Made by a program: the position numbers and the translations under genes. From Comamonas sp. SCN 65-56 (GTDB lineage: Bacteria; Pseudomonadota; Gammaproteobacteria; Burkholderiales; Burkholderiaceae_C): a stretch of 64,000 nt of DNA. Under the pieces are notes generated by a model. The model worked only from the letters and a program-made list of their open reading frames with translations, was not told where the DNA came from and searched no databases. Position 1 is the first letter of the stretch. Every line of letters starts with the position of its first letter. The stretch spans positions 1 to 64,000 of the forward strand of contig NZ_MEDS01000018.1 in the NCBI RefSeq assembly GCF_001724135.1. Direction: 5' to 3'. Below are positions 1 to 64,000 of the stretch, piece after piece.

Positions 1-23
1 ACCGTCCAGAAAAAAGCTAACCG

Positions 24-54
24 AAGCCCCCACCGTGGGGCTTTTTTGTTGCTG
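24..54 (+). terminator. Rho-independent terminator of an upstream gene outside the window
   Basis: A GC-rich hairpin (AAGCCCC, a short loop, GGGGCTT) is followed directly by a run of six T on the plus strand. It would end transcription entering from the left edge. Positions 55-134 hold several copies of the short word TGGCTACATG and no gene. Confidence 0.75.
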
Positions 55-134
55 GGGCTGGGTGGCTACACGCTGGCTACATGGTGCAAAACCCTGTACT
101 GCTGGCTACATGGTGGCTACATGAGCCGGTAAAG

Positions 135-167
135 AAAAAACCCCGCTACCGTTTAGATAGCAGGGTT
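135..167 (-). terminator. Rho-independent terminator downstream of tRNA-His
   Basis: On the minus strand a 10-bp stem (AACCCTGCTA with TAGCGGGGTT, one G-T pair) is followed by a T-run (seen as AAAAAA at 135-140). It lies just after the 3' end of the minus-strand tRNA-His and probably terminates it. Confidence 0.75.
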
Positions 168-180
168 TCCTTTGTTTGCT

Positions 181-257
181 TGGGGTGGCTGATGGGGCTC
201 GAACCCACGACAACAGGAATCACAATCCTGGACTCTACCAACTGAGCTACAGCCACC
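181..257 (-). tRNA. tRNA-His (GTG anticodon)
   Basis: The reverse complement folds as a 77-nt tRNA. It has a 7-bp acceptor stem with the extra 5' G typical of tRNA-His, a D-arm (TAGCTCAGTTGGTAGAG), an anticodon loop with GTG, a T-arm with GGTTCGAGCC and an encoded CCA end. The sequence closely resembles the E. coli tRNA-His as I remember it. Confidence 0.97.
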
Positions 258-302
258 GTAGCCGCCGATTATATCTGGCAATTGCTGGCGAAAAACGCAG
301 CG

Positions 303-2225
303 TTACTCCTGTTCGGATGGATTGACAGACGGCCGCGGCACCTTGATCTGCGCCTTGTAGCGTTGCTTGAGCAGATCATAGTATGCAAGGGCTTCGGCTT
401 GGGTCCATGCTTGGGAGTACTGCTGCTGCAGCGCCTTTTGCTGGGCTTCGCCTTCAGCCTCGCGGGGCACGATGCGCTCCAGCTTCACGACGGCGTAGCC
501 CTGCGCTCCGAGATCAACCCCAACCCAGGCCGGGAGTTTGTCCGCCGGGGCGCGCAGGACAGCATCCAGCAAACGCTGCGGCTGCTGCTGCGGCTGATCT
601 CTTGAAACTGTGACGGCGGGTGCAAGACCGGTAGCGCTGGTTGGCGCTTGCTGCCAGGCAGCCAGCTTGGCGACACCATCCGCCTGAGCCATCTCGGCCG
701 ATTTCTGCGCCACATAGGCACTGCGCACACGATCCCTGGCCTTGTCGAACGGCAAGGTTTCCGCCGGTTGGTAAGCGGTGATTCGCCCGGCGGCAATCTC
801 ATTGCTCCCCACTTCAACGGCTTCGGTGTTGCGCTTGGCCTGCAGCGATTCGGGTGTGAAAAGTGCATCCAGAAAGCGTGGATTTGCCAGCACACCTTTG
901 GCATCCACAGCGGGTGTACGCGTGACGCCAGTGGCGGCCTGAATCTTGAGCTTGAGTTTGTCGGCCACCGGCTGCAGGCTGTCGGGCTGCTCGTACACGA
1001 TGTTGGAGAAGGTTTCAGCCACTTCGGCAAACTTGCGCTGCGCCTGCTGCTGACGCAGCTCCGCTTCCAGTTTGGGACGCACCTCATCAAAGCTTGGAAT
1101 CTTGGAAGGCTTGATGTCGGTCAGCATGATGATGTGGTAGCCGAAATCGGTTTCAACCACGTCGCTGATATCGCCTTTCTTCATCGAGAACACGGCCTCT
1201 TCAAATGGCTTGACCATGGCATCGCGGGTAAAAAACCCCAAATCCCCGCCTTGCGCGGCCGAGCCCGGATCCTGCGAACTTTTCTTCGCCACCTCGGCAA
1301 AGCTGGCCGGGTCCTTGCGCACCTGCGCCAGCAGTTCCTCGGCCTTCTTCCTGGCCTTTTCGCGCTCAGCGGCAGGCGCATCCTTGGGTGCGTTGATCAG
1401 GATATGACTTGCACGTCGCTCCTCCTTGGTGCCCAGACGATTCTGGTTCTCCTTGTAGTAGGTGCGCAGGTCGTCCTCGCTGACGGTCAACCCATCCTTG
1501 ATGGCGTCAATATCCAGCACCACATACTCGACAGTCGCCTCTTCTGCCTGTCGGAAAAGCGTCGGATGGTCGTTGTAGAACGTCTGCAGGTCTGCCTCAT
1601 TGACGGTGACTTTGGATGCATAGCTGGCCGCATCAAAACGGGCCACCTGAATCTCACGACGCTGCAGCAAGGCATCCATGCCCAGGCTGCTTTCGGCCGG
1701 CGTGGCAAAGGCGGTGGAAGCCACGCCGCCCATCACCTGGGCCACGGCCAGATCGTTGCGCATCTGCGCTTCAAAGCCTTCTGGAGTCAGGCCCTGTGCA
1801 CCCACCAGGGCGCGATAGGCCTGCGTGTCCAGGCTGCCATCGGGCTTGCGCAGCTGTGCAATCACCGGAATGCCTTGCAGCTCGCGTGCCAGCTGGGCGT
1901 CGCTCACCGTCAGATGCAGTTGGCGCGCCGCAGTAGCGAGTACGCGGTCGCGCACCAGGCGCTCAAGCATGGCATAGCGTGCCTGCGGCGAATCAAGCAG
2001 CTTGCTGTCCACGCCTGGCTGCTGGGCGCGCAAGCGATCGGCTTGTTCCCTATGGGCGTTGTCCCAATCGGTCTGTGTGATGGCCTTCCCATCCACGCTC
2101 GCAACCGTCGGGCTTTTCTCGGAAAAGTAGTTGCCGTCAATGCCAAAGAGCACAAAGGAAGGAATGATCAGCAGAAACAGCACCCCCATGACGATCTTGG
2201 AGTGCTTGCGGATGGATTCAAACAT
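303..2225 (-). CDS. ppiD: PpiD/SurA-type periplasmic peptidyl-prolyl isomerase
   Basis: Membrane-anchored periplasmic folding factor of about 640 residues, the usual PpiD size. A short cytoplasmic start (MFESIRKHSK) leads into one membrane segment at about residues 11-29. A SurA-like N-terminal chaperone domain follows, and a parvulin (rotamase) domain lies at about 266-372 (RRASHIL near its start, GGDLGFF, GYHIIML at its end). The C-terminal part is an extended chaperone-like region. PpiD proteins help newly secreted proteins leave the Sec translocon and act on outer-membrane proteins. The chosen ATG follows an AAGAGA-like ribosome site; an upstream in-frame start is less likely because family members begin MFESIR. 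It sits just after the HU/tRNA-Val terminator. Confidence 0.93.
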   Translation of the reverse strand: MFESIRKHSKIVMGVLFLLIIPSFVLFGIDGNYFSEKSPTVASVDGKAITQTDWDNAHREQADRLRAQQPGVDSKLLDSPQARYAMLERLVRDRVLATAARQLHLTVSDAQLARELQGIPVIAQLRKPDGSLDTQAYRALVGAQGLTPEGFEAQMRNDLAVAQVMGGVASTAFATPAESSLGMDALLQRREIQVARFDAASYASKVTVNEADLQTFYNDHPTLFRQAEEATVEYVVLDIDAIKDGLTVSEDDLRTYYKENQNRLGTKEERRASHILINAPKDAPAAEREKARKKAEELLAQVRKDPASFAEVAKKSSQDPGSAAQGGDLGFFTRDAMVKPFEEAVFSMKKGDISDVVETDFGYHIIMLTDIKPSKIPSFDEVRPKLEAELRQQQAQRKFAEVAETFSNIVYEQPDSLQPVADKLKLKIQAATGVTRTPAVDAKGVLANPRFLDALFTPESLQAKRNTEAVEVGSNEIAAGRITAYQPAETLPFDKARDRVRSAYVAQKSAEMAQADGVAKLAAWQQAPTSATGLAPAVTVSRDQPQQQPQRLLDAVLRAPADKLPAWVGVDLGAQGYAVVKLERIVPREAEGEAQQKALQQQYSQAWTQAEALAYYDLLKQRYKAQIKVPRPSVNPSEQE

Positions 2226-2242
2226 GAACTGGTCTCTTAACG

Positions 2243-2277
2243 GCAACAAAACAAAAGGCGAACAAGGTGTTCGCCTT
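2243..2277 (-). terminator. Rho-independent terminator after tRNA-Val
   Basis: On the minus strand a perfect 10-bp stem (AAGGCGAACA and its complement, three-base loop) is followed by TTTTGTTTTGTTG. It ends the HU/tRNA-Val transcript immediately upstream of the ppiD start. Confidence 0.8.
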
Positions 2278-2288
2278 CGGGTTGTGAA

Positions 2289-2364
2289 TGGTGGGTGCTG
2301 ACGGTCTCGAACCGCCGACCTACGCCGTGTAAAGGCGCCGCTCTACCAACTGAGCTAAGCACCC
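2289..2364 (-). tRNA. tRNA-Val (TAC anticodon)
   Basis: The reverse complement is a 76-nt cloverleaf: acceptor GGGTGCT paired with AGCACCC, D-arm TAGCTCAGTTGGTAGAG, anticodon TAC in the loop, T-arm with GGTTCGAGACC and an encoded CCA. It lies 15 nt after the stop of the HU gene on the same strand. Confidence 0.97.
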
Positions 2365-2379
2365 TTTCTCAATCGTCCA

Positions 2380-2652
2380 TCAATTCAAAGCATCCTTCAA
2401 CGCCTTGCCGGGACGGAACTTCGGCACTTTCGCGGCCTTGATTTTAATCGTTGCACCCGTGCGTGGGTTGCGACCGGTGCGTGCCGCACGCTTGCCCACG
2501 GCAAAGGTGCCAAAACCGACGAGCGAGACCGTACCGCCTTTTTTTAGCGTCTTCTTGACTGCGTCAATCGTCGACTCCAGCGCCCGCGTGGCGGCAGCCT
2601 TGGAAATGTCAGCGTGGTTTGCAATGTGCTCGATCAGTTCGGTCTTGTTCAC
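2380..2652 (-). CDS. hupB: Nucleoid-associated DNA-binding protein HU
   Basis: A 90-residue HU-family protein, exactly the family length. It has the helical N-terminal half ([20 protein letters not shown]) and the DNA-binding beta arm ending in [12 protein letters not shown], with the [12 protein letters not shown] tail of HU rather than IHF. It bends and compacts DNA as a dimer in the nucleoid. I place the start at a GTG codon at 2652, because GAGAGG lies a few bases upstream and the protein then begins (M)NKTEL as other HU proteins do. Longer in-frame starts give an unrelated leader. The gene is followed by tRNA-Val and a terminator. Positions 2653-2879 upstream are non-coding and presumably hold its promoter. 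Confidence 0.95.
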
Positions 2653-2879
2653 AAGGTGCCTCTCATGGATAGAAGAAATGAAATGTCGTGTTCTGTACAG
2701 TGGCTGCAATTTGCCGCGAACTGCTCGCGGCATTTGCACGGCGCAAGGGCAACTGCGCATTGCAGCCGCTCCATTAAAGCCGCGGTGATTTCAGGTGTCA
2801 ATCCGTCCCATCCCGATGCACGGCCGCGCGAATTCTAGTCGCATTTTTTCCCGTTCCGCATACCTGCGCGACACCGGCT

Positions 2880-3446
2880 TCATCGCGTGCGCGCGCGGAT
2901 TTCCGGCAGCGCGCGCTGCAGGTAGTAGACCATCGACCACACGGTCAGTACCGCCGCGAGCCAGATCAGCCACGTACCCCAGACACCTGTATCGAACACC
3001 TCAAAAAAACGCCCGTCGTACAACAGCAAAGGAATCGCCAGCATCTGCACGGTGGTCTTGAGCTTGCCCAGCATGTGCACCGCCACGCTGCTGCTGGCGC
3101 CGATATGGGCCATCCACTCGCGCAGTGCACTGATGGCAATCTCCCGACCAATGATGATCAGCGCGACAAACACATCCACACGCCCCAGGTGCACCAACAC
3201 CAGCAGCGACGCGCTGACCAGGAATTTGTCGGCCACCGGGTCCAGAAATGCGCCAAAGGCGGAAGACTGGTTGAGTTTGCGCGCCAGATAACCGTCAAGC
3301 CAGTCGGTTGCTGCAAACACCACGAACAGCACCGTTGCCGCGAGGTTGCGTTCGGCACCGCTCAACGGCATGTAGAACACCCCGACGATCAAGGGGATTG
3401 CGACGATACGCGCCCACGTCAGGAGCGTTGGAATAGTCAGAAACAT
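2880..3446 (-). CDS. pgsA: CDP-diacylglycerol--glycerol-3-phosphate 3-phosphatidyltransferase
   Basis: Inner-membrane enzyme of phosphatidylglycerol synthesis: CDP-diacylglycerol plus glycerol-3-phosphate gives phosphatidylglycerophosphate and CMP. The 188-residue protein has four to five hydrophobic segments. It also carries the complete CDP-alcohol phosphotransferase signature: D48, D51-G52, A55-R56, G65, D69 and D73 (DWLDGYLAR...GAFLDPVAD). The length and the MFLTIPTLLTWARI start match the family. It is on the minus strand, 49 bp downstream of the SPFH gene, and may share its transcript. Confidence 0.96.
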   Translation of the reverse strand: MFLTIPTLLTWARIVAIPLIVGVFYMPLSGAERNLAATVLFVVFAATDWLDGYLARKLNQSSAFGAFLDPVADKFLVSASLLVLVHLGRVDVFVALIIIGREIAISALREWMAHIGASSSVAVHMLGKLKTTVQMLAIPLLLYDGRFFEVFDTGVWGTWLIWLAAVLTVWSMVYYLQRALPEIRARTR

Positions 3447-3495
3447 CGGCCTGAACGCAGCAACGCGCAGTTAGTCACCTCTGGTGCGCATGGTG

Positions 3496-4419
3496 TCAGG
3501 CCCCGCCCGGGTGCTGCCCGGTCTGGATCATCTTCATGGCTGACGTGATCAAGGCAGAGACCTCGGTCATGGTGCTGGGCACGACCAGCGTCGTCGTGGC
3601 GTCCGAGGCAAGACGGCCATAGGCATCCACCGCCTTCTCAGCCACCTTGAGCTGCACCGCCTGCTCTCCGCCCGGCTGGCGAATGGCTGCCGCCACTTGC
3701 CCGATCGCTTCGGCCGTAGCAGTGGCGACGGCCATGATGGCCGCGGCCTCCCCCTCGGCATTGTTGATCTGCGACTGCTTTTCGCCTTCGGATTTGGCGA
3801 TGGCCGCCTGTTTCTGTCCATCCGCCAGATTGATTTCCTCCTGGCGCTTGCCTTCGGACGTGGCAATCACCGCGCGCTTTTCGCGCTCGGCGGTAATCTG
3901 GGCCTGCATGGCCCGCAGGATCTCCGCCGGCGGCGTGAGGTCCTTGATTTCATAGCGCAGCACTTTCACGCCCCAATTGAGCGCTGCCTCGTCGATCGCC
4001 GCCACCACCTGCCCGTTGATGATGTCGCGCTCCTCAAAGGTTTTGTCCAGTTCCAGCTTGCCGATCACGCTGCGCAATGTGGTCTGCGCAAGCTGGGTGA
4101 TGGCCACGACGTAATTGCTCGATCCATAGCTCGCACGCATAGGGTCGGTCACCTGGAAGTACAACACTCCATCGACCTGCAGCTGGGTGTTGTCGCGCGT
4201 GATGCAGACCTGGCTGGGCACATCCAGCGGTATCTCCTTGAGGCTGTGCTTGTAGGCCACCCTGTCGACGAAAGGAATGATGAACTTTGGCCCGGGGGCG
4301 AGCGTACCAGCGTACTTCCCCAGTCGTTCTATGACCCACGCGTTCTGCTGCGGCACGATCTTGACGGCGCGGACGATGAAGATGACGGCAATGACAAAAA
4401 TGGCGATGGCGACGTACAT
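3496..4419 (-). CDS. SPFH/band 7 (stomatin-like, QmcA/paraslipin type) membrane protein
   Basis: A 307-residue stomatin/prohibitin-family protein. One N-terminal membrane segment (about residues 2-18) is followed by an SPFH domain (VPQQNAWVIERLGKYAGTL). A long Ala/Glu-rich coiled-coil region (EREKRAVIATSEGKRQEEIN) leads to a conserved C-terminal segment. Such proteins form large ring-like oligomers in membrane microdomains and associate with proteases or NfeD partners. The ATG at 4419 follows AGAGGAG, whereas the upstream extension looks non-coding. The NfeD gene lies 32 bp upstream on the same strand, which is the common NfeD-stomatin pairing. Confidence 0.93.
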   Translation of the reverse strand: MYVAIAIFVIAVIFIVRAVKIVPQQNAWVIERLGKYAGTLAPGPKFIIPFVDRVAYKHSLKEIPLDVPSQVCITRDNTQLQVDGVLYFQVTDPMRASYGSSNYVVAITQLAQTTLRSVIGKLELDKTFEERDIINGQVVAAIDEAALNWGVKVLRYEIKDLTPPAEILRAMQAQITAEREKRAVIATSEGKRQEEINLADGQKQAAIAKSEGEKQSQINNAEGEAAAIMAVATATAEAIGQVAAAIRQPGGEQAVQLKVAEKAVDAYGRLASDATTTLVVPSTMTEVSALITSAMKMIQTGQHPGGA

Positions 4420-4451
4420 GATTGGCTCCTCTCTTCCCTTGTTGCATTCAC

Positions 4452-4889
4452 TCAAGCAGTGAGCGACTCCAGCAGCAGACGGCTGCCCACCAGCTCCACA
4501 ACCCTGTGCGGGCCCGTCACGGGAACGGCGCCGTCGCGGTGTATTGCCGTCCAGTTGGCGCCGCGGTATTTCACCACGGCCGTTCCGTCCGCGGCCCATT
4601 CGTTCACCTGAACGGTTTCTCCCACATCCAGATTGACGCTGCGATCGGCGCGCGCAGGTGGATCTCCCGGGCGGCGGCGCTTGACCCAGTATGCCGCGAA
4701 CACCGCGCCCGCGCCCACGATGGCACAGGCCACGATCTGCGTGACGCCGGACAGGCCAAGGTGGGCGGCGATGGCTCCCGCCGCAAGGCCGATGGCCAGC
4801 ATCAACAGATAAAACGTTCCGCTGAGCAGTTCAATTACCACTGCCACTGCCGTCACCAGCCACCACAAGGTGGATGCACCCAAATCCAT
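4452..4889 (-). CDS. NfeD family membrane protein
   Basis: A short (145 aa) NfeD protein. Hydrophobic segments run over residues 8-65, followed by a C-terminal OB-fold (SVNLDVGETVQVNEWAADGTAVVKYRGANWTA). Short NfeD proteins lack the ClpP-like protease domain and act as partners of the stomatin encoded just downstream, probably in organising membrane domains. The start has a good ribosome site (AAGGGAG). Positions 4890-5031 form the divergent promoter region with the decarboxylase gene. Confidence 0.92.
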   Translation of the reverse strand: MDLGASTLWWLVTAVAVVIELLSGTFYLLMLAIGLAAGAIAAHLGLSGVTQIVACAIVGAGAVFAAYWVKRRRPGDPPARADRSVNLDVGETVQVNEWAADGTAVVKYRGANWTAIHRDGAVPVTGPHRVVELVGSRLLLESLTA

Positions 4890-5031
4890 TGGACACTCCC
4901 TTTCATTGCTCGACGTGCAATGTTGTTTGCGCCACTCGATTGTGGGTCAAACAGCCGACGATCTTCGAGGCCGGCCGATTTTTCATACACTTCGCGCCGT
5001 TTTGTGGTCCCGAGCTTGCCGGAGGCAGCGC

Positions 5032-7308
5032 ATGAAATTTCGTTTTCCGATTGTCATCATCGACGAAGATTACCGTTCCGACAACACCTCGGGACTGGGC
5101 ATACGCGCGCTCGCGCAGGCCATTGAGGAAGAAGGCTTCGAGGTGCTCGGCGTCACCAGCTACGGCGATCTGACCCAGTTCGCGCAGCAGCAAAGCCGCG
5201 CCAGCGCCTTCATTCTGTCGATCGACGACGAGGAGTTCACGCTGGGCGCGGGGCAGGATCCAATCATTCACAGCCTGCGTGCCTTCATCGAGGAAGTTCG
5301 GCGCAAAAACCCGGATGTGCCGATCTACATCTACGGCGAGACCAAGACCAGCCGCCACCTGCCCAACGACATCCTGCGCGAGCTGCACGGCTTCATCCAC
5401 ATGTTCGAGGACACGCCGGAGTTCGTGGCGCGCCACATCATTCGCGAGGCCAAGAGCTATCTGGAAACCATCCAGCCACCGTTTTTCAAGGCGCTGCTCG
5501 ACTACGCCGAGGATGGCTCGTATTCATGGCACTGCCCAGGGCATTCGGGTGGCGTCGCGTTTTTGAAGAGCCCGATCGGGCAGATGTACCACCAGTTCTA
5601 CGGCGAGAACATGCTGCGCGCCGACGTGTGCAACGCGGTGGAAGAACTGGGGCAATTGCTTGATCACAACGGCGCGATCGGCGAGAGCGAGCGCAATGCG
5701 GCGCGCATCTTCAATGCCGACCATTGCTTTTTCGTGACCAACGGCACGTCCACCAGCAACAAGATCGTCTGGCACCACACCGTGGCCCCGGGCGATGTGG
5801 TCGTCGTGGATCGCAACTGTCACAAATCCATCCTGCACGCCATCATCATGACGGGCGCTGTGCCGGTGTTTTTGAAGCCCACGCGCAACCACTTCGGCAT
5901 CATCGGCCCGATTCCGCAAAGCGAATTCGAGCCCGCCACCATCCAGGCCAAGATTCGCGCCAACCCGCTGCTCAAGGGCGTGGACGCGAAAAAGGTGAAA
6001 CCGCGCGTGCTGACGCTCACGCAATCCACCTACGACGGCGTGCTCTACAACACCGAGACCATCAAGCAGATGCTCGACGGCTACGTGGACAACCTGCACT
6101 TCGATGAAGCATGGCTGCCGCACGCCGCGTTTCATCCGTTTTATGGCTCCTACCACGCGATGGGCAAGAAGCGCGCACGGCCGAAAAAATCCGTGGTGTA
6201 TTCCACGCAGTCCATACACAAACTGCTCGCGGGCATCAGCCAGGCGAGCCACGTGCTGGTGCAAGACAGCCAGACGGCCAAGCTCGATCGGCACCTCTTC
6301 AACGAGGCCTATCTGATGCACACCTCAACCAGCCCGCAGTACAGCATCATCGCCAGCTGTGACGTGGCAGCGGCGATGATGGAGCCCCCGGGCGGCACCG
6401 CACTGGTGGAGGAGTCCATCCTGGAGGCGCTGAACTTTCGCCGCGCGATGCGCAAGGTGGAGCAGGAGTTCGGCAAGGGCGACTGGTGGTTCAAGGTCTG
6501 GGGGCCGGAGAAAATTGCCGAAGAAGGCGTGGGGCGCGCGGAGGACTGGATCATCCGCAGCGACGGCAAGGGCCGCAAGAACGGGCACCGCTGGCACGGC
6601 TTCGGTGATCTGGCAGACGGCTTCAACATGCTCGACCCGATCAAGTCGACCATCGTCACGCCGGGGCTTGACCTGGACGGAAAATTCCACAAGGTCGGCA
6701 TTCCCGCGAGCATCGTCACCAAGTACCTCGCCGAGCATGGCGTGGTGGTCGAGAAAACCGGGCTCTACAGCTTCTTCATCATGTTCACCATCGGCATCAC
6801 CAAGGGCCGCTGGAACACGATGCTCACCGCGCTGCAGCAGTTCAAGGACGATTACGAGAAAAACCACCCGATGTGGCGCATCCTGCCGGAGTTCTGCCAG
6901 CAGCACAAACGCTACGAGCACATGGGCCTCAAAGACCTGTGCCAGCACGTGCACGAGCTCTACGCCCGCTACAACGTGGCGCGGCTGACGACCGAGATGT
7001 ACCTCTCGCCGCTCACGCCCGCGATGAAGCCCAGCGACGCGTTCGCGCACATCGCGGCGCGCAAGACAGAGCGTGTGGAGATCGATCACCTGGAAGGGCG
7101 CGTGACGACAAGCCTGATCACCCCCTACCCGCCCGGCATTCCGCTCTTGATTCCGGGCGAAGTGTTCAACCGAAAAATCGTGGATTACCTCAAATTCGCG
7201 CGCGAGTTTTCACGCTTGTGTCCGGGCTTTGAGACCGATATTCACGGCCTGGTCGAGATGGAGGATGCCGAAGGAACGATGCGCTATTACGCCGATTGCG
7301 TGGCGTAA
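5032..7308 (+). CDS. PLP-dependent Arg/Lys/Orn decarboxylase
   Basis: A 758-residue fold-type I decarboxylase of the Orn/Lys/Arg class. The N-terminal 'wing' domain (FRFPIVIIDEDY) resembles a receiver domain. The PLP core contains HCPGHSGG and the Schiff-base lysine K397 in STQSIHKLLAG. A conserved C-terminal domain completes it. It converts a basic amino acid to a polyamine or diamine and CO2. The substrate (Arg, Lys or Orn) cannot be read safely from the sequence; the size fits acid-induced AdiA/LdcA-type enzymes of Pseudomonas and Burkholderia. The ATG at 5032 follows GGAGG. An in-frame extension upstream runs into the NfeD promoter region and is not supported. Confidence 0.93.
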   Translation: MKFRFPIVIIDEDYRSDNTSGLGIRALAQAIEEEGFEVLGVTSYGDLTQFAQQQSRASAFILSIDDEEFTLGAGQDPIIHSLRAFIEEVRRKNPDVPIYIYGETKTSRHLPNDILRELHGFIHMFEDTPEFVARHIIREAKSYLETIQPPFFKALLDYAEDGSYSWHCPGHSGGVAFLKSPIGQMYHQFYGENMLRADVCNAVEELGQLLDHNGAIGESERNAARIFNADHCFFVTNGTSTSNKIVWHHTVAPGDVVVVDRNCHKSILHAIIMTGAVPVFLKPTRNHFGIIGPIPQSEFEPATIQAKIRANPLLKGVDAKKVKPRVLTLTQSTYDGVLYNTETIKQMLDGYVDNLHFDEAWLPHAAFHPFYGSYHAMGKKRARPKKSVVYSTQSIHKLLAGISQASHVLVQDSQTAKLDRHLFNEAYLMHTSTSPQYSIIASCDVAAAMMEPPGGTALVEESILEALNFRRAMRKVEQEFGKGDWWFKVWGPEKIAEEGVGRAEDWIIRSDGKGRKNGHRWHGFGDLADGFNMLDPIKSTIVTPGLDLDGKFHKVGIPASIVTKYLAEHGVVVEKTGLYSFFIMFTIGITKGRWNTMLTALQQFKDDYEKNHPMWRILPEFCQQHKRYEHMGLKDLCQHVHELYARYNVARLTTEMYLSPLTPAMKPSDAFAHIAARKTERVEIDHLEGRVTTSLITPYPPGIPLLIPGEVFNRKIVDYLKFAREFSRLCPGFETDIHGLVEMEDAEGTMRYYADCVA

Positions 7309-7363
7309 ATTCGTGACACCGGTAGAATTGGGCTCTTTACGGATTACAAGGGCGAGAAAGGCA

Positions 7364-7414
7364 ATGTCGGTTATGACACCGCGAACTAGCACGGAGACCA
7401 CCACCCGTCCTTGA
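7364..7414 (+). CDS. Threonine-rich leader peptide of thrS (proposed)
   Basis: A 16-codon open frame, MSVMTPRTSTETTTRP, with an AAGG-type ribosome site a few bases upstream. Six of its 16 residues are threonine (ACA, ACT, ACG and three consecutive ACC). It is followed by alternative RNA stems and a terminator before thrS, the architecture of an amino-acid attenuator. If threonyl-tRNA is scarce a ribosome should stall in the Thr codons. This is inference from composition and structure; I know of no described Thr attenuator of thrS in this group. Confidence 0.7.
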   Translation: MSVMTPRTSTETTTRP

Positions 7415-7486
7415 CGGTCATCGTTCGCGCCTGCCCGAAATCTCTCTCCCACACGAAAAGCGCGGACACCAGGTTCGCGCTTTTTT
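7380..7486 (+). promoter_or_regulatory. Transcription attenuator of thrS (four-segment alternative folding)
   Basis: Four pairing segments are visible. Segment 1 (7380-7386, CGCGAAC), inside the leader-peptide codons, pairs perfectly with segment 2 (7423-7429, GTTCGCG). Segment 2 extended (7423-7430) can instead pair over 8 bp with segment 3 (7460-7467, GCGCGGAC, one G-U). Segment 3 in turn forms the 5' arm of the terminator with segment 4 (7473-7484). A ribosome stalled on the Thr codons would mask segment 1, free segment 2 to pair with 3, and so prevent termination. A TAGAAT -10-like box lies at 7323-7328, without a convincing -35. Confidence 0.72.
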
Positions 7487-7490
7487 CTTT
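7456..7490 (+). terminator. Intrinsic terminator of the thrS attenuator
   Basis: A stem of up to 12 bp (7456-7467 with 7473-7484, five-base loop ACCAG) is followed by TTTTTTCTTTT. It ends 42 nt before the thrS start and is mutually exclusive with the proposed antiterminator. Confidence 0.85.
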
Positions 7491-7532
7491 TCAAGCGCGC
7501 CCATCGCACCATAACGCCACGAAAGATTTCTC

Positions 7533-9452
7533 ATGATCGCCATCACGCTTCCCGACGGTTCACTACGCGAATTCCCCGGCCCGGTCACCGTCGCCGAAGT
7601 GGCCGCTTCGATCGGCACGGGCCTGGCCAAGGCCGCGATCGCGGGCAAGGTGAACGACAAGGTTGTCGATACCGCGTACTCCATCGCGCAAGACAGCCGC
7701 CTGGCCATCCTCACGGCCAAGGACGCCGAGGGGCTGGAGGTGATCCGCCACTCTGCCGCCCACCTGCTGGCCTATGCAGTGAAAGAATTGTTCCCCGACG
7801 CGCAGGTGACGATAGGCCCGGTGATCGAAAACGGCTTTTATTACGACTTTTCGTACAAGCGCCCGTTCACGCCCGAAGACCTCGCGGCGATCGAAAAGCG
7901 CATGACCGAACTCGCCGCCAAGGACGAACCGGTGGTGCGCCGCGTGCTGCCGCGCGATGCGGCCGTTGAGTACTTCAAGGGCCTGGGCGAGCACTACAAG
8001 GCCGAAATCATCGCCAGCATCCCGCAGGATCAGGATGTGAGCCTGTACCGCGAGGGCGGCTTCGAAGACCTGTGCCGCGGCCCGCACGTGCCCTCGACGG
8101 GCAAGCTGAAATTCTTCAAGCTGATGAAGGTGGCTGGCGCCTATTGGCGGGGCGATCACCGCAACGAGATGCTGCAGCGCATCTACGGCACGGCCTGGGC
8201 CAGCAAGGAAGACTTGCAGCAGTACCTGACCATGCTGGAGGAAGCCGAAAAACGCGACCACCGCCGCTTGGGGCGTGAGCTCGATCTGTTTCACATCGAC
8301 GAGCACTCACCCGGCACGGTGTTCTGGCATCCGCGCGGCTGGGCGATCTGGCAAGAAGTCGAGCAGTACATGCGGCGCGTCTACCGCGACAACGGCTACC
8401 AGGAGGTCAAGGGCCCACAAATTCTGGACAAGGGCCTGTGGGAGAAAACCGGCCACTGGGAAAAATACCGCGAAAACATGTTCACGACGGAGTCAGAAAA
8501 GCGCGACTACGCCTTGAAACCGATGAACTGCCCGGGCCACATCCTGATCTTCAAGCAGGGCGTGAAAAGCTACCGCGACCTGCCACTGCGCTATGGCGAA
8601 TTCGGCGCTTGTCACAGAAACGAGCCGACAGGCGGGCTGCACGGCATCATGCGCGTGCGCGCCTTCACGCAGGACGATGGCCACATCTTCTGCACCGAAG
8701 ATCAGATCCAGGACGAGGTGCTGGCATTCACGCGCGTGCTGCAAAAGGTCTACGCCGATTTCGGCTTCAAGGACATCATCTACAAGATCGCGACGCGCCC
8801 CGAGGCGCGCATCGGCTCTGACGAGGTCTGGGACAAGGCCGAGGCGGCGCTGATCGAAAGCCTGAAGGCCTCGGGTTGCGGCTATGAGCTCTCACCCGGC
8901 GAAGGGGCGTTTTACGGCCCGAAGATCGAATACACGCTCAAGGACGCGATCGGGCGCCAGTGGCAGTGCGGCACGATCCAGGTGGATTTTTCCATGCCTG
9001 AACGGCTGGACGCCGAATACGTCGGGGAGGACGGTGCGCGCCATCGCCCGGTGATGCTGCACCGCGCCATCGTCGGTTCGCTGGAGCGCTTCATCGGCAT
9101 CCTGATCGAGCAGCACGCGGGCGCACTGCCCGTGTGGCTGGCGCCGGTACAGGTGGCAGTGCTCAACATCACCGACGCGCAAGCCGACTACTGTCGCGAA
9201 ATTGCCGCAAAGCTGCAAAAAGCGTTGCCGAATCAAGGCCTTAGGGTAGTGACCGGCCTGGGTAACCAAAAGATTACGTATAAAATACGCGAGTTTGCGC
9301 TGCAAAAGCCGCCCTACATCCTCGTCGCTGGCGACAAGGAAAAGGCGGCAGGTGCAGTTGCAGTGCGCGCCCGGGGCAATGTCGATCTGGGCGTGATGTC
9401 TCTCGACGCTTTCGTCGAACGAATCGCACGGGACATCGCCGCCAAGGCCTGA
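7533..9452 (+). CDS. thrS: Threonyl-tRNA synthetase
   Basis: Class II synthetase charging tRNA-Thr, 639 residues, full length. The N-terminal TGS domain begins [14 protein letters not shown]. The editing domain carries the HxxxH motif (H73-SAA-H77). The catalytic core contains the zinc-binding cysteine C333 in MNCPGH and the motif 2 region [15 protein letters not shown]. The C-terminal anticodon-binding domain ends the protein. It opens the translation cluster thrS-infC-rpmI-rplT-pheS-pheT and is preceded by an apparent Thr attenuator, so regulation by charged tRNA-Thr is likely. Confidence 0.98.
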
Positions 9453-9539
9453 ATTTCATAGCCGAATCATGCTTTGACGCGCGCCAGCAGTGCGCAAGCG
9501 GCTACGCTTTTCGTAGTCAACTGAACAGAGGTGAAAACC

Positions 9540-10139
9540 ATCGCTACTGAATACCGTGATCGCCGTCACCGCGAGGAACGCAAGCACAGGCTCAACCGTG
9601 AAATCATGGCTCCCGAGGTTCGCCTCTCGGGGCCGGACAACGAAGCCATAGGCATCGTGAGCCTGCAGGAAGCCCTGCGCATGGCCGGCGACCTGGACGT
9701 GGATCTGGTGGAGATTGCCGCCACCGCCAATCCGCCGGTCTGCCGCCTGATGGATTACGGCAAGTTCAAGTACCAGGAACAGAAGAAGGCGGCGGAGGCC
9801 AAAGCCAAGCAGACCGTCATCGACATCAAGGAAGTGAAATTCCGCCCTGGCACGGACGATGGCGACTACAACATCAAGCTGCGCAACATCCGCCGCTTTC
9901 TGGCCGATGGCGACAAGGTCAAGGTCACGCTGCGTTTTCGCGGCCGCGAGATCACGCACCAGAACCTGGGGCTGGCCCTGCTCAATCGCATCCGCGATGA
10001 GCTGGCCGACACCATCCTGGTCGAGCAGTTTCCCAAGCTTGAAGGCCGTCAGATGATCATGATGATCGCCCCGGCGCGCAAAAAACCCGCCGCCCCGGTA
10101 AAGGCACTGACTGCCAGCAGCACGACGGCTGCCGCATAA
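9540..10139 (+). CDS. infC: Translation initiation factor IF-3 (non-canonical AUC start)
   Basis: IF-3 binds the 30S subunit and checks start-codon/initiator-tRNA pairing. The 199-residue protein reads [21 protein letters not shown], then the N-domain ([19 protein letters not shown]), the lysine-rich linker and the C-domain. A strong ribosome site AGAGGTGA (9527-9534) lies 5 nt before an ATC codon at 9540. The only upstream GTG (9531) is inside that ribosome site. The true start is therefore almost certainly AUC, matching the rare AUU/AUC starts by which IF-3 limits its own synthesis in other bacteria. It lies downstream of thrS with 87 nt between them. Confidence 0.95.
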
Positions 10140-10166
10140 AGTTGGCAATGGAATTGAATGTGGTGC

Positions 10167-10284
10167 GGCAGCCTGCTGCCACGCCAACAGGCAGTGCGGT
10201 GAACGCACTGCCGCACGAGCAGCGCCGCAAGGCCTGATCGTCAAAAGTGGCTCGGGGCCTGCAAGGGTGCACAAGGTTGTGCAC
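10167..10284 (+). promoter_or_regulatory. Structured leader between infC and rpmI
   Basis: Three hairpins are visible in the 180-nt gap: 10167-10180 (GGCAG/CTGCC), 10190-10212 (perfect 9-bp stem GGCAGTGCG/CGCACTGCC) and 10267-10284 (perfect 8-bp stem GTGCACAA/TTGTGCAC). None has a T-run. In E. coli, L20 represses rpmI-rplT translation by binding RNA in this position; that this region does the same here is inference. Confidence 0.4.
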
Positions 10285-10319
10285 ACGCCTCACGAGCACA
10301 AATGAAGAGGAGCATGCAA

Positions 10320-10517
10320 ATGCCCAAAATGAAGACCAAGAGCGGCGCGAAAAAGCGTTTCCGCGTTCGTCCGGGTGGCACCGTGAAGCGGGGCCAGGCG
10401 TTCAAGCGCCACATCCTGACCAAGAAGAGCACCAAGAACAAGCGCCAGTTGCGTGGCATGGTCGGGGTGCATGACGGTGACATGGGCTCCATCGCCAAGA
10501 TGTCTGTAATTCACTGA
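10320..10517 (+). CDS. rpmI: 50S ribosomal protein L35
   Basis: A 65-residue, highly basic L35: [14 protein letters not shown], then [18 protein letters not shown]. This is the exact family length. The ATG at 10320 is preceded by AGAGGAG. It is co-transcribed with rplT 18 nt downstream, and the leader upstream is rich in hairpins that may serve L20 autoregulation. Confidence 0.97.
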
Positions 10518-10535
10518 CGAACAAGGAGAAAACAC

Positions 10536-10895
10536 ATGCCTCGCGTCAAACGTGGTGTTACGGCTCGCGCCCGCCATAAAAAGGTTCTCGCCCTTGCCAA
10601 GGGTTTTCGCGGTCGTCGCGGCAACGTCTTTCGCATCGCCAAACAGGCGGTGATGAAGGCGGGCCAATACGCCTACCGTGACCGCCGCAACAAGAAGCGC
10701 GTGTTCCGCCGTCTGTGGATCACCCGCATCAATGCGGCCGTGCGTGTGCAAGGGTTGACCTACAGCCAGTTCACCAACGGACTGAAGAAGGCCATGATCG
10801 AGATCGACCGCAAGATGCTGGCCGACCTCGCAGTGCACGACGAAGCTGCGTTCAGCGGCATCGTGGAGCAGGTCAAGGCCAAGCTGGCAGCCTGA
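10536..10895 (+). CDS. rplT: 50S ribosomal protein L20
   Basis: A 119-residue L20: [40 protein letters not shown] and a C-terminal globular domain. L20 is an early 50S assembly protein that binds 23S rRNA and, in E. coli, represses its own operon. AAGGAG lies 8 nt before the ATG. A strong terminator follows before pheS. Confidence 0.97.
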
Positions 10896-10943
10896 GTCGG
10901 CACGCAATTGCTATTTCAAACGTAGCAATTCGCGCACTCCCCA

Positions 10944-10986
10944 CGAGGGCCAGAGCTTGCAAAGGCACTGGCCCTCGTTTTTATTT
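10944..10986 (+). terminator. Rho-independent terminator between rplT and pheS
   Basis: A perfect 10-bp stem (CGAGGGCCAG / CTGGCCCTCG) is followed by TTTTTATTT. It separates the ribosomal genes from pheST. I found no Phe-rich leader peptide before it, so I call it a terminator rather than a pheM-type attenuator. A small ATTGCTA/TAGCAAT stem precedes it. Confidence 0.85.
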
Positions 10987-10997
10987 GCGAAGTTGTC

Positions 10998-12071
10998 ATG
11001 AACGATTTGGATACCCTGGTTGAAAGCGCCCGCACGCAATTTGCCGCCGCCAGTGCGCCCCACGATCTGGAGAACGCCAAGGCGCAATTCATCGGCAAGT
11101 CCGGTCGACTGACCGAGCTGATGAAGGGGATGGCACAGCTATCGCCCGAGGAAAAACGCACACGCGGCGCCGCCATCAACACCGCCAAACAGGCCATAGA
11201 GGCTGCCTTGAACGCACGCCGCCAGACGCTGCAGGATGCCGAGCTTGAAGCCCATCTCAAGGCCGAGGCGCTGGACGTGACGCTGCCAGGGCGTCAGCGC
11301 GGGCACGGCGGCCTGCACCCGGTGACACTCACCATGGAGCGCATCGAGGGCATCTTCGGCTCCATGGGGTTCGACGTGGCCGACGGCCCGGAGATCGAGA
11401 CCGACTGGTTCAGCTTCACCTCGCTCAACAACCCGCCCAACCACCCGGCGCGCTCGATGCAGGACACCTTCTACATCGACGGCAACGGCAGCGACGGCCT
11501 GCCGCTGAACCTGCGCCCGCACACCAGCCCGATGCAGGTGCGCTATGCCCACGCCCACGTGCGCAAATACGGCAACGGCTTTGATCCGCGCTCGGGGCAG
11601 CTCTACAGTGGCCCCATGCCCGACATCCGCGTGATTGCGCCCGGGCGCACCTACCGCGTCGATTCGGACGCCACGCATTCGCCGATGTTTCACCAATGCG
11701 AAGGCCTGTGGCTGGGCGAGAACGTGAGCTTCAGTGACCTCAAAACCATTTTCACGGGTTTTTGCCGCACGTTCTTTGAGAACGACGATCTAGTGCTGCG
11801 CTTTCGCCCCAGCTTCTTCCCCTTCACTGAGCCAAGCGCCGAGATCGACATCCAGTTCCCCTCGGGGCCGCTGGCCGGCAAGTGGCTGGAAGTGGCCGGC
11901 TCGGGCCAGGTGCATCCCAACGTGGTACGCCACATGGGGCTCGATCCCGAGCGCTACATCGGTTTCGCCTTCGGCATGGGCCCGGACCGCCTGACCATGC
12001 TGCGTTACGGCGTGAATGACCTGCGGCTGTTCTTTGATGGCGATATCCGCTTTCTGTCGCAATTTCAGTAA
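10998..12071 (+). CDS. pheS: Phenylalanyl-tRNA synthetase alpha subunit
   Basis: Catalytic alpha subunit of the alpha2-beta2 enzyme, 357 residues. An N-terminal coiled coil (residues 1-85) binds tRNA. The class II core shows [19 protein letters not shown], the HTSPMQVRY region and motif 3 near the end ([14 protein letters not shown]). The start is 12 nt after the terminator T-run. The gap to pheT holds two back-to-back copies of a dispersed repeat, yet the pair stays adjacent and probably co-transcribed. Confidence 0.97.
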
Positions 12072-12170
12072 AAAGAGAGCTGTCAGCGCCTGTCTGGCAT
12101 GGATATAAAACCGTTTTGTTATTGAAAGCGTTTCACAGCAAGCGCGAAAAGCTACTCAAACAAGAGCATT
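12070..12170 (+). repeat. Two inverted copies of the GATAGCTG-type dispersed palindromic repeat
   Basis: The pheS-pheT gap is filled by one copy on the plus strand (12070-12120, starting AAAAAGAGAGCTGTCAGCGCC) and one on the minus strand (12118-12170, with AAAAGCTACTCAAACAAG). Both diverge somewhat from the core GATAGCTG-N4-CGCWT seen at other copies in this window. Confidence 0.55.
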
Positions 12171-12184
12171 CCCGAGAAAACCCC

Positions 12185-14614
12185 ATGCAATTTCCTGAAT
12201 CGTGGCTACGTGAATTCTGCAACCCGCCGCTGGACACGCAGGCGCTGGCCGATCTGCTGACCATGGCCGGCCTCGAAGTGGAAGACACCCGGCCGGTTGC
12301 CCCGCCCTTTTCCGGGATCGTCGTGGGCGAGATCAAGGATGCGCAACCACACCCCAACGCCGACCGCCTGCGCGTGTGCCAGGTGGACGTGGGCGCCGCG
12401 CAGTTGCTCAGCATCGTCTGCGGCGCGCCCAACGCGCGCGCGGGCATCCGCGTGCCCTGCGCGCTGGTTGGCGCCGAGCTGCCGCCGGGCGACGACGGCA
12501 AGCCGTTTCACATCAAGACAGGCAAGCTGCGTGGCGTGGAGAGCCACGGCATGCTGTGCTCGGCGCGTGAGCTCAAGCTCTCGGAAGACCATGCCGGCTT
12601 GCTGGAACTACCTGCCGACGCGCCGCTGGGTCAGGACATCCGCGCATACCTCCAGCTCGACGACACCCTGTTCACGCTGAAGCTCACGCCCAACCTCGGC
12701 CATGCCCTGAGCGTGCATGGCGTCGCGCGCGAAGTGGCGGCGCTGACCGGCGCGCCGCTCAAGGCGCCGCCACTGCCAACGATCGCGCCCACCAACGCCG
12801 ATCGCCTTGCCGTCACGATTGAGGCTGCCGACCTCTGCGGCCGCTTCTCCGGCCGCGTGGTGCGCCACATCAACCCGCGCGCGCAAACGCCGCGGTGGAT
12901 GGTCGAGCGCCTGGCGCGCTGCGGCCAGCGCAGCGTCTCGCCACTGGTGGACATCTCCAACTACGTGATGTTCGAGCTGGGGCGCCCCTCGCACATCTTC
13001 GATCTCGAAAAGATCGCAGGAGGCCTCACGGTGCGCTGGGGCAAAGCAGGAGAGCAACTCAAGCTGCTCAACGGCAACACCGTCACCGTAGATGAAAAAG
13101 TAGGCGTGATTGCCGACCGCAACGGGCTGGAGTCGCTCGCCGGCATCATGGGCGGCGACACCACCGCAGTGAGCGACGACACGCGGCATGTTTTCATCGA
13201 GGCTGCCTTTTGGTGGCCCGACGCCATTGCCGGGCGCTCGCGCCGCTTCAATTTCTCGACCGATGCGGGACACCGCTTCGAACGTGGCGTTGACCCCGCG
13301 CTGACCGTGGAGCATATCGAGCACATCACCGCGCTCGTCCTGCAAATTTGCGGCACACCGGAGACCACCTGCGGCCCCATCGTGGATGACCAGCCCGCCA
13401 TGCCCCAGCCCACGCCGGTGCGCCTGCGCGTGGCGCGCGCCGCCAAGGTGATTGGCATGCCACTGACCCAGCCGCAGTGCGCCGACGCGCTCAAGCGCCT
13501 GGATCTGGCAGTCACCCAGGAAGACGGCGCCGTGAAGGTGGTGCCACCAAGCTATCGGTTTGATCTGCGCATGGAGGAAGACCTCATCGAAGAGGTTGCC
13601 CGCATCATCGGCTACCAGAACCTGCCTGCCGACGCCCCCCTGGGCCGCATCGCGCCACGGCTGCAGGCCGAAAGCCAGCGTGGCCGCTATGTGGTGCGCC
13701 GCGAAATGGCGGCACTGGACTACCAGGAAACCATCAATTTCAGCTTCGTCGAAGAACGCTGGGAGCACGAGCTCGCAGGCAACGACGCGCCGATCCGTCT
13801 GCTCAACCCCATCGCCAGCCAGATGAGCGTGATGCGCTCCACGCTGCTCGGTTCGCTGCTGCAGGCACTCAAGTTCAACCTGGACCGCAAGGCGGCACGC
13901 GTGCGCCTGTTTGAAGTCGGCCGCGTGTACCGGCGCGATGCCCGGGTGAAAGATACCGACGCCACCGTGCAAGGCTACGCCCAGCCTGTGCATATCGCCG
14001 CACTGGCCTACGGCAGCGCCAGCGCGCTTCAGTGGGGAACGAAAGAGCGCGCGGTGGATTTTTACGATGCCAAAGGCGATGTGGAGGCACTGCTGTCGCC
14101 TCTGAAGCCCAGCTTTGAAGCCACCGAACACTCGGCGATGCACCCCGGGCGCTGCGCCTGCGTACGGCTGGACGGCAAGGTCATTGGCCACGTCGGCGAG
14201 TTGCATCCGCGCTGGCGCCAATCGTGGAGCCTGGCCCAGGCCCCGATGTTGTTCGAGCTCGACTTCAACGCCGTGCTGCAGCGCAAGGTGCCCGCCTTCG
14301 CATCGGTCGCGCGACTGCAGCATGTGGAACGCGACATTGCCATCGTCGTGGCCGAGAGCATCACCCACCAGCAAGTCCTGCAGGCAGCGCAAGGCGCGCT
14401 CGCTGCCGATCTGCTGCGTTCCTGCGTGTTGTTCGATGTCTTTCGCCCACAGGCAGGCGCCTCCTCCGGCAGCCTTGCAAGTGGCGAGAAAAGTTTGGCC
14501 ATCCGCCTGACGCTGGAAAGTGGCAATGCAACCCTGACCGACACCGACATCGACGCCGCCGTCCAGCAGGTAGTGCAGGCGCTGGCACAACAAACGGGAG
14601 CCCGACTGCGATGA
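12185..14614 (+). CDS. pheT: Phenylalanyl-tRNA synthetase beta subunit
   Basis: An 809-residue beta subunit. It has an N-terminal tRNA-binding EMAP/OB domain (about 40-150, beginning near [20 protein letters not shown]), B3/B4 editing and B5 domains, a catalytic-like core and a C-terminal ferredoxin-fold anticodon-binding domain (about 715-809). Together with PheS it charges tRNA-Phe and edits mischarged Tyr. The start [11 protein letters not shown] is the usual one; the frame is open further upstream but only through repeat sequence. Its stop overlaps the ihfA start (ATGA). Confidence 0.97.
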
Positions 14615-14949
14615 ACCAACCCGCCGCACCGTTCGAGATTGAACTCGCCGTCGAGAGCCTGGAGACACCGGCGCTCACGAAAGCGCAGCTGGCGGAATTG
14701 CTCTTCGAGCAGATCGGCCTGAACAAGCGCGAAGCCAAGGACATGGTAGACGCGTTTTTCGACCTGATCGTCGAAAGCCTGGCACGCGGCGAAGACATCA
14801 AGCTGTCCAACTTCGGCAACTTCCAGATACGCACCAAGGCTCCGCGTCCGGGGCGCAATCCGCGTACCGGCGAAGTGATCCCCATCGAAGCGCGGCGCGT
14901 GGTGACGTTTCACGCAAGCAACAAACTCAAGGAGCAGCTGCAGGAGTAA
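14611..14949 (+). CDS. ihfA: Integration host factor alpha subunit
   Basis: A 112-residue IHF-alpha, slightly longer than the E. coli protein because of an N-terminal extension (about residues 1-20). The fold is HU-like ([25 protein letters not shown]), with the IHF beta arm ending in [21 protein letters not shown]. With IHF-beta it makes sharp DNA bends used in sigma54 promoters, recombination and replication. The overlap with pheT and the position after pheST are conserved in proteobacteria and support the alpha assignment. Confidence 0.95.
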
Positions 14950-15034
14950 GGCAGCGTCTCATCCCGGCACTGCCCATCGATGACGGTCTGCAGTACCCTA
15001 CGCAGTTTGTGGCGCATTCTTTGATCTGACCGAC

Positions 15035-15415
15035 ATGAGCTCCGTGCTGCCCGCGATCCCTGCCAAACGCTATTTCACCATTGGCGAAGTGGCCGAGCTA
15101 TGCAACGTCAAAGCCCATGTGCTGCGCTATTGGGAGCAGGAGTTTTCACAGCTGCGCCCCATGAAACGCCGCGGCAACCGGCGCTACTACCAGCATCACG
15201 AGGTGCTGATGATCCGGCGTATCCGCGATTTGCTGTACGAGCAGGGTTTCACCATCAGCGGCGCGCGCAATCGGCTGCAAGAGCTGGCCCATGGTTCCAC
15301 GTCAACCCAGGCTTGCGCGACGCCCGAAGCGGTTGCTTCTGCCCTGCCGCCACTAACGCCGGAGCAGATGCGCATGGAGCTCGAAGAAATCCGCAGATTG
15401 CTGCTGGAGCAGTGA
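15035..15415 (+). CDS. MerR-family transcriptional regulator
   Basis: A 126-residue protein. Its N-terminal winged helix-turn-helix is typical of MerR (RYFTIGEVAELCNVKAHVLRYWEQEF), and a dimerisation helix follows. It has no cysteine-rich metal loop, so it is not an obvious metal sensor. A MerR gene in this place after ihfA is a conserved feature of proteobacteria, but its targets are not known to me. It lies 85 bp after ihfA and 24 bp before tRNA-Pro. Confidence 0.9.
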   Translation: MSSVLPAIPAKRYFTIGEVAELCNVKAHVLRYWEQEFSQLRPMKRRGNRRYYQHHEVLMIRRIRDLLYEQGFTISGARNRLQELAHGSTSTQACATPEAVASALPPLTPEQMRMELEEIRRLLLEQ

Positions 15416-15439
15416 CAGTCACGCTACAATCCCACTCTT

Positions 15440-15516
15440 CGGCGTGTAGCGCAGCCTGGTAGCGCACTTGCATGGGGTGCAAGGGGTCGCGAGTTCGAAT
15501 CCCGCCACGCCGACCA
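15440..15516 (+). tRNA. tRNA-Pro (GGG anticodon)
   Basis: A 77-nt cloverleaf: acceptor CGGCGTG paired with CACGCCG, anticodon arm CTTGC-ATGGGGT-GCAAG with anticodon GGG, T-arm GAGTTCGAATC and an encoded CCA. Confidence 0.97.
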
Positions 15517-15524
15517 TTTAAATC

Positions 15525-15560
15525 AAGGACTTGGCTTCGAAAGGGGCTAAGTCCTTTCTT
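15525..15560 (+). terminator. Terminator of tRNA-Pro
   Basis: An 11-bp stem (AAGGACTTGGC with GCTAAGTCCTT, one G-T pair) is followed by TTTCTT. It lies nine bases after the tRNA. Confidence 0.65.
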
Positions 15561-15738
15561 CATCGCCCCTTCGAAACCTACCGTTGTTCCAACCATTGTC
15601 CCAACTCCAAACCCGGAGGGGGTTTTACAGTCTCCGCCGGGGATGGCAGTAAAACGCGATACACGGGGCTCGCCCTTAAAATCTGCTGCACTGCAATACA
15701 GCCCGCCTCCGCAGGCCATTGCATCAAGGAGACAAACG

Positions 15739-16278
15739 GTGCCAGACCATACCGCCCCCCAAGAATCCAAAGCCGCGCCGCGGATCATCAAAAAATACCC
15801 GAACCGGCGGCTCTACGACACATCCACGTCCACCTACATCACGCTGGCCGAAGTACGTCAGCTGGTGATTGACGGTACGCAGGTCGCGGTGCGCGACGCC
15901 AAATCGGGCGAGGACCTCACGCGTTCCATCCTGCTGCAGATCATTCTGGAGGAAGAAGCCGGCGGCGCCCCGATGTTCAGCGAAGCGGCACTCGCCAATA
16001 TCATCCGCTTCTATGGCCATGCGATGCAGGGCTTCATGGGCGCCTACCTGGAAAAGAACGTGCAGATGTTCACCGAGGTCCAGGCCAAGCTCGCCGAACA
16101 GACCAAGACCATCACACCCGAGATGTGGAGCCACTTCATGAATCTGCAGTCGCCGATGATGCAGAGTCTGATGGGCAGCTACGTGGAACAGTCGCAGACG
16201 GTGTTTCAGCACATGCAGGAGCAGATGAACAAGCAGACCGAGCAAATGCTGGGGGCCTTCGGGATCAAGCAGCGTTGA
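15739..16278 (+). CDS. phaR: Polyhydroxyalkanoate synthesis repressor PhaR
   Basis: A 179-residue repressor. The PHB/PHA accumulation regulator DNA-binding domain is at about residues 15-75 (RIIKKYPNRRLYDT, YITLAEVRQLVIDG). A C-terminal helical region rich in Met/Gln (MQSLMGSYVEQSQTVFQHMQEQ) follows. PhaR binds nascent PHA granules and DNA and derepresses phasin genes when polymer forms. The start is a GTG at 15739 with AAGGAG upstream; the frame is open far upstream across non-coding sequence. No phaC/A/B genes are in the window. Confidence 0.95.
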   Translation: MPDHTAPQESKAAPRIIKKYPNRRLYDTSTSTYITLAEVRQLVIDGTQVAVRDAKSGEDLTRSILLQIILEEEAGGAPMFSEAALANIIRFYGHAMQGFMGAYLEKNVQMFTEVQAKLAEQTKTITPEMWSHFMNLQSPMMQSLMGSYVEQSQTVFQHMQEQMNKQTEQMLGAFGIKQR

Positions 16279-16382
16279 TGCGCCGCGGGCCGCGGGCGAA
16301 TGGGAGCGAATAACCGGCCTCGGGCATCCAGCGGGCGTTGGTGTTAACCTTTTTGGCTCGCGCCACCCCTGCATGCATACCC

Positions 16383-18527
16383 ATGAACCGAATCGACCCA
16401 GCCCTGCTCACTACGCCGCAAAGCCCCTTTTCCCTGGCCCGGCGCTTTGACCTGCGGGCCGACAGCCCTGAAGATTTCCGCCAGCGGCTGCGCCACTATT
16501 TCACCCAGACTTTTGATTGCACCGAATCGCTTTTTCGCACGCTGGCCTGCGAAGACGCGTGGTACCAGCGGCCGATCACGCTGCGCCATCCGCTGATTTT
16601 TTATTACGGTCATGTGGCGACCTTCTTCACCAACAAGCTGCTGCTCACGCGCATGATCAGCGAGCGCATCGATCCGCAGCTCGAATCCGTCTTCGCCGTC
16701 GGCGTGGACGAGATGAGCTGGGACGATCTGAACGACGCACATTACGACTGGCCCAGCATCGCCCGGGTGCAGGACTACCGCGACAAGGTACGGGCGATGG
16801 TGCTTGGCCTCATCGACCACGCGCCGCTCACGCTCCCCGTGAACTGGGACCATCCCTGGTGGGCCATCGTCATGGGGGTGGAGCATGAACGCATTCACAT
16901 TGAAACCTCATCGGTACTGATGCGCCAGCACCGCCTGGATTGGGTGAAAGCGCAGCCCGACTGGCCCGCCTGCAGCGATACCGGGAAGGCGCCGCACAAC
17001 ACGCTGATCGATATCGCCCAGGGGCAGGTGCAGCTCGGCAAGCCGTTGGACAGCCCGCGCTATGGCTGGGACAACGAGTACGGCCACCACGAGGTGGATG
17101 TGCCGGCGTTTCAGGCCAGCCGCCTGCTGGTGAGCAACGGCGAGTTTCTGACCTTCGTGCAGGCGGGTGGCTACGCCAACAACGCGTACTGGGACGACGA
17201 AGGGCAGCGCTGGCGCGACTTTGCCAAGGCCAGCCAGCCGACCTTCTGGGTGAAGGCGGGTGCGCAGTGGCGGCTGCGCCTGCTGGCGCAGGAAATCCCC
17301 ATGCCGTGGAACTGGCCGGTGGAAGTCAACTGCCTGGAGGCGCGCGCCTTTTGCCGCTGGAAGGCAGCCGAAAGCGGCCAGAGCGTGCGCCTGCCCACCG
17401 AAGACGAATGGCATCGCATCCTGTCGGCAAGCGGTTGGGAGCTGTCCCCGGCACCACCGGCGAATGCCAACCTCTACCTCGAGCACTGGGCGTCTTCGTG
17501 CCCCGTGGACCGTTTCGAGCATGGGCCGCTCTGTGATGCCGTCGGCAACGTCTGGCAGTGGACCGAAACACCAACCTACCCCTTCGAGGGCTTCAAGACC
17601 CACCCGATCTACGACGATTTCACCACGCCCACGTTTGACGACCGGCATAACCTGATCAAGGGCGGCTCCTGGATCTCCGCTGGCAACGAAGCCGAACCCG
17701 AATCACGTTACGCCTTCAGGCGTCACTTCTTCCAGCACGCCGGTTTTCGCTATGTGGTGGCGCAGGCGCCCGTCGTCCCGCTGGCCTCGCAGTATGAAAC
17801 CGATGATCTGGTGACCCAGTACATGGAATTCCATTTTGGCGCCGAGTACTGGGGCGTGCCCAATTTCCCCAAGGCACTGGCGCAGATCGCCATCGAGGCC
17901 ACAGGTCAGGGAGCGCACCGCCGCGCCCTGGACTTGGGTTGCGCCGTAGGGCGCGCCACCTTCGAGCTGGCCCGGCATTTCGACGAAGTCACGGGCATGG
18001 ATTTTTCCGCCCGCTTCATCGACCAGGGTGTGGCTCTGGCACGCGGCGACACCGTGCGCTACACCGCAACGGAGGAAGGCGAGCTGGTGGAATACAAGGC
18101 AATCAGGCTTGCCGACCTGAGCCTTGAAGACACCGCCGCCCGCGTGCAGTTCTGGCAAGGCGACGCCTGCAACCTCAAGCCGCAGTTTTCCGGCTACGAC
18201 CTGATCCTCGCGGCCAATCTGATCGACCGGCTCTACGACCCGACGCACTTTCTGCAGGTGATCCATGAGCGCCTGGTCGTCGGCGGCATCCTCATGATCA
18301 CCTCGCCCTACACCTGGCTCGCCGAGCACACGCCGCGCGAGAAATGGCTGGGTGGCTACAAGAAGGACGGCGAGAGCTGGCGCACGCTCGATGCGCTCAA
18401 GGCCTTGCTCGGCGCGCACTTTGTCCTGCAAGGCGAGCCGCGGGATGTGCCCTTCGTCATCCGCGAAACCCGGCGCAAGTTCCAGCACACGCTGTCGCAG
18501 GCAACGATCTGGAAGCGCGTGCGCTGA
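16383..18527 (+). CDS. ovoA: Ovothiol biosynthesis protein OvoA (5-histidylcysteine sulfoxide synthase / methyltransferase)
   Basis: A 714-residue three-domain enzyme. The N-terminal DinB-like domain (about 30-180) carries the iron-binding H168-x3-H172-x-E174 motif. A central FGE-sulfatase/C-type-lectin-like domain lies at about 220-450 (GWDNEYGHHEVDVPAF, EDEWHRILSASGW, GGSWISAGNE). The C-terminal SAM-dependent methyltransferase (about 490-714) has ALDLGCAVGRATFEL. OvoA joins cysteine to histidine oxidatively and the C-terminal domain is assigned as the later N-methyltransferase, giving the antioxidant ovothiol A. The sulfoxide lyase OvoB, a generic PLP enzyme, is not adjacent. Confidence 0.92.
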   Translation: MNRIDPALLTTPQSPFSLARRFDLRADSPEDFRQRLRHYFTQTFDCTESLFRTLACEDAWYQRPITLRHPLIFYYGHVATFFTNKLLLTRMISERIDPQLESVFAVGVDEMSWDDLNDAHYDWPSIARVQDYRDKVRAMVLGLIDHAPLTLPVNWDHPWWAIVMGVEHERIHIETSSVLMRQHRLDWVKAQPDWPACSDTGKAPHNTLIDIAQGQVQLGKPLDSPRYGWDNEYGHHEVDVPAFQASRLLVSNGEFLTFVQAGGYANNAYWDDEGQRWRDFAKASQPTFWVKAGAQWRLRLLAQEIPMPWNWPVEVNCLEARAFCRWKAAESGQSVRLPTEDEWHRILSASGWELSPAPPANANLYLEHWASSCPVDRFEHGPLCDAVGNVWQWTETPTYPFEGFKTHPIYDDFTTPTFDDRHNLIKGGSWISAGNEAEPESRYAFRRHFFQHAGFRYVVAQAPVVPLASQYETDDLVTQYMEFHFGAEYWGVPNFPKALAQIAIEATGQGAHRRALDLGCAVGRATFELARHFDEVTGMDFSARFIDQGVALARGDTVRYTATEEGELVEYKAIRLADLSLEDTAARVQFWQGDACNLKPQFSGYDLILAANLIDRLYDPTHFLQVIHERLVVGGILMITSPYTWLAEHTPREKWLGGYKKDGESWRTLDALKALLGAHFVLQGEPRDVPFVIRETRRKFQHTLSQATIWKRVR

Positions 18528-18537
18528 CCTTCACGCA

Positions 18538-18556
18538 AGCACTCGCAGCGAGTGCT
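18538..18556 (+). terminator. Hairpin after ovoA
   Basis: A perfect 8-bp stem (AGCACTCG / CGAGTGCT, loop CAG) lies 11 nt after the ovoA stop. The downstream tract is only GTCTTG, so it may be a weak terminator or an mRNA-end stabiliser. Confidence 0.4.
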
Positions 18557-18615
18557 GTCTTGCAGGTGCGCCAGTGCGCGCATTGCCTTGTCGCCCTATC
18601 CTGCAGCCAATACTC

Positions 18616-18776
18616 AGAGCTTGAGAGGAAATTGCCCATGTCCGAAAGGTGCGTCAAAACGCTGCCAATCGAGGCGCAAAACGCAGCCATAGCTCGGGCT
18701 ATGGCGAGTATTTGCAACGAAGAGTGGTGGTGTTTTGGCGTGCAGGGCGGGCATGGGGGATTGCCTCTCAAGCTCT
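18616..18776 (+). mobile_element. MITE-like element, copy 1 (161 bp)
   Basis: Bounded by inverted termini: AGAGCTTGAGAGGAAAT at the left and the reverse complement of AGAGCTTGAGAGGCAAT at the right. The interior contains the palindrome CCATAGCTCGGGCTATGG. A near-identical 140-bp copy lies inverted at 53676-53815; copy 1 carries about 21 extra bases in the middle. There is no transposase gene inside and no clear target-site duplication. It ends 4 bp before the first ATG of the downstream ADP-ribosylglycohydrolase. Confidence 0.75.
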
Positions 18777-18780
18777 ATTG

Positions 18781-19818
18781 ATGGGAGCCCTCATCGGCGA
18801 CGCGCTGGCCGTCGGGCCGCACTGGTACTACAACCTGGACGAGCTGCGCGCCGCCTACGGCCCGTGGATCAGCGACTACACCACGCCCAAGCCGGGGCGC
18901 TATCACGACGGGCTCAGGGCCGGCGATTCATCGCAGGCCGGTGTGCTGCTGGAGTTGACCATGCGTTCGCTGGCAGAACAAGGCCGCTACGACGAGCAGG
19001 ACTTTTGCCAGCGACTCGATCGCGACTTCTTCCCGCTGATCGACGGCACGCCCAACAACGGGCCTGGCGGCTACACCAGCCAGTCGATCCGCGAGACTTA
19101 CCGGCTGCGCGTCACGCTCGGCAAGCCCTGGGGCCAGGTCAGCGGCTGGGCCGATACCACCGAGGCGGCGGAGCGCGTCTTGGCAATCGCCGTGCGCGAT
19201 GCGCGCGACCTGGGCGCGCTGGCCCGCGACGTGAGCAGCAATACCGCACTCACGCAGGCCGATGGCGTGGTCGGCGCGATGACCACCGCCTACGCGCTGG
19301 CGCTGGGCCTTATGGTGCAGGGCGAGCGCTTTGACGGCCGCATCTCCGACAAGCTGATGGCGCGCGTGCGCGCGGGTACGCTGCCGTTTCACAGCGTCAC
19401 CAACGCCGGCGAAGACTCGGTGCCGCCCGGGCCGGAGCGACCGCGCCACACAGGGCAGTTTGCTTCGCCCGACGCGTTGATCGGCATGGGCCATATCGCC
19501 GCCGCCGCGCTCGACCCGGCGGTGCGCATCGAGCCGGCATGGAAAGTGTCCGAGGTCTACGGCATGCCGTGTGCGGTTTACCACCAGTTTCCTGCCGCCT
19601 ACCACCTGGCGGCGCGCTTTGCCGACGATTTTGAAAGCGCGGTGCTGCATGCCGTCAACGGCGGCGGTCAGAACCAGGCGCGCGCCATTCTCACGGGCGC
19701 GCTGGTGGGCGCGATGGTGGGCCTGAGCGGCATTCCGGAGCGCTTCGTCACCGGGCTGGCGCGGCACGAAGCGCGGCTGCAACTGGCGCGGCGCATTGCG
19801 GCGCAGGCCGCGGCCTGA
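18781..19818 (+). CDS. ADP-ribosylglycohydrolase family protein (J1-crystallin-like)
   Basis: A 345-residue all-helical ARH-fold protein beginning MGALIGDALAVGPHWYYNLDEL, which is the first metal-site motif of the family. The second site, normally GGDxDT, reads NGGGQNQARAILTGALVGA. The metal-binding Asp pair is therefore absent, as I recall for J1-crystallin-like members. ADP-ribose hydrolysis is possible but uncertain. A MITE-like element ends 4 bp before this ATG, and the frame stays open through it to a GTG at 18649, which would add 44 element-encoded residues. Most homologues have roughly ten more residues before GALIGDA, so the native N-terminus may have been replaced. The FNR-type gene starts 17 nt downstream. 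Confidence 0.8.
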   Translation: MGALIGDALAVGPHWYYNLDELRAAYGPWISDYTTPKPGRYHDGLRAGDSSQAGVLLELTMRSLAEQGRYDEQDFCQRLDRDFFPLIDGTPNNGPGGYTSQSIRETYRLRVTLGKPWGQVSGWADTTEAAERVLAIAVRDARDLGALARDVSSNTALTQADGVVGAMTTAYALALGLMVQGERFDGRISDKLMARVRAGTLPFHSVTNAGEDSVPPGPERPRHTGQFASPDALIGMGHIAAAALDPAVRIEPAWKVSEVYGMPCAVYHQFPAAYHLAARFADDFESAVLHAVNGGGQNQARAILTGALVGAMVGLSGIPERFVTGLARHEARLQLARRIAAQAAA

Positions 19819-19835
19819 CATACAAGAGGAACGAA

Positions 19836-20534
19836 ATGACAACGACGTATGACGTGCGCCTGCTGCACAAGCGCGAAGTGGCCGAGCACACGATGGAGTT
19901 CACGATCGAAAAGCCCGCCGGCTTCGAGTACCGCGCCGGGCAGTTTGGCGACATCGTGCTCCCGCCCTCCACCGGGCTGGATGCGCAGCACAACAAGCAC
20001 GGCTTTTCCTTTGTCAGCGCGCCGTTTGAAGACACATTGCGCATGACGACGCTGATGCGCGCCAGCAGCGCGTTCAAGCAGGCGGCGGTCAAGGTGCCCG
20101 ATGGCACCATGATTCAGTTGCTGGCGTTGTGGGGCAATTTTGTGCTGCACAAGAAGGCCAGCCAGCCGGCGGTGTTCGTCACGCGCGGCATCGGCATCAC
20201 GCCGGTGCGCGGCATCATCGCGCAGGCCACGCACGAGAAGGCCGAACACGCGATCACGCTGATCTATGCCAACCCCGCACCGGCGCAGGCGGCCTATCAC
20301 GAGGAGTTGCTGGAACTCAGCCGTCGCAACCCGCACTTCGCCTACGTGCCGGTGTTCACCAACGCACAGGGGCCGCTGACGGCGCAGACGCTGCGATCGC
20401 ACACCCACGCGCTGGGCGATGCGATCTGCTACGCCTCGGGACCGATCAGCACGGCCAGCGAATTGCGCGGCCTGCTGCTTGAGGCCGGGGCGGATGAAGA
20501 CAACATCCGTACCGAGGAATTCGAGGGTTACTGA
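19836..20534 (+). CDS. FNR-family flavin oxidoreductase
   Basis: A 232-residue ferredoxin-NADP reductase-like protein. The FAD-binding barrel is at about 1-100 (YRAGQFGDIVLPP, HGFSFVSAP) and the NAD(P)-binding domain at about 108-232 (VFVTRGIGITPVRGIIA, YASGPISTASELR). There is no iron-sulfur domain, so it needs a separate electron acceptor. It lies 17 nt after the ADP-ribosylglycohydrolase-like gene with AAGAGG before the ATG, so the two are probably co-transcribed. The partner and physiological role are not shown by the context. Its 3' end overlaps the convergent TPM gene by 7 nt. Confidence 0.88.
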   Translation: MTTTYDVRLLHKREVAEHTMEFTIEKPAGFEYRAGQFGDIVLPPSTGLDAQHNKHGFSFVSAPFEDTLRMTTLMRASSAFKQAAVKVPDGTMIQLLALWGNFVLHKKASQPAVFVTRGIGITPVRGIIAQATHEKAEHAITLIYANPAPAQAAYHEELLELSRRNPHFAYVPVFTNAQGPLTAQTLRSHTHALGDAICYASGPISTASELRGLLLEAGADEDNIRTEEFEGY

Positions 20535-21067
20535 ACCACCGGCTCGTCAGCCAGTTCATTGCCGGGCGGCAGCACGTCGTCCGGCACGCGCGGAAAGTGC
20601 GCGACCAGCAGCGCCGAGACCTCCCCCAGCGCCTGCGTCAGGCCGTCTTCAAATCGGTCCGCGTGCAGCGCACCGCTCAGGCGCGCGAGCATCGCATCCC
20701 ACTCGGGCTGAGGCACTTGCCGGGCCAGCGCGCGGTCGGCGACGATTTCGATGGCGCGCTCGGCCAGCAACAGGTAGATGAGCACGCCGTTGTTGCCCTC
20801 GGTATCCCATATGCGCAGCTTGGAGAACATCATCAGCGCACGCGAGCGCACCACGTGAGGCAGGCTCTGGCGATGCCAGAGGTGGCGCCACAAATAGCTC
20901 ACGGGCAGGCTGGCCTCGACGCACAGTCGCACCTGCCCGGTGTGGCGCGCCTCGCTGGCGGCCACGCGCGCGGCCAGGCGCTGGCGCATGGCGGGCGGCA
21001 CGACACGCCGCGCATCGGCCTCGTCAAGCCAGGCGTGGCGCAGCCAGCGTTTGAAATGGGTCCACAT
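20528..21067 (-). CDS. TPM-domain protein (DUF477 type, small)
   Basis: A 179-residue protein without a signal peptide. It resembles the second TPM protein usually found beside the LemA/TPM pair (RRVVPPAMRQRLAARVAASEARHTGQVRLCVEA, LRIWDTEGNNGVLIYLLLAERAIEIVADRAL). TPM domains were first proposed to have phosphatase activity or to assist photosystem II repair in plants; the function in proteobacteria is unclear. It is the last gene of a LemA-TPM-TPM set, 15 nt after the larger TPM gene. Confidence 0.87.
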   Translation of the reverse strand: MWTHFKRWLRHAWLDEADARRVVPPAMRQRLAARVAASEARHTGQVRLCVEASLPVSYLWRHLWHRQSLPHVVRSRALMMFSKLRIWDTEGNNGVLIYLLLAERAIEIVADRALARQVPQPEWDAMLARLSGALHADRFEDGLTQALGEVSALLVAHFPRVPDDVLPPGNELADEPVVQ

Positions 21068-21082
21068 GCGTTGCTGCCCCCG

Positions 21083-21961
21083 TCACCAACTGCCGCTGGC
21101 GCCGCCGCCGCCAAAATCGCCACCGCCACCCGAGCTGAAACCGCCGGAGCTGAAACCGCCCGAGCTGCCGCCAAAGCCGCCACCACGTGATCGGCCCGAG
21201 CCGCCGCGTTCGATCATCGCGGCCAGCAGGGCGTAGACCATCGCCATCAGACCGATGACGAGCGCCACGATCATCGTCATGCCCCAGATTCCCCATGCCA
21301 GCGCCCCCACCACGGTGCCTATCCCCAGCGCCGCGAGCTTGCGCCCCAGGATCAGGCTGGCGATCTGGCTCAGCACCGGAATGGCGATGAGCGCCGGAAT
21401 GATGAGGTCGAACACGTCATCGGGCGTCGTGCCCGGACCGCCGTCGTTCACTTCGGGCAGGGGCTCACCGCGGATACGTGCGGCCAGTTGGTCGACCGCG
21501 GCATCCAGCCCGCCGGCAAAATCACCCCGGCGAAACGCTGGGGTCATCACGTCGCTGATGATGCGCCCGGCCGCGATGTCGGGCACCGCGCCTTCCAGCG
21601 CCTTGGCGACTTCGATGCGCATGCGATGATCGTCCTTGGCCACGACGACGATCAGGCCATCGCCCACATCGCTGCGGCCAAGCTTCCAGGCATTGCCGAT
21701 GCGGTTGGCATAGGCGGCGATGTCCTCGGGCGCGGTGGTCGGCACGATCAGCACCACCACCTGCGAGCCCATGTCGCGTTCGAGTTGCGCGAGCTTTTCT
21801 TCCAGAGCGCCCTGCTGCGCAGCATCCAGCGTCGCCGTCTGGTCGATCACACGGCCAGTGAGCTCGGGTACCGGCAGCAAGCCCTGCGCCCAAGCACCCG
21901 CCAGCAATCCAACCATCAAAAAGATAGCTGCAATCGCTTTGCGCACAAGCGCCAGAGCCAT
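21083..21961 (-). CDS. TPM-domain membrane protein with Gly/Ser-rich tail
   Basis: A 292-residue protein. A signal peptide (residues 1-25, ending GAWAQ) precedes a periplasmic TPM domain (about 33-150: GRVIDQTATLD, GSQVVVLIVP, DVGDGLIVVVAKDD). Two membrane segments lie at about 180-245, and a glycine/serine repeat tail ends in W. The usual partner, LemA, is encoded 20 nt upstream. The first codons (MALALVRKAIAAIF) lie inside a copy of the dispersed GATAGCTG palindrome, and no ribosome site is visible before the ATG. The repeat seems to have supplied the start of the signal peptide. Confidence 0.9.
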   Translation of the reverse strand: MALALVRKAIAAIFLMVGLLAGAWAQGLLPVPELTGRVIDQTATLDAAQQGALEEKLAQLERDMGSQVVVLIVPTTAPEDIAAYANRIGNAWKLGRSDVGDGLIVVVAKDDHRMRIEVAKALEGAVPDIAAGRIISDVMTPAFRRGDFAGGLDAAVDQLAARIRGEPLPEVNDGGPGTTPDDVFDLIIPALIAIPVLSQIASLILGRKLAALGIGTVVGALAWGIWGMTMIVALVIGLMAMVYALLAAMIERGGSGRSRGGGFGGSSGGFSSGGFSSGGGGDFGGGGASGSW

Positions 21962-21980
21962 TTTTTATCTCAAAATTTTG
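21916..21980 (-). repeat. GATAGCTG-type dispersed palindromic repeat (in the 5' end of the TPM gene)
   Basis: Contains AAAAAGATAGCTG, then a GC-rich centre with GCGC, then CCATTTTTTAT. It matches other copies in the window in order and spacing. It overlaps the start codon and first 15 codons of the TPM gene and reaches the end of lemA. Confidence 0.65.
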
Positions 21981-21981
21981 C

Positions 21982-22587
21982 TTACTTGCTCTTCCCGGTG
22001 CCGAAGTCCACCTTGGGTGGCTTGCTGATTTCGGCTTCATTGGCAACGCTGAAATTTTCCTTGGGTGCGTAGCCGAAGACCTTGGCCGTGAGGTTGGTCG
22101 GGAACTCGCGCGCCAGCACGTTGTAGGCCTTCACTGCCTCGATATAGCGCCCGCGCGCGACGGCGATGCGGTTCTCCGTGCCTTCCAGCGCCACGCGCAG
22201 ATCGGCAAAGGCCTTGTTGGCCTTGAGGTCCGGATAGCGCTCCACCGTCACCATCAGGCGGCTGAGCGCGCTGCCGAGTTCGCCCTGCGCCGCCTGGTAC
22301 TTGGCAAACGCCTGCGGGTCGTTCAAGAGCTCGGGCGTGACCTGAATGCTGCTCGCCTTGGCGCGCGCCGCTATCACCTTGGTGAGCGTGTCCTGCTCAA
22401 AATTCGCCTCGCCCTTGACGGTGGCGACGAGGTTGTCGATCAGGTCAGCGCGGCGCTGGTACTGGTTGACCACTTCGCTCCAGGCGGATTTGGTCGACTC
22501 ATCCAGGCGCTGAAAATCGTTGTAGCCACAGCCCATCAGCAGGCTGGTCATCACGACCGCCACCATCAGTTGCAAAAAGCGCTTCAT
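21982..22587 (-). CDS. LemA family lipoprotein
   Basis: A 201-residue LemA protein. The N-terminal lipoprotein signal has a lipobox (LLMGC, cysteine at about residue 20), and a long helical LemA domain follows (WSEVVNQYQRRADLIDNLVATVKG, YPDLKANKAFADLRVALEGTENRIAVARGRY). It is usually encoded next to TPM proteins, as here, and probably forms a membrane complex with them. The ATG at 22587 follows AGGAAAC. The ecotin gene is 25 nt upstream. Confidence 0.93.
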   Translation of the reverse strand: MKRFLQLMVAVVMTSLLMGCGYNDFQRLDESTKSAWSEVVNQYQRRADLIDNLVATVKGEANFEQDTLTKVIAARAKASSIQVTPELLNDPQAFAKYQAAQGELGSALSRLMVTVERYPDLKANKAFADLRVALEGTENRIAVARGRYIEAVKAYNVLAREFPTNLTAKVFGYAPKENFSVANEAEISKPPKVDFGTGKSK

Positions 22588-22612
22588 CACGGTTTCCTGA
22601 AAATGGGGGTAC

Positions 22613-23122
22613 TCAACGCGGCATGACGCCCTGCACCGCGCCCGCCTGCCAGACGCGCCAGCGCAGCTCAAAGCCGTCGGGCACGAACACCACCACCGGC
22701 AGCTTGCTGTTGTAGCGCACGAGCAGCGGCTCGGCCTGCACAAAGCCGGGCTTGGCGCTGTTCGGCGGGCACATCATCATGGTCGAAAGCACCCGCCCCT
22801 GACTGCTGAACACCCAGTAGGCATAGCCCCAGCCCTGCACATCGCGCGTCTCGAACCGGCCATCCATGCCGCGGGTGTTGCAATCGACCGGCATCGTCTT
22901 GCCGGCGATGAGCTCCAGCTTGTGGTCATTTTCATCGGGCAGTTGGGGCAGCTCGATGACATGGCGCTGGTGGCCCGCCAGCGTGGTCGGGAAGGCCTTG
23001 AGCTCCTTGGCAGCCGCCGGGTTGGAGGAAGAAGACATGGGTGGCTGGGCGCAGGCAGCGAGCGCCAGTGCACACACGGGCAGCAACAGCGCCAGGCGCC
23101 GATTTTCAAAACGGGTTTTCAT
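22613..23122 (-). CDS. eco: Ecotin-family serine protease inhibitor
   Basis: A 169-residue ecotin: signal peptide/lipobox (LALAAC, about residue 24), then the ecotin fold (HVIELPQLPDENDHKLELIAGKTM). The reactive loop reads STMMMCPP, like E. coli ecotin (STMMAC), followed by LLVRYNSKLPVVVFVPDGFELRWRVW. Ecotin dimers inhibit trypsin-, chymotrypsin- and elastase-like proteases and protect cells from host or predator enzymes. Here the possible lipid anchor would tie it to a membrane, unlike the soluble E. coli form. Confidence 0.93.
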   Translation of the reverse strand: MKTRFENRRLALLLPVCALALAACAQPPMSSSSNPAAAKELKAFPTTLAGHQRHVIELPQLPDENDHKLELIAGKTMPVDCNTRGMDGRFETRDVQGWGYAYWVFSSQGRVLSTMMMCPPNSAKPGFVQAEPLLVRYNSKLPVVVFVPDGFELRWRVWQAGAVQGVMPR

Positions 23123-23148
23123 GGGGAAGCGAATGTAGCAGGCAGCGT

Positions 23149-23640
23149 TCAGCCTGCGGTCAGCAGCGCCACCGCACGCGCCTGCATCGCCAGGCCCTGC
23201 CCGACCGGACCCAGGCGCTCGGCGGTCTTGGCCTTGACGCTCACGCAGTCGATCTGCAGCCCCAGCGCTTGGGCGATGCAGTCGCGCATCGCGGGGATAT
23301 GCGGCGCAAGGCGCGGCGCCTGGGCGATCACGGTGCTGTCGACATTGGCGATCTGCCAGCCCTGGGCGCGCACGGCCTGCGCCGCCGCAGTCAGCAGCAC
23401 GCGCGAATCGACGCCCTTCCAGCGCGCATCGGTGTCGGGGAAATGGCTGCCGATGTCACCCAGCGCCGCAGCGCCAAGCAGGGCATCGGTGATGGCATGC
23501 AACAACACATCGGCATCCGAATGTCCGAGCAGCCCTGCCGCGTGCTCGATGCGCACACCACCGATCACCAGTGCCCGGCCGGGCACCAGCGCATGAATGT
23601 CCCAGCCTTCGCCTATGCGCATCCGCATCGCATCGCTCAT
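23149..23640 (-). CDS. ispF: 2-C-methyl-D-erythritol 2,4-cyclodiphosphate synthase
   Basis: A 163-residue trimeric zinc enzyme of the MEP isoprenoid pathway. It cyclises CDP-methylerythritol 2-phosphate to MEcPP and releases CMP. Motifs seen: [14 protein letters not shown] with metal ligands D and [27 protein letters not shown], and the [14 protein letters not shown] segment. Its ATG overlaps the stop of ispD (ATGA), the standard ispDF arrangement. Confidence 0.97.
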
Positions 23641-24332
23641 GGTGCACGGCTCCTCAAAATGCTCTCCGCCAAGGCGAAATCCTCAGGGTAGGTCACCTTC
23701 AGATTGAGGGCGCTGCCGCGCACCAGCAGTGGCTGGCAGCTGGCCAGCTCCATTGCACTGGCTTCGTCGGTAATCCCTGCAAAACCAGCCGCCGCATGGG
23801 CCCCCAGCGCAGCGTGCAGTGGACCCAGCCGAAACATCTGTGGCGTCTGCGCCAGCCATTTGCCCTCGCGCGCCAGGGTCTGAACCGCCCGCCCGCCCTG
23901 CGCCAGCTTGAGCGTGTCGGGCAAGGGCAGCGCCAGCAGCCCGCCTTCACCCTTTGCAAGGCAATCATCGATCAGTGCATCGACCAGCGCGGGCGTGACC
24001 AGGCAACGCGCCGCATCGTGCACCAGCACCCAATCGGTGTCGGCGGCGCCGCTGGCGCGCAGATGTGCCAAGCCGTTGAAGACACTCTCGGCGCGGGTGG
24101 CGCCGCCACAATGCGTCGTTTCCACGCCCGGCTGAGCGCCCAGCGTCGCGTCACCCGGGGCCAGCACCACCAGCACCCGGCTGATCCGCGCCACCGCCGC
24201 GAGCGCCGCCAGCGTGTGCTGCACCAGCATGCGCCCGGCGATTGACTGGTACTGCTTGGGTTGCTCCGTGCCCGCGCGCGCACCGCTGCCGGCGCAGGGC
24301 ACCAAGGCCATGAGGCGCGCTGGTTCAGGCAT
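23637..24332 (-). CDS. ispD: 2-C-methyl-D-erythritol 4-phosphate cytidylyltransferase
   Basis: A 231-residue nucleotidyltransferase that couples CTP to MEP. The N-terminal motif [20 protein letters not shown] matches the IspD P-loop-like signature, and [25 protein letters not shown] and the C-terminal [17 protein letters not shown] also fit. The start [13 protein letters not shown] overlaps the 3' end of the molybdenum hydroxylase gene by 8 nt, so all three are probably on one transcript although the first gene is unrelated in function. Confidence 0.96.
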
Positions 24333-26652
24333 GGAGCAAGGACCACAGCCGAGCGGCGCTGAGCGGCATCTGCAGCTTTGGCGCCGCATCCGCCCGGCCA
24401 TTGCGCGCAAGCGCATCGGCGATCGCGTTGACCACGCAAGGCGTCGCGCCTATGGTGCCCAGCTCGCCCACGCCCTTGACGCCCAGCAGGTTGTTGGCGC
24501 AGGGGGTGGACTCGTCCATTTCCATGTGGAAGTCGCAGGCAAAGTCCTGCGCACGCGGCGCGCAGTAATCCATCAGACTGCCAGTGAGCAGCTGCCCGGT
24601 CTCGCCGTCGTACACCAGGCGCTCCATCAGTGCCTGGCCTATGCCCTGCACCGCGCCACCCACCAGCTGCCCGCGCACGATGGTGGGGTTCACCACACGG
24701 CCGATATCGTTCACGCCGGTATAAGCAACGACCTCCACCGTGCCGGTCTGCGGGTCAATCTCCACCTCGCTCACATGGGCGCCGTTGGGCCAGGTCGGCC
24801 CGGCCACGGTGTGGGTGTGTTCGACGTAGATATGGCGGCCCGCCTGCTTGCCCGCCAGTGCAAACAGATCAATGCCACGATCGGTGCCGGCGACGGTGAA
24901 ACGCGCGGCCTCGTAGCGGATATCGGCCTCCGACACTTCAAGTTCCGTGGCAGCGAGTTTTCTGGCCTCGTCCACCGTGCGGCGTGCACCCGTGAGCATG
25001 GCTGAGCCACCGGTAAACAGGGAGCGCGAGCCCGCCGTGCCAAAGCCGTTGCCGCGATCGGTGTCGCCCAGCACCACGCGCACCTGCTCGATGGGAACAT
25101 CAAACGCATCAACCACCAGCTGCGCCAGCGAGGTGGCGATGCCCTGACCCATCTGGTTCACGGCCGAATACACCTCGATCACGCCGCCGGCCTGCACGTC
25201 GACAGTGACGCGCTCCTCGAACGCATTACCCCCGGTCCATTCCAGAAACGTGGCGATGCCCAGCCCGCGCCACAACCCACGCGCCCTGGACTGCTCCGCG
25301 CGCGCCTCGAACCCCGCCCAGTCGGCCAGCGGCAGCGCCTGGTCCAGCACATGCTCGAAGCGCCCGGTATCGTAGGTCTGCCCCATGGGGTTGGTGTAGG
25401 GCATCTGCTGCGGCCGGATGAAATTGCGCCGGCGCAGTTGCACCCGGTCGATGCCCGTCTGGCGCGCGGCCTCGTCCATCAGACGTTCGATGTTGAAGAT
25501 CGCCTCGGGCCGACCCGCGCCGCGATAGGCACCGGTGGGTGCCTGGTGGGTCAGTACGGCACGAAAGTGAAAATCAATCACCGGCACGTGATAGACGCTG
25601 GTCTGCACCCAAGGGCCGATCAGCAACTGGATGACGACACCCGTTGTCAGCGCGTACGCACCCACATTGGCATGCGAATGCACGCGCAGCGCGAGGATGG
25701 CGCCATCGGCATCCAGCGCCAGCTCGGCATGCGCCTGCAGATCGCGCCCGTGCATGGATGAGAGGAACTCCTCACTGCGGTCCGCCGCCCAGCGCACCGC
25801 ACCACCCGTGGCGCGCGCCGCCCAGGCGATCACCGCATCCTCGGGGTAGGAGCCGGTCTTCATCCCGAAGCCTCCGCCCACGTCGCCCACGCGCACGCGC
25901 ACCATCTCGGGTGCCAGGCCGAGGGTGCGTGCCACATTGGCGCGCACCGCCGTCGGCATCTGCGAGGAGATGTGCATGTCCAGCCGCGCCGCCGTCGCAT
26001 CCCAGGCGGCGCGCACGCTGCGCGGCTCCAGCGTCAGCGCGGCCACGCGCTGGTGCGTCAGATCCAGATTGACCACATGCGCCGCGCTTGCAAATGCCGC
26101 AGCTGCGGCTTGCGCGTCGCCATGGCGAGCCTCGCAGGCAATGTTGTCCGGCGCCTGCGGCGTCACCATCGCTGCTGCGCCCAGGGCCTGCTGCAGCGTG
26201 GCCGCGGCGGGCAATGGCTCGTAGTCCACCAACACGGCCTCTGCCGCGTCGCGCGCCTGCTGCTGCGTATCGGCCACCACCACCGCCCAAGCCTCGCCGA
26301 CGAAGCGCACCGTATCCACGGCCAGCGGATAGCGCTGCGGCGTGGCACAGGCCGTGCCATCCGCACGCTGAAATGGCGCTCCGATCTGCATCGCAGGCAC
26401 GCCCGCGGCTTTCAGATCCGCGCCGCTGAAAACCCCGCGCACACCGGGCATGGCGCGCGCCTGTGCGGCATCCACGCTGCGAATGAGCGCATGCGCATGG
26501 GGTGAGCGCACGAACACCGCCCAGCCATCGCCCGGCCGTTCAAGATCGTCAACATAGTGGCCGCGACCTTGCAGCAATGCCGCATCTTCGACGCGCTGCA
26601 CGGCGCGCCCGCTGCCAAAGCGCGTCGCAATGGGCGAAGTGGAATCAGTCAT
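24325..26652 (-). CDS. Xanthine dehydrogenase/CO dehydrogenase family molybdopterin-binding large subunit
   Basis: A 775-residue molybdenum hydroxylase large subunit. The N-terminal a/b hammerhead domain (RVEDAALLQGRGHYVDDL) is followed by molybdopterin-binding domains (GDVGGGFGMKTG, TGAYRGAGRPEA, GNGFGTAGSRSLFTGG). The active-site glutamate is in GVKGVGELGTIG. There is no VAYRCSFR-type selenocysteine/cysteine motif of true CO dehydrogenase, so it belongs with general xanthine/aldehyde/aromatic hydroxylases. The FAD subunit and the 2Fe-2S subunit normally encoded beside it are absent here, so its electron partners lie elsewhere. The substrate is unknown. Confidence 0.9.
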   Translation of the reverse strand: MTDSTSPIATRFGSGRAVQRVEDAALLQGRGHYVDDLERPGDGWAVFVRSPHAHALIRSVDAAQARAMPGVRGVFSGADLKAAGVPAMQIGAPFQRADGTACATPQRYPLAVDTVRFVGEAWAVVVADTQQQARDAAEAVLVDYEPLPAAATLQQALGAAAMVTPQAPDNIACEARHGDAQAAAAAFASAAHVVNLDLTHQRVAALTLEPRSVRAAWDATAARLDMHISSQMPTAVRANVARTLGLAPEMVRVRVGDVGGGFGMKTGSYPEDAVIAWAARATGGAVRWAADRSEEFLSSMHGRDLQAHAELALDADGAILALRVHSHANVGAYALTTGVVIQLLIGPWVQTSVYHVPVIDFHFRAVLTHQAPTGAYRGAGRPEAIFNIERLMDEAARQTGIDRVQLRRRNFIRPQQMPYTNPMGQTYDTGRFEHVLDQALPLADWAGFEARAEQSRARGLWRGLGIATFLEWTGGNAFEERVTVDVQAGGVIEVYSAVNQMGQGIATSLAQLVVDAFDVPIEQVRVVLGDTDRGNGFGTAGSRSLFTGGSAMLTGARRTVDEARKLAATELEVSEADIRYEAARFTVAGTDRGIDLFALAGKQAGRHIYVEHTHTVAGPTWPNGAHVSEVEIDPQTGTVEVVAYTGVNDIGRVVNPTIVRGQLVGGAVQGIGQALMERLVYDGETGQLLTGSLMDYCAPRAQDFACDFHMEMDESTPCANNLLGVKGVGELGTIGATPCVVNAIADALARNGRADAAPKLQMPLSAARLWSLLHA

Positions 26653-26763
26653 AAGGTGAATGTGCAGCCCTCACGGGCCACCAATGCAGATGCAATGCCC
26701 TGACTATAGGGTGTCAGGCAGCCTGCCGCAGGCCGTGCGCCGCGCGATGGCCATCGACCGCGC

Positions 26764-26832
26764 CAAAAACTGCATGTTTGATAGCTGCGCGCGCTTATGG
26801 GTAAAGCGCAATTCCGGTTTTTCATTCAAAAC
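26764..26832 (+). repeat. GATAGCTG-type dispersed palindromic repeat (upstream of mfd)
   Basis: Carries GTTTGATAGCTGCGCGCGCTT, then GCGCAA and a T-rich end followed by CATTCAAAA. It is one of the best matches to the family core and lies in the mfd promoter region. Confidence 0.75.
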
Positions 26833-26870
26833 CGGCACTCCTGTCCACTGGCCTAAAATGGCGCACCCAC

Positions 26871-26899
26871 ACCCCCCGTCCTCACCGCCGGGGGTTTTT
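26871..26899 (+). terminator. Terminator-like hairpin in the mfd leader
   Basis: A 6-bp C/G stem (ACCCCC / GGGGGT) with a 13-base loop is followed by TTTTT, 17 nt before the mfd ATG. A TAAAAT box at 26854-26859 could be the mfd -10, which would place this hairpin in its leader. It could be an attenuator or chance; the stem is short. Confidence 0.35.
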
Positions 26900-26916
26900 G
26901 CCGTTTTCAGCCCGTC

Positions 26917-29900
26917 ATGCAACTCCCTACCCTCGCCGCCGGCAAACGCTTCACCCTCCCCCGCCCCGTCGGCAGTGCCGATGCCCTGCTGCTGGCGCGC
27001 CTGGCCGAGCGCGCGGCCAGCGGCAAGCAGCTCACCGCCATCGTCTGCGCCGATGCCTTCGACGCGCGCCGCCTGCTCGATGAGATCGCCTTCTTCGGGC
27101 CCGAGCTGCGCTGCGCGCTCTTCCCCGACTGGGAGACGCTGCCCTACGACCACTTCTCGCCGCATCAGGACCTGATCAGCGAGCGCCTCTCGACGCTGTG
27201 GCGCATCAACCAGGGCGAGGTGGACGTGGTGCTGGTGCCCGCAACCACCGCGCTGTACCGCCTGGCACCACCCGCATTCCTCGCGGGCTACACCTTTCAT
27301 TTCAAGAGCGGGCAAAAGCTCAACGAGGCCAAACTCAAGGCGCAGTTGACGCTGGCCGGCTATCAGCACGTGGCGCAGGTCGTGGCGCATGGCGAATACG
27401 CGGTACGCGGCGGGCTGATTGACCTGTTTCCCATGGGCTCCGCGCAGCCGCTGCGCGTGGATTTGTTTGACGACGAGATCGACTCGATCCGCACCTTCGA
27501 CCCCGACACGCAGCGCAGCCTCTACCCCGTGCCCGAAGTGCGGCTGCTGCCCGGGCGCGAGTTCCCGATGGACGAGGAGGCGCGCACGCGTTTCAGAAAC
27601 CGCTGGCGCGAGCTGCTCGAGGGCGACCCGACCAAGAGCCGCATCTACAAGGACATGGGCGCGGGCCTGGCCACGGCCGGCATCGAGTACTACCTGCCGC
27701 TGTTCTTCGAGCAGACCGCCACCGTCTTCGACTACCTGGGCGAGGCCGCGACGCTGGTGCTGCACGGCGATCTGGAAGCGGCGTTTCAGCGCTTTTGGCA
27801 AGACACGCGCGAGCGCCACCGGCTGCTGGCGGGTGACCCAGAACACCCCGCGCTGCCGCCGGAGGCGCTGTTTCTCACGGCCGAGCAGTTCTATGGCCAG
27901 GCCAAGGCGCATGCGCAACTGGCGCTGCGGTCTGCTGGCGACGCGGACTTGCTCCCTCGCCCCTCTGGGGAGAGGGGCCTGGAGGCAGCACCAGCACTGG
28001 TGGATACGGGGGCAGCCCCCACCCCTGCCCTCCCTCAGCGGGGGAGGGAGATCAACACGGAATTCGCGCCGTTGCCGGATCTGACCGCCGTGCGCGGCGC
28101 CGAAGACCCGATTGCCAAGCTGCACGCCCACATCGCCCGCACACCACACCGCGTGCTGCTGCTCGCCGAGAGCGATGGTCGGCGCGAGAGCCTGCTGGAC
28201 TTCCTGCGCGCCAGCCACCTGAACCCGCCCGCCTTCGATTCGCTCGAAGAATTCCTCGACGCGCGCGGCGAGCGCGTGGGCATCGCCACCTCGATGCTGG
28301 CTTCAGGTTTTGCCTGGCAAGAGGAAGGCATCGACTTCGTGACCGAAACCGAGCTGTTCGCCGCCACCGGTGGCGGCGCGCGCAGGCGCAGAAAGCAGGA
28401 GCAGACCAGCGATCTGGAATCCATGATCAAGGACCTCGCCGAGCTGCAAATCGGCGACCCGGTCGTCCATGCCCAGCACGGCATCGGCCGCTACCGGGGT
28501 CTCATCAACATGGACATGGGGCAAAAAAACCCCGACGGCAGCCCGGCATTGCAGGAATTTCTGCATCTGGAATACGCCGACAAGGCCGTGCTCTACGTGC
28601 CGGTGAGCCAGTTGCAGCAGATCAGCCGCTACAGCGGCATTGCACAGGACGATGCGCCGCTGCACAAACTCGGCGGTCATCAATGGGAAAAGGCCAAACG
28701 CAAGGCGGCGGAACAGGTGCGCGATACCGCCGCCGAGCTGCTCAACATCTACGCCCGCCGCGCCGCGCGCGAGGGCTTTGCCTTCCGCTTTTCACCGCAG
28801 GACTACGAGGCTTTCGTTGCCGACTTCGGTTTCGAGGAAACCGCCGACCAGAACGCCGCGATCCACGCCGTGATCCAGGACATGATCAGCCCGCGCCCGA
28901 TGGACCGCCTGGTCTGCGGCGACGTGGGTTTCGGCAAGACCGAGGTCGCCTTGCGCGCGGCCTTCATCGCGGTGACCGACGGCAAGCAAGTCGCCCTGCT
29001 GGCCCCCACCACGCTGCTCGCCGAGCAGCACTATCAAACGCTGGTGGACCGCTTCGCGCGCTGGCCGGTCAAGGTGGCGCAGGTCAGCCGCTTTGCCTCG
29101 GGCAAGGAAGCGGCGGCGGCGCTCAAGGGCCTGGCCGAAGGCACGGTGGACATCGTCGTCGGCACGCACAAGCTGCTCTCGCCCTCGACGAAATTCAAGA
29201 ACCTGGGGCTGCTCATCATCGACGAGGAACATCGCTTCGGCGTGCGCCACAAGGAGGCGATGAAGGCGCTGCGTGCCGAGGTCGATGTGCTCACCCTCAC
29301 CGCGACGCCAATCCCGCGCACCATGGGCATGGCACTCGAAGGTCTGCGTGATCTGTCGGTGATCGCCACCGCGCCGCAGCGGCGCCTGGCGATCAAGACC
29401 TTTTTGCGCGAGGAAAACCAGGGCGTGATCCGCGAGGCGGTGCTGCGCGAATTGAAGCGCGGCGGGCAGGTGTACTTCCTGCACAACGAGGTCGAGACCA
29501 TAGAAGAGCGCCGCGCACGCCTGCAAGAGGTGCTGCCCGAAGCGCGCATTGCCGTCGCCCACGGCCAGATGCCCGAGCGGCAACTGGAGCACGTGATGCG
29601 CGACTTCATCGCCCAGCGCACCAACGTGCTGCTGTGCTCGACCATCATCGAGACCGGCATCGACGTGCCCACGGCCAACACCATCCTGATCAGCCGCGCC
29701 GACAAGTTCGGCCTGGCGCAACTGCACCAGTTGCGCGGCCGCGTCGGGCGCAGCCACCACCAGGCCTATGCCTACCTGATGGTGCCGGACGTCAAGGGCC
29801 TCAAGGGCCACGCGGTGCAGCGCCTGGAAGCCATCCAGCAGATGGAGGAACTGGGCAGCGGCTTTTATCTGGCGATGCACGACCTGGAAATCCGCGGCGC

Positions 29901-30492
29901 CGGCGAGGTGCTGGGCGAAAACCAGTCCGGCAACATGATCGAGGTCGGTTTTCAGCTCTACAACGAGATGCTGAGCGAGGCGGTGCGCAGCCTGAAAGCC
30001 GGCAAGGAGCCCGACCTGCTCGCCCCGATGCAGGCGACGACCGACATCAACCTGCACGCCCCGGCGCTCTTGCCCAGCACCTATTGCGCCGACGTGCACA
30101 CGCGTCTTTCGCTGTACAAGAAGCTGGCCACCGCGCGCACCGCCGATCAGATCGACACGCTGCTCGAAGAAATCGTTGACCGCTTCGGCAAGCTGCCCGC
30201 GCAGACGCAAACCCTCATCGATACCCACCGCCTGCGCGTGCTCTGCGAGCCCTATGGCATCACCAAGGTGGATGCGGCGCCGGGCGTGATCAACATCACT
30301 TTCATCCCGCAGCCGCCTATCGACGCCATGGCCATCATCCGGCTGGTGCAGAAAAACCGCGACATCAAGCTGGCGGGCAACGAGAAGCTGCGCATCGAGC
30401 GCACCTTGCTCGAACCCGATCAGCGCGCGCAGATGGTGCGCGACGTGCTGCGCAGCCTGGGGCAGCCGCAGCGCGAAGCCGTGGCCGCCTGA
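26917..30492 (+). CDS. mfd: Transcription-repair coupling factor Mfd
   Basis: A 1191-residue SF2 translocase that removes RNA polymerase stalled at DNA lesions and recruits UvrA. The N-terminal UvrB-like module is followed by the CarD-like RNA-polymerase interaction domain (about 505-570: QIGDPVVHAQHGIGRYRGL). The RecG-like motor has Walker A near residue 670 (GDVGFGKTE) and IIDEEHRFGV, and the C-terminal TRCF domain includes TDINLHAPALLPSTYC. It is about 40 residues longer than E. coli Mfd. The excess is largely one in-frame insertion at about residues 345-378 (LLPRPSGERG...PTPALPQRGRE), a GC-rich inverted repeat also found in tex. Confidence 0.97.
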   Translation: MQLPTLAAGKRFTLPRPVGSADALLLARLAERAASGKQLTAIVCADAFDARRLLDEIAFFGPELRCALFPDWETLPYDHFSPHQDLISERLSTLWRINQGEVDVVLVPATTALYRLAPPAFLAGYTFHFKSGQKLNEAKLKAQLTLAGYQHVAQVVAHGEYAVRGGLIDLFPMGSAQPLRVDLFDDEIDSIRTFDPDTQRSLYPVPEVRLLPGREFPMDEEARTRFRNRWRELLEGDPTKSRIYKDMGAGLATAGIEYYLPLFFEQTATVFDYLGEAATLVLHGDLEAAFQRFWQDTRERHRLLAGDPEHPALPPEALFLTAEQFYGQAKAHAQLALRSAGDADLLPRPSGERGLEAAPALVDTGAAPTPALPQRGREINTEFAPLPDLTAVRGAEDPIAKLHAHIARTPHRVLLLAESDGRRESLLDFLRASHLNPPAFDSLEEFLDARGERVGIATSMLASGFAWQEEGIDFVTETELFAATGGGARRRRKQEQTSDLESMIKDLAELQIGDPVVHAQHGIGRYRGLINMDMGQKNPDGSPALQEFLHLEYADKAVLYVPVSQLQQISRYSGIAQDDAPLHKLGGHQWEKAKRKAAEQVRDTAAELLNIYARRAAREGFAFRFSPQDYEAFVADFGFEETADQNAAIHAVIQDMISPRPMDRLVCGDVGFGKTEVALRAAFIAVTDGKQVALLAPTTLLAEQHYQTLVDRFARWPVKVAQVSRFASGKEAAAALKGLAEGTVDIVVGTHKLLSPSTKFKNLGLLIIDEEHRFGVRHKEAMKALRAEVDVLTLTATPIPRTMGMALEGLRDLSVIATAPQRRLAIKTFLREENQGVIREAVLRELKRGGQVYFLHNEVETIEERRARLQEVLPEARIAVAHGQMPERQLEHVMRDFIAQRTNVLLCSTIIETGIDVPTANTILISRADKFGLAQLHQLRGRVGRSHHQAYAYLMVPDVKGLKGHAVQRLEAIQQMEELGSGFYLAMHDLEIRGAGEVLGENQSGNMIEVGFQLYNEMLSEAVRSLKAGKEPDLLAPMQATTDINLHAPALLPSTYCADVHTRLSLYKKLATARTADQIDTLLEEIVDRFGKLPAQTQTLIDTHRLRVLCEPYGITKVDAAPGVINITFIPQPPIDAMAIIRLVQKNRDIKLAGNEKLRIERTLLEPDQRAQMVRDVLRSLGQPQREAVAA
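27951..28050 (+). repeat. GC-rich inverted repeat inserted in frame in mfd
   Basis: An approximately 100-bp imperfect palindrome. The left arm starts CTCCCTCGCCCCTCTGGGGA and the right arm ends CAGCGGGGGAGGGAG. It is translated as PRPSGERGLE...PTPALPQRGRE. A related element is in tex (36270-36376), and a half copy lies at 45217-45251. Similar repeats encoding 'SPSPxGERG / PALPQRGRE' are widespread in proteobacterial genomes. Confidence 0.8.
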
Positions 30493-30517
30493 GGCCGCTG
30501 CGTGGCAGGGCGAGGGC

Positions 30518-31588
30518 CTACAAACCCTTGCACTGCCCCATTTCCTGCTCAAGCTGTGCCGCATTGGCCAGCAGCATCTCGCCGCACTGCTTGGCCTGTG
30601 CCTCGCCAAGCTTGCGCCGCTCCAGCAAACCCAGCATCGCCGGTGTCGCCGGAATGCCCGCCAGTTTGAGCATCTGCGCCCTGCCGTCGGCGTAGCCTGT
30701 CGATTCAAGAAAGCCCCGGCCCACGTCCTCGCCCTGGGCGTTTTGCAGGTACACCGCGCCCTCGGAATACTGCAAGCCCATGGCAAACCAGCCCTGCTGC
30801 CCGGTCTTGACGATGGGCACCATCTGCACCACGCGGCGCTCGGCAGGCACCGGCGCATCAGCGTCGAAGACGATGTTGACGTGGTCGGGATACCAGGTGT
30901 GGGTCACGTCATAGGGCGGGTAGCTCACGCTGCTGCGTATCCATTGGCTCACTTCGATGTGGCCCTTGACGGCGCGTTTGCTGCCGTCCTTGTCGATGAA
31001 CAGGCCGTTCATAGCCGCCGTCATCGTGCCCAGCGGGTTGGCGCCGGTTTGCTCATAAAACCCGGCGTTCTCAGCCGTGTGCAGCGCGGCCAACCCCATT
31101 TCGGTGTTGTCGTCGAATTGCAGCATCATCCAGTCCCACCCACCCGGCCCCGGTGCCTTGGCCAGCTCCATCGTGCGTGTGAAGGCGCGCACCAGCTCGT
31201 TGCGCGGGTTGCCGTCGGGCAGCATGCCGGTGCCGTACTGGTGGTCATACCAGAACTTGCCACTCGCCAAGTCGACCTTCTTGCCGTCGATCTCGACCCA
31301 ACTGCCATCGGTCACGCGCAGATTGGGCACCGAGTAGTACAAGGTACCGACGCCGCCGCAGGCCGGGCTCAGGCCGTCGGCGCCATTGAGCACATAGCCC
31401 TTGGTCTGGCTCAGGCCCAGGTTGAGCGCCAGCTCCACCGGCTTGTCGCCCGCCTCGTCCAGCCCCCAGGCGCGCAAATCGATGGGAAACAGGCTGTCCT
31501 TCTGACGCGAGCGCATGTGGTTCTTGCCCTGCTCGTAGTTGAACGGTGCCTCGCTGAAGTTGATCAGGCCCGTGGTGCCTGCCACCAC
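30518..31588 (-). pseudogene. C-terminal part of a frameshifted AttH/CrtC-like secreted lipoprotein
   Basis: A 356-codon frame that opens in mid-protein (YVVAGTTGLINFSEAPFNYEQGKNHMRSR). It continues as a lipocalin-like AttH domain (SWVEIDGKKVDLASGKFWYDHQYGTG, WDWMMLQFDDNTEMGL). It lacks its own signal peptide. It overlaps the N-terminal half in another frame at 31564-31588, and adding one base near 31600 would fuse the two into about 573 residues. Function is unknown; AttH-like proteins resemble carotenoid 1,2-hydratase and secreted hydrolases. The break could be a real mutation or a sequencing error. Confidence 0.75.
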
Positions 31589-32238
31589 ATAGGGCTTGCG
31601 CGGTAGTGGCGCCCGTCGGCGCGGCTCACCGCCAGATGCATCTCCAGCACCTGGTTTTCCAGATCCGACAAACTCGCCGCCTTGGCCATCGCCGGCGGCA
31701 GCAGCGCGTAGTGCCAGAACATCATCTGCACGCCGAATTCCTCGCCATCCTGTGCGTAGGCGCTGCCGACGAAGAAATGCCAGCCGACCTGGAATTGATT
31801 TTGCGGCGCATCGTCCCTGGGGAAGGAGAACTGGATCGCCTTGGGAGTCTCTTGATACCCGCGCGAGCTGGTCGGCCCGAGCATCAAATCCATCGCATAG
31901 GCTTGCTGCCCCGAAAGGCTGCCGGCAAAACCTTTGAGCGCCTTGTGCCGGTCGGTGTAGTCGGGTGAACAGCTGTCGGGGTTGGCGATCAAATCATCCA
32001 GGAAAGCCTGGGTGCGGCTGCCGCGCGCATCGGGCAGGTTCTTGGCGCTGTAGAGTTTTTGCACGACCTCGGCGGGCATCTTGGCTTCGTCATAGCTCTT
32101 CTGCCACAGCACCCGGGCGACGTTTTCCTGCGTGTCCTTGGGCAGGATATTGATGTCCGAGGTCGATGAGCCGCCGCAAGAAACGAGTAGGAACAGCAAC
32201 GAGGCACATACCGCAGCAGCCAGATGGCTTTTCTTCAT
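31564..32238 (-). pseudogene. N-terminal part of a frameshifted AttH/CrtC-like secreted lipoprotein
   Basis: A 224-codon frame beginning with a lipoprotein signal (MKKSHLAAAVCASLLFLLVSC, lipid cysteine at residue 21). The start of the AttH-type domain follows (WHFFVGSAYAQDGEEFGVQMMFWHYALLPP, LEMHLAVSRADGRHYR). Coding sense is lost at about 31605, where the text turns into SPMWWQAPRA and stops. The expected continuation (KPYVVAGTTG) is in the overlapping frame of the downstream half. Together the halves describe one envelope lipoprotein. It is a lone gene between the convergent mfd gene and the minus-strand LysR gene. Confidence 0.75.
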
Positions 32239-32303
32239 GGCGACCCCTTTTGTAACTTTTCCAAACAGAGATCAAGTGTAGGGGGCTTTCCTGTGAATGC
32301 GCT

Positions 32304-33242
32304 TCACATTCCGCCGATCTTCGGCTGGGTCTCGCATGAACCGCCCATATGCGACGGCATCACCTCGCCCAGGAAGTCCAGAAAGCTGCGCACCGCCGGC
32401 GACATGCCCCGGCGCGAGGCAAACACCGCATGCACGATGGCGCGCGGCTGGCTCCATTCGGTTAACAGGCGCACCAGGCGGCCGTCGCGCAGCTCGGGGG
32501 CGACCATGTAGTCCGGCAGCCAGCCCATGCCGGTGCCGGCCATCGCGGCAAACTTGAGCGAGAGCAGATCATCGATCACGCAGCGCGGCGTGATCTCCAG
32601 CGTCTGCGCCTTGCCCTGCGGGTTGATCAAGCGCACGCTCACCCGCCCGTCACCCGCGGACGGCATCAGTACATCCATGTGCGCCAGGTCTTCCAGCACC
32701 TTGGGTGTGCCTTGGCGCCGCAGCTGCCCCGGGCTGGCCACCAGCACCTGGCAAACCTCATCCAGGCGTTTGACCACCATAGAGCCGCTGTCTTCCAGCG
32801 AGGCACGCACGCGCAGCGCCACATCCACGCCCTCTTCCACCAGGTTCACGACGCGGTTGGTCACCTGCATTTCCAGCCGCACCTCGGGGTAGCGATCCAG
32901 ATAAAACGGCAGTTGCTGCGCCAGCACCGTTTGCGCCAGCGTCACCGGGCAGGTCACGCGCACCGTGCCGCGCGGCACGGCCTGCACCTGCGCCACCGCA
33001 TCGGCCGCCGCCTGGGCCGATTCGCGCACCGCCGTGCAATGCGCGAGGAAAGCCTGCCCCGCGTCGGTCAGCGAGAGCGTGCGCGTGGTGCGCTGCAACA
33101 AACGCACACCGAGCTGCGCCTCCAACTCCGAGATGCGCCGCGACAGGCGCGACTTGGGGATACCCAGCGCCCTTCCTGCGGCCGCAAAACTGCCACGCTC
33201 CGCCACCTCGGCAAAGTACAGCATGTCGTTCAAATCGTGCAT
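32304..33242 (-). CDS. LysR-family transcriptional regulator
   Basis: A 312-residue LysR regulator. The winged HTH is at residues 1-60 (LNDMLYFAEVAERGSFAAAGRALGIPKSRLSRRISELEAQLG). A periplasmic-binding-protein-like effector domain covers about 90-295. It is divergent from wrbA across 143 bp containing nested inverted repeats, so it most likely controls wrbA and itself. Related LysR proteins beside quinone reductases respond to quinones or electrophiles; the effector here is not shown by the sequence. Confidence 0.93.
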   Translation of the reverse strand: MHDLNDMLYFAEVAERGSFAAAGRALGIPKSRLSRRISELEAQLGVRLLQRTTRTLSLTDAGQAFLAHCTAVRESAQAAADAVAQVQAVPRGTVRVTCPVTLAQTVLAQQLPFYLDRYPEVRLEMQVTNRVVNLVEEGVDVALRVRASLEDSGSMVVKRLDEVCQVLVASPGQLRRQGTPKVLEDLAHMDVLMPSAGDGRVSVRLINPQGKAQTLEITPRCVIDDLLSLKFAAMAGTGMGWLPDYMVAPELRDGRLVRLLTEWSQPRAIVHAVFASRRGMSPAVRSFLDFLGEVMPSHMGGSCETQPKIGGM

Positions 33243-33255
33243 GGTTCTATTTTCA

Positions 33256-33317
33256 GGACAATCAAACGCAAATACCACTATCAATAATGCATAGGCCCAC
33301 GTTTGATAATACTGTCC
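33256..33317. promoter_or_regulatory. Nested inverted repeats in the LysR-wrbA intergenic region
   Basis: GGACA (33256-33260) and TCAAACG (33262-33268) are mirrored by CGTTTGA (33300-33306) and TGTCC (33313-33317). The arrangement suits a tetrameric LysR protein touching both divergent promoters. The function is inferred from position. Confidence 0.5.
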
Positions 33318-33385
33318 ATGCAAGTTCCCGGGTTAACCCGATGGCTTGTACATCCCATCACAGCCGCCATTCGAAGGAGAAACAC

Positions 33386-33979
33386 ATGAACAAGGTCAAG
33401 CTCGCCATCGTCTACTACAGCGCCTATGGCACCAACCACGCCATGGCGGAAATCGCCGAGCAGGCAGCCAAGGCGCTGGGCGCTGAAGTGCGCCTGCGCA
33501 AGGTGCAGGAAACCGCGCCGCAAGCCGTCATCGATACCATCGCGCCGTGGAAGGAGTTCCAGCAAAAGACGGCAAATGTCGCCGTGGCAACGCCGGACGA
33601 TCTGGTCTGGGCCAACGCCATGCTGTTCAGCGCCCCCACGCGTTTTGGCACCGTGGCCAGCCAGGTGCGGGCGTTCATCGACACGCTGGGACCGATCTGG
33701 CAGCAGGGCCATCTGAACCGCAAGCCCGTCAGCATGATGACCAGCGCGCAGAACCTGCACGGCGGTCAGGAGACCACCACCACCGGTATGTACACCACCT
33801 TCGCCCACTGGGGCTCCATCATCGTGCCGCCGGGCTTTACCGACGGCGTGATGTTCAAGGGCCGCGGCAACCCCTACGGCGCCAGCAACACCATGGGCGC
33901 GGTGGACGATGAGGTCAAGGACATCATCACCTACCAGACCAGGCGCCTGGTGGAAGTGGCCGGCAAGCTGGCCGCGTAA
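33386..33979 (+). CDS. wrbA: NAD(P)H:quinone oxidoreductase WrbA-type flavoprotein
   Basis: A 197-residue flavodoxin-fold protein. The FMN phosphate loop is at YYSAYGTNHAMAE (about residues 9-22), with FSAPTRFGTVASQVRAFID, the MTSAQNLHGGQETTT loop and GSIIVPPGF. WrbA proteins are tetrameric and reduce quinones by two electrons, avoiding semiquinone radicals. AAGGAGA precedes the ATG. Expression is probably controlled by the divergent LysR protein. Confidence 0.94.
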   Translation: MNKVKLAIVYYSAYGTNHAMAEIAEQAAKALGAEVRLRKVQETAPQAVIDTIAPWKEFQQKTANVAVATPDDLVWANAMLFSAPTRFGTVASQVRAFIDTLGPIWQQGHLNRKPVSMMTSAQNLHGGQETTTTGMYTTFAHWGSIIVPPGFTDGVMFKGRGNPYGASNTMGAVDDEVKDIITYQTRRLVEVAGKLAA

Positions 33980-34015
33980 ATCGGCACAGCCGCCGGCTGC
34001 AGCGGGGCGTGGTGA

Positions 34016-35428
34016 TCACCACGCCCCCTTGTGTTCCGGCACTCTGGGCACCAGCACCAGCAGCGCGGTCGCCACCACCACCGCGGCCACCACATAAATC
34101 CAGGCCTGCGCCATGCCCGGGTCGTCCACGGCAGCCAGCACCGCGGTGGCGAGCGAGACGAGCAAGATCGTGCCCCCCTGCATGAACATCGAGCGGATCG
34201 CCGCCAGCGACGAGGCGTTTTCCGGTGCCAGTTGCAGGCCGGCGTTGCGGCTGGCCGGGTTGGTGATGCCCATGCCCACGCCCACCAGCACCGCCGAACC
34301 TGCCAGCCACCCATAGGGCGACGCGCCCGCCTGTGGCGGCACTGCCAGCAGCAGCAAGCCGGCTGCGACACACAAGCCGCCCAGCGCGATCGGCCCGCGA
34401 TACCCGGTGCGCCGTATCACCACCACCGCCAGCACCGAAAACACCACCGAAGCCAGTCCCTGCGCCACCAGCAGCGTGCCCGAGGACAGCGCGCTGATGC
34501 CGTAGCGGTTGGTGGCGTACAGCGGTGCCAGCGCAATCGCCCCCACCGGCAGCCCGCCGATCAGCACGTTCACCAGGTTCACCACGCCAAAATCCGGCCC
34601 GAACAGCAGGCGCGGCGCAATGAAGGGCTGAGCCGAGCGGTGCAGATGCCGTACGAAGGCCCAGCCCGCCAGCACCGCCACCAAGAGCGGCACCCAGACC
34701 TGCGGTGCAATGAAGCCCACACCGCGCTCGCCCAGATAGTTCACCCCCAGCATGCCACCCAGCACGCAGGCTGCCATCAGGCTCATGCCGACGATGTCCA
34801 GCGGCTCATCACTGCGATGGTTCTTGCGGTCGTGCGGAATCAAGCGCCACGCGGCCAGCATGATCGCGATGCCGATAGGCACGTTCACCAGAAACACGCC
34901 GCGCCAGTGCCAGTACTCGACAAACAGCCCGCCAAAGATCGGCCCCACCATCGCGCCAATCGGGAAGATGCTGCCAAACAGGCTCACCGCCCGGTCGCGC
35001 GCACTGCCGAAGTGATCGACGATGATGCCCGTCGCTGATGGCGTAAAACCCGCGCCACCAGCCGCCTGTACTACGCGAAGCGCTATCAATAAATAGATAT
35101 CGTTGACCATCCCGCAGGCCAGCGAAGCGAGCGTGAACACCAGCACCGACACCAGAAACACCCGCCGCCTGCCATAGCGCTCGCTGAGTTTGCCGGTGAT
35201 CGGCACCGCGACCACGAACCCGAGCGCATACGCCGTCAGCGTCCAGCCCGCCCAGTTGATCGTGGTGTTCAGGCCCAGTTGCATCGCGTGCAGCGCGGTG
35301 GCAACGATGGTCGAATCGAGCGACATCATCAGCAGCGCCAGCGCAATCACGATGAAGATGCGCACCCGCGGCACCTCGCTTGCCATGTCAGGTGTGGTGG
35401 CCGCCTGCGCTTTGTCTTCTTCTTGCAT
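34016..35428 (-). CDS. DHA2-type (EmrB/QacA) MFS drug efflux transporter
   Basis: A 470-residue polytopic inner-membrane protein with about 14 hydrophobic segments. The first carries the family motif LMMSLDSTIVATALHAMQ. GKLSERYGRRRVFL is the cytoplasmic loop 2-3 motif, and motif C-like glycine-rich stretches follow (GSIFPIGAMVGPIFGG). Such pumps use the proton gradient to expel hydrophobic drugs or dyes, often with a membrane-fusion partner, which is not adjacent here. The start at 35428 (MQEEDKAQ) has no clear ribosome site. Its 5' end faces the tex promoter. Confidence 0.9.
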   Translation of the reverse strand: MQEEDKAQAATTPDMASEVPRVRIFIVIALALLMMSLDSTIVATALHAMQLGLNTTINWAGWTLTAYALGFVVAVPITGKLSERYGRRRVFLVSVLVFTLASLACGMVNDIYLLIALRVVQAAGGAGFTPSATGIIVDHFGSARDRAVSLFGSIFPIGAMVGPIFGGLFVEYWHWRGVFLVNVPIGIAIMLAAWRLIPHDRKNHRSDEPLDIVGMSLMAACVLGGMLGVNYLGERGVGFIAPQVWVPLLVAVLAGWAFVRHLHRSAQPFIAPRLLFGPDFGVVNLVNVLIGGLPVGAIALAPLYATNRYGISALSSGTLLVAQGLASVVFSVLAVVVIRRTGYRGPIALGGLCVAAGLLLLAVPPQAGASPYGWLAGSAVLVGVGMGITNPASRNAGLQLAPENASSLAAIRSMFMQGGTILLVSLATAVLAAVDDPGMAQAWIYVVAAVVVATALLVLVPRVPEHKGAW

Positions 35429-35521
35429 CGCCGGAGTGTGCCCGAGCGCGGCCCACCGTGCCTGCCGCGCGGGCATCCCATGGCAAACTTGCCGGTTTTC
35501 CCGGTTTCTCTCTCTTCTCCC

Positions 35522-37978
35522 ATGCAACCAATCCTGCGGCAGATCGCCGCTGAAATCCACGCCTCCGAATCCCAGGTCAAGGCGGCTGTCGAGCTGCTCG
35601 ACGGCGGCGCCACCGTGCCCTTCGTCGCCCGCTATCGCAAGGAGGTGACGGGCGGGCTGGACGACGCCCAGCTGCGCGAACTGGAGACGCGCCTGACCTA
35701 TCTGCGCGAGCTCACTGAACGCCGCGCCGCCATCCTCAAGAGCGTCGAAGAGCAAGGCAAGCTCACGCCCGAGTTGCGCGCCGCCATCGAGGCCGCGCCA
35801 ACCAAGCAGGAACTTGAAGATCTCTACCTGCCCTACAAGCCGCGCCGGCGCACGAAGGGCCAGATCGCGCGTGAATTCGGCATGGCGCCCCTGGCGGATG
35901 CGCTGTTTACCGATCCGGCGCTGGATCCGCCCACCGCCGCCCTGCCCTATGTAAAAGCAGAAAAAGGCGAAGGCGGTGAAGATTTCACCAGCGTGCAAGC
36001 GGTGCTCGACGGCGTGCGCGACATCCTTTCCGAGCGCTGGGCCGAGGATGCGGCGCTGGTGCAAAACCTGCGCGAATGGCTCTGGGGTGAGGGCTTGCTG
36101 CAAAGCCAGCTCGTCGCCGGCAAGAACGAGGCCGACCCCGAGGTCGCCAAATTCCGTGATTACTTCGATTACGACGAACCCATCGCCCGCGTGCCCAGCC
36201 ACCGCGCGCTGGCGGTGTTTCGCGGGCGGCAGTTGGAAATTCTGGATGCCAAGCTGGTGCTGCCTGAGGTTCTCTCTCCCTCCCCCTCTGGGGGAGGGCC
36301 GGGGTGGGGGCCAGCGAAGGCGGCGCCTTCAGCGGGCCAGCCCCCATCCCCGCCTTCCCCCAACGGGGGAAGGAGTCACGCACCCAGCCTCGCCGAAGGT
36401 CGCATCGCGCTGCACCTGGGCTGGAGCCACCAGGGCCGCCCTGCCGATGACCTGCTGCGCAAATGCGTCGCCTGGACCTGGCGCGTCAAGCTCAGCCTGT
36501 CACTGGAACGCGACCTGTTCGCGCGCCTGCGGGAAAGCGCAGAAGCCGTGGCCATCAAGGTCTTTGCCGACAACCTGCGCGATCTGCTGCTGGCCGCGCC
36601 CGCCGGGCCCAAGGTGGTGATGGGGCTCGACCCCGGCATCCGCACTGGCGTCAAGGTGGCGGTGGTGGACCAGACGGGCAAGCTGCTGGAAACCGCCACC
36701 GTCTACCCGCACGAGCCGCGGCGCGATTGGGACGGCAGCTTGGCCACCCTGGGCCGCCTGGCGCAAAAGCACGGCGTACAGCTGATTGCCATCGGCAACG
36801 GCACCGCCAGCCGCGAGACCGACAAGCTGGCGGGCGAGTTGATTCATTTGATGCAAAAAATGCCTCCAGCGCAAGCGGGACATGCGTCAGAAGCTATACA
36901 AAAAGTAGTTGTCAGTGAGGCTGGCGCCTCGGTCTACTCTGCCAGTGAGTACGCATCACAAGAGCTGCCTGACGTGGATGTGAGCCTGCGCGGCGCGGCC
37001 AGCATTGCGCGCCGCCTGCAAGACCCGCTGGCCGAGCTGGTGAAGATCGACCCCAAGAGCATAGGCGTGGGCCAGTACCAGCACGACGTGAACCAGAGCC
37101 AGCTCGCGCACCAGCTCGGCGCGGTGGTCGAGGATTGCGTCAACGGCGTGGGCGTGGACCTGAACACCGCCAGCGTGCCGCTGCTCTCGCGTGTCTCCGG
37201 CCTCACCGCCACCACCGCCCGCGCCATCGTGCGCTGGCGCGAGCAGCACGGCGCCTTCGCCAGCCGCCAGCAGTTGCTCAAGGTCACGGGTCTTGGCCCC
37301 AAGACCTTCGAGCAATCCGCCGGCTTCCTGCGCATCCGCGATGGCGAAAACCCTCTGGACGTGACCGGCGTGCACCCGGAGACCTATCCGGTGGTCGAGC
37401 AGATCATCGCGCGCACGGGCAAACCGATCGAGCAGATCATGGGCCGCGCCGAGCTGCTCAAGGGTTTGAAACCCGAACAGTTCATCACGCCACAGTTCGG
37501 TGCCATCACCATCAAGGACATCTTGCAAGAGCTGGAAAAACCCGGTCGTGATCCGCGCCCGGATTTTCAGGTGGCACGCTTCAGCGAAGGCGTGAACGAG
37601 ATCACCGACCTCAAGCAAGGCATGGTGCTGGAGGGCACGGTGAGCAACGTCGCCCAGTTTGGCGCCTTCGTCGATCTGGGCGTGCACCAGGATGGTCTGG
37701 TGCATGTGAGCCAGCTTGCCAATCGCTTCGTGAGTGACGCACGCGAAATCGTCAAGACCGGCCAGGTCGTCAAGGTCAAGGTACTGGAAGTAGACGTGGC
37801 GCGGGGGCGCATCAGCCTGACGATGAAACTCGATGCGGCTCCCGTGCGGCGCGACGCGCCGCGCGAGAACCGCTATGAAGCAGCGGGGCGCGGGCAACAA
37901 CGCCACGCACCACGCGATGTCCAGGCGCCTTCGGCCATGGCTGCGGCGTTTGAGAAGTTCAAGGGGCTGCGGGATTGA
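35522..37978 (+). CDS. tex: Tex family transcription accessory protein
   Basis: An 818-residue nucleic-acid-binding protein with all Tex domains. A helical N-terminal region (AAVELLDGGATVPFVARYRKEVTGGLDD) is followed by the YqgF/RuvC-like domain (VVMGLDPGIRTGVKVAVVDQTG). A helix-hairpin-helix pair comes next (DLNTASVPLLSRVSGLTATTARAIV), then a C-terminal S1 domain (GTVSNVAQFGAFVDLGVHQDGLVH). Tex proteins affect transcription and RNA handling. The gene has two in-frame repeat insertions: about residues 250-285 (SPSPSGGGPGWGP...PPSPPSPNGGR) and about 443-462 (MQKMPPAQAGHASEAIQK). These account for its length over the ~770-residue norm. The start MQPILRQIAAEIHA matches the family. Confidence 0.95.
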   Translation: MQPILRQIAAEIHASESQVKAAVELLDGGATVPFVARYRKEVTGGLDDAQLRELETRLTYLRELTERRAAILKSVEEQGKLTPELRAAIEAAPTKQELEDLYLPYKPRRRTKGQIAREFGMAPLADALFTDPALDPPTAALPYVKAEKGEGGEDFTSVQAVLDGVRDILSERWAEDAALVQNLREWLWGEGLLQSQLVAGKNEADPEVAKFRDYFDYDEPIARVPSHRALAVFRGRQLEILDAKLVLPEVLSPSPSGGGPGWGPAKAAPSAGQPPSPPSPNGGRSHAPSLAEGRIALHLGWSHQGRPADDLLRKCVAWTWRVKLSLSLERDLFARLRESAEAVAIKVFADNLRDLLLAAPAGPKVVMGLDPGIRTGVKVAVVDQTGKLLETATVYPHEPRRDWDGSLATLGRLAQKHGVQLIAIGNGTASRETDKLAGELIHLMQKMPPAQAGHASEAIQKVVVSEAGASVYSASEYASQELPDVDVSLRGAASIARRLQDPLAELVKIDPKSIGVGQYQHDVNQSQLAHQLGAVVEDCVNGVGVDLNTASVPLLSRVSGLTATTARAIVRWREQHGAFASRQQLLKVTGLGPKTFEQSAGFLRIRDGENPLDVTGVHPETYPVVEQIIARTGKPIEQIMGRAELLKGLKPEQFITPQFGAITIKDILQELEKPGRDPRPDFQVARFSEGVNEITDLKQGMVLEGTVSNVAQFGAFVDLGVHQDGLVHVSQLANRFVSDAREIVKTGQVVKVKVLEVDVARGRISLTMKLDAAPVRRDAPRENRYEAAGRGQQRHAPRDVQAPSAMAAAFEKFKGLRD
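36270..36376 (+). repeat. GC-rich inverted repeat inserted in frame in tex
   Basis: The left arm CTCCCTCCCCCTCTGGGGGA and the right arm ending CCCCCAACGGGGGAAGGAG form an imperfect palindrome. It is translated in frame as SPSPSGGGPGWGP...PPSPPSPNGGR. It is the same repeat type as at 27951-28050 in mfd. Confidence 0.8.
36847..36906 (-). repeat. GATAGCTG-type dispersed palindromic repeat inside tex
   Basis: The reverse complement reads TTTTTGTATAGCTTCTGACGC, then a centre with GCGC, then GGAGGCATTTTTTGC, matching the family layout. It is translated as MQKMPPAQAGHASEAIQK between the conserved segments ELI and KVVVSEAGASVYSASE. Confidence 0.7.
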
Positions 37979-37994
37979 CGGCCACTTGCCGAGG

Positions 37995-38295
37995 TTACAG
38001 GCTCCTGCCTCGCTCGCGCCAATATCCCGGCCGCCGACTCTGATGGGCGACGGCCAGCACCAGAATTTCCTGATCGGTGGTCACGTAGATGATGGAATAC
38101 GGAAAGCGCCGCATGACCAGGCGCCGCTTGTCACGCAACCACCTTCCTCCGAGCAGGGGGTGTTGCAGCAGCAGTGCCATGGCGCGTTCAAATTCGCCAA
38201 GAAAAAACCTGAGCCATCAAGGCGCCAGCGCGATCCCGGTAGTACTCGGCAGCTTCCCGCAGATCGGCTGCTGCCTCCGGGTGCAGCGAATACAT
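37995..38295 (-). pseudogene. RelE/ParE-type toxin with a frameshift at a homopolymer
   Basis: Reads MYSLHPEAAADLREAAEYYRDRAGALMAQVF, typical of ParE/RelE. It then shifts frame at a run of six T (38202-38207 on the other strand) and continues as LGEFERAMALLLQHPLLGGRWLRDKRRLVMRRFPYSIIY to the end. Removing one T restores a 99-residue toxin, the normal size. As written, the reading frame ends at QVFSWRI. The gene overlaps the antitoxin stop (ATGA). The cause may be inactivation, slippage or sequencing error. Confidence 0.82.
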
Positions 38296-38519
38296 CACTG
38301 GTATTCGGCTTTCAACTGCGCCAGTGTTTCCGCTCCCGGGAGAGGCGATGCCACCGCACTGACCAACTCCACATGGCGTCGCTCGACTTCCGCTGCCCAA
38401 GCGGTCTCGACGTCAGGATCAGTGTCCAGGCTCGCGATCAGCTTCTCGACCAAGCGGGCACGCTCGATGGCAGGCAGGTTCAGAGCCTGAGCCTGCAGCG
38501 CTTCTACGGTCTGTGACAT
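38295..38519 (-). CDS. Putative addiction-module antitoxin (TIGR02574 type)
   Basis: A 74-residue helical protein (MSQTVEALQAQALNLPAIERARLVEKLIASLD) of the 'addiction module component' family. Members are encoded directly before RelE/ParE toxins and neutralise them. The stop overlaps the toxin start. With the toxin frame broken, the antitoxin may now have only a regulatory role or none. Confidence 0.85.
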   Translation of the reverse strand: MSQTVEALQAQALNLPAIERARLVEKLIASLDTDPDVETAWAAEVERRHVELVSAVASPLPGAETLAQLKAEYQ

Positions 38520-38718
38520 GGCTTGCACCTCCAGGGAATGACTTCCATATGGCGTGCAGTTTACGAGTGTCGCGCGTTTCACTGTGCCGGTGTTTGCTCA
38601 GGTCCGTCACCATCGGTCGTCCCGCGCTGCATCGGCAAGGCCAAAAACCATCGTCTGTTTCTTCCTGATCACTGTTTCTACGGTACAAACAGCGACACCA
38701 AACATGACAGGAGGCTCC

Positions 38719-39813
38719 ATGGGCATCACCCAGCTCGCTGCCGGACGGGATCGTTCGGTCGTGCTCACCAACAAGGGCGAGGCATGGGCCTGGGGCGCCT
38801 TGCGCACTTGGGACGCCAGCGCGCCGACAAACCTGCAGCCACCCGAAGGCGAGGTATGCAGCAGCGATCCGGCACTCGTGGGCCACAACCGCTACGCCCA
38901 GCCACATGCCTTGCTGCTCAATGCGGCAACCCCTTTTGCCCTGATCGCCGAAAGCCACACGCAAATCCTGGCGGTGTGCCGCGCAGGCAATGCCTTTGCC
39001 TGCAAGCCCGTGGTCGATCCGAGACGCGGCGCAATCCACCAGCGGCTGGCTGGCCTGCCTGCTTCCATCGCACAACTGGCAGCCACCGCCAGCGTTGGCC
39101 TGGCGCTGGATGGCAAGGGAACGGTATGGTCCTGGGGACCCTCGAACCACGGTCAACTTGGACGCGCTGCACAGGCCTGGCTTGCGGGGCCAGGTGCCGT
39201 CACGGGCTTGCCCGCCATCGCCCGGCTCGCCGCTGGCAATGCCCACGCTCTTGCGCTGGATTGCCAAGGCGCCGTCTGGGCCTGGGGCGCGAATGCCGCC
39301 GGTCAGCTGGGCAACGGAACGCTGACGGAAAACAGGGAACCCACCCAGATAACACTCCCTAAACCCATAGCGCAGATTGCTGCCGGAGACACCCACAGCC
39401 TTGCGCTCGATGCCAGTGGCCAGCTGTGGGCCTGGGGCTCCAACCAGCACGGCCAGACGGGGCTGGCGGGCAGCGCCTACTACACACAACCGCAACGCGT
39501 GCCACTGGATTTTCCGCTGGCATATCTCGATGGCGGCATGTTCTACACCGCAGCGCTCTCCTCTCAGGGCGAGGTGTTTGCGTGGGGTTGGAACGGGCTG
39601 GGGCAGACAGGACACAGCACAAATACCTCAACGCACCAGCCTGCCCGTATTTCCGGGCTCAAGCACATGACCCTGCTGGCCGCAGGTAGCGGCCACCTGC
39701 TGGCCAGCGACGGCCAGCGCGTGTTCGCCTGGGGTGACAACCGCAGCGCCACCTGCGGCACATCGGCAGCCCAATCCTGCATCCGCTCCCCCAGACCGAT
39801 CACGCTTGCGTGA
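38719..39813 (+). CDS. RCC1-repeat (beta-propeller) protein
   Basis: A 364-residue protein made of about six to seven RCC1/ATS1 repeats: ITQLAAGRDRSVVLTNKGEAWAWG, IAQLAATASVGLALDGKGTVWSWG, IARLAAGNAHALALDCQGAVWAWG, IAQIAAGDTHSLALDASGQLWAWG. A seven-bladed propeller is likely. No signal peptide is visible, so it looks cytoplasmic. The ATG at 38719 follows AGGAGG. The multicopper oxidase gene starts 11 nt after its stop, so the two are almost surely translated from one message. Its role is unknown; propellers of this kind usually mediate protein-protein contacts. Confidence 0.88.
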   Translation: MGITQLAAGRDRSVVLTNKGEAWAWGALRTWDASAPTNLQPPEGEVCSSDPALVGHNRYAQPHALLLNAATPFALIAESHTQILAVCRAGNAFACKPVVDPRRGAIHQRLAGLPASIAQLAATASVGLALDGKGTVWSWGPSNHGQLGRAAQAWLAGPGAVTGLPAIARLAAGNAHALALDCQGAVWAWGANAAGQLGNGTLTENREPTQITLPKPIAQIAAGDTHSLALDASGQLWAWGSNQHGQTGLAGSAYYTQPQRVPLDFPLAYLDGGMFYTAALSSQGEVFAWGWNGLGQTGHSTNTSTHQPARISGLKHMTLLAAGSGHLLASDGQRVFAWGDNRSATCGTSAAQSCIRSPRPITLA

Positions 39814-39824
39814 GGAAGACCGCC

Positions 39825-41534
39825 ATGCGCACCACCACACCCTCTCTGCAAGACCCCGACCGCCGCAACGTTCTGCGCTGGGCTGCCGGCCTTTGTGCTG
39901 GCTACGCCGTCACCCAGATCAGCGCATGCAGCGCCTCGGGCACGCCAGACACCCTGCCCGAACCCACCAACCTCAAGGCCAGCAGCGGCCTGCTGGAGCT
40001 CACGCTCACCGCCAGCTACGCCCCGCGAGATCTGATGGCCACCACCGATCCCCAAGCCGCGTGGCCCGGCCAGGCCAGCCGCATCCAGACCAGCCTGCGC
40101 AGCTACAACGGCGCCAGCCCTGCGCCCACGCTGCACCTGAACCAGGGCGACACGCTGCGCGTGAAACTGGTCAACGATTTGCCGACAAACATTGCAGGTC
40201 AGTCGTCGCTCGGCTACCTGAACTACCAGAACAGCACCAACCTGCACTTTCATGGTCTGCACGTGGATCCGAAAGAAATCCGCCCCGGCGTCTTTGGCGA
40301 CTACGTGGTGGACACCGCCGAGGCGGGCGTTCGACCCGGCAGCAGCCGCCAGCACGAGATCACGCTCCCCCTGGATCACACCAACGGCATCTACTGGTAC
40401 CACCCCCACCTGCACGGCGCCACCAACATCCAGGTGAACAACGGCATGTTCGGCGCCATCATCGTGCATGACGCCAAGGACCGCTTCGCGCAGTCGCCCG
40501 ACATCCGCGAGCGCGTGATCTTCGTGCACAAGATGAACCTCAACGCCAAGGGCCGATCCGACACCTTCTACGACGCGATGGTCTACACGCCCACGGCCTT
40601 CATGCTCAATGGCGCCTACCAGCCCACCATCGTGATGCGCCCCGGCGAGGTGCAGAACTGGCACTTCATCAACAGCGATTCCTTCTACCCCTTCAACCCG
40701 GTGCTCGACGAGCACACGCTGTGGCACTACGCGCGCGACGGCAATGTGTTTGCCAAGAAATTCCGTTCCATCAACCTTGAAACCTCCACGCAGTATCAAG
40801 GCACCCAATGGCCCGGCAACCTCATGTACCCGGGCAACCGCCACTCCGTCATCGTGCAAGCCAGCAGCACGCCGGGCACCTACTTCCTGCGCTCGATGAA
40901 GGCACCGTCGAGCGACCGCGACAGCGAAGAAATCGTTGCCCGCATCGTCGTGGAAGGCGAGCCCATGAGCACCGCTCTGCCGCGCGCGCAAGACCTGCCC
41001 GTGTATGCCGAGCACCGCCCCATCACCAATGAAGAGCTTGCCAGCGGGGGTGGCCAGACTCGCAACCTGGTGCTGGCCGTGCTGCGCAAGGGCCATCCGC
41101 GGCTGGCCAGCCCCATTCCCGCTGGCGAGGAATGGTTCATTCCGCCCGAAGACGGCAAGAACGACAACGCCGACTTTGCCTTTACCGCGGGCATTGCCGG
41201 GCAAGGCCTGGCACCGGTTCAGTCCTCGCTCTCCGTCACCCAGACGGTGGCGCTGGGCGCGGTGGAAGAGTGGACGATCCAGAGCATGAACTTCTACCCG
41301 CATCCGTTTCACATCCACGTGAACGACGCCTGGGTGGTGAAGGTCAACGGCGAGGCAGTCGAGCCCTACTGGACGGACACCATCCCCATCCTCTGGGGCG
41401 GCTCAAGCGACAAGCCCACCTCCATCACCTTTCGCATGCGCTTTACCGATTTCACCGGCAAGTTCGTCTGGCATTGCCACGCGCTGGACCATGAAGACAT
41501 GGGCATGATGGAGCTGGTCGAAGTGGTCGCCTGA
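39825..41534 (+). CDS. Tat-exported multicopper oxidase
   Basis: A 569-residue multicopper oxidase with all four copper motifs: H141-F-H143-G, H193-P-H195-L-H197, H493-P-F-H496-I-H498 and H550-C551-H552-ALD-H556-EDMG-M561. The axial residue is methionine, as in CotA/CueO-like bacterial enzymes. The N-terminus has a twin-arginine motif (DRRNVLRWAAG) followed by a hydrophobic stretch and a possible lipobox (ISAC), so it should be exported folded and perhaps lipid-anchored. It oxidises metals or phenols with reduction of O2 to water. The substrate is not evident. GAGGAAG lies before the ATG. The RCC1 gene lies immediately upstream. Confidence 0.93.
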   Translation: MRTTTPSLQDPDRRNVLRWAAGLCAGYAVTQISACSASGTPDTLPEPTNLKASSGLLELTLTASYAPRDLMATTDPQAAWPGQASRIQTSLRSYNGASPAPTLHLNQGDTLRVKLVNDLPTNIAGQSSLGYLNYQNSTNLHFHGLHVDPKEIRPGVFGDYVVDTAEAGVRPGSSRQHEITLPLDHTNGIYWYHPHLHGATNIQVNNGMFGAIIVHDAKDRFAQSPDIRERVIFVHKMNLNAKGRSDTFYDAMVYTPTAFMLNGAYQPTIVMRPGEVQNWHFINSDSFYPFNPVLDEHTLWHYARDGNVFAKKFRSINLETSTQYQGTQWPGNLMYPGNRHSVIVQASSTPGTYFLRSMKAPSSDRDSEEIVARIVVEGEPMSTALPRAQDLPVYAEHRPITNEELASGGGQTRNLVLAVLRKGHPRLASPIPAGEEWFIPPEDGKNDNADFAFTAGIAGQGLAPVQSSLSVTQTVALGAVEEWTIQSMNFYPHPFHIHVNDAWVVKVNGEAVEPYWTDTIPILWGGSSDKPTSITFRMRFTDFTGKFVWHCHALDHEDMGMMELVEVVA

Positions 41535-41557
41535 ACGAAACAGGCGCTGCAAACAGA

Positions 41558-41580
41558 ACGGGCGCCTCGTCGGCGCCCGT
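41558..41580 (+). terminator. Hairpin terminator after the multicopper oxidase gene
   Basis: A perfect 9-bp stem (ACGGGCGCC / GGCGCCCGT, loop TCGTC) 23 nt past the stop is followed by CTTGCTTC. The stem is strong but the T-tract is poor. Confidence 0.55.
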
Positions 41581-41634
41581 CTTGCTTCATTGCTTGCCGA
41601 ACCTCCCTACCATCCAGGTCATGGTGCGTCCGAT

Positions 41635-42100
41635 TCAGGCCGCGTCACATCGGTGTTCAAGGTAGCCTGAGCCACAGCCCATCAGTTCCATCAGCGCATG
41701 CTGCAGGTGCTCGGCCTCAAGGGTTTCCGGCTGGCCATCGCCACCCAGCGCCTGCTCGCGCTCTGCATACGCACGCACCGCGTCGATCATGGTGTGCGCC
41801 ATATGGTCGGCATCCACTTCGCCGCGCAAAGAACCGTGGCGCGACCGCCACCGCCTCGCCAATCGCCGAACGCATGCGGGCTATCTGCCCGCTTCCGGAA
41901 TCCGCTGTCATTGCACACCGTCCTCACATCGCTTGAGTACCGAGGCATTGTGCGCCGCATCGGCGCTCACCCGCAGCGCAGCCACAAAACCTGCGAAGGC
42001 CGCGGTGTCTTGCGCCGCCGAGACCCCGGATATCAATGTCGATTGCGCTGCACCGTGAGCGGCGCCATGATGCCCTGCCCTGGTGCCGTGCAGCCGTTGT
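41635..42100 (-). pseudogene. Decayed TetR-family regulator (C-terminal remnant)
   Basis: Within the 498-bp gap after the oxidase, the minus strand carries protein-like fragments in successive frames: AAQDTAAFAGFVAALRVSADAAHNASVLKRCEDGVQ, then SGQIARMRSAIGEAVA, then HGSLRGEVDADHMAHTMIDAVRAYAEREQ to a stop at 41635. Their order and character resemble the C-terminal half of a TetR regulator. Stops and frameshifts separate them, and the HTH half is missing. The call rests on general resemblance, not a search. Confidence 0.4.
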
Positions 42101-43646
42101 CGCAGCACTTGCCAGGTTCGCGATTTTTCGTGATCGGTCGGTTGGCATCGTGCACCACGCCGCGCTCCAGCAGGCGCTCGACCAGTTCCACCTTGCTGCC
42201 CACGGGGTAGTTGCGCCAGATCTCCTGCTTCATCGCCGCCGGCGAGCCTCCGCCGTGCAGGCTGATGAGCGAGTACCAGCCGCCCTGATAGGAGGCGGTG
42301 AGGTCCTCGATGAGGCGCGCGGCCTCGATGCGCTTGTCGTAGGGCACGGCCGGGTTGGCGCGCAGTACGTCCGCCAGCTTCGCCGCCGTCTCGGGATTGT
42401 GGTCCTCATCGGGCCCCGGCAGCGCCACGATCAGGCCGCCCGAGACCTCGTGCGCCAGGCGGTGCATGTCGTAGATCTGCGTGGCCAGCAGCAGCTTGCC
42501 AATGTTGGCGAACACCGGCTCGGGCATGAAGGTTTGGCTGTATTTGTCGGGGGCGGCATAGACGCTTGCCGCCACGCCGCAGGCATAAAAGCCCTCGACA
42601 ATCTTGATGAGCTCCACCATGGGCTCGCGCAGGCTGCTGACCTTGCCGAGGTCGGGCACGCCATTGGCCTCGCACATCAGCGCGCCCGCGCCGATCAACA
42701 GGTCACCAAAACCCGCGCGCGCCGCAATGCAGCTGTGGCGGTGGTGCGTGGCATAGCTGTAGGTGAGGATGTGGCTGCGCTCCCAATCGTTGGCATAGAA
42801 CACCCGCTCCCACGGCACGAAGACTTCCTCGAACAGCACCACGGCCGTGGACTGACCGTATCTGCGCGAGAACAGCGGTGCGCCGTGCTCGGGCTGCTCG
42901 CCCGGGCGCCCCGCCACGCGCGAGACGATGGTGATGCCCGGGGCATCCACCGGCACGGCACAACACACCGCAAACGCTGCGTCCTGCGGGCCCATGTTGC
43001 GGCTCGGCATGACCAGCAGCTCGTGCATGTAGGGCGCGCCGGTGACGATAGCCTTGGCACCGCTGATCCAGATGCCCTTGCCGTCCTGGCGTACCACATG
43101 CACATAGGCATCCGGGTTGGCCTGCTCGTGCGGCTTCTTCGTTCGATCGCCCTTGGCATCGGTCATCGCGATGCCAATGGCCAGATCGTTGTCCTGCGCA
43201 TGCACCAGGTAGTTGCGAAAGCGGTCCCCCGCCTCATGGGTGCCGGTGGCGTCATCGATCGCCGCGCAGGCCTGCGCCAGGCCGTTGAGCCCGTCGTGCG
43301 CCAGATAGCGCTGGGCGCAGCCCGTTTCCTGGCACAGCACGCGCACCGCCTCAAGCTTGTTGAGCAGGTCACCCGCGGCTTCGTTCACATGCAGCATGCG
43401 CGGCACCACCTTGCCACGACTGGTCTGCGTCGCCAGCGCGATCGGCGCCAGCTCCTCGCGCAGCGCAAAGTCGTAGGTGTAGGCCAGTGCATTGACGCCC
43501 GGCGCGAGCTGCGGCGCATCGGCCACGCTCTCGATCCGCCGGCCATCGACGAAAACACGAGGCGCAAGCCGCCTGAGCGACTCGCGGTAGGCGTCGCCGG
43601 ACATCAGCGGCACGCGCGTTGGCAAAGGAGCTTCAGTGGTTTCCAT
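42033..43646 (-). CDS. HpaB/AbfD-family flavoprotein (4-hydroxybutyryl-CoA dehydratase-like)
   Basis: A 537-residue member of the 4-hydroxyphenylacetate 3-hydroxylase / 4-hydroxybutyryl-CoA dehydratase superfamily, with an acyl-CoA-dehydrogenase-like fold and FAD. It resembles the AbfD branch (DNDLAIGIAMTDAKGDR, GIWISGAKAIVTGAPYMHELLVMPSRNM, FVPWERVFYANDW). AbfD holds a 4Fe-4S cluster through three Cys and one His. Here the expected positions are only partly kept: C105 and C110 with Y114, and H302 with C306 rather than a Cys seven residues on. It may be a dehydratase variant or a monooxygenase. An unusual CC...C tail (KCCDNGC) ends the protein. The ATG at 43646 has GGAG upstream. It is divergent from a TetR gene that probably controls it. 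Confidence 0.78.
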   Translation of the reverse strand: METTEAPLPTRVPLMSGDAYRESLRRLAPRVFVDGRRIESVADAPQLAPGVNALAYTYDFALREELAPIALATQTSRGKVVPRMLHVNEAAGDLLNKLEAVRVLCQETGCAQRYLAHDGLNGLAQACAAIDDATGTHEAGDRFRNYLVHAQDNDLAIGIAMTDAKGDRTKKPHEQANPDAYVHVVRQDGKGIWISGAKAIVTGAPYMHELLVMPSRNMGPQDAAFAVCCAVPVDAPGITIVSRVAGRPGEQPEHGAPLFSRRYGQSTAVVLFEEVFVPWERVFYANDWERSHILTYSYATHHRHSCIAARAGFGDLLIGAGALMCEANGVPDLGKVSSLREPMVELIKIVEGFYACGVAASVYAAPDKYSQTFMPEPVFANIGKLLLATQIYDMHRLAHEVSGGLIVALPGPDEDHNPETAAKLADVLRANPAVPYDKRIEAARLIEDLTASYQGGWYSLISLHGGGSPAAMKQEIWRNYPVGSKVELVERLLERGVVHDANRPITKNREPGKCCDNGCTAPGQGIMAPLTVQRNRH

Positions 43647-43674
43647 TCCATTCTCCAAACAATTTCGTCATTAT

Positions 43675-43689
43675 TTGAACGGTGTTCAA
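43675..43689. promoter_or_regulatory. Palindromic operator between the AbfD-like and TetR genes
   Basis: A perfect palindrome TTGAAC-GGT-GTTCAA is centred in the 59-bp divergent gap, in otherwise AT-rich sequence. It is the natural binding site for the adjacent TetR repressor. Assignment is by position and symmetry. Confidence 0.6.
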
Positions 43690-43705
43690 TTATTTTGTCA
43701 ACGCT

Positions 43706-44410
43706 ATGATGAAGTGCATGACCGCCACCAAGGAGCGCGCCGCCGCCACGCCCGCCGATACGCCGCGCGCCGCGCGCCGCCGCAAGCGGGCCGACGTGCG
43801 CCAGGAGCTGGTGCTGCAGGCTGCGCGCTCGGCATTCTTCGAACTCGGCATGGAAAAGGCCAGCCTGCGCGAGATCGCGCGGCGCGCCGGCTACACCCCC
43901 GGCGCGCTTTACAGCTACTTTCCCAGCAAGGAACACCTCTATGGCGCGCTGCTCGGCGAATCGCTCGAACGCCTGAACGCGCAGGTGGCGCAGGCGCTCA
44001 TCACGGAATCTGGCCATGGCGCGCATCTGCGCGCCGCCGCCAGCGCCTTCTTCGAGTTCTACCACGCCAATCCGCGCGATCTCGACCTGGGGTTCTACCT
44101 CTTTCAGGGTATGGCGCCGCGTGGCCTCACACCCGAGCTGAACACCCGTCTCAACCTGCGCCTGCGCGATGCGCTGCTGCCGTGCCATGCTGCGCTGCAA
44201 GGCCTGGGGATGGACGACGCCACCGCCACCCGCGAGGTAACGGCCTTGTTCGCGCACATCGTCGGCCTGCTGGTGCTGCGCCACACCGGGCGCATACGCA
44301 TGTTCGGACCATCGTCGCGGGAACTGTTCGCCCTCTATCTTGCACAGCTGCTCGAGCGCGCGCACGCGAGAGACGAAGACCATCCCGCAGGAGTCGTCCA
44401 TGGTGCATGA
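43706..44410 (+). CDS. TetR-family transcriptional regulator
   Basis: A regulator of about 234 residues. A basic N-terminal tail leads into a TetR HTH (VLQAARSAFFELGMEKASLREIARRAGYTPGALYSYFPSKEHLYGALL) and a C-terminal ligand-binding domain. ATG codons at 43706, 43709 and 43718 are all possible starts. It is divergent from the AbfD-like gene, with a palindrome between them, and its 3' end overlaps the methyltransferase start, so it may be co-transcribed with it. Confidence 0.92.
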   Translation: MMKCMTATKERAAATPADTPRAARRRKRADVRQELVLQAARSAFFELGMEKASLREIARRAGYTPGALYSYFPSKEHLYGALLGESLERLNAQVAQALITESGHGAHLRAAASAFFEFYHANPRDLDLGFYLFQGMAPRGLTPELNTRLNLRLRDALLPCHAALQGLGMDDATATREVTALFAHIVGLLVLRHTGRIRMFGPSSRELFALYLAQLLERAHARDEDHPAGVVHGA

Positions 44411-45161
44411 CCACGCATCCCCCAGCCGCAACTGGTTCGACCAGGGCGGCGCCGCCTATGCGCACTTTCGGCCCGAGTACCCGGATGCGCTGGCGCACTG
44501 GCTTGCCGCCGAGTCGCCAGACCGCACGCTGGCGGTCGACGTGGGCTGCGGCAACGGGCAATTGACGCTGCAACTGGCGCGGCACTTCGACCGGGTGCTG
44601 GGACTGGACCCGAGCGCCGAGCAGCTTGCCCACGCTACGGCGCACCCGCGCGTGGCCTACGCCCGAGCCCCGGCCGAGCAGCTGCCGGCAGAGGACGGCA
44701 GCGTCAGCCTCGTCACCGCCGCCCAGGCCGCACACTGGTTCGACCTGCCGCGCTTCTACGCCGAAGTGCGGCGCATCGGCAAGCCCGGCGCCGGGCTGGC
44801 CCTCATCAGCTACGGCGTGCTGCGGCTGGACGACCCGCTGGACCAGCGCTTTCAGCAGTTTTACGCCAGCGAGATCGGCCCCTTCTGGCCAGCGCAGCGC
44901 AGGCTGGTCGACAGCGGCTACGCCAGCCTGCCCTTTCCCTTTGAGGAAAAACAGGCGCCCGCGCTGGAAATCCGCAAGCACTGGCAACTGCCAGAACTGC
45001 TGGGCTACATCGGCACCTGGTCGGCGGTGCGCAGCGCGCGCGAGGCCGGGCACGAGGCGCTGTTGCAGCGCTTTGCCATCGACCTGGCGGGGCTCTGGGG
45101 CGACCCGGCGCAGCGTCGGCAAGTGTGCTGGCCGCTGCACATGCGCTGGGGGACCCTGTGA
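44400..45161 (+). CDS. Class I SAM-dependent methyltransferase
   Basis: A 253-residue methyltransferase: FRPEYPDALAHWLA, SAM motif I VDVGCGNGQLTLQLARHF, VLGLDPSAEQLAHA, then APAEQLPAEDGSVSLVTAAQAAHWFD. This matches the small trans-aconitate/UbiE-like group of methyltransferases with FRPxYP N-termini. The substrate is unknown. It overlaps the end of the TetR gene by 11 nt, with GCAGGAG as ribosome site. Confidence 0.88.
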   Translation: MVHDHASPSRNWFDQGGAAYAHFRPEYPDALAHWLAAESPDRTLAVDVGCGNGQLTLQLARHFDRVLGLDPSAEQLAHATAHPRVAYARAPAEQLPAEDGSVSLVTAAQAAHWFDLPRFYAEVRRIGKPGAGLALISYGVLRLDDPLDQRFQQFYASEIGPFWPAQRRLVDSGYASLPFPFEEKQAPALEIRKHWQLPELLGYIGTWSAVRSAREAGHEALLQRFAIDLAGLWGDPAQRRQVCWPLHMRWGTL

Positions 45162-45216
45162 ACAGCCCATCGGCAGAGGCCTGCAGCGCCTGAAGATCAG
45201 CGTTCTGCGCGTGCAT

Positions 45217-45334
45217 GCCCCATCCCCACCTTCACCCAGGGAGGGAAGGAGTTTGAGATTCGTCGCAAATCCGACGTTTTTGGCCTTTATCGCCCGCCCA
45301 CCATGCGTTGGCAGCTATCGCAATAAAAGCAAAA
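45217..45334. repeat. Repeat remnants between the methyltransferase and thiolase genes
   Basis: The 222-bp gap holds a half copy of the GC-rich repeat (45217-45251, CCCCATCCCCACCTTCACCC...GGGAGGGAAGGAG). It is followed by a minus-strand copy of the GATAGCTG palindrome (45272-45334; reverse complement ATTGCGATAGCTGCCAACGC...GGCCAAAAACG). No gene is visible in the gap. Confidence 0.65.
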
Positions 45335-45383
45335 CTCCCGCAAACCCTATGGACTTGCAGGGGTTGGATCGCCGGCTGCCGGC

Positions 45384-46559
45384 TCAGAGCACTTCAAACA
45401 CCCCCGCGGCGCCCATGCCGCCGCCGATGCACATCGTGACGCACACGCGCTTGGCACCGCGGCGCTTGCCTTCGATGAGCGCATGACCGGTCAGGCGCTG
45501 GCCGGTCACGCCGTAGGGGTGGCCGACGGCAATCGCGCCGCCGTTGACGTTCAGGCGGTCGGCCGGGATGCCAAGCTTGTCGCGGCAATAGATTACCTGC
45601 ACGGCGAAGGCTTCGTTCAGCTCCCACAGGTCGATGTCGCCTATCCCCAGGCCCAGCTTTTTCAGCACCTTGGGAATGGCAAACACCGGACCAATACCCA
45701 TCTCGTCAGGCTCGCAGCCCGCCACCGCAAAGCCGAGGAAACGCCCCAGCGGTTTCAGGTTCTTGCGGCTGGCGTAGTCTTCGCTCACCACCACGCAGGC
45801 ACCGGCGCCGTCGCTGAACTGGCTGGCATTGCCGGCCGACACCAAGCCACCGGGCAAGGCCGGCTTGATGCCGCTGATGCCCGCTGCCGTCGTGCCCTCG
45901 CGCAGGCCCTCATCCTTGCTGACGGTGACCTGCTTGGTGATCAGCCCCAGCGTCTTGTCGGCGATGCCGGCGGTGACGGTGATAGGCACCATCTCCGCAT
46001 CAAACAGCCCCTGCGCCTGCGCCGCGCAGGCCTTTTGCTGGCTGGCGGCGCCATATTCGTCCATCGCCTCGCGGCCAATGCCGTAGCGCTTGGCCACCTG
46101 CTCGGCGGTCTGCAGCATGCTCCAGTAGATCTCGGGCTTTTTCTTCTGCAGCGCCGGATCGAAGATCATGTGCATGTTCATCTCCTGCTGCACGCAGGAG
46201 ATGCTCTCCACGCCACCGGCCACGTAGACCTCACCCTCGCCGGCGATGATGCGCTGGCTGGCCAGCGCAATGGTTTGCAGGCCCGAGGAGCAGAAGCGGT
46301 TCACCGTCATGCCGGCGGTGGTGACGGGCAAATCGGCCATCAGCGCGATCTGGCGCGCGATGTTCATGCCGGTCGCGCCCTCGGGGTTGGCGCAACCCAT
46401 GATCACGTCTTCCACTTCGGCGGCCTCGATGCCCGCGCGCTCGACGGCGGCGCGCACCACATGGCCGCCGAGCGTGGCGCCATGGGTCATGTTGAAAGCG
46501 CCCTTCCAGCTCTTGGCAAGCGGCGTGCGGGCGGTGGAAACAATCACTGCGGAGGTCAT
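45384..46559 (-). CDS. Acetyl-CoA C-acyltransferase (thiolase)
   Basis: A 391-residue thiolase catalysing the last beta-oxidation step, or reversible acetoacetyl-CoA formation. The nucleophilic C90 is in [16 protein letters not shown], the catalytic His is in [19 protein letters not shown], and the second Cys lies near the end ([11 protein letters not shown]). It lies 29 nt downstream of the FadB-like gene on the same strand, so the pair looks like a beta-oxidation operon, though the subunit nature is not certain. Confidence 0.95.
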
Positions 46560-46588
46560 TGCGGTATTCCTTGTGCGTTACGGTGCAT

Positions 46589-48688
46589 TCAAGCGAAGGT
46601 CTTGCCGTCGGCGGCGAGTTTGGCCAGCAGCGGCGCCGGCTGCCAGAACGCGGCGTCGTCGAGCGGGTTGCGCGCAAAGCGCTGCATCGCCTGCACCACG
46701 TTGAACAGCCCCAGTTCGTTGGCATAGTTGAGCGGCCCGCCACGGTGCACCGGAAAGCCGTAGCCGAAGATGTAGACCACGTCGATGTCGCTGGCCTTGT
46801 TGGCAATGCCTTCTTCGAGGATGCGCGCGGCCTCGTTGACCAGGCTGAACACCAGGCGCTGCACGATCTCCTCATCGGCGATCTTGCGCGGCGTGATGCC
46901 CAGCGCCTGGCGGTGCTCGGCAATCATCTGCTCGACCTCGGTGTTCGGGATGGCGTCGCGCTTGCCGGCCACATAGTCGTACCAGCCCTTGCCCACCTTC
47001 TGGCCGAAACGGCCCTTCTCGCACAGCAGATCGGCGGTCTTGCTGTATTTCATGTTCGGCTTTTCGACATAGCGGCGCTTTCGGATCGCCCAGCCGATGT
47101 CGTTGCCCGCCAGATCCCCCATGCGAAACGGTCCCATGGCAAAGCCGAACTTCTCGATCGCCTTGTCCACCTGGCTGGGCGTGCAGCCTTCATCCAGCAG
47201 AAAGCCGGCCTGGCGACCGTACTGCTCGATCATGCGGTTGCCGATGAAGCCATCGCACACGCCGGCGACCACCGCGGTCTTGCGGATCTTCTTGGCCACC
47301 GCCATCACCGTGGCCAGCACGTCCTTGGCGGTCTTCTCGCCGCGCACCACTTCGAGCAGCTTCATCACGTTGGCCGGGCTGAAGAAGTGCAGGCCCACCA
47401 CGTCCTGCGGGCGGGCGGTGAAGCCGGCGATCTTGTTCACGTCCAGCGTCGAAGTGTTGCTCGCCAGGATGGCGCCGGGCTTGGCCACGGCATCCAGCTG
47501 CCTGAACACCTTTTCCTTCACGCCGATGTCCTCGAACACCGCCTCGATGATCAGGTCCGCATCCTTCAGGTCGTCGTAGCTGAGCGTGGTCTTGAGCAGC
47601 GCCATGCGCTCCTCATACTTTTCCTGCTTGAGCTTGCCCTTCTTGACCTGCGCCTCGTAGTTGCGGCTCATCACCGCCACGCCGTGGTTGATCGCCTCCT
47701 GCTTCATCTCCAGGATGGTCACGGGAAGGCCGGCATTCAGAAAGTTCATCGCAATGCCGCCGCCCATGGTGCCGGCGCCGATCACGGCCACGCGGGCGAT
47801 GGCGCGCTGCGGCGTATCCGAAGGCACGTCGGGAATCTTGCTGGCGGCGCGCTCGGCGACAAAGAGATGGCGCAGCGCGCGCGACTCGCTGGTCCACATC
47901 AGGTTGATGAAATGCTGGCGTTCAAACGCCATGCCATCGGCAAACTTCTTCTTCGTCGCCGCCTCCACCGCATCGACGCATTGCAGCGGCGCGGGGAAGT
48001 TCTTCGCCATGCCGCGCACCATGTTGCGCGCGAACTGGAAGTAGGCATCGCCCTTGGGGTGCTTGCACGGCAGATCGCGCACCAGCGGCAGCGGCCGCGC
48101 ATCGGCCACGCTGCGCGCGAACGCCAGCGCCTCGTCCATCAGCGATTCGGGCGACGACGCCATCTTGTCGAACAGCTTCTGGCCGGGCAGCATGGCCAGC
48201 ATCTCGCTCTTGACCGGCTCGCCGCTGACGATCATGTTGAGCGCCGCCTCCACGCCCAGCACGCGCGGCAGGCGCTGGGTGCCGCCTGCGCCGGGAATCA
48301 GCCCCAGCTTGACCTCGGGCAGCGCAATCTTGGTGCCCGGCGCCGCGATGCGATAGTGGCAGCCGAGCGAAAGCTCCAGCCCGCCACCCATGGCCACGCT
48401 GTGGATGGCCGCCACCACCGGCTTGCTGCAGTGCTCGACGGCCAGGATCACCGAAAGCAGGTTGGGCTCCTGGATTGCCTTGGGCGTGCCGAACTCCTTG
48501 ATGTCGGCCCCGCCCGAAAACGCCTTGCCAGCGCCGGTCAGCACGATGGCCTTGACGCCGGCATCCGCCTGCGCCTTGGCAAGACCGGCGACGATGCCCT
48601 GGCGCGTGGCCAGGCCCAGGCCGTTGACCGGGGGGTTGTCGAGCGTGATTACGGCCACATCGCCGTGCACCTGATAGCTTGCCGTCAT
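46589..48688 (-). CDS. FadB-like enoyl-CoA hydratase / 3-hydroxyacyl-CoA dehydrogenase
   Basis: A 699-residue multifunctional beta-oxidation protein. The N-terminal crotonase domain is at about 1-190 ([36 protein letters not shown]). The NAD-binding 3-hydroxyacyl-CoA dehydrogenase begins near 295 ([21 protein letters not shown]). C-terminal dehydrogenase domains include [19 protein letters not shown] and [12 protein letters not shown]. Its length is close to E. coli FadB. The start has AAGGAAG upstream. It hydrates enoyl-CoA and oxidises the product, feeding the thiolase encoded downstream. Confidence 0.95.
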
Positions 48689-48799
48689 GCTGTCTTCCTT
48701 GGTAAAACGTAAAAAAGTACGACCGTGCTTTTTCTCAAGTCTACGTGCGCACCCTTGCGCAGTTTGTCTCGCGCGGGACAAAGAAGCAAACCATTGGTC

Positions 48800-48859
48800 A
48801 ATTTGATAGCTGACAGTGCATGGTGGGTATGCGCAAACGGCCTTTTTCTCTCAAAATTT
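48800..48859 (+). repeat. GATAGCTG-type dispersed palindromic repeat (upstream of glnA)
   Basis: Carries ATTTGATAGCTGACAGTGCAT, then ATGCGCAAACGGCC and TTTTTCTCTCAAAA. It is a good match to the copy before mfd. It sits just upstream of the NtrC-like site. Confidence 0.75.
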
Positions 48860-48887
48860 CGGCGGTGAGGCCGATACGGTGGTGCAC

Positions 48888-48902
48888 GCACCGATTCGGT
48901 GC
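48888..48902 (+). promoter_or_regulatory. NtrC-like binding site upstream of glnA
   Basis: GCAC-N7-GTGC (GCACCGATTCGGTGC), the core of the NtrC enhancer consensus, lies about 65-80 bp before the sigma54 promoter. A half site (GTGGTGCA) follows at about 48917-48924. Confidence 0.6.
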
Positions 48903-48966
48903 ATTCGCTCCCCATCGTGGTGCAAACCATCAACGGCGTTTGCCTTGTCTCCTCGAGAAGCCAGGC

Positions 48967-48982
48967 TGGCACGGTTTCTGCA
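48967..48982 (+). promoter_or_regulatory. Sigma54 (-24/-12) promoter of glnA
   Basis: TGGCACGGTTTCTGCA matches the sigma54 consensus TGGCACG-N4-TTGCA at all but one position, with the required GG and GC ten bases apart. It lies 40 nt before the glnA ATG, so transcription would start near 48993. It fits NtrC control of glnA. Confidence 0.75.
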
Positions 48983-49022
48983 ATAGCACGGCGTACACCT
49001 CACGCTCCAAGGGAGTTTCACC

Positions 49023-50438
49023 ATGACCAAGAACGTATCCGACGTAATGAAAATGGTGGCCGACAAGGCCGTCAAGTTTGTGGATCTGCGCTTCACCGAT
49101 ACACGCGGCAAGGAGCAGCACGTGACCGTGCCGGTTTCGCATTTCAATGAAGACAAGTTCAGCGCCGGACATGCGTTCGATGGCTCGTCCATCGCCGGCT
49201 GGAAAGGCATCGAGGCTTCGGACATGCTGTTGATGCCCGACCCGGCCACCGCCAACATCGACCCCTTCTTTGAAGAACCCACGCTCATCCTGCAGTGCGA
49301 CGTGCACGACCCGCTGGACGGCAAGCCCTACGAGCGCGATCCGCGCTCGCTCGCGCACCGCGCCGAGGCTTACCTGAAAGCCAGCGGCCTGGGCGACACC
49401 GCCTACTTCGGCCCCGAGCCCGAGTTCTTCGTCTTCGACAGCGTGCGCTGGCAGGCTGACATGTCCGGCTGCTTCGTCAAGATCGAGTCCGAAGAAGCGG
49501 CCTGGAGTAGCGCCACCGAATATGCCCACGGCAACAGCGGCCACCGCCCCGCCGTCAAGGGCGGCTACTTTCCGGTGCCGCCGGTCGATGCCACGCAGGA
49601 CATGCGCTCCGAGATGTGCCTGCTGCTGGAAGCGCTGGGCGTGCCGGTCGAAGTGCACCACCACGAGGTGGCGACGGCCGGGCAGATGGAACTGGGCACC
49701 AAGTTTTCCACCTTGGTGCAGCGCGCCGACTGGCTGCAACTGCAGAAGTACGTGATCCAGAACGTCGCGCACCGCCACGGCAAGACGGCCACCTTCATGC
49801 CCAAGCCCATCGTGGGCGACAACGGCAGCGGCATGCATGTACACCAATCGATCTGGAAGGACGGCAAGAACCTGTTTGCGGGCGACGGCTATGCGGGTCT
49901 GTCGGACTTCGCGCTGTACTACATCGGCGGCATCATCAAGCACGCCCGCGCGCTCAACGCCATCACCAACCCCGGCACCAACAGCTACAAGCGCCTGGTG
50001 CCGCACTTCGAGGCGCCGGTCAAGCTCGCCTACAGCGCGCGCAACCGCTCGGCCTCGATCCGCATCCCCTATGTGGCCAACCCCAAGGGGCGGCGCATCG
50101 AGGCGCGCTTTCCCGACCCCCTGATGAACCCCTACATGGGCTTTGCAGCGCTGATGATGGCCGGCCTTGACGGCGTGGAAAACAGGATCCATCCCGGCGA
50201 GGCGGCGACCAAGGACCTCTACCACCTGCCGCCCGAGGAAGACGCCAAGATCCCCACCGTCTGCCACAGCCTGGAGCAGGCGCTGGATTACCTGGACGAA
50301 GACCGCGCCTTTCTCACGCGCGGCGGCGTGTTCTCGGATGCGCTGATCGACGCCTACATGGAACTCAAGATGGGCGAGCTCACGCGCTATCGCATGACCA
50401 CGCACCCGATCGAGTTCGACATGTACTACAGCCTCTGA
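49023..50438 (+). CDS. glnA: Type I glutamine synthetase
   Basis: A 471-residue dodecameric GS: glutamate + NH3 + ATP gives glutamine. Motifs seen: [12 protein letters not shown], the EPEFFVFD metal site, [16 protein letters not shown], and Y400 in DLYHLPPEE, which matches the adenylylated Tyr397 of E. coli. Activity should therefore be controlled by GlnE. Upstream are a sigma54 promoter and an NtrC-like site. AAGGGAG precedes the ATG. The ntrBC genes lie 2.1 kb downstream, split from glnA by dapF-dapL. Confidence 0.98.
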
Positions 50439-50451
50439 AGCGAGCCGGGAC

Positions 50452-51288
50452 ATGCGCTTCACCAAGATGCACGGCATCGGCAACGATTACGTGTACATCA
50501 ACACCTTCGAAGAGACGGTGACGGACCCGTCGGCGCTCGCGGTGGCGATGAGCCGCCCGCACTTCGGCATAGGCGCCGATGGGCTGGTGCTGATCGGCCC
50601 TGCGAGCGAAGCCGACTTCAGCATGCGCATGTTCAACGCCGATGGCTCCGAAGGCGAGATGTGCGGCAATGCCGTGCGCTGCATCGCCAAGTACGTCTAC
50701 GAACGCGGCCTGACGCGGCAATCGCGGGTGCGGCTGGCGACCGCCAGCGGCATCAAGACGCTGGAGCTGCAGATCGATGCCGGGCGCGTGCGTCAGGTCA
50801 CCGTCGATCTGGGCGAGCCGCAGCTCGCGCCCGCAGCCATCCCGGTGAACCTGCCCGGCGCCAGGGTGCTCAACCATCCGATCAACGTGCGCGGACAGAC
50901 CCTGCACATGAGCTGCGTTGGCATGGGCAACCCGCACGCGGTGATCTTCGTCGATGATCCGGCGCAGTTCGACGTGCATGGCATAGGCCGGCAGATCGAG
51001 CACGATGCGCTGTTCCCCAAGCGCACCAATGTCGAATTCGTGCACGTGCTGGCGCCCGACCAGATCGAAATGCGCGTCTGGGAACGCGGCAGCGGCGAGA
51101 CCCTCGCCTGCGGCACCGGCGCCGCGGCGGCGCTGGTGGCCGCCGTGCTCAATGGCTTGACAGAGCGCAGTGCGCGCGTGAAGCTTTGCGGCGGCGAACT
51201 GCAAGTCACCTGGAACCCCGACGACAACCATATTTACCAGAGCGGCCCGGCAGCGTTCGTCTTCGACGGCACCTGGCTTGACAACTGA
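50452..51288 (+). CDS. dapF: Diaminopimelate epimerase
   Basis: A 278-residue PLP-independent epimerase converting LL-diaminopimelate to the meso form for lysine and peptidoglycan. Both catalytic cysteines are present: C71 in GEMCGNAVRC and C220 in GETLACGTG. It starts 13 nt after glnA, with the LL-DAP-forming aminotransferase gene immediately downstream. Confidence 0.97.
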   Translation: MRFTKMHGIGNDYVYINTFEETVTDPSALAVAMSRPHFGIGADGLVLIGPASEADFSMRMFNADGSEGEMCGNAVRCIAKYVYERGLTRQSRVRLATASGIKTLELQIDAGRVRQVTVDLGEPQLAPAAIPVNLPGARVLNHPINVRGQTLHMSCVGMGNPHAVIFVDDPAQFDVHGIGRQIEHDALFPKRTNVEFVHVLAPDQIEMRVWERGSGETLACGTGAAAALVAAVLNGLTERSARVKLCGGELQVTWNPDDNHIYQSGPAAFVFDGTWLDN

Positions 51289-51289
51289 C

Positions 51290-52507
51290 ATGCACCTCAA
51301 TACCCACCTCATCCACATGCCCGGCAACTACCTGTTTGCCGAGATCGCGCGCCGCGTGAACGCCTACGCGCCCCAGGCACCGCGCCCCCTCATCCGCCTG
51401 GGCATAGGCGACGTGACCCAACCGCTGACGCCGACCATCGCACGGGCCATGGCCGACGCCGCGCTCGAAATGGGCACGCCCGACGGCTTTCATGGCTACC
51501 CGCCCGACCAGGGCTACGACTTTTTGCGCCAGGCCATCCTGGATGTCGACTATGCGCCGCTGGGCGTGAAGCTGGCGCTGGACGACGTTTTCATCACCGA
51601 CGGCGCCAAGACCGATACTTCGGCGCTGCAGGAGCTGCTGGCAGCCGACGCACGCGTGGCGCTCACCGACCCGGTCTACCCGGTGTATGTCGATTCCAAC
51701 GCCATGGCAGGGCGCCTCGGAAATTATGAAAACGATAGCTGGAGTCGCTTGACCACCCTGCCCTGCAACGCAGAAAATGCCTTCGTCCCCGAGCTGCCAA
51801 GCACGCCGGTGGACATGCTTTATCTGTGCTACCCGAACAACCCGACCGGCACCGTGCTCACACGCGCGCAGCTCAAGCGCTTCGTCGACTGGGCGCTCAA
51901 GACGCAAACGCTGATCCTGTTCGACGCCGCGTACAAGGCCTACATCACGGACGACACCATCCCGCGCTCGATCTACGAGATCGAGGGTGCAGAGAAGATC
52001 GCCATCGAGTGCTGCTCGTTCTCCAAGTCCGCCGGCTTCACCGGCACGCGCTGCGCCTACACCGTGATCCCGCAGGCCCTGACGGCGCAGGTGGACGGCC
52101 GCGCGGTGTCGCTCAACGCGCTGTGGCGCCGGCGCGTGGCAAGCCGCCAGAACGGGGTGTCCTACCCCGTCCAGCGCGCGGCCGCGGCCGCGCTTTCCCC
52201 GCAGGGCCGACGCGAGGTGGCCGACCAGGTGCGCGCCTACATGGACAACGCACGCCAGATCGTCACGGCGCTCAGCGGCGCGGGTCTGCAGGTGTTCGGC
52301 GGCGTGCATGCGCCCTACGTCTGGCTGCAAATTCCCGGCGGGCAAAGCGCCTGGGATTTCTTCGATCGGCTGCTGCACGAAGCCCAGGTGGTCGGCACGC
52401 CCGGCTCGGGCTTCGGCCCCTCGGGCGAAGGCTATCTGCGCCTGACCGCCTTCAACACGGCGCAAGCCACGCGCGAGGCACTGGAGCGCATCCTGGCCAT
52501 CCTCTGA
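51290..52507 (+). CDS. dapL: LL-diaminopimelate aminotransferase
   Basis: A 405-residue PLP aminotransferase of the DapL type: GNYLFAEIARRVNAY, RLGIGDVTQPL, YPPDQGYDFLRQAI, FITDGAKTD, LTDPVYPVYVDSNAMAGR, YLCYPNNPTGTVLT, and the PLP lysine K246 in SFSKSAGFTGTRCAYTV. DapL converts tetrahydrodipicolinate directly to LL-DAP with glutamate, bypassing the acylated intermediates. It begins 1 nt after the dapF stop, so the product of DapL is the substrate of its neighbour. An AT-rich stretch at 51721-51782 resembles the dispersed GATAGCTG repeat, but the protein there still aligns with the family as I recall it. Confidence 0.88.
   Translation: MHLNTHLIHMPGNYLFAEIARRVNAYAPQAPRPLIRLGIGDVTQPLTPTIARAMADAALEMGTPDGFHGYPPDQGYDFLRQAILDVDYAPLGVKLALDDVFITDGAKTDTSALQELLAADARVALTDPVYPVYVDSNAMAGRLGNYENDSWSRLTTLPCNAENAFVPELPSTPVDMLYLCYPNNPTGTVLTRAQLKRFVDWALKTQTLILFDAAYKAYITDDTIPRSIYEIEGAEKIAIECCSFSKSAGFTGTRCAYTVIPQALTAQVDGRAVSLNALWRRRVASRQNGVSYPVQRAAAAALSPQGRREVADQVRAYMDNARQIVTALSGAGLQVFGGVHAPYVWLQIPGGQSAWDFFDRLLHEAQVVGTPGSGFGPSGEGYLRLTAFNTAQATREALERILAIL
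51721..51782 (+). repeat. Possible GATAGCTG-type repeat inside dapL
   Basis: ATGAAAACGATAGCTGGAGT followed by CGCTTG and a later AACGCAGAAAATGCC matches the family core and spacing, in otherwise GC-rich coding sequence. The encoded loop (NYENDSWSRLTTLPCNAENAF) is compatible with ordinary DapL proteins, so this may be chance or a substitution of an existing loop. Confidence 0.4.
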
Positions 52508-52587
52508 TCCCCCGCCTGGCAGCGCAAGCCGGTGGGTGCTCCGGAGATGTCCTCGACAACGCTGGGTGACAATCCATCCCGCACACC

Positions 52588-53676
52588 ATGGCTCTCGCGC
52601 CCGATCCCCACGCCCAGGAGGCCTATGACCGGCTTGCCACGCTGGTGGCGCTGGTGCGTGCGGACGGCAGCTGCCTGATGGTGAACATGGCGCTCGAAAA
52701 CACCTTGTGCCTGCCGCGCAGCCGCCTGGTGCACGGCCAGGCCGCGCACTGGTTCAACGAACCCGCACTGCTGCACGACGCGCTGCGCCGCGTGGTCCAG
52801 GAGGGTGGCGTCGTCAGCCGCTTTGCCGCCAGCCTGTGCTGCGTGCCGCCGGGGCCGCAAGCGCTTGCGGTGCACGTGACGGTCAGCCCATTCGTGCACG
52901 CCAGCCAGACCTGCGCACTGGTGGAGATGACCGAGCTGGAGCAGCAGTCGCGGCTCGATCGCGAGCAGCGCGCACGCGAGCTCGCGACGGCCCACAAGGA
53001 GCTGCTGCGCAACCTGGCCCATGAGGTCAAGAACCCGCTGGGCGGCATCCGCGGCGCCGCCCAGCTGCTGGCGCTGGACCATCCCGATGGCAGCGCCGGC
53101 GAATACGCAGGGGTGATCGTGCGCGAGGTGGATCGCCTGCAGGCGCTGGTCGACCGGCTGCTCGCGCCGCACCAGGCCGCGCCCGCGTGGGCCGTGGTGA
53201 ACATCCACGAGGTTTGCGAGCATGTGCGCACGCTGGTGCTGGCCGAGTTTGCGCGCGGCCTCGAGATCCAGCGCGACTACGACGCCTCGCTGCCCGAGCT
53301 GCGCGCCGACCGCGAGCAGCTCATCCAGGCCCTGCTCAACATCGTGCGCAACGCGGCGCAGGCACTTGCCGAGCGCATCCGGCAAGGCGACGCCCGCATC
53401 GTGCTGCGCACCCGCATAGCGCACCAGGCCACGCTGGCCGGACGGCGCCACCGGCTGGCGCTGGAGCTGGAAGTGGAAGACAACGGCCCCGGCGTGCCGC
53501 CTGCGCTGCGCGAGCGCATCTTCCAGCCGCTGGTCACTGGCCGCCCCGAAGGCACCGGCCTGGGCCTGACCCTGACGCAAACCCTGGTGCAGCAGCAAGG
53601 CGGCAGCATTGCCTGCGAGAGCAGACCCGGCGCCACCCGCTTCACCATGGTGCTGCCGCTGCCTGAGAAATCCTGA
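52588..53676 (+). CDS. glnL: Nitrogen regulation sensor kinase NtrB (GlnL)
   Basis: A 362-residue cytoplasmic histidine kinase. The N-terminal PAS-like domain covers about 1-120. The H-box NLAHEVKNPLGGIRGAAQLL has the phosphorylated H145, and the HATPase domain has an N-box (LLNIVRNAAQAL) and G-boxes (EDNGPGVPP, GTGLGLTL). With PII it phosphorylates or dephosphorylates NtrC according to nitrogen status. Its stop codon (53674-53676) overlaps the first base of a MITE-like element that separates it from ntrC. Confidence 0.96.
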   Translation: MALAPDPHAQEAYDRLATLVALVRADGSCLMVNMALENTLCLPRSRLVHGQAAHWFNEPALLHDALRRVVQEGGVVSRFAASLCCVPPGPQALAVHVTVSPFVHASQTCALVEMTELEQQSRLDREQRARELATAHKELLRNLAHEVKNPLGGIRGAAQLLALDHPDGSAGEYAGVIVREVDRLQALVDRLLAPHQAAPAWAVVNIHEVCEHVRTLVLAEFARGLEIQRDYDASLPELRADREQLIQALLNIVRNAAQALAERIRQGDARIVLRTRIAHQATLAGRRHRLALELEVEDNGPGVPPALRERIFQPLVTGRPEGTGLGLTLTQTLVQQQGGSIACESRPGATRFTMVLPLPEKS

Positions 53677-53815
53677 GAGCTTGAGAGGCAATCCCCCATG
53701 CCCGCCCTGCACGCCAAAACACCACCACTCTTCGTTGCAAATACTCGCCATAGCCCGAGCTATGGCTGCGTTTTTGACGCACCTTTCGGGCACGGGCAAT
53801 TTCCTCTCAAGCTCT
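53676..53815 (-). mobile_element. MITE-like element, copy 2 (140 bp)
   Basis: An inverted, near-identical copy of the element at 18616-18776, with the same AGAGCTTGAGAGG termini. It lacks about 21 bp of the copy 1 interior. It fills almost all of the ntrB-ntrC gap: the stop codon of ntrB overlaps its left end, and ntrC starts 13 bp after its right end. Flanking TGA triplets occur on both sides, but one is the ntrB stop, so a target duplication is not proven. Confidence 0.78.
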
Positions 53816-53828
53816 GAGTCACCCACGC

Positions 53829-55256
53829 ATGCCACGCTCCACTGCGCCCCTCATTTGGATCGTCGACGACGACGCTTCCATCCGCTTCGTGCTCCAGCGC
53901 GCGCTGGAGCGTGAGCAACTGCCGGTGCGCGCCTTCAGCAGCGCACCCGAAGTGCTCGCCGCGCTCGACCCGGGTGCTTTGCCGCAGGTGCTGGTGAGCG
54001 ACATCCGCATGCCCGGCGGCGACGGTCTGGCACTGCTGGCCGAAATCAAGCGCCGCCACCCTCGCATCGCGGTCATCATCATGACCGCCTACACCGACCT
54101 GGACAGCGCCGTCGGCGCACTGCAAAGCGGCGCCTTCGAATACCTGCCCAAGCCCTTTGACCTCACCCTGGCGGTGGAGCTGATCCGCCGCGCCGCCGCA
54201 GAGTCCCAGGCGCACGACAGTCCGGGCAGCGAGAGCGCCGCCCTGCCACAGATGCTCGGCCAGGCGCCGGCGATGCAGGATGTGTTTCGCGCCATTGGCC
54301 GGCTCAGTGCCAGCCACGCCACCGTCTTGATCACCGGAGAGAGCGGTACCGGCAAGGAACTGGTGGCGCATGCGCTGCACCGCCACAGCCCGCGCGCCAG
54401 CGGCCCTTTCATCGCCATCAACACCGCCGCAGTGCCGCGCGATCTGCTCGAAAGCGAGCTCTTCGGCCACGAGCGTGGTGCCTTCACCGGTGCACAGACG
54501 CTGCGGCGCGGCCGCTTTGAGCAGGCCGCGGGCGGCACGCTGTTTCTTGACGAAATCGGTGACATGCCACTGGAGCTGCAGACGCGCCTGCTGCGCGTGC
54601 TCAGCGACGGACAGTTCTACCGTGTCGGCGGTCAGGAGCCCCTGCAGGCCAGTGCGCGCGTGATTGCCGCCACCCACCAGAATCTGGAGGAGCGCGTGCG
54701 CCAGGGCCGCTTTCGCGAAGACCTGTACCACCGCCTGAACGTGATCCGCCTGCGCCTGCCAGCGCTGCGCGAACGCCGCGAGGACATTCCCGCGCTGGCA
54801 CGCCATTTTCTGGTGCGCAGCGCGCAGGAGCTGGGCATGGAGCCCAAACGCCTCACCGACGCGGCGCGCGATCGGTTGGCGGACTACGCCTTCCCTGGCA
54901 ACGTGCGTGAGCTGGAAAACCTCTGCCGCTGGCTGACGGTGATGGCACCGGCGCAGGTCATCACGCCGCAAGACCTGCCGCCGCAGGGCGAAACCGAAGG
55001 CGCAGCACCCGGCCCGGCCGTCGCCAGTACCGGCAGTGCGCCCGACTGGCGCGCGCTGCTGGAGCGCGATGCGCGCCGCCGCCTGCAGGCCGGCGACACG
55101 GACGTCTGGCAGCGCCTGAGTGAACAGTTTGAAGCACAGCTGCTGCGCACTGCCCTCGCCGTCGCGGGCGGGCGCCGCGCCGAAGCCGCGCACCAGCTCG
55201 GCATTGGGCGCAACACCATCACGCGCAAGATCCAGGAGCTGGGGCTCGATGACTGA
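53829..55256 (+). CDS. glnG: Nitrogen regulator NtrC (GlnG), sigma54 activator
   Basis: A 475-residue response regulator. The receiver domain (about 1-120) has the phosphorylated D58 in VLVSDIRMPGGDG. The AAA+ sigma54-activating domain shows Walker A GESGTGKE, the sigma54-contacting GAFTGA loop and FLDEIGDM. A Fis-type HTH lies at the C-terminus (RRAEAAHQLGIGRNTITRKIQELGL). It should activate the glnA sigma54 promoter seen upstream. The space before it is occupied by the MITE-like element, so its translation signals lie at the element edge. Confidence 0.96.
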   Translation: MPRSTAPLIWIVDDDASIRFVLQRALEREQLPVRAFSSAPEVLAALDPGALPQVLVSDIRMPGGDGLALLAEIKRRHPRIAVIIMTAYTDLDSAVGALQSGAFEYLPKPFDLTLAVELIRRAAAESQAHDSPGSESAALPQMLGQAPAMQDVFRAIGRLSASHATVLITGESGTGKELVAHALHRHSPRASGPFIAINTAAVPRDLLESELFGHERGAFTGAQTLRRGRFEQAAGGTLFLDEIGDMPLELQTRLLRVLSDGQFYRVGGQEPLQASARVIAATHQNLEERVRQGRFREDLYHRLNVIRLRLPALRERREDIPALARHFLVRSAQELGMEPKRLTDAARDRLADYAFPGNVRELENLCRWLTVMAPAQVITPQDLPPQGETEGAAPGPAVASTGSAPDWRALLERDARRRLQAGDTDVWQRLSEQFEAQLLRTALAVAGGRRAEAAHQLGIGRNTITRKIQELGLDD

Positions 55257-55301
55257 TCTTTGCCCGAGCACAAGGCACACGGCATAAGCCCCGCACCCGC
55301 C

Positions 55302-55970
55302 ATGGCCAGACTGCCCCGCCTCGTCATCCCCGGCCACGCGCACCTGCTGATTCAGCGTGCGATCGACCGTCAACCCATCTTCGAGGACGCGCAAGACCTG
55401 GAGCTCCTCACCGAAGTACTGCGCCTGGCACTGGTGGACGAGCAGGTACAGCTGCATGCCTACGCGCTGCGCACGCAGGAACTGCTGCTGCTGGCCACCC
55501 CGGCGCAGCCGCAATCGCTCGCGCGCCTGATGCAAACCATAGGCCGGCGCTACGTCGGTGCCTTCAACCGCAAGCACGGGCGCAGCGGCACGCTCTGGAA
55601 CGGCCGCTTTCACGCCGCCCCGGTGGAGCCCGGCGAACCCCTGCTGGCGACCATGGCCTGGATGGAGCAGGAGGGCGAGCCCGGCGCTGCCAGCAGTGCC
55701 GCGCACCACCTGGGCAGCTGCCGCGACCCGCTGGTCACCGATCCACCCGCCTACTGGAGCCTGGGCAACACCCCATTTGCCCGCGAAGCCGCCTGGCGCG
55801 AGCGCCTGAGCCACGGCAGCAGCAGCGCACAGGATGCCCGCCTGCGCCGCGCCGCGCGCGGCGGCTGGGCGCTGGGCTCGGCGGGCTTCATCTCGGTTGC
55901 AGGCGCCAGCGGCCGCCCTGCCGCACCACGCGCACCAGGCCGGCCGGCGCGTTGCAACGCAAGCCATTGA
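55302..55970 (+). CDS. RAYT-like (Y1 transposase family) protein lacking the HUH motif
   Basis: A 222-residue protein that resembles REP-associated tyrosine transposases. It starts MARLPRLVIPGHAHLLIQRAIDRQPIF and contains LHAYALRTQELLLLATP where the family has the metal-binding HxH (NHVHLL). It then has IGRRYVGAFNRKHGRSGTLWNGRF with the tyrosine region. The HUH histidines are replaced, so it is probably not an active transposase and may be domesticated or decaying. The C-terminal tail is low-complexity Ala/Arg/Gly. It lies 45 nt after ntrC. Confidence 0.78.
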   Translation: MARLPRLVIPGHAHLLIQRAIDRQPIFEDAQDLELLTEVLRLALVDEQVQLHAYALRTQELLLLATPAQPQSLARLMQTIGRRYVGAFNRKHGRSGTLWNGRFHAAPVEPGEPLLATMAWMEQEGEPGAASSAAHHLGSCRDPLVTDPPAYWSLGNTPFAREAAWRERLSHGSSSAQDARLRRAARGGWALGSAGFISVAGASGRPAAPRAPGRPARCNASH

Positions 55971-56154
55971 CAGGCGTTCACAGGCATTAGCTTGTGCAAG
56001 TCATTGAATCAATTGTTTTTTGATATGTCCCCAATTTTTGAAAATATTGGTTTTATCAGAATTATTAATGGTCTGACCCCTATTTATTTTGATTGAAGAC
56101 CTTCTCGGCAAGTGTTAATCTATGCCTGTTTTGCATACTTTGATGCAAATTGAC
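55971..56154. other. AT-rich region upstream of gltB with a GGTCTGACCCC motif
   Basis: An island of low GC between GC-rich genes. It contains AATGGTCTGACCCCTATTTATT (the core GGTCTGACCCC is at about 56070-56080). I recall this word as frequent near RAYT-type transposase genes in proteobacteria. The gltB promoter must lie here, but I see no unambiguous -35/-10 pair. Confidence 0.4.
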
Positions 56155-60960
<4,806 letters not shown>

Positions 60961-61015
60961 TGCAGACGCGCACTCGCTCAAGACCCACCGCATATTCCTC
61001 AAGGCAAGACACACC

Positions 61016-62497
61016 ATGGGCAAGATCACCGGCTTTCTGGAGTTCGACCGCATCCCCGAACCCCACGCGCCCGTCGCCGAGCGCATTACGCACTTTCACG
61101 AGTTCGTCACCACCCTGACCGAGCCGCTGGCGCGGCAGCAGGCGGCGCGCTGCATGGATTGCGGCATTCCGTTTTGCAGCCACGGCTGCCCGGTCAACAA
61201 CATCATTCCGGACTTCAACGACCTGGTCTATCGGGGCGACTGGAAAAACGCTTTCCAGGTGCTCGATTCGACCAACAACTTCCCCGAGTTCACTGGTCGC
61301 ATCTGCCCCGCGCCCTGCGAGGCCGCCTGCACGCTCAACATCAACAGCGAGCCGGTGGGCATCAAGAGCCTGGAGCGCGCCATCATCGACCGCGCCTGGG
61401 CCGAAGGCTGGGTGCAACCGCGCCCGGCGCTGCGCCCAAGCGGCAAACGCGTGGCCGTGGTCGGCTCCGGTCCCTCCGGGCTGGCCGCGGCGCAGCAGCT
61501 CGGGCGCGCGGGCCATGCCGTGACGGTGTTCGAGAAGAACGACCGCATCGGCGGCCTGCTGCGCTATGGCATCCCGGATTTCAAGCTCGACAAATCACAC
61601 ATCGACCGGCGCGTGGCGCAGATGCAGGGTGAGGGCGTGACGTTTCGCACCGGCGTGCTGGTGGCCGGCATGCCAGGTGACGGCGTGGGCGCCACCATCA
61701 CCAACCTCTCGCGCGAAACAGTCACCGCAGACCAGCTGCTGACGGAGTTTGACGCCGTGCTGCTGACCGGCGGCGCCGAGCAATCGCGCGACCTGCCCGC
61801 CCCGGGTCGCGAGTTGCGCGGCATCCACTTTGCGATGGAGTTTCTGCCACAACAAAACCGCATCGACGCGGGCGACAAGGTCAAGGACCCGATCTCGGCC
61901 AAGGGCAAGCACGTCATCGTGATCGGCGGCGGCGACACCGGCAGCGACTGCGTCGGCACCAGCAACCGCCAGGGCGCCAAGAGCGTGACGCAGTTCGAAC
62001 TCATGCCCATGCCGCCCGCGCACGAGAACAAGGAGCTCACCTGGCCCTATTGGCCGATCAAGCTGCGCACCAGCGACAGCCACGAAGAAGGCGCGCAGCG
62101 CGAGTTCGCCATCTCCACCAAAGCCTTCGTCGGCAGCGGCCGCAGCCAGACGGTGAAGGCCCTGAAAACGGTACAGATCGAGTTCAAGAACGGCAAGATC
62201 ACCGAAGTGCCCGGCACCGAGAAGGACTGGCCGGCCGAACTGGTGCTGCTGGCCATGGGCTTTACCGGGCCCAGCACCACCATGCTGGATGCCTTTGGCG
62301 TGGAAAAGGACGCGCGCGGCAACGCTCATGCCAGCGTGGACGACGCCAAGGGCTACAAAACCAATGCCAAAGGGGTGTTCGCCGCCGGCGACATGCGCCG
62401 CGGTCAAAGCCTGGTGGTCTGGGCCATCCGCGAAGGCCGCCAGGCGGCGCGTGCGGTGGACAAATACCTGATAGGCAGCACCGTGCTGCCGCGCTGA
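61016..62497 (+). CDS. gltD: Glutamate synthase (NADPH) small subunit
   Basis: A 493-residue electron-input subunit. N-terminal cysteine clusters for two 4Fe-4S centres ([24 protein letters not shown]) are followed by an FAD-binding motif ([17 protein letters not shown]) and an NADPH-binding motif ([22 protein letters not shown]). The C-terminal FAD segment is [21 protein letters not shown]. It passes electrons from NADPH to the GltB FMN. It starts 55 nt after gltB. Confidence 0.97.
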
Positions 62498-62502
62498 ACC
62501 AA

Positions 62503-62604
62503 ACGGCTTTGCATTCAAGCGTAGAACAAGGCGGGAAGCCGCAGGCAGTGCTTGTCGCACGACAAGGCGAACCAACGCAGTTATACGTTTGAAGGCGAAG
62601 CCGT
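62503..62604. repeat. 102-bp branched palindromic element between gltD and livF
   Basis: The outer arms 62503-62523 and 62584-62604 (ACGGCTT...CGTA and its complement) pair at 20 of 21 positions, counting two G-T pairs. Inside lie two hairpins: GCGG-GAAG-CCGC and CTTGTCG-CA-CGACAAG. There is no T-run, so it is not a plain intrinsic terminator. It fills the gap between two convergent genes and may be a dispersed palindromic element or a transcription barrier. Confidence 0.55.
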
Positions 62605-62605
62605 A

Positions 62606-63301
62606 TCAGACTTCGAGCCACTCCTTGCGCACCTGCGCATCGGCGCGCAGCGCGTCGGGCGTACCTTCGAACACGATGCGGCCGTGCCCCATGACCAGCA
62701 CCCGGTTGGAAATGTGCATCGCAATCGTGAGCTTTTGCTCGATGAGCAGCACGGCAATGCCGCGTTCCTGCAGACGCTGCAGATACTGCCCGACCTGTTC
62801 GACGATCTTGGGTGCGAGGCCCTCGGTGGGCTCGTCGATGAGGATGCAATCCGGGTCACCCATCAGCGTGCGGCACAGCGTCAGCATCTGCTGCTCGCCG
62901 CCGGAGAGCAGCCCGGCCTCGACGCTGCAGCGCTCTTTCAGGCGCGGGAACATCGCGTACATGTCGTCGAAGTTCCAGCGGCTGGCGCGCCCGCTGCCCT
63001 TCTGGCCCAGCATCAGGTTCTGGTGCACCGTCAGGCGCGGAAAGATGTCACGGCTCTCGGGCACGTAGCCCAGGCCCAGGTGGGCAATCTCGAAGGGCTT
63101 TTTGCCCAGCAAGTCCTGCTCTTTGAAGCGCAGCTGCCCGGCAGCGTGCACCATGCCCATGATGGCCTTGGCGCAGGTGGAACGGCCCGAGCCGTTGCGC
63201 CCGAGCAGGGCAACGATCTCGCCCGGCTGCACCGCAAGGTTCACGCCATGCAGCACATGGCTTTTGCCGTACCAGGCCTGCAGATCCCTCACTTGCAGCA
63301 T
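62606..63301 (-). CDS. livF: Branched-chain amino-acid ABC transporter ATPase LivF
   Basis: A 231-residue ABC ATPase: Walker A region LLGRNGSGRSTCAK, signature LLSGGEQQMLTLCRTLMGDP, Walker B CILIDEPTEGLAP and the LivF-type ending. The Walker A lysine is replaced by Arg (GSGRST). I recall this variant in LivF proteins of Burkholderiales, so it is probably functional. It energises uptake of Leu/Ile/Val or related amides together with LivG, LivH, LivM and a binding protein outside the window. Its start overlaps the livG stop. Confidence 0.94.
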   Translation of the reverse strand: MLQVRDLQAWYGKSHVLHGVNLAVQPGEIVALLGRNGSGRSTCAKAIMGMVHAAGQLRFKEQDLLGKKPFEIAHLGLGYVPESRDIFPRLTVHQNLMLGQKGSGRASRWNFDDMYAMFPRLKERCSVEAGLLSGGEQQMLTLCRTLMGDPDCILIDEPTEGLAPKIVEQVGQYLQRLQERGIAVLLIEQKLTIAMHISNRVLVMGHGRIVFEGTPDALRADAQVRKEWLEV

Positions 63302-64000
63302 CAGTGCACGCCTCCTTGCGCCTCGGCCACGGGCGAGCCGAGATAAGCCTCCTGCACCCGCGGGTTGGCGCGGATGGCCTCGGGGGTGTCGAACGCGATC
63401 ACCTCGCCATAGACGACGACGGCGATCCGGTCCGCCAGGCCGAACACCACGCCCATGTCGTGTTCCACGGTCAGCAGCGTCTTGCCCTCGGTCACCTCGC
63501 GGATCAGGCGGATGAAATGCGCCGTCTCGGTGGTGCTCATGCCGGCGGTGGGTTCGTCCAGCAGGATGACCTGCGCGCCGCCGGCGATGGTGATGCCGAT
63601 CTCCAGGGCGCGCTGTTCGGCATAGGTGAGGTTGACGGCCTGCACGTCGCGCTTGGCAGCCAGGCCGACCTGCACCAGCAACTGGTTGGCGCGCGCATTC
63701 GCATCCTCCAAGCCCGAGAGAAAGCGCAGAAAAGTGTAGCGATAGCCCAGGCTCCAGAGCACCGCGCAGCGCAGGTTCTCGAACACGCTCAGGCGCGGAA
63801 AGATGTTGGTGATCTGAAAGCTGCGCGAAAGGCCCAGGCGGTTGATCTCGTGCGGCCTCTTGCCATCAATGCGCTGGCCATTGAGGTGCACCTCGCCACT
63901 GGTGGGCAACAGCCGCCCGCTGATCAGATTGAAGAGCGTGGACTTGCCGGCGCCGTTGGGCCCGATGATGGCCACGCGCTCGCCTGGCCGCACCGCGAGG
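63301..64000 (-). CDS. livG: Branched-chain amino-acid ABC transporter ATPase LivG (partial)
   Basis: The C-terminal ~233 residues of a LivG ATPase; the N-terminus lies beyond the right edge. Motifs: Walker A IIGPNGAGKSTLFNLISG, LTYAEQRALEIGITIAGGAQVILLDEPTAGMS (signature and Walker B) and TVEHDMGVVFGLADRIAV. The C-terminal extension typical of LivG is present (IAFDTPEAIRANPRVQEAYLG). The 1-nt stop/start overlap with livF shows translational coupling. Confidence 0.95.
   Translation of the reverse strand, partial: LAVRPGERVAIIGPNGAGKSTLFNLISGRLLPTSGEVHLNGQRIDGKRPHEINRLGLSRSFQITNIFPRLSVFENLRCAVLWSLGYRYTFLRFLSGLEDANARANQLLVQVGLAAKRDVQAVNLTYAEQRALEIGITIAGGAQVILLDEPTAGMSTTETAHFIRLIREVTEGKTLLTVEHDMGVVFGLADRIAVVVYGEVIAFDTPEAIRANPRVQEAYLGSPVAEAQGGVH

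Follow-up and report, generated by a model that had tools for sequence, protein, structure and literature searches.

A probable threonine attenuator upstream of thrS in Comamonas sp. SCN 65-56 and other Burkholderiales

How is threonyl-tRNA synthetase (ThrRS) controlled in a bacterium whose thrS is preceded by a short open reading frame (ORF) rich in Thr codons and by a terminator-like hairpin? Ribosome-mediated attenuators control amino-acid operons (the trp, his, thr, leu, and ilv leaders), and E. coli pheST is attenuated via codons of its own amino acid. For thrS itself, sections of the literature describe two other arrangements: in E. coli, ThrRS binds a tRNA-like operator in its own mRNA, a translational autoregulation (PMC8058203; PMC2965389), and in Bacillota thrS carries tandem T-boxes, with a thrS-infC-rpmI-rplT operon in Clostridium (PMC12452182). 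The locus analyzed here lies in a window of 64,000 nt (contig NZ_MEDS01000018.1, forward strand), and its best reading, to which we assign a probability of roughly 0.88, is a classical ribosome-mediated transcription attenuator by which thrS would respond to the supply of threonyl-tRNA.

Leader gene, pairing segments, and gene context

The features of the locus, all on the + strand, are as follows:

7323..7328, +, -10-like hexamer TAGAAT (read by eye; TAAAAT-like hexamers similarly placed in several relatives)
7354..7361, +, Shine-Dalgarno-like sequence GAGAAAGG of the leader (from sequence; GAAAGG-like blocks in most leaders compared)
7364..7372, +, in-frame upstream ATG TCG GTT, the start in the initial annotation (ATG unconserved)
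7370..7387, +, 18-nt block GTTATGACACCGCGAACT spanning the leader start, almost invariant (51 nonredundant MTP-type sequences)
7373..7414, +, leader peptide gene MTPRTSTETTTRP with stop codon (six Thr in 13 codons: 2, 5, 7, 9, 10, 11)
7380..7386, +, segment 1, CGCGAAC (pairs with 7423-7429)
7405..7417, +, inner hairpin CCGTC-ctt-GACGG around the leader stop codon (computed fold)
7423..7430, +, segment 2, GTTCGCGC (partner is segment 1 or segment 3)
7455..7485, +, intrinsic terminator hairpin (3:4), then T-run (13-bp stem, 5-nt loop)
7460..7467, +, segment 3, GCGCGGAC, terminator 5' arm (pairs with segment 2)
7533..9452, +, thrS, threonine--tRNA ligase (NCBIfam TIGR00418, 707.2 bits, cut-off 383.65)
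9531-10139, +, infC (NCBIfam equivalog above cut-off)
10320-10517, +, rpmI (NCBIfam equivalog above cut-off)
10536-10895, +, rplT (NCBIfam equivalog above cut-off)
10998-12071, +, pheS (NCBIfam equivalog above cut-off)
12182-14614, +, pheT (NCBIfam equivalog above cut-off; start picked to fit the family)

Compared base by base with the sequence, the description of 7364-7490 in the initial annotation holds in all but the start codon. The 16-codon ORF at 7364-7411, MSVMTPRTSTETTTRP, is present with its TGA stop (7412-7414) and six Thr codons, three of them consecutive (ACC, 7397-7405), as are the perfect 1:2 pairing (7380-7386 CGCGAAC with 7423-7429 GTTCGCG), the 2:3 pairing of GTTCGCGC (7423-7430) with GCGCGGAC (7460-7467) over 8 bp including one G-U, and the strong 3:4 terminator and T-run, described at 7456-7484 and found as a hairpin at 7455-7485. 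The start at 7364 is rejected: the bases at that ATG differ among relatives, and because the start codon conserved there is the in-frame ATG at 7373, the leader has 13 codons. The inner hairpin at 7405-7417, which encloses the leader stop codon, is an addition to that description. The promoter of the leader is putative, since a consensus promoter scan found none and the hexamer was read by eye.

Behind thrS, we infer that infC-rpmI-rplT-pheS-pheT (9531..14614) is co-transcribed with it. Between rplT and pheS there is a strong terminator-like hairpin at 10944-10983 (CGAGGGCCAG/CTGGCCCTCG and a T-run), and no Phe-rich leader was noticed by eye before it. The gene upstream of thrS (5032-7308) encodes a relative of Orn/Lys/Arg decarboxylases; its product reaches the curated cut-off in none of the six NCBIfam families listed.

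Taken alone, the attenuator features in the window are only moderately unusual. The fold has a z-score of -2.23, with 6 of 200 shuffles folding equally well; one terminator-like site lies in 7000-7800 against 1.0 expected; and the energy of the 2:3 duplex is matched by 80 of 2000 linker shuffles.

Threonine leaders and co-varying segments in relatives

The comparison covers 237 thrS upstream regions: the window, 80 loci from one scan of genome contigs, seven from the same genus, and 149 order-wide, the last being those among the matches listed of 176 other genomes of the order with thrS. By an automatic criterion (a hairpin together with a short ORF that contains MTPRT or has three or more Thr in seven codons), 48 of the 149 order-wide regions among the matches listed are positive and 101 fail; on that count the attenuator would occur in roughly one of every three genomes sampled from this large order. 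Among the 48, L175 is doubtful and a few others may be chance. Without L175, the positives span 19 of the 47 families fetched. An MTPRT leader and a terminator occur in all seven other genomes of the genus in which thrS is matched in full (G007, which has no full match, is not among the seven), and the window is positive too. Counting the leader by itself (MTP[RL]T or at least four Thr in seven codons, within 330 nt) gives 31/80 for the contig scan, 41/149 order-wide, 7/7 for the genus, and 1/1 for the window.

The enrichment is specific to Thr. In 176 thrS upstream regions with a terminator-like hairpin, each compared with 10 dinucleotide-preserving shuffles, 44 ORFs have at least four Thr in seven codons against 0.2 expected (83 against 5.6 at the looser level of at least three in seven). 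At the stricter level no other amino acid has a strong excess in these regions, the next largest ratio being that of Phe, with 2 against 0.1 expected. Val reaches 30 against 7.4 expected at three or more in seven; as a leader signal this was rejected, the source probably being short ORFs inside a tRNA gene that precedes thrS in several relatives. In five betaproteobacteria (L029, L064, L067, L071, and L076) the tRNA gene before the thrS leader appears from its sequence to be tRNA-Val(GAC). Recurrent leaders of unrelated sequence were found (MTPRTTT.., MFKRTTTTRISR, MSFRTTTTGTLNLG, and MLKTDTTTLMISG); the leaders diverge strongly outside the Thr run, and selection therefore keeps the run itself. 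The initial annotation made its reading depend on conservation of the leader codons and stems in relatives: many of them keep both the Thr leader and the terminator or have equivalents in their place.

Across families, changes in segment 2 go with changes in segment 3. Own 2:3 duplexes have -14.77 kcal/mol vs. -12.90 kcal/mol for swapped partners, a difference reached in 0 of 5000 permutations (29 clusters), and in 26 of 5000 at the strictest clustering (10 clusters). This final test was run without four of the 78 entries (L017, L019, L041, and L175), whose Thr ORFs come from the upstream gene or a tRNA; an earlier run that included them likewise gave 0/5000, and both runs contain L137 with a wrongly chosen ORF, its real leader being of the MTPRT type. 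The 1:2 swap is weaker (43/5000 with 29 clusters, and 1308/5000 at the strictest clustering, with 10). Against dinucleotide-shuffled versions of their own linkers, the 2:3 duplexes have a mean z of -1.40, and nine of 29 clusters fall in the best 5%. Because of the Thr-leader excess (44 vs. 0.2) and the 2:3 partner swap (0/5000), the attenuator stands far above chance.

Within the close group the helices were followed in an alignment, A1, of 26 of 44 nonredundant sequences (the window and 25 relatives), picked for an alignable segment 2, which is still misaligned in roughly six of them (L021, L022, L023, L028, L036, and L049). In A1 the terminator helix has 96.2% of cells paired, the 2:3 helix 88.9%, and the outer 1:2 helix 88.5%; a terminator is present in 26/26, its possession having been a criterion of selection. 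The inner helix around the leader stop co-varies, with two-sided changes in 6/6 pairs and 65.1% of cells paired, the window's own register differing from the aligned one. Co-variation of 2:3 within this group is not above shuffles (183/500), because segment 3 is nearly fixed there. On the stem co-variation that the initial annotation had proposed as a check, the result is positive for segments 2 and 3 between families and no better than shuffles for 2:3 in the close group. Three attenuator hallmarks are found together: a short Thr-enriched leader, a terminator between leader and gene, and a mutually exclusive 2:3 pairing. The claim of a trp-type Thr attenuator on thrS draws support from this conservation in relatives and from the co-variation of segments 2 and 3 across families.

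Folding with a ribosome and proposed mechanism

In the full RNA with no ribosome, the prevailing structures are 1:2, at a probability of 0.81, and the terminator, at 1.00. When the RNA upstream of the ribosome edge is removed, a stall at any of the six Thr codons gives P(2:3) of at least 0.96 before segment 4 has been made; with the ribosome at the stop codon, P(2:3) is 0.81, 0.60, and 0.00 for edges of 11, 13, and 16 nt, respectively. A stall at codon 13 (Pro, the last sense codon and not a Thr codon) also leaves 2:3, with P(2:3) of 0.98, 0.98, and 0.60 at the same three edges; Thr specificity therefore rests on the codons and not on the fold. If pairing across the ribosome is allowed, P(2:3) is no more than 0.01-0.08 for stalls at codons 9-11, and stalls at Thr codons 2, 5, and 7 favor 2:3 with or without such pairing. 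At equilibrium 3:4 prevails in every ribosome state computed; the switch must therefore be kinetic, as it is in the trp attenuator.

The proposed sequence of events is that RNA polymerase would initiate some 30-40 nt upstream of the leader gene, with a ribosome trailing it along the Thr-rich leader of 13 codons. With too little threonyl-tRNA, a ribosome stalled at a Thr codon would mask segment 1 together with some of the inner hairpin, and the free segment 2 could then capture segment 3 as it emerges, so that 3:4 would not form and transcription would read through into thrS, perhaps extending to the genes behind it. If threonyl-tRNA is ample, the ribosome would reach the stop codon, which lies 8 nt short of segment 2, and would start to mask that segment; alternatively, it would leave and 1:2 would form. 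In either case, with segment 2 masked or held in 1:2, segment 3 would be unpaired and the terminator would form.

The 18-nt block, rival explanations, and known systems

Around the leader start, the block GTTATGACACCGCGAACT is nearly unchanged in the 51 nonredundant MTP-type leaders, although the flanks have diverged. All 51 agree at positions -3 to -1 and at the wobble positions of codons 2 and 3, and 92% agree at that of codon 4; the regular expression for the block fixes most coding positions and leaves free the flanks, the wobble bases in codons 2-4, and, from codon 5 onward, all but that codon's first base. The codons concerned are little used: in a count over six genes of the window, ACA makes up 5%, ACT 2%, and CGA 3% of its codon family. 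An overlapping 18-mer, GGTTATGACACCGCGAAC, has 46 matches that are exact or carry one mismatch, and all 32 that were placed lie 117-284 nt upstream of thrS (the placements come from two sets, of 16 and 26, with 10 in common; 14 of the 46 were not placed); at two mismatches, two of the 23 placed precede thrS. The block is also kept in eight leaders whose Thr codons are limited to positions 2 and 5 (L006, L011, L012, L032, L150, L243, L259, and L260), and these leaders weigh against the attenuator reading.

Codon counting and the 1:2 stem account for part of this conservation but for neither the GTT nor the wobble base of ACA. One proposal is a dual sensor, in which Thr-codon counting is combined with recognition of the GUUAUGACACCGCGAACU block as RNA, or of nascent MTPRT, by the ribosome, ThrRS, or another such factor; it would explain leaders that keep the block with just two Thr codons, and we regard it as speculative and rather unlikely. 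In another reading, ThrRS itself would bind the leader, as a tRNA-Thr mimic of the kind found in E. coli, with the invariant block in its site, and this binding would set termination. The wobble and non-coding bases of the block, fixed beyond the needs of codon counting, speak for such binding, as do the leaders that hold just two Thr codons. Against it, the block has no common fold among the 27 leaders folded, a search for a downstream pairing partner returned weak duplexes (mean -7.1 kcal/mol in 56 sequences, as raw, uncontrolled energies) and the candidate was rejected, and Thr runs persist in leaders that lack the block; we consider this reading highly improbable.

The hairpin might instead be an ordinary terminator or a 5' stability element, and the leader a translated upstream ORF with no Thr sensing. 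Such an arrangement could be seen in relatives that retain the hairpin and T-run before thrS with no Thr leader (L010, L017, L018, L019, L025, and L041), which are possible decayed attenuators, yet it would predict neither a Thr-specific codon excess nor a segment 2 that changes in step with the arm of the terminator, and it is quite improbable. To a T-box riboswitch we give almost no credence: thrS is under T-boxes, often tandem, in Bacillota according to parts of the source (PMC12452182), but no T-box covariance model of Rfam matches here. More broadly, no Rfam 15 family reaches its cut-off in the window, and only tRNAs matched in 20 of the 80 contig-scan loci; RF00506 (Thr_leader) stays below its cut-off at 16.5 bits vs. 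55, and weak matches such as RF02278 (16.4 bits, cut-off 50) were dismissed as looking like mere resemblance between terminators. The ribosome-mediated attenuator remains the preferred reading.

It resembles the attenuators of amino-acid operons in having a leader peptide with many residues of the amino acid that is sensed, a choice between 1:2, 2:3, and 3:4 pairings, and an intrinsic terminator, and differs from them in governing an aminoacyl-tRNA synthetase rather than biosynthesis. In E. coli pheST, too, a synthetase is attenuated through codons for the amino acid that it charges; here, unlike there, the codons are for Thr, the gene is thrS, the host belongs to the betaproteobacteria, and the attenuator precedes thrS, while pheS and pheT come later in the gene row. 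The gene is shared with E. coli thrS, where ThrRS acts on a tRNA-like mRNA element and not through a leader peptide and terminator as here; the gene and the signal, uncharged tRNA-Thr, are shared with the Bacillota T-boxes as described in part of that source, which have no match at this locus. The mechanism is already known, and the gene and the clade appear new and unexpected for attenuation. The statement in the initial annotation that no Thr attenuator of thrS had been described in betaproteobacteria is uncontradicted by the literature searched: none is found in the titles and abstract openings covered, though Lopatovskaya et al. 2010, reportedly on the attenuation of aminoacyl-tRNA genes, might hold one. 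For ThrRS, the available portion of a 2010 survey of premature terminators mentions just E. coli autoregulation (PMC2965389).

If the attenuator reading is true, thrS has a third distinct control, additional to the translational operator of E. coli and the T-box of Bacillota, all three serving one physiological need, and the supply of threonyl-tRNA may be tied to the genes for IF3, L35, L20, and PheRS behind thrS. Dozens of natural variants would also be available for the codon and pairing rules of attenuation. Outside the order but within the same class, an MTP[RL]T leader occurs in 0 of 66 thrS upstream regions and at least four Thr in seven codons in one of 66, L322, where the ORF apparently starts inside a tRNA gene (the 66 are drawn from 111 thrS matches; L283 and L303 could not be placed). 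Two genomes from outside the order, L081 and L328, have short Thr-rich ORFs before thrS (MSTTSSQR and ..MSTTTAQR), which are possibly an independent leader.
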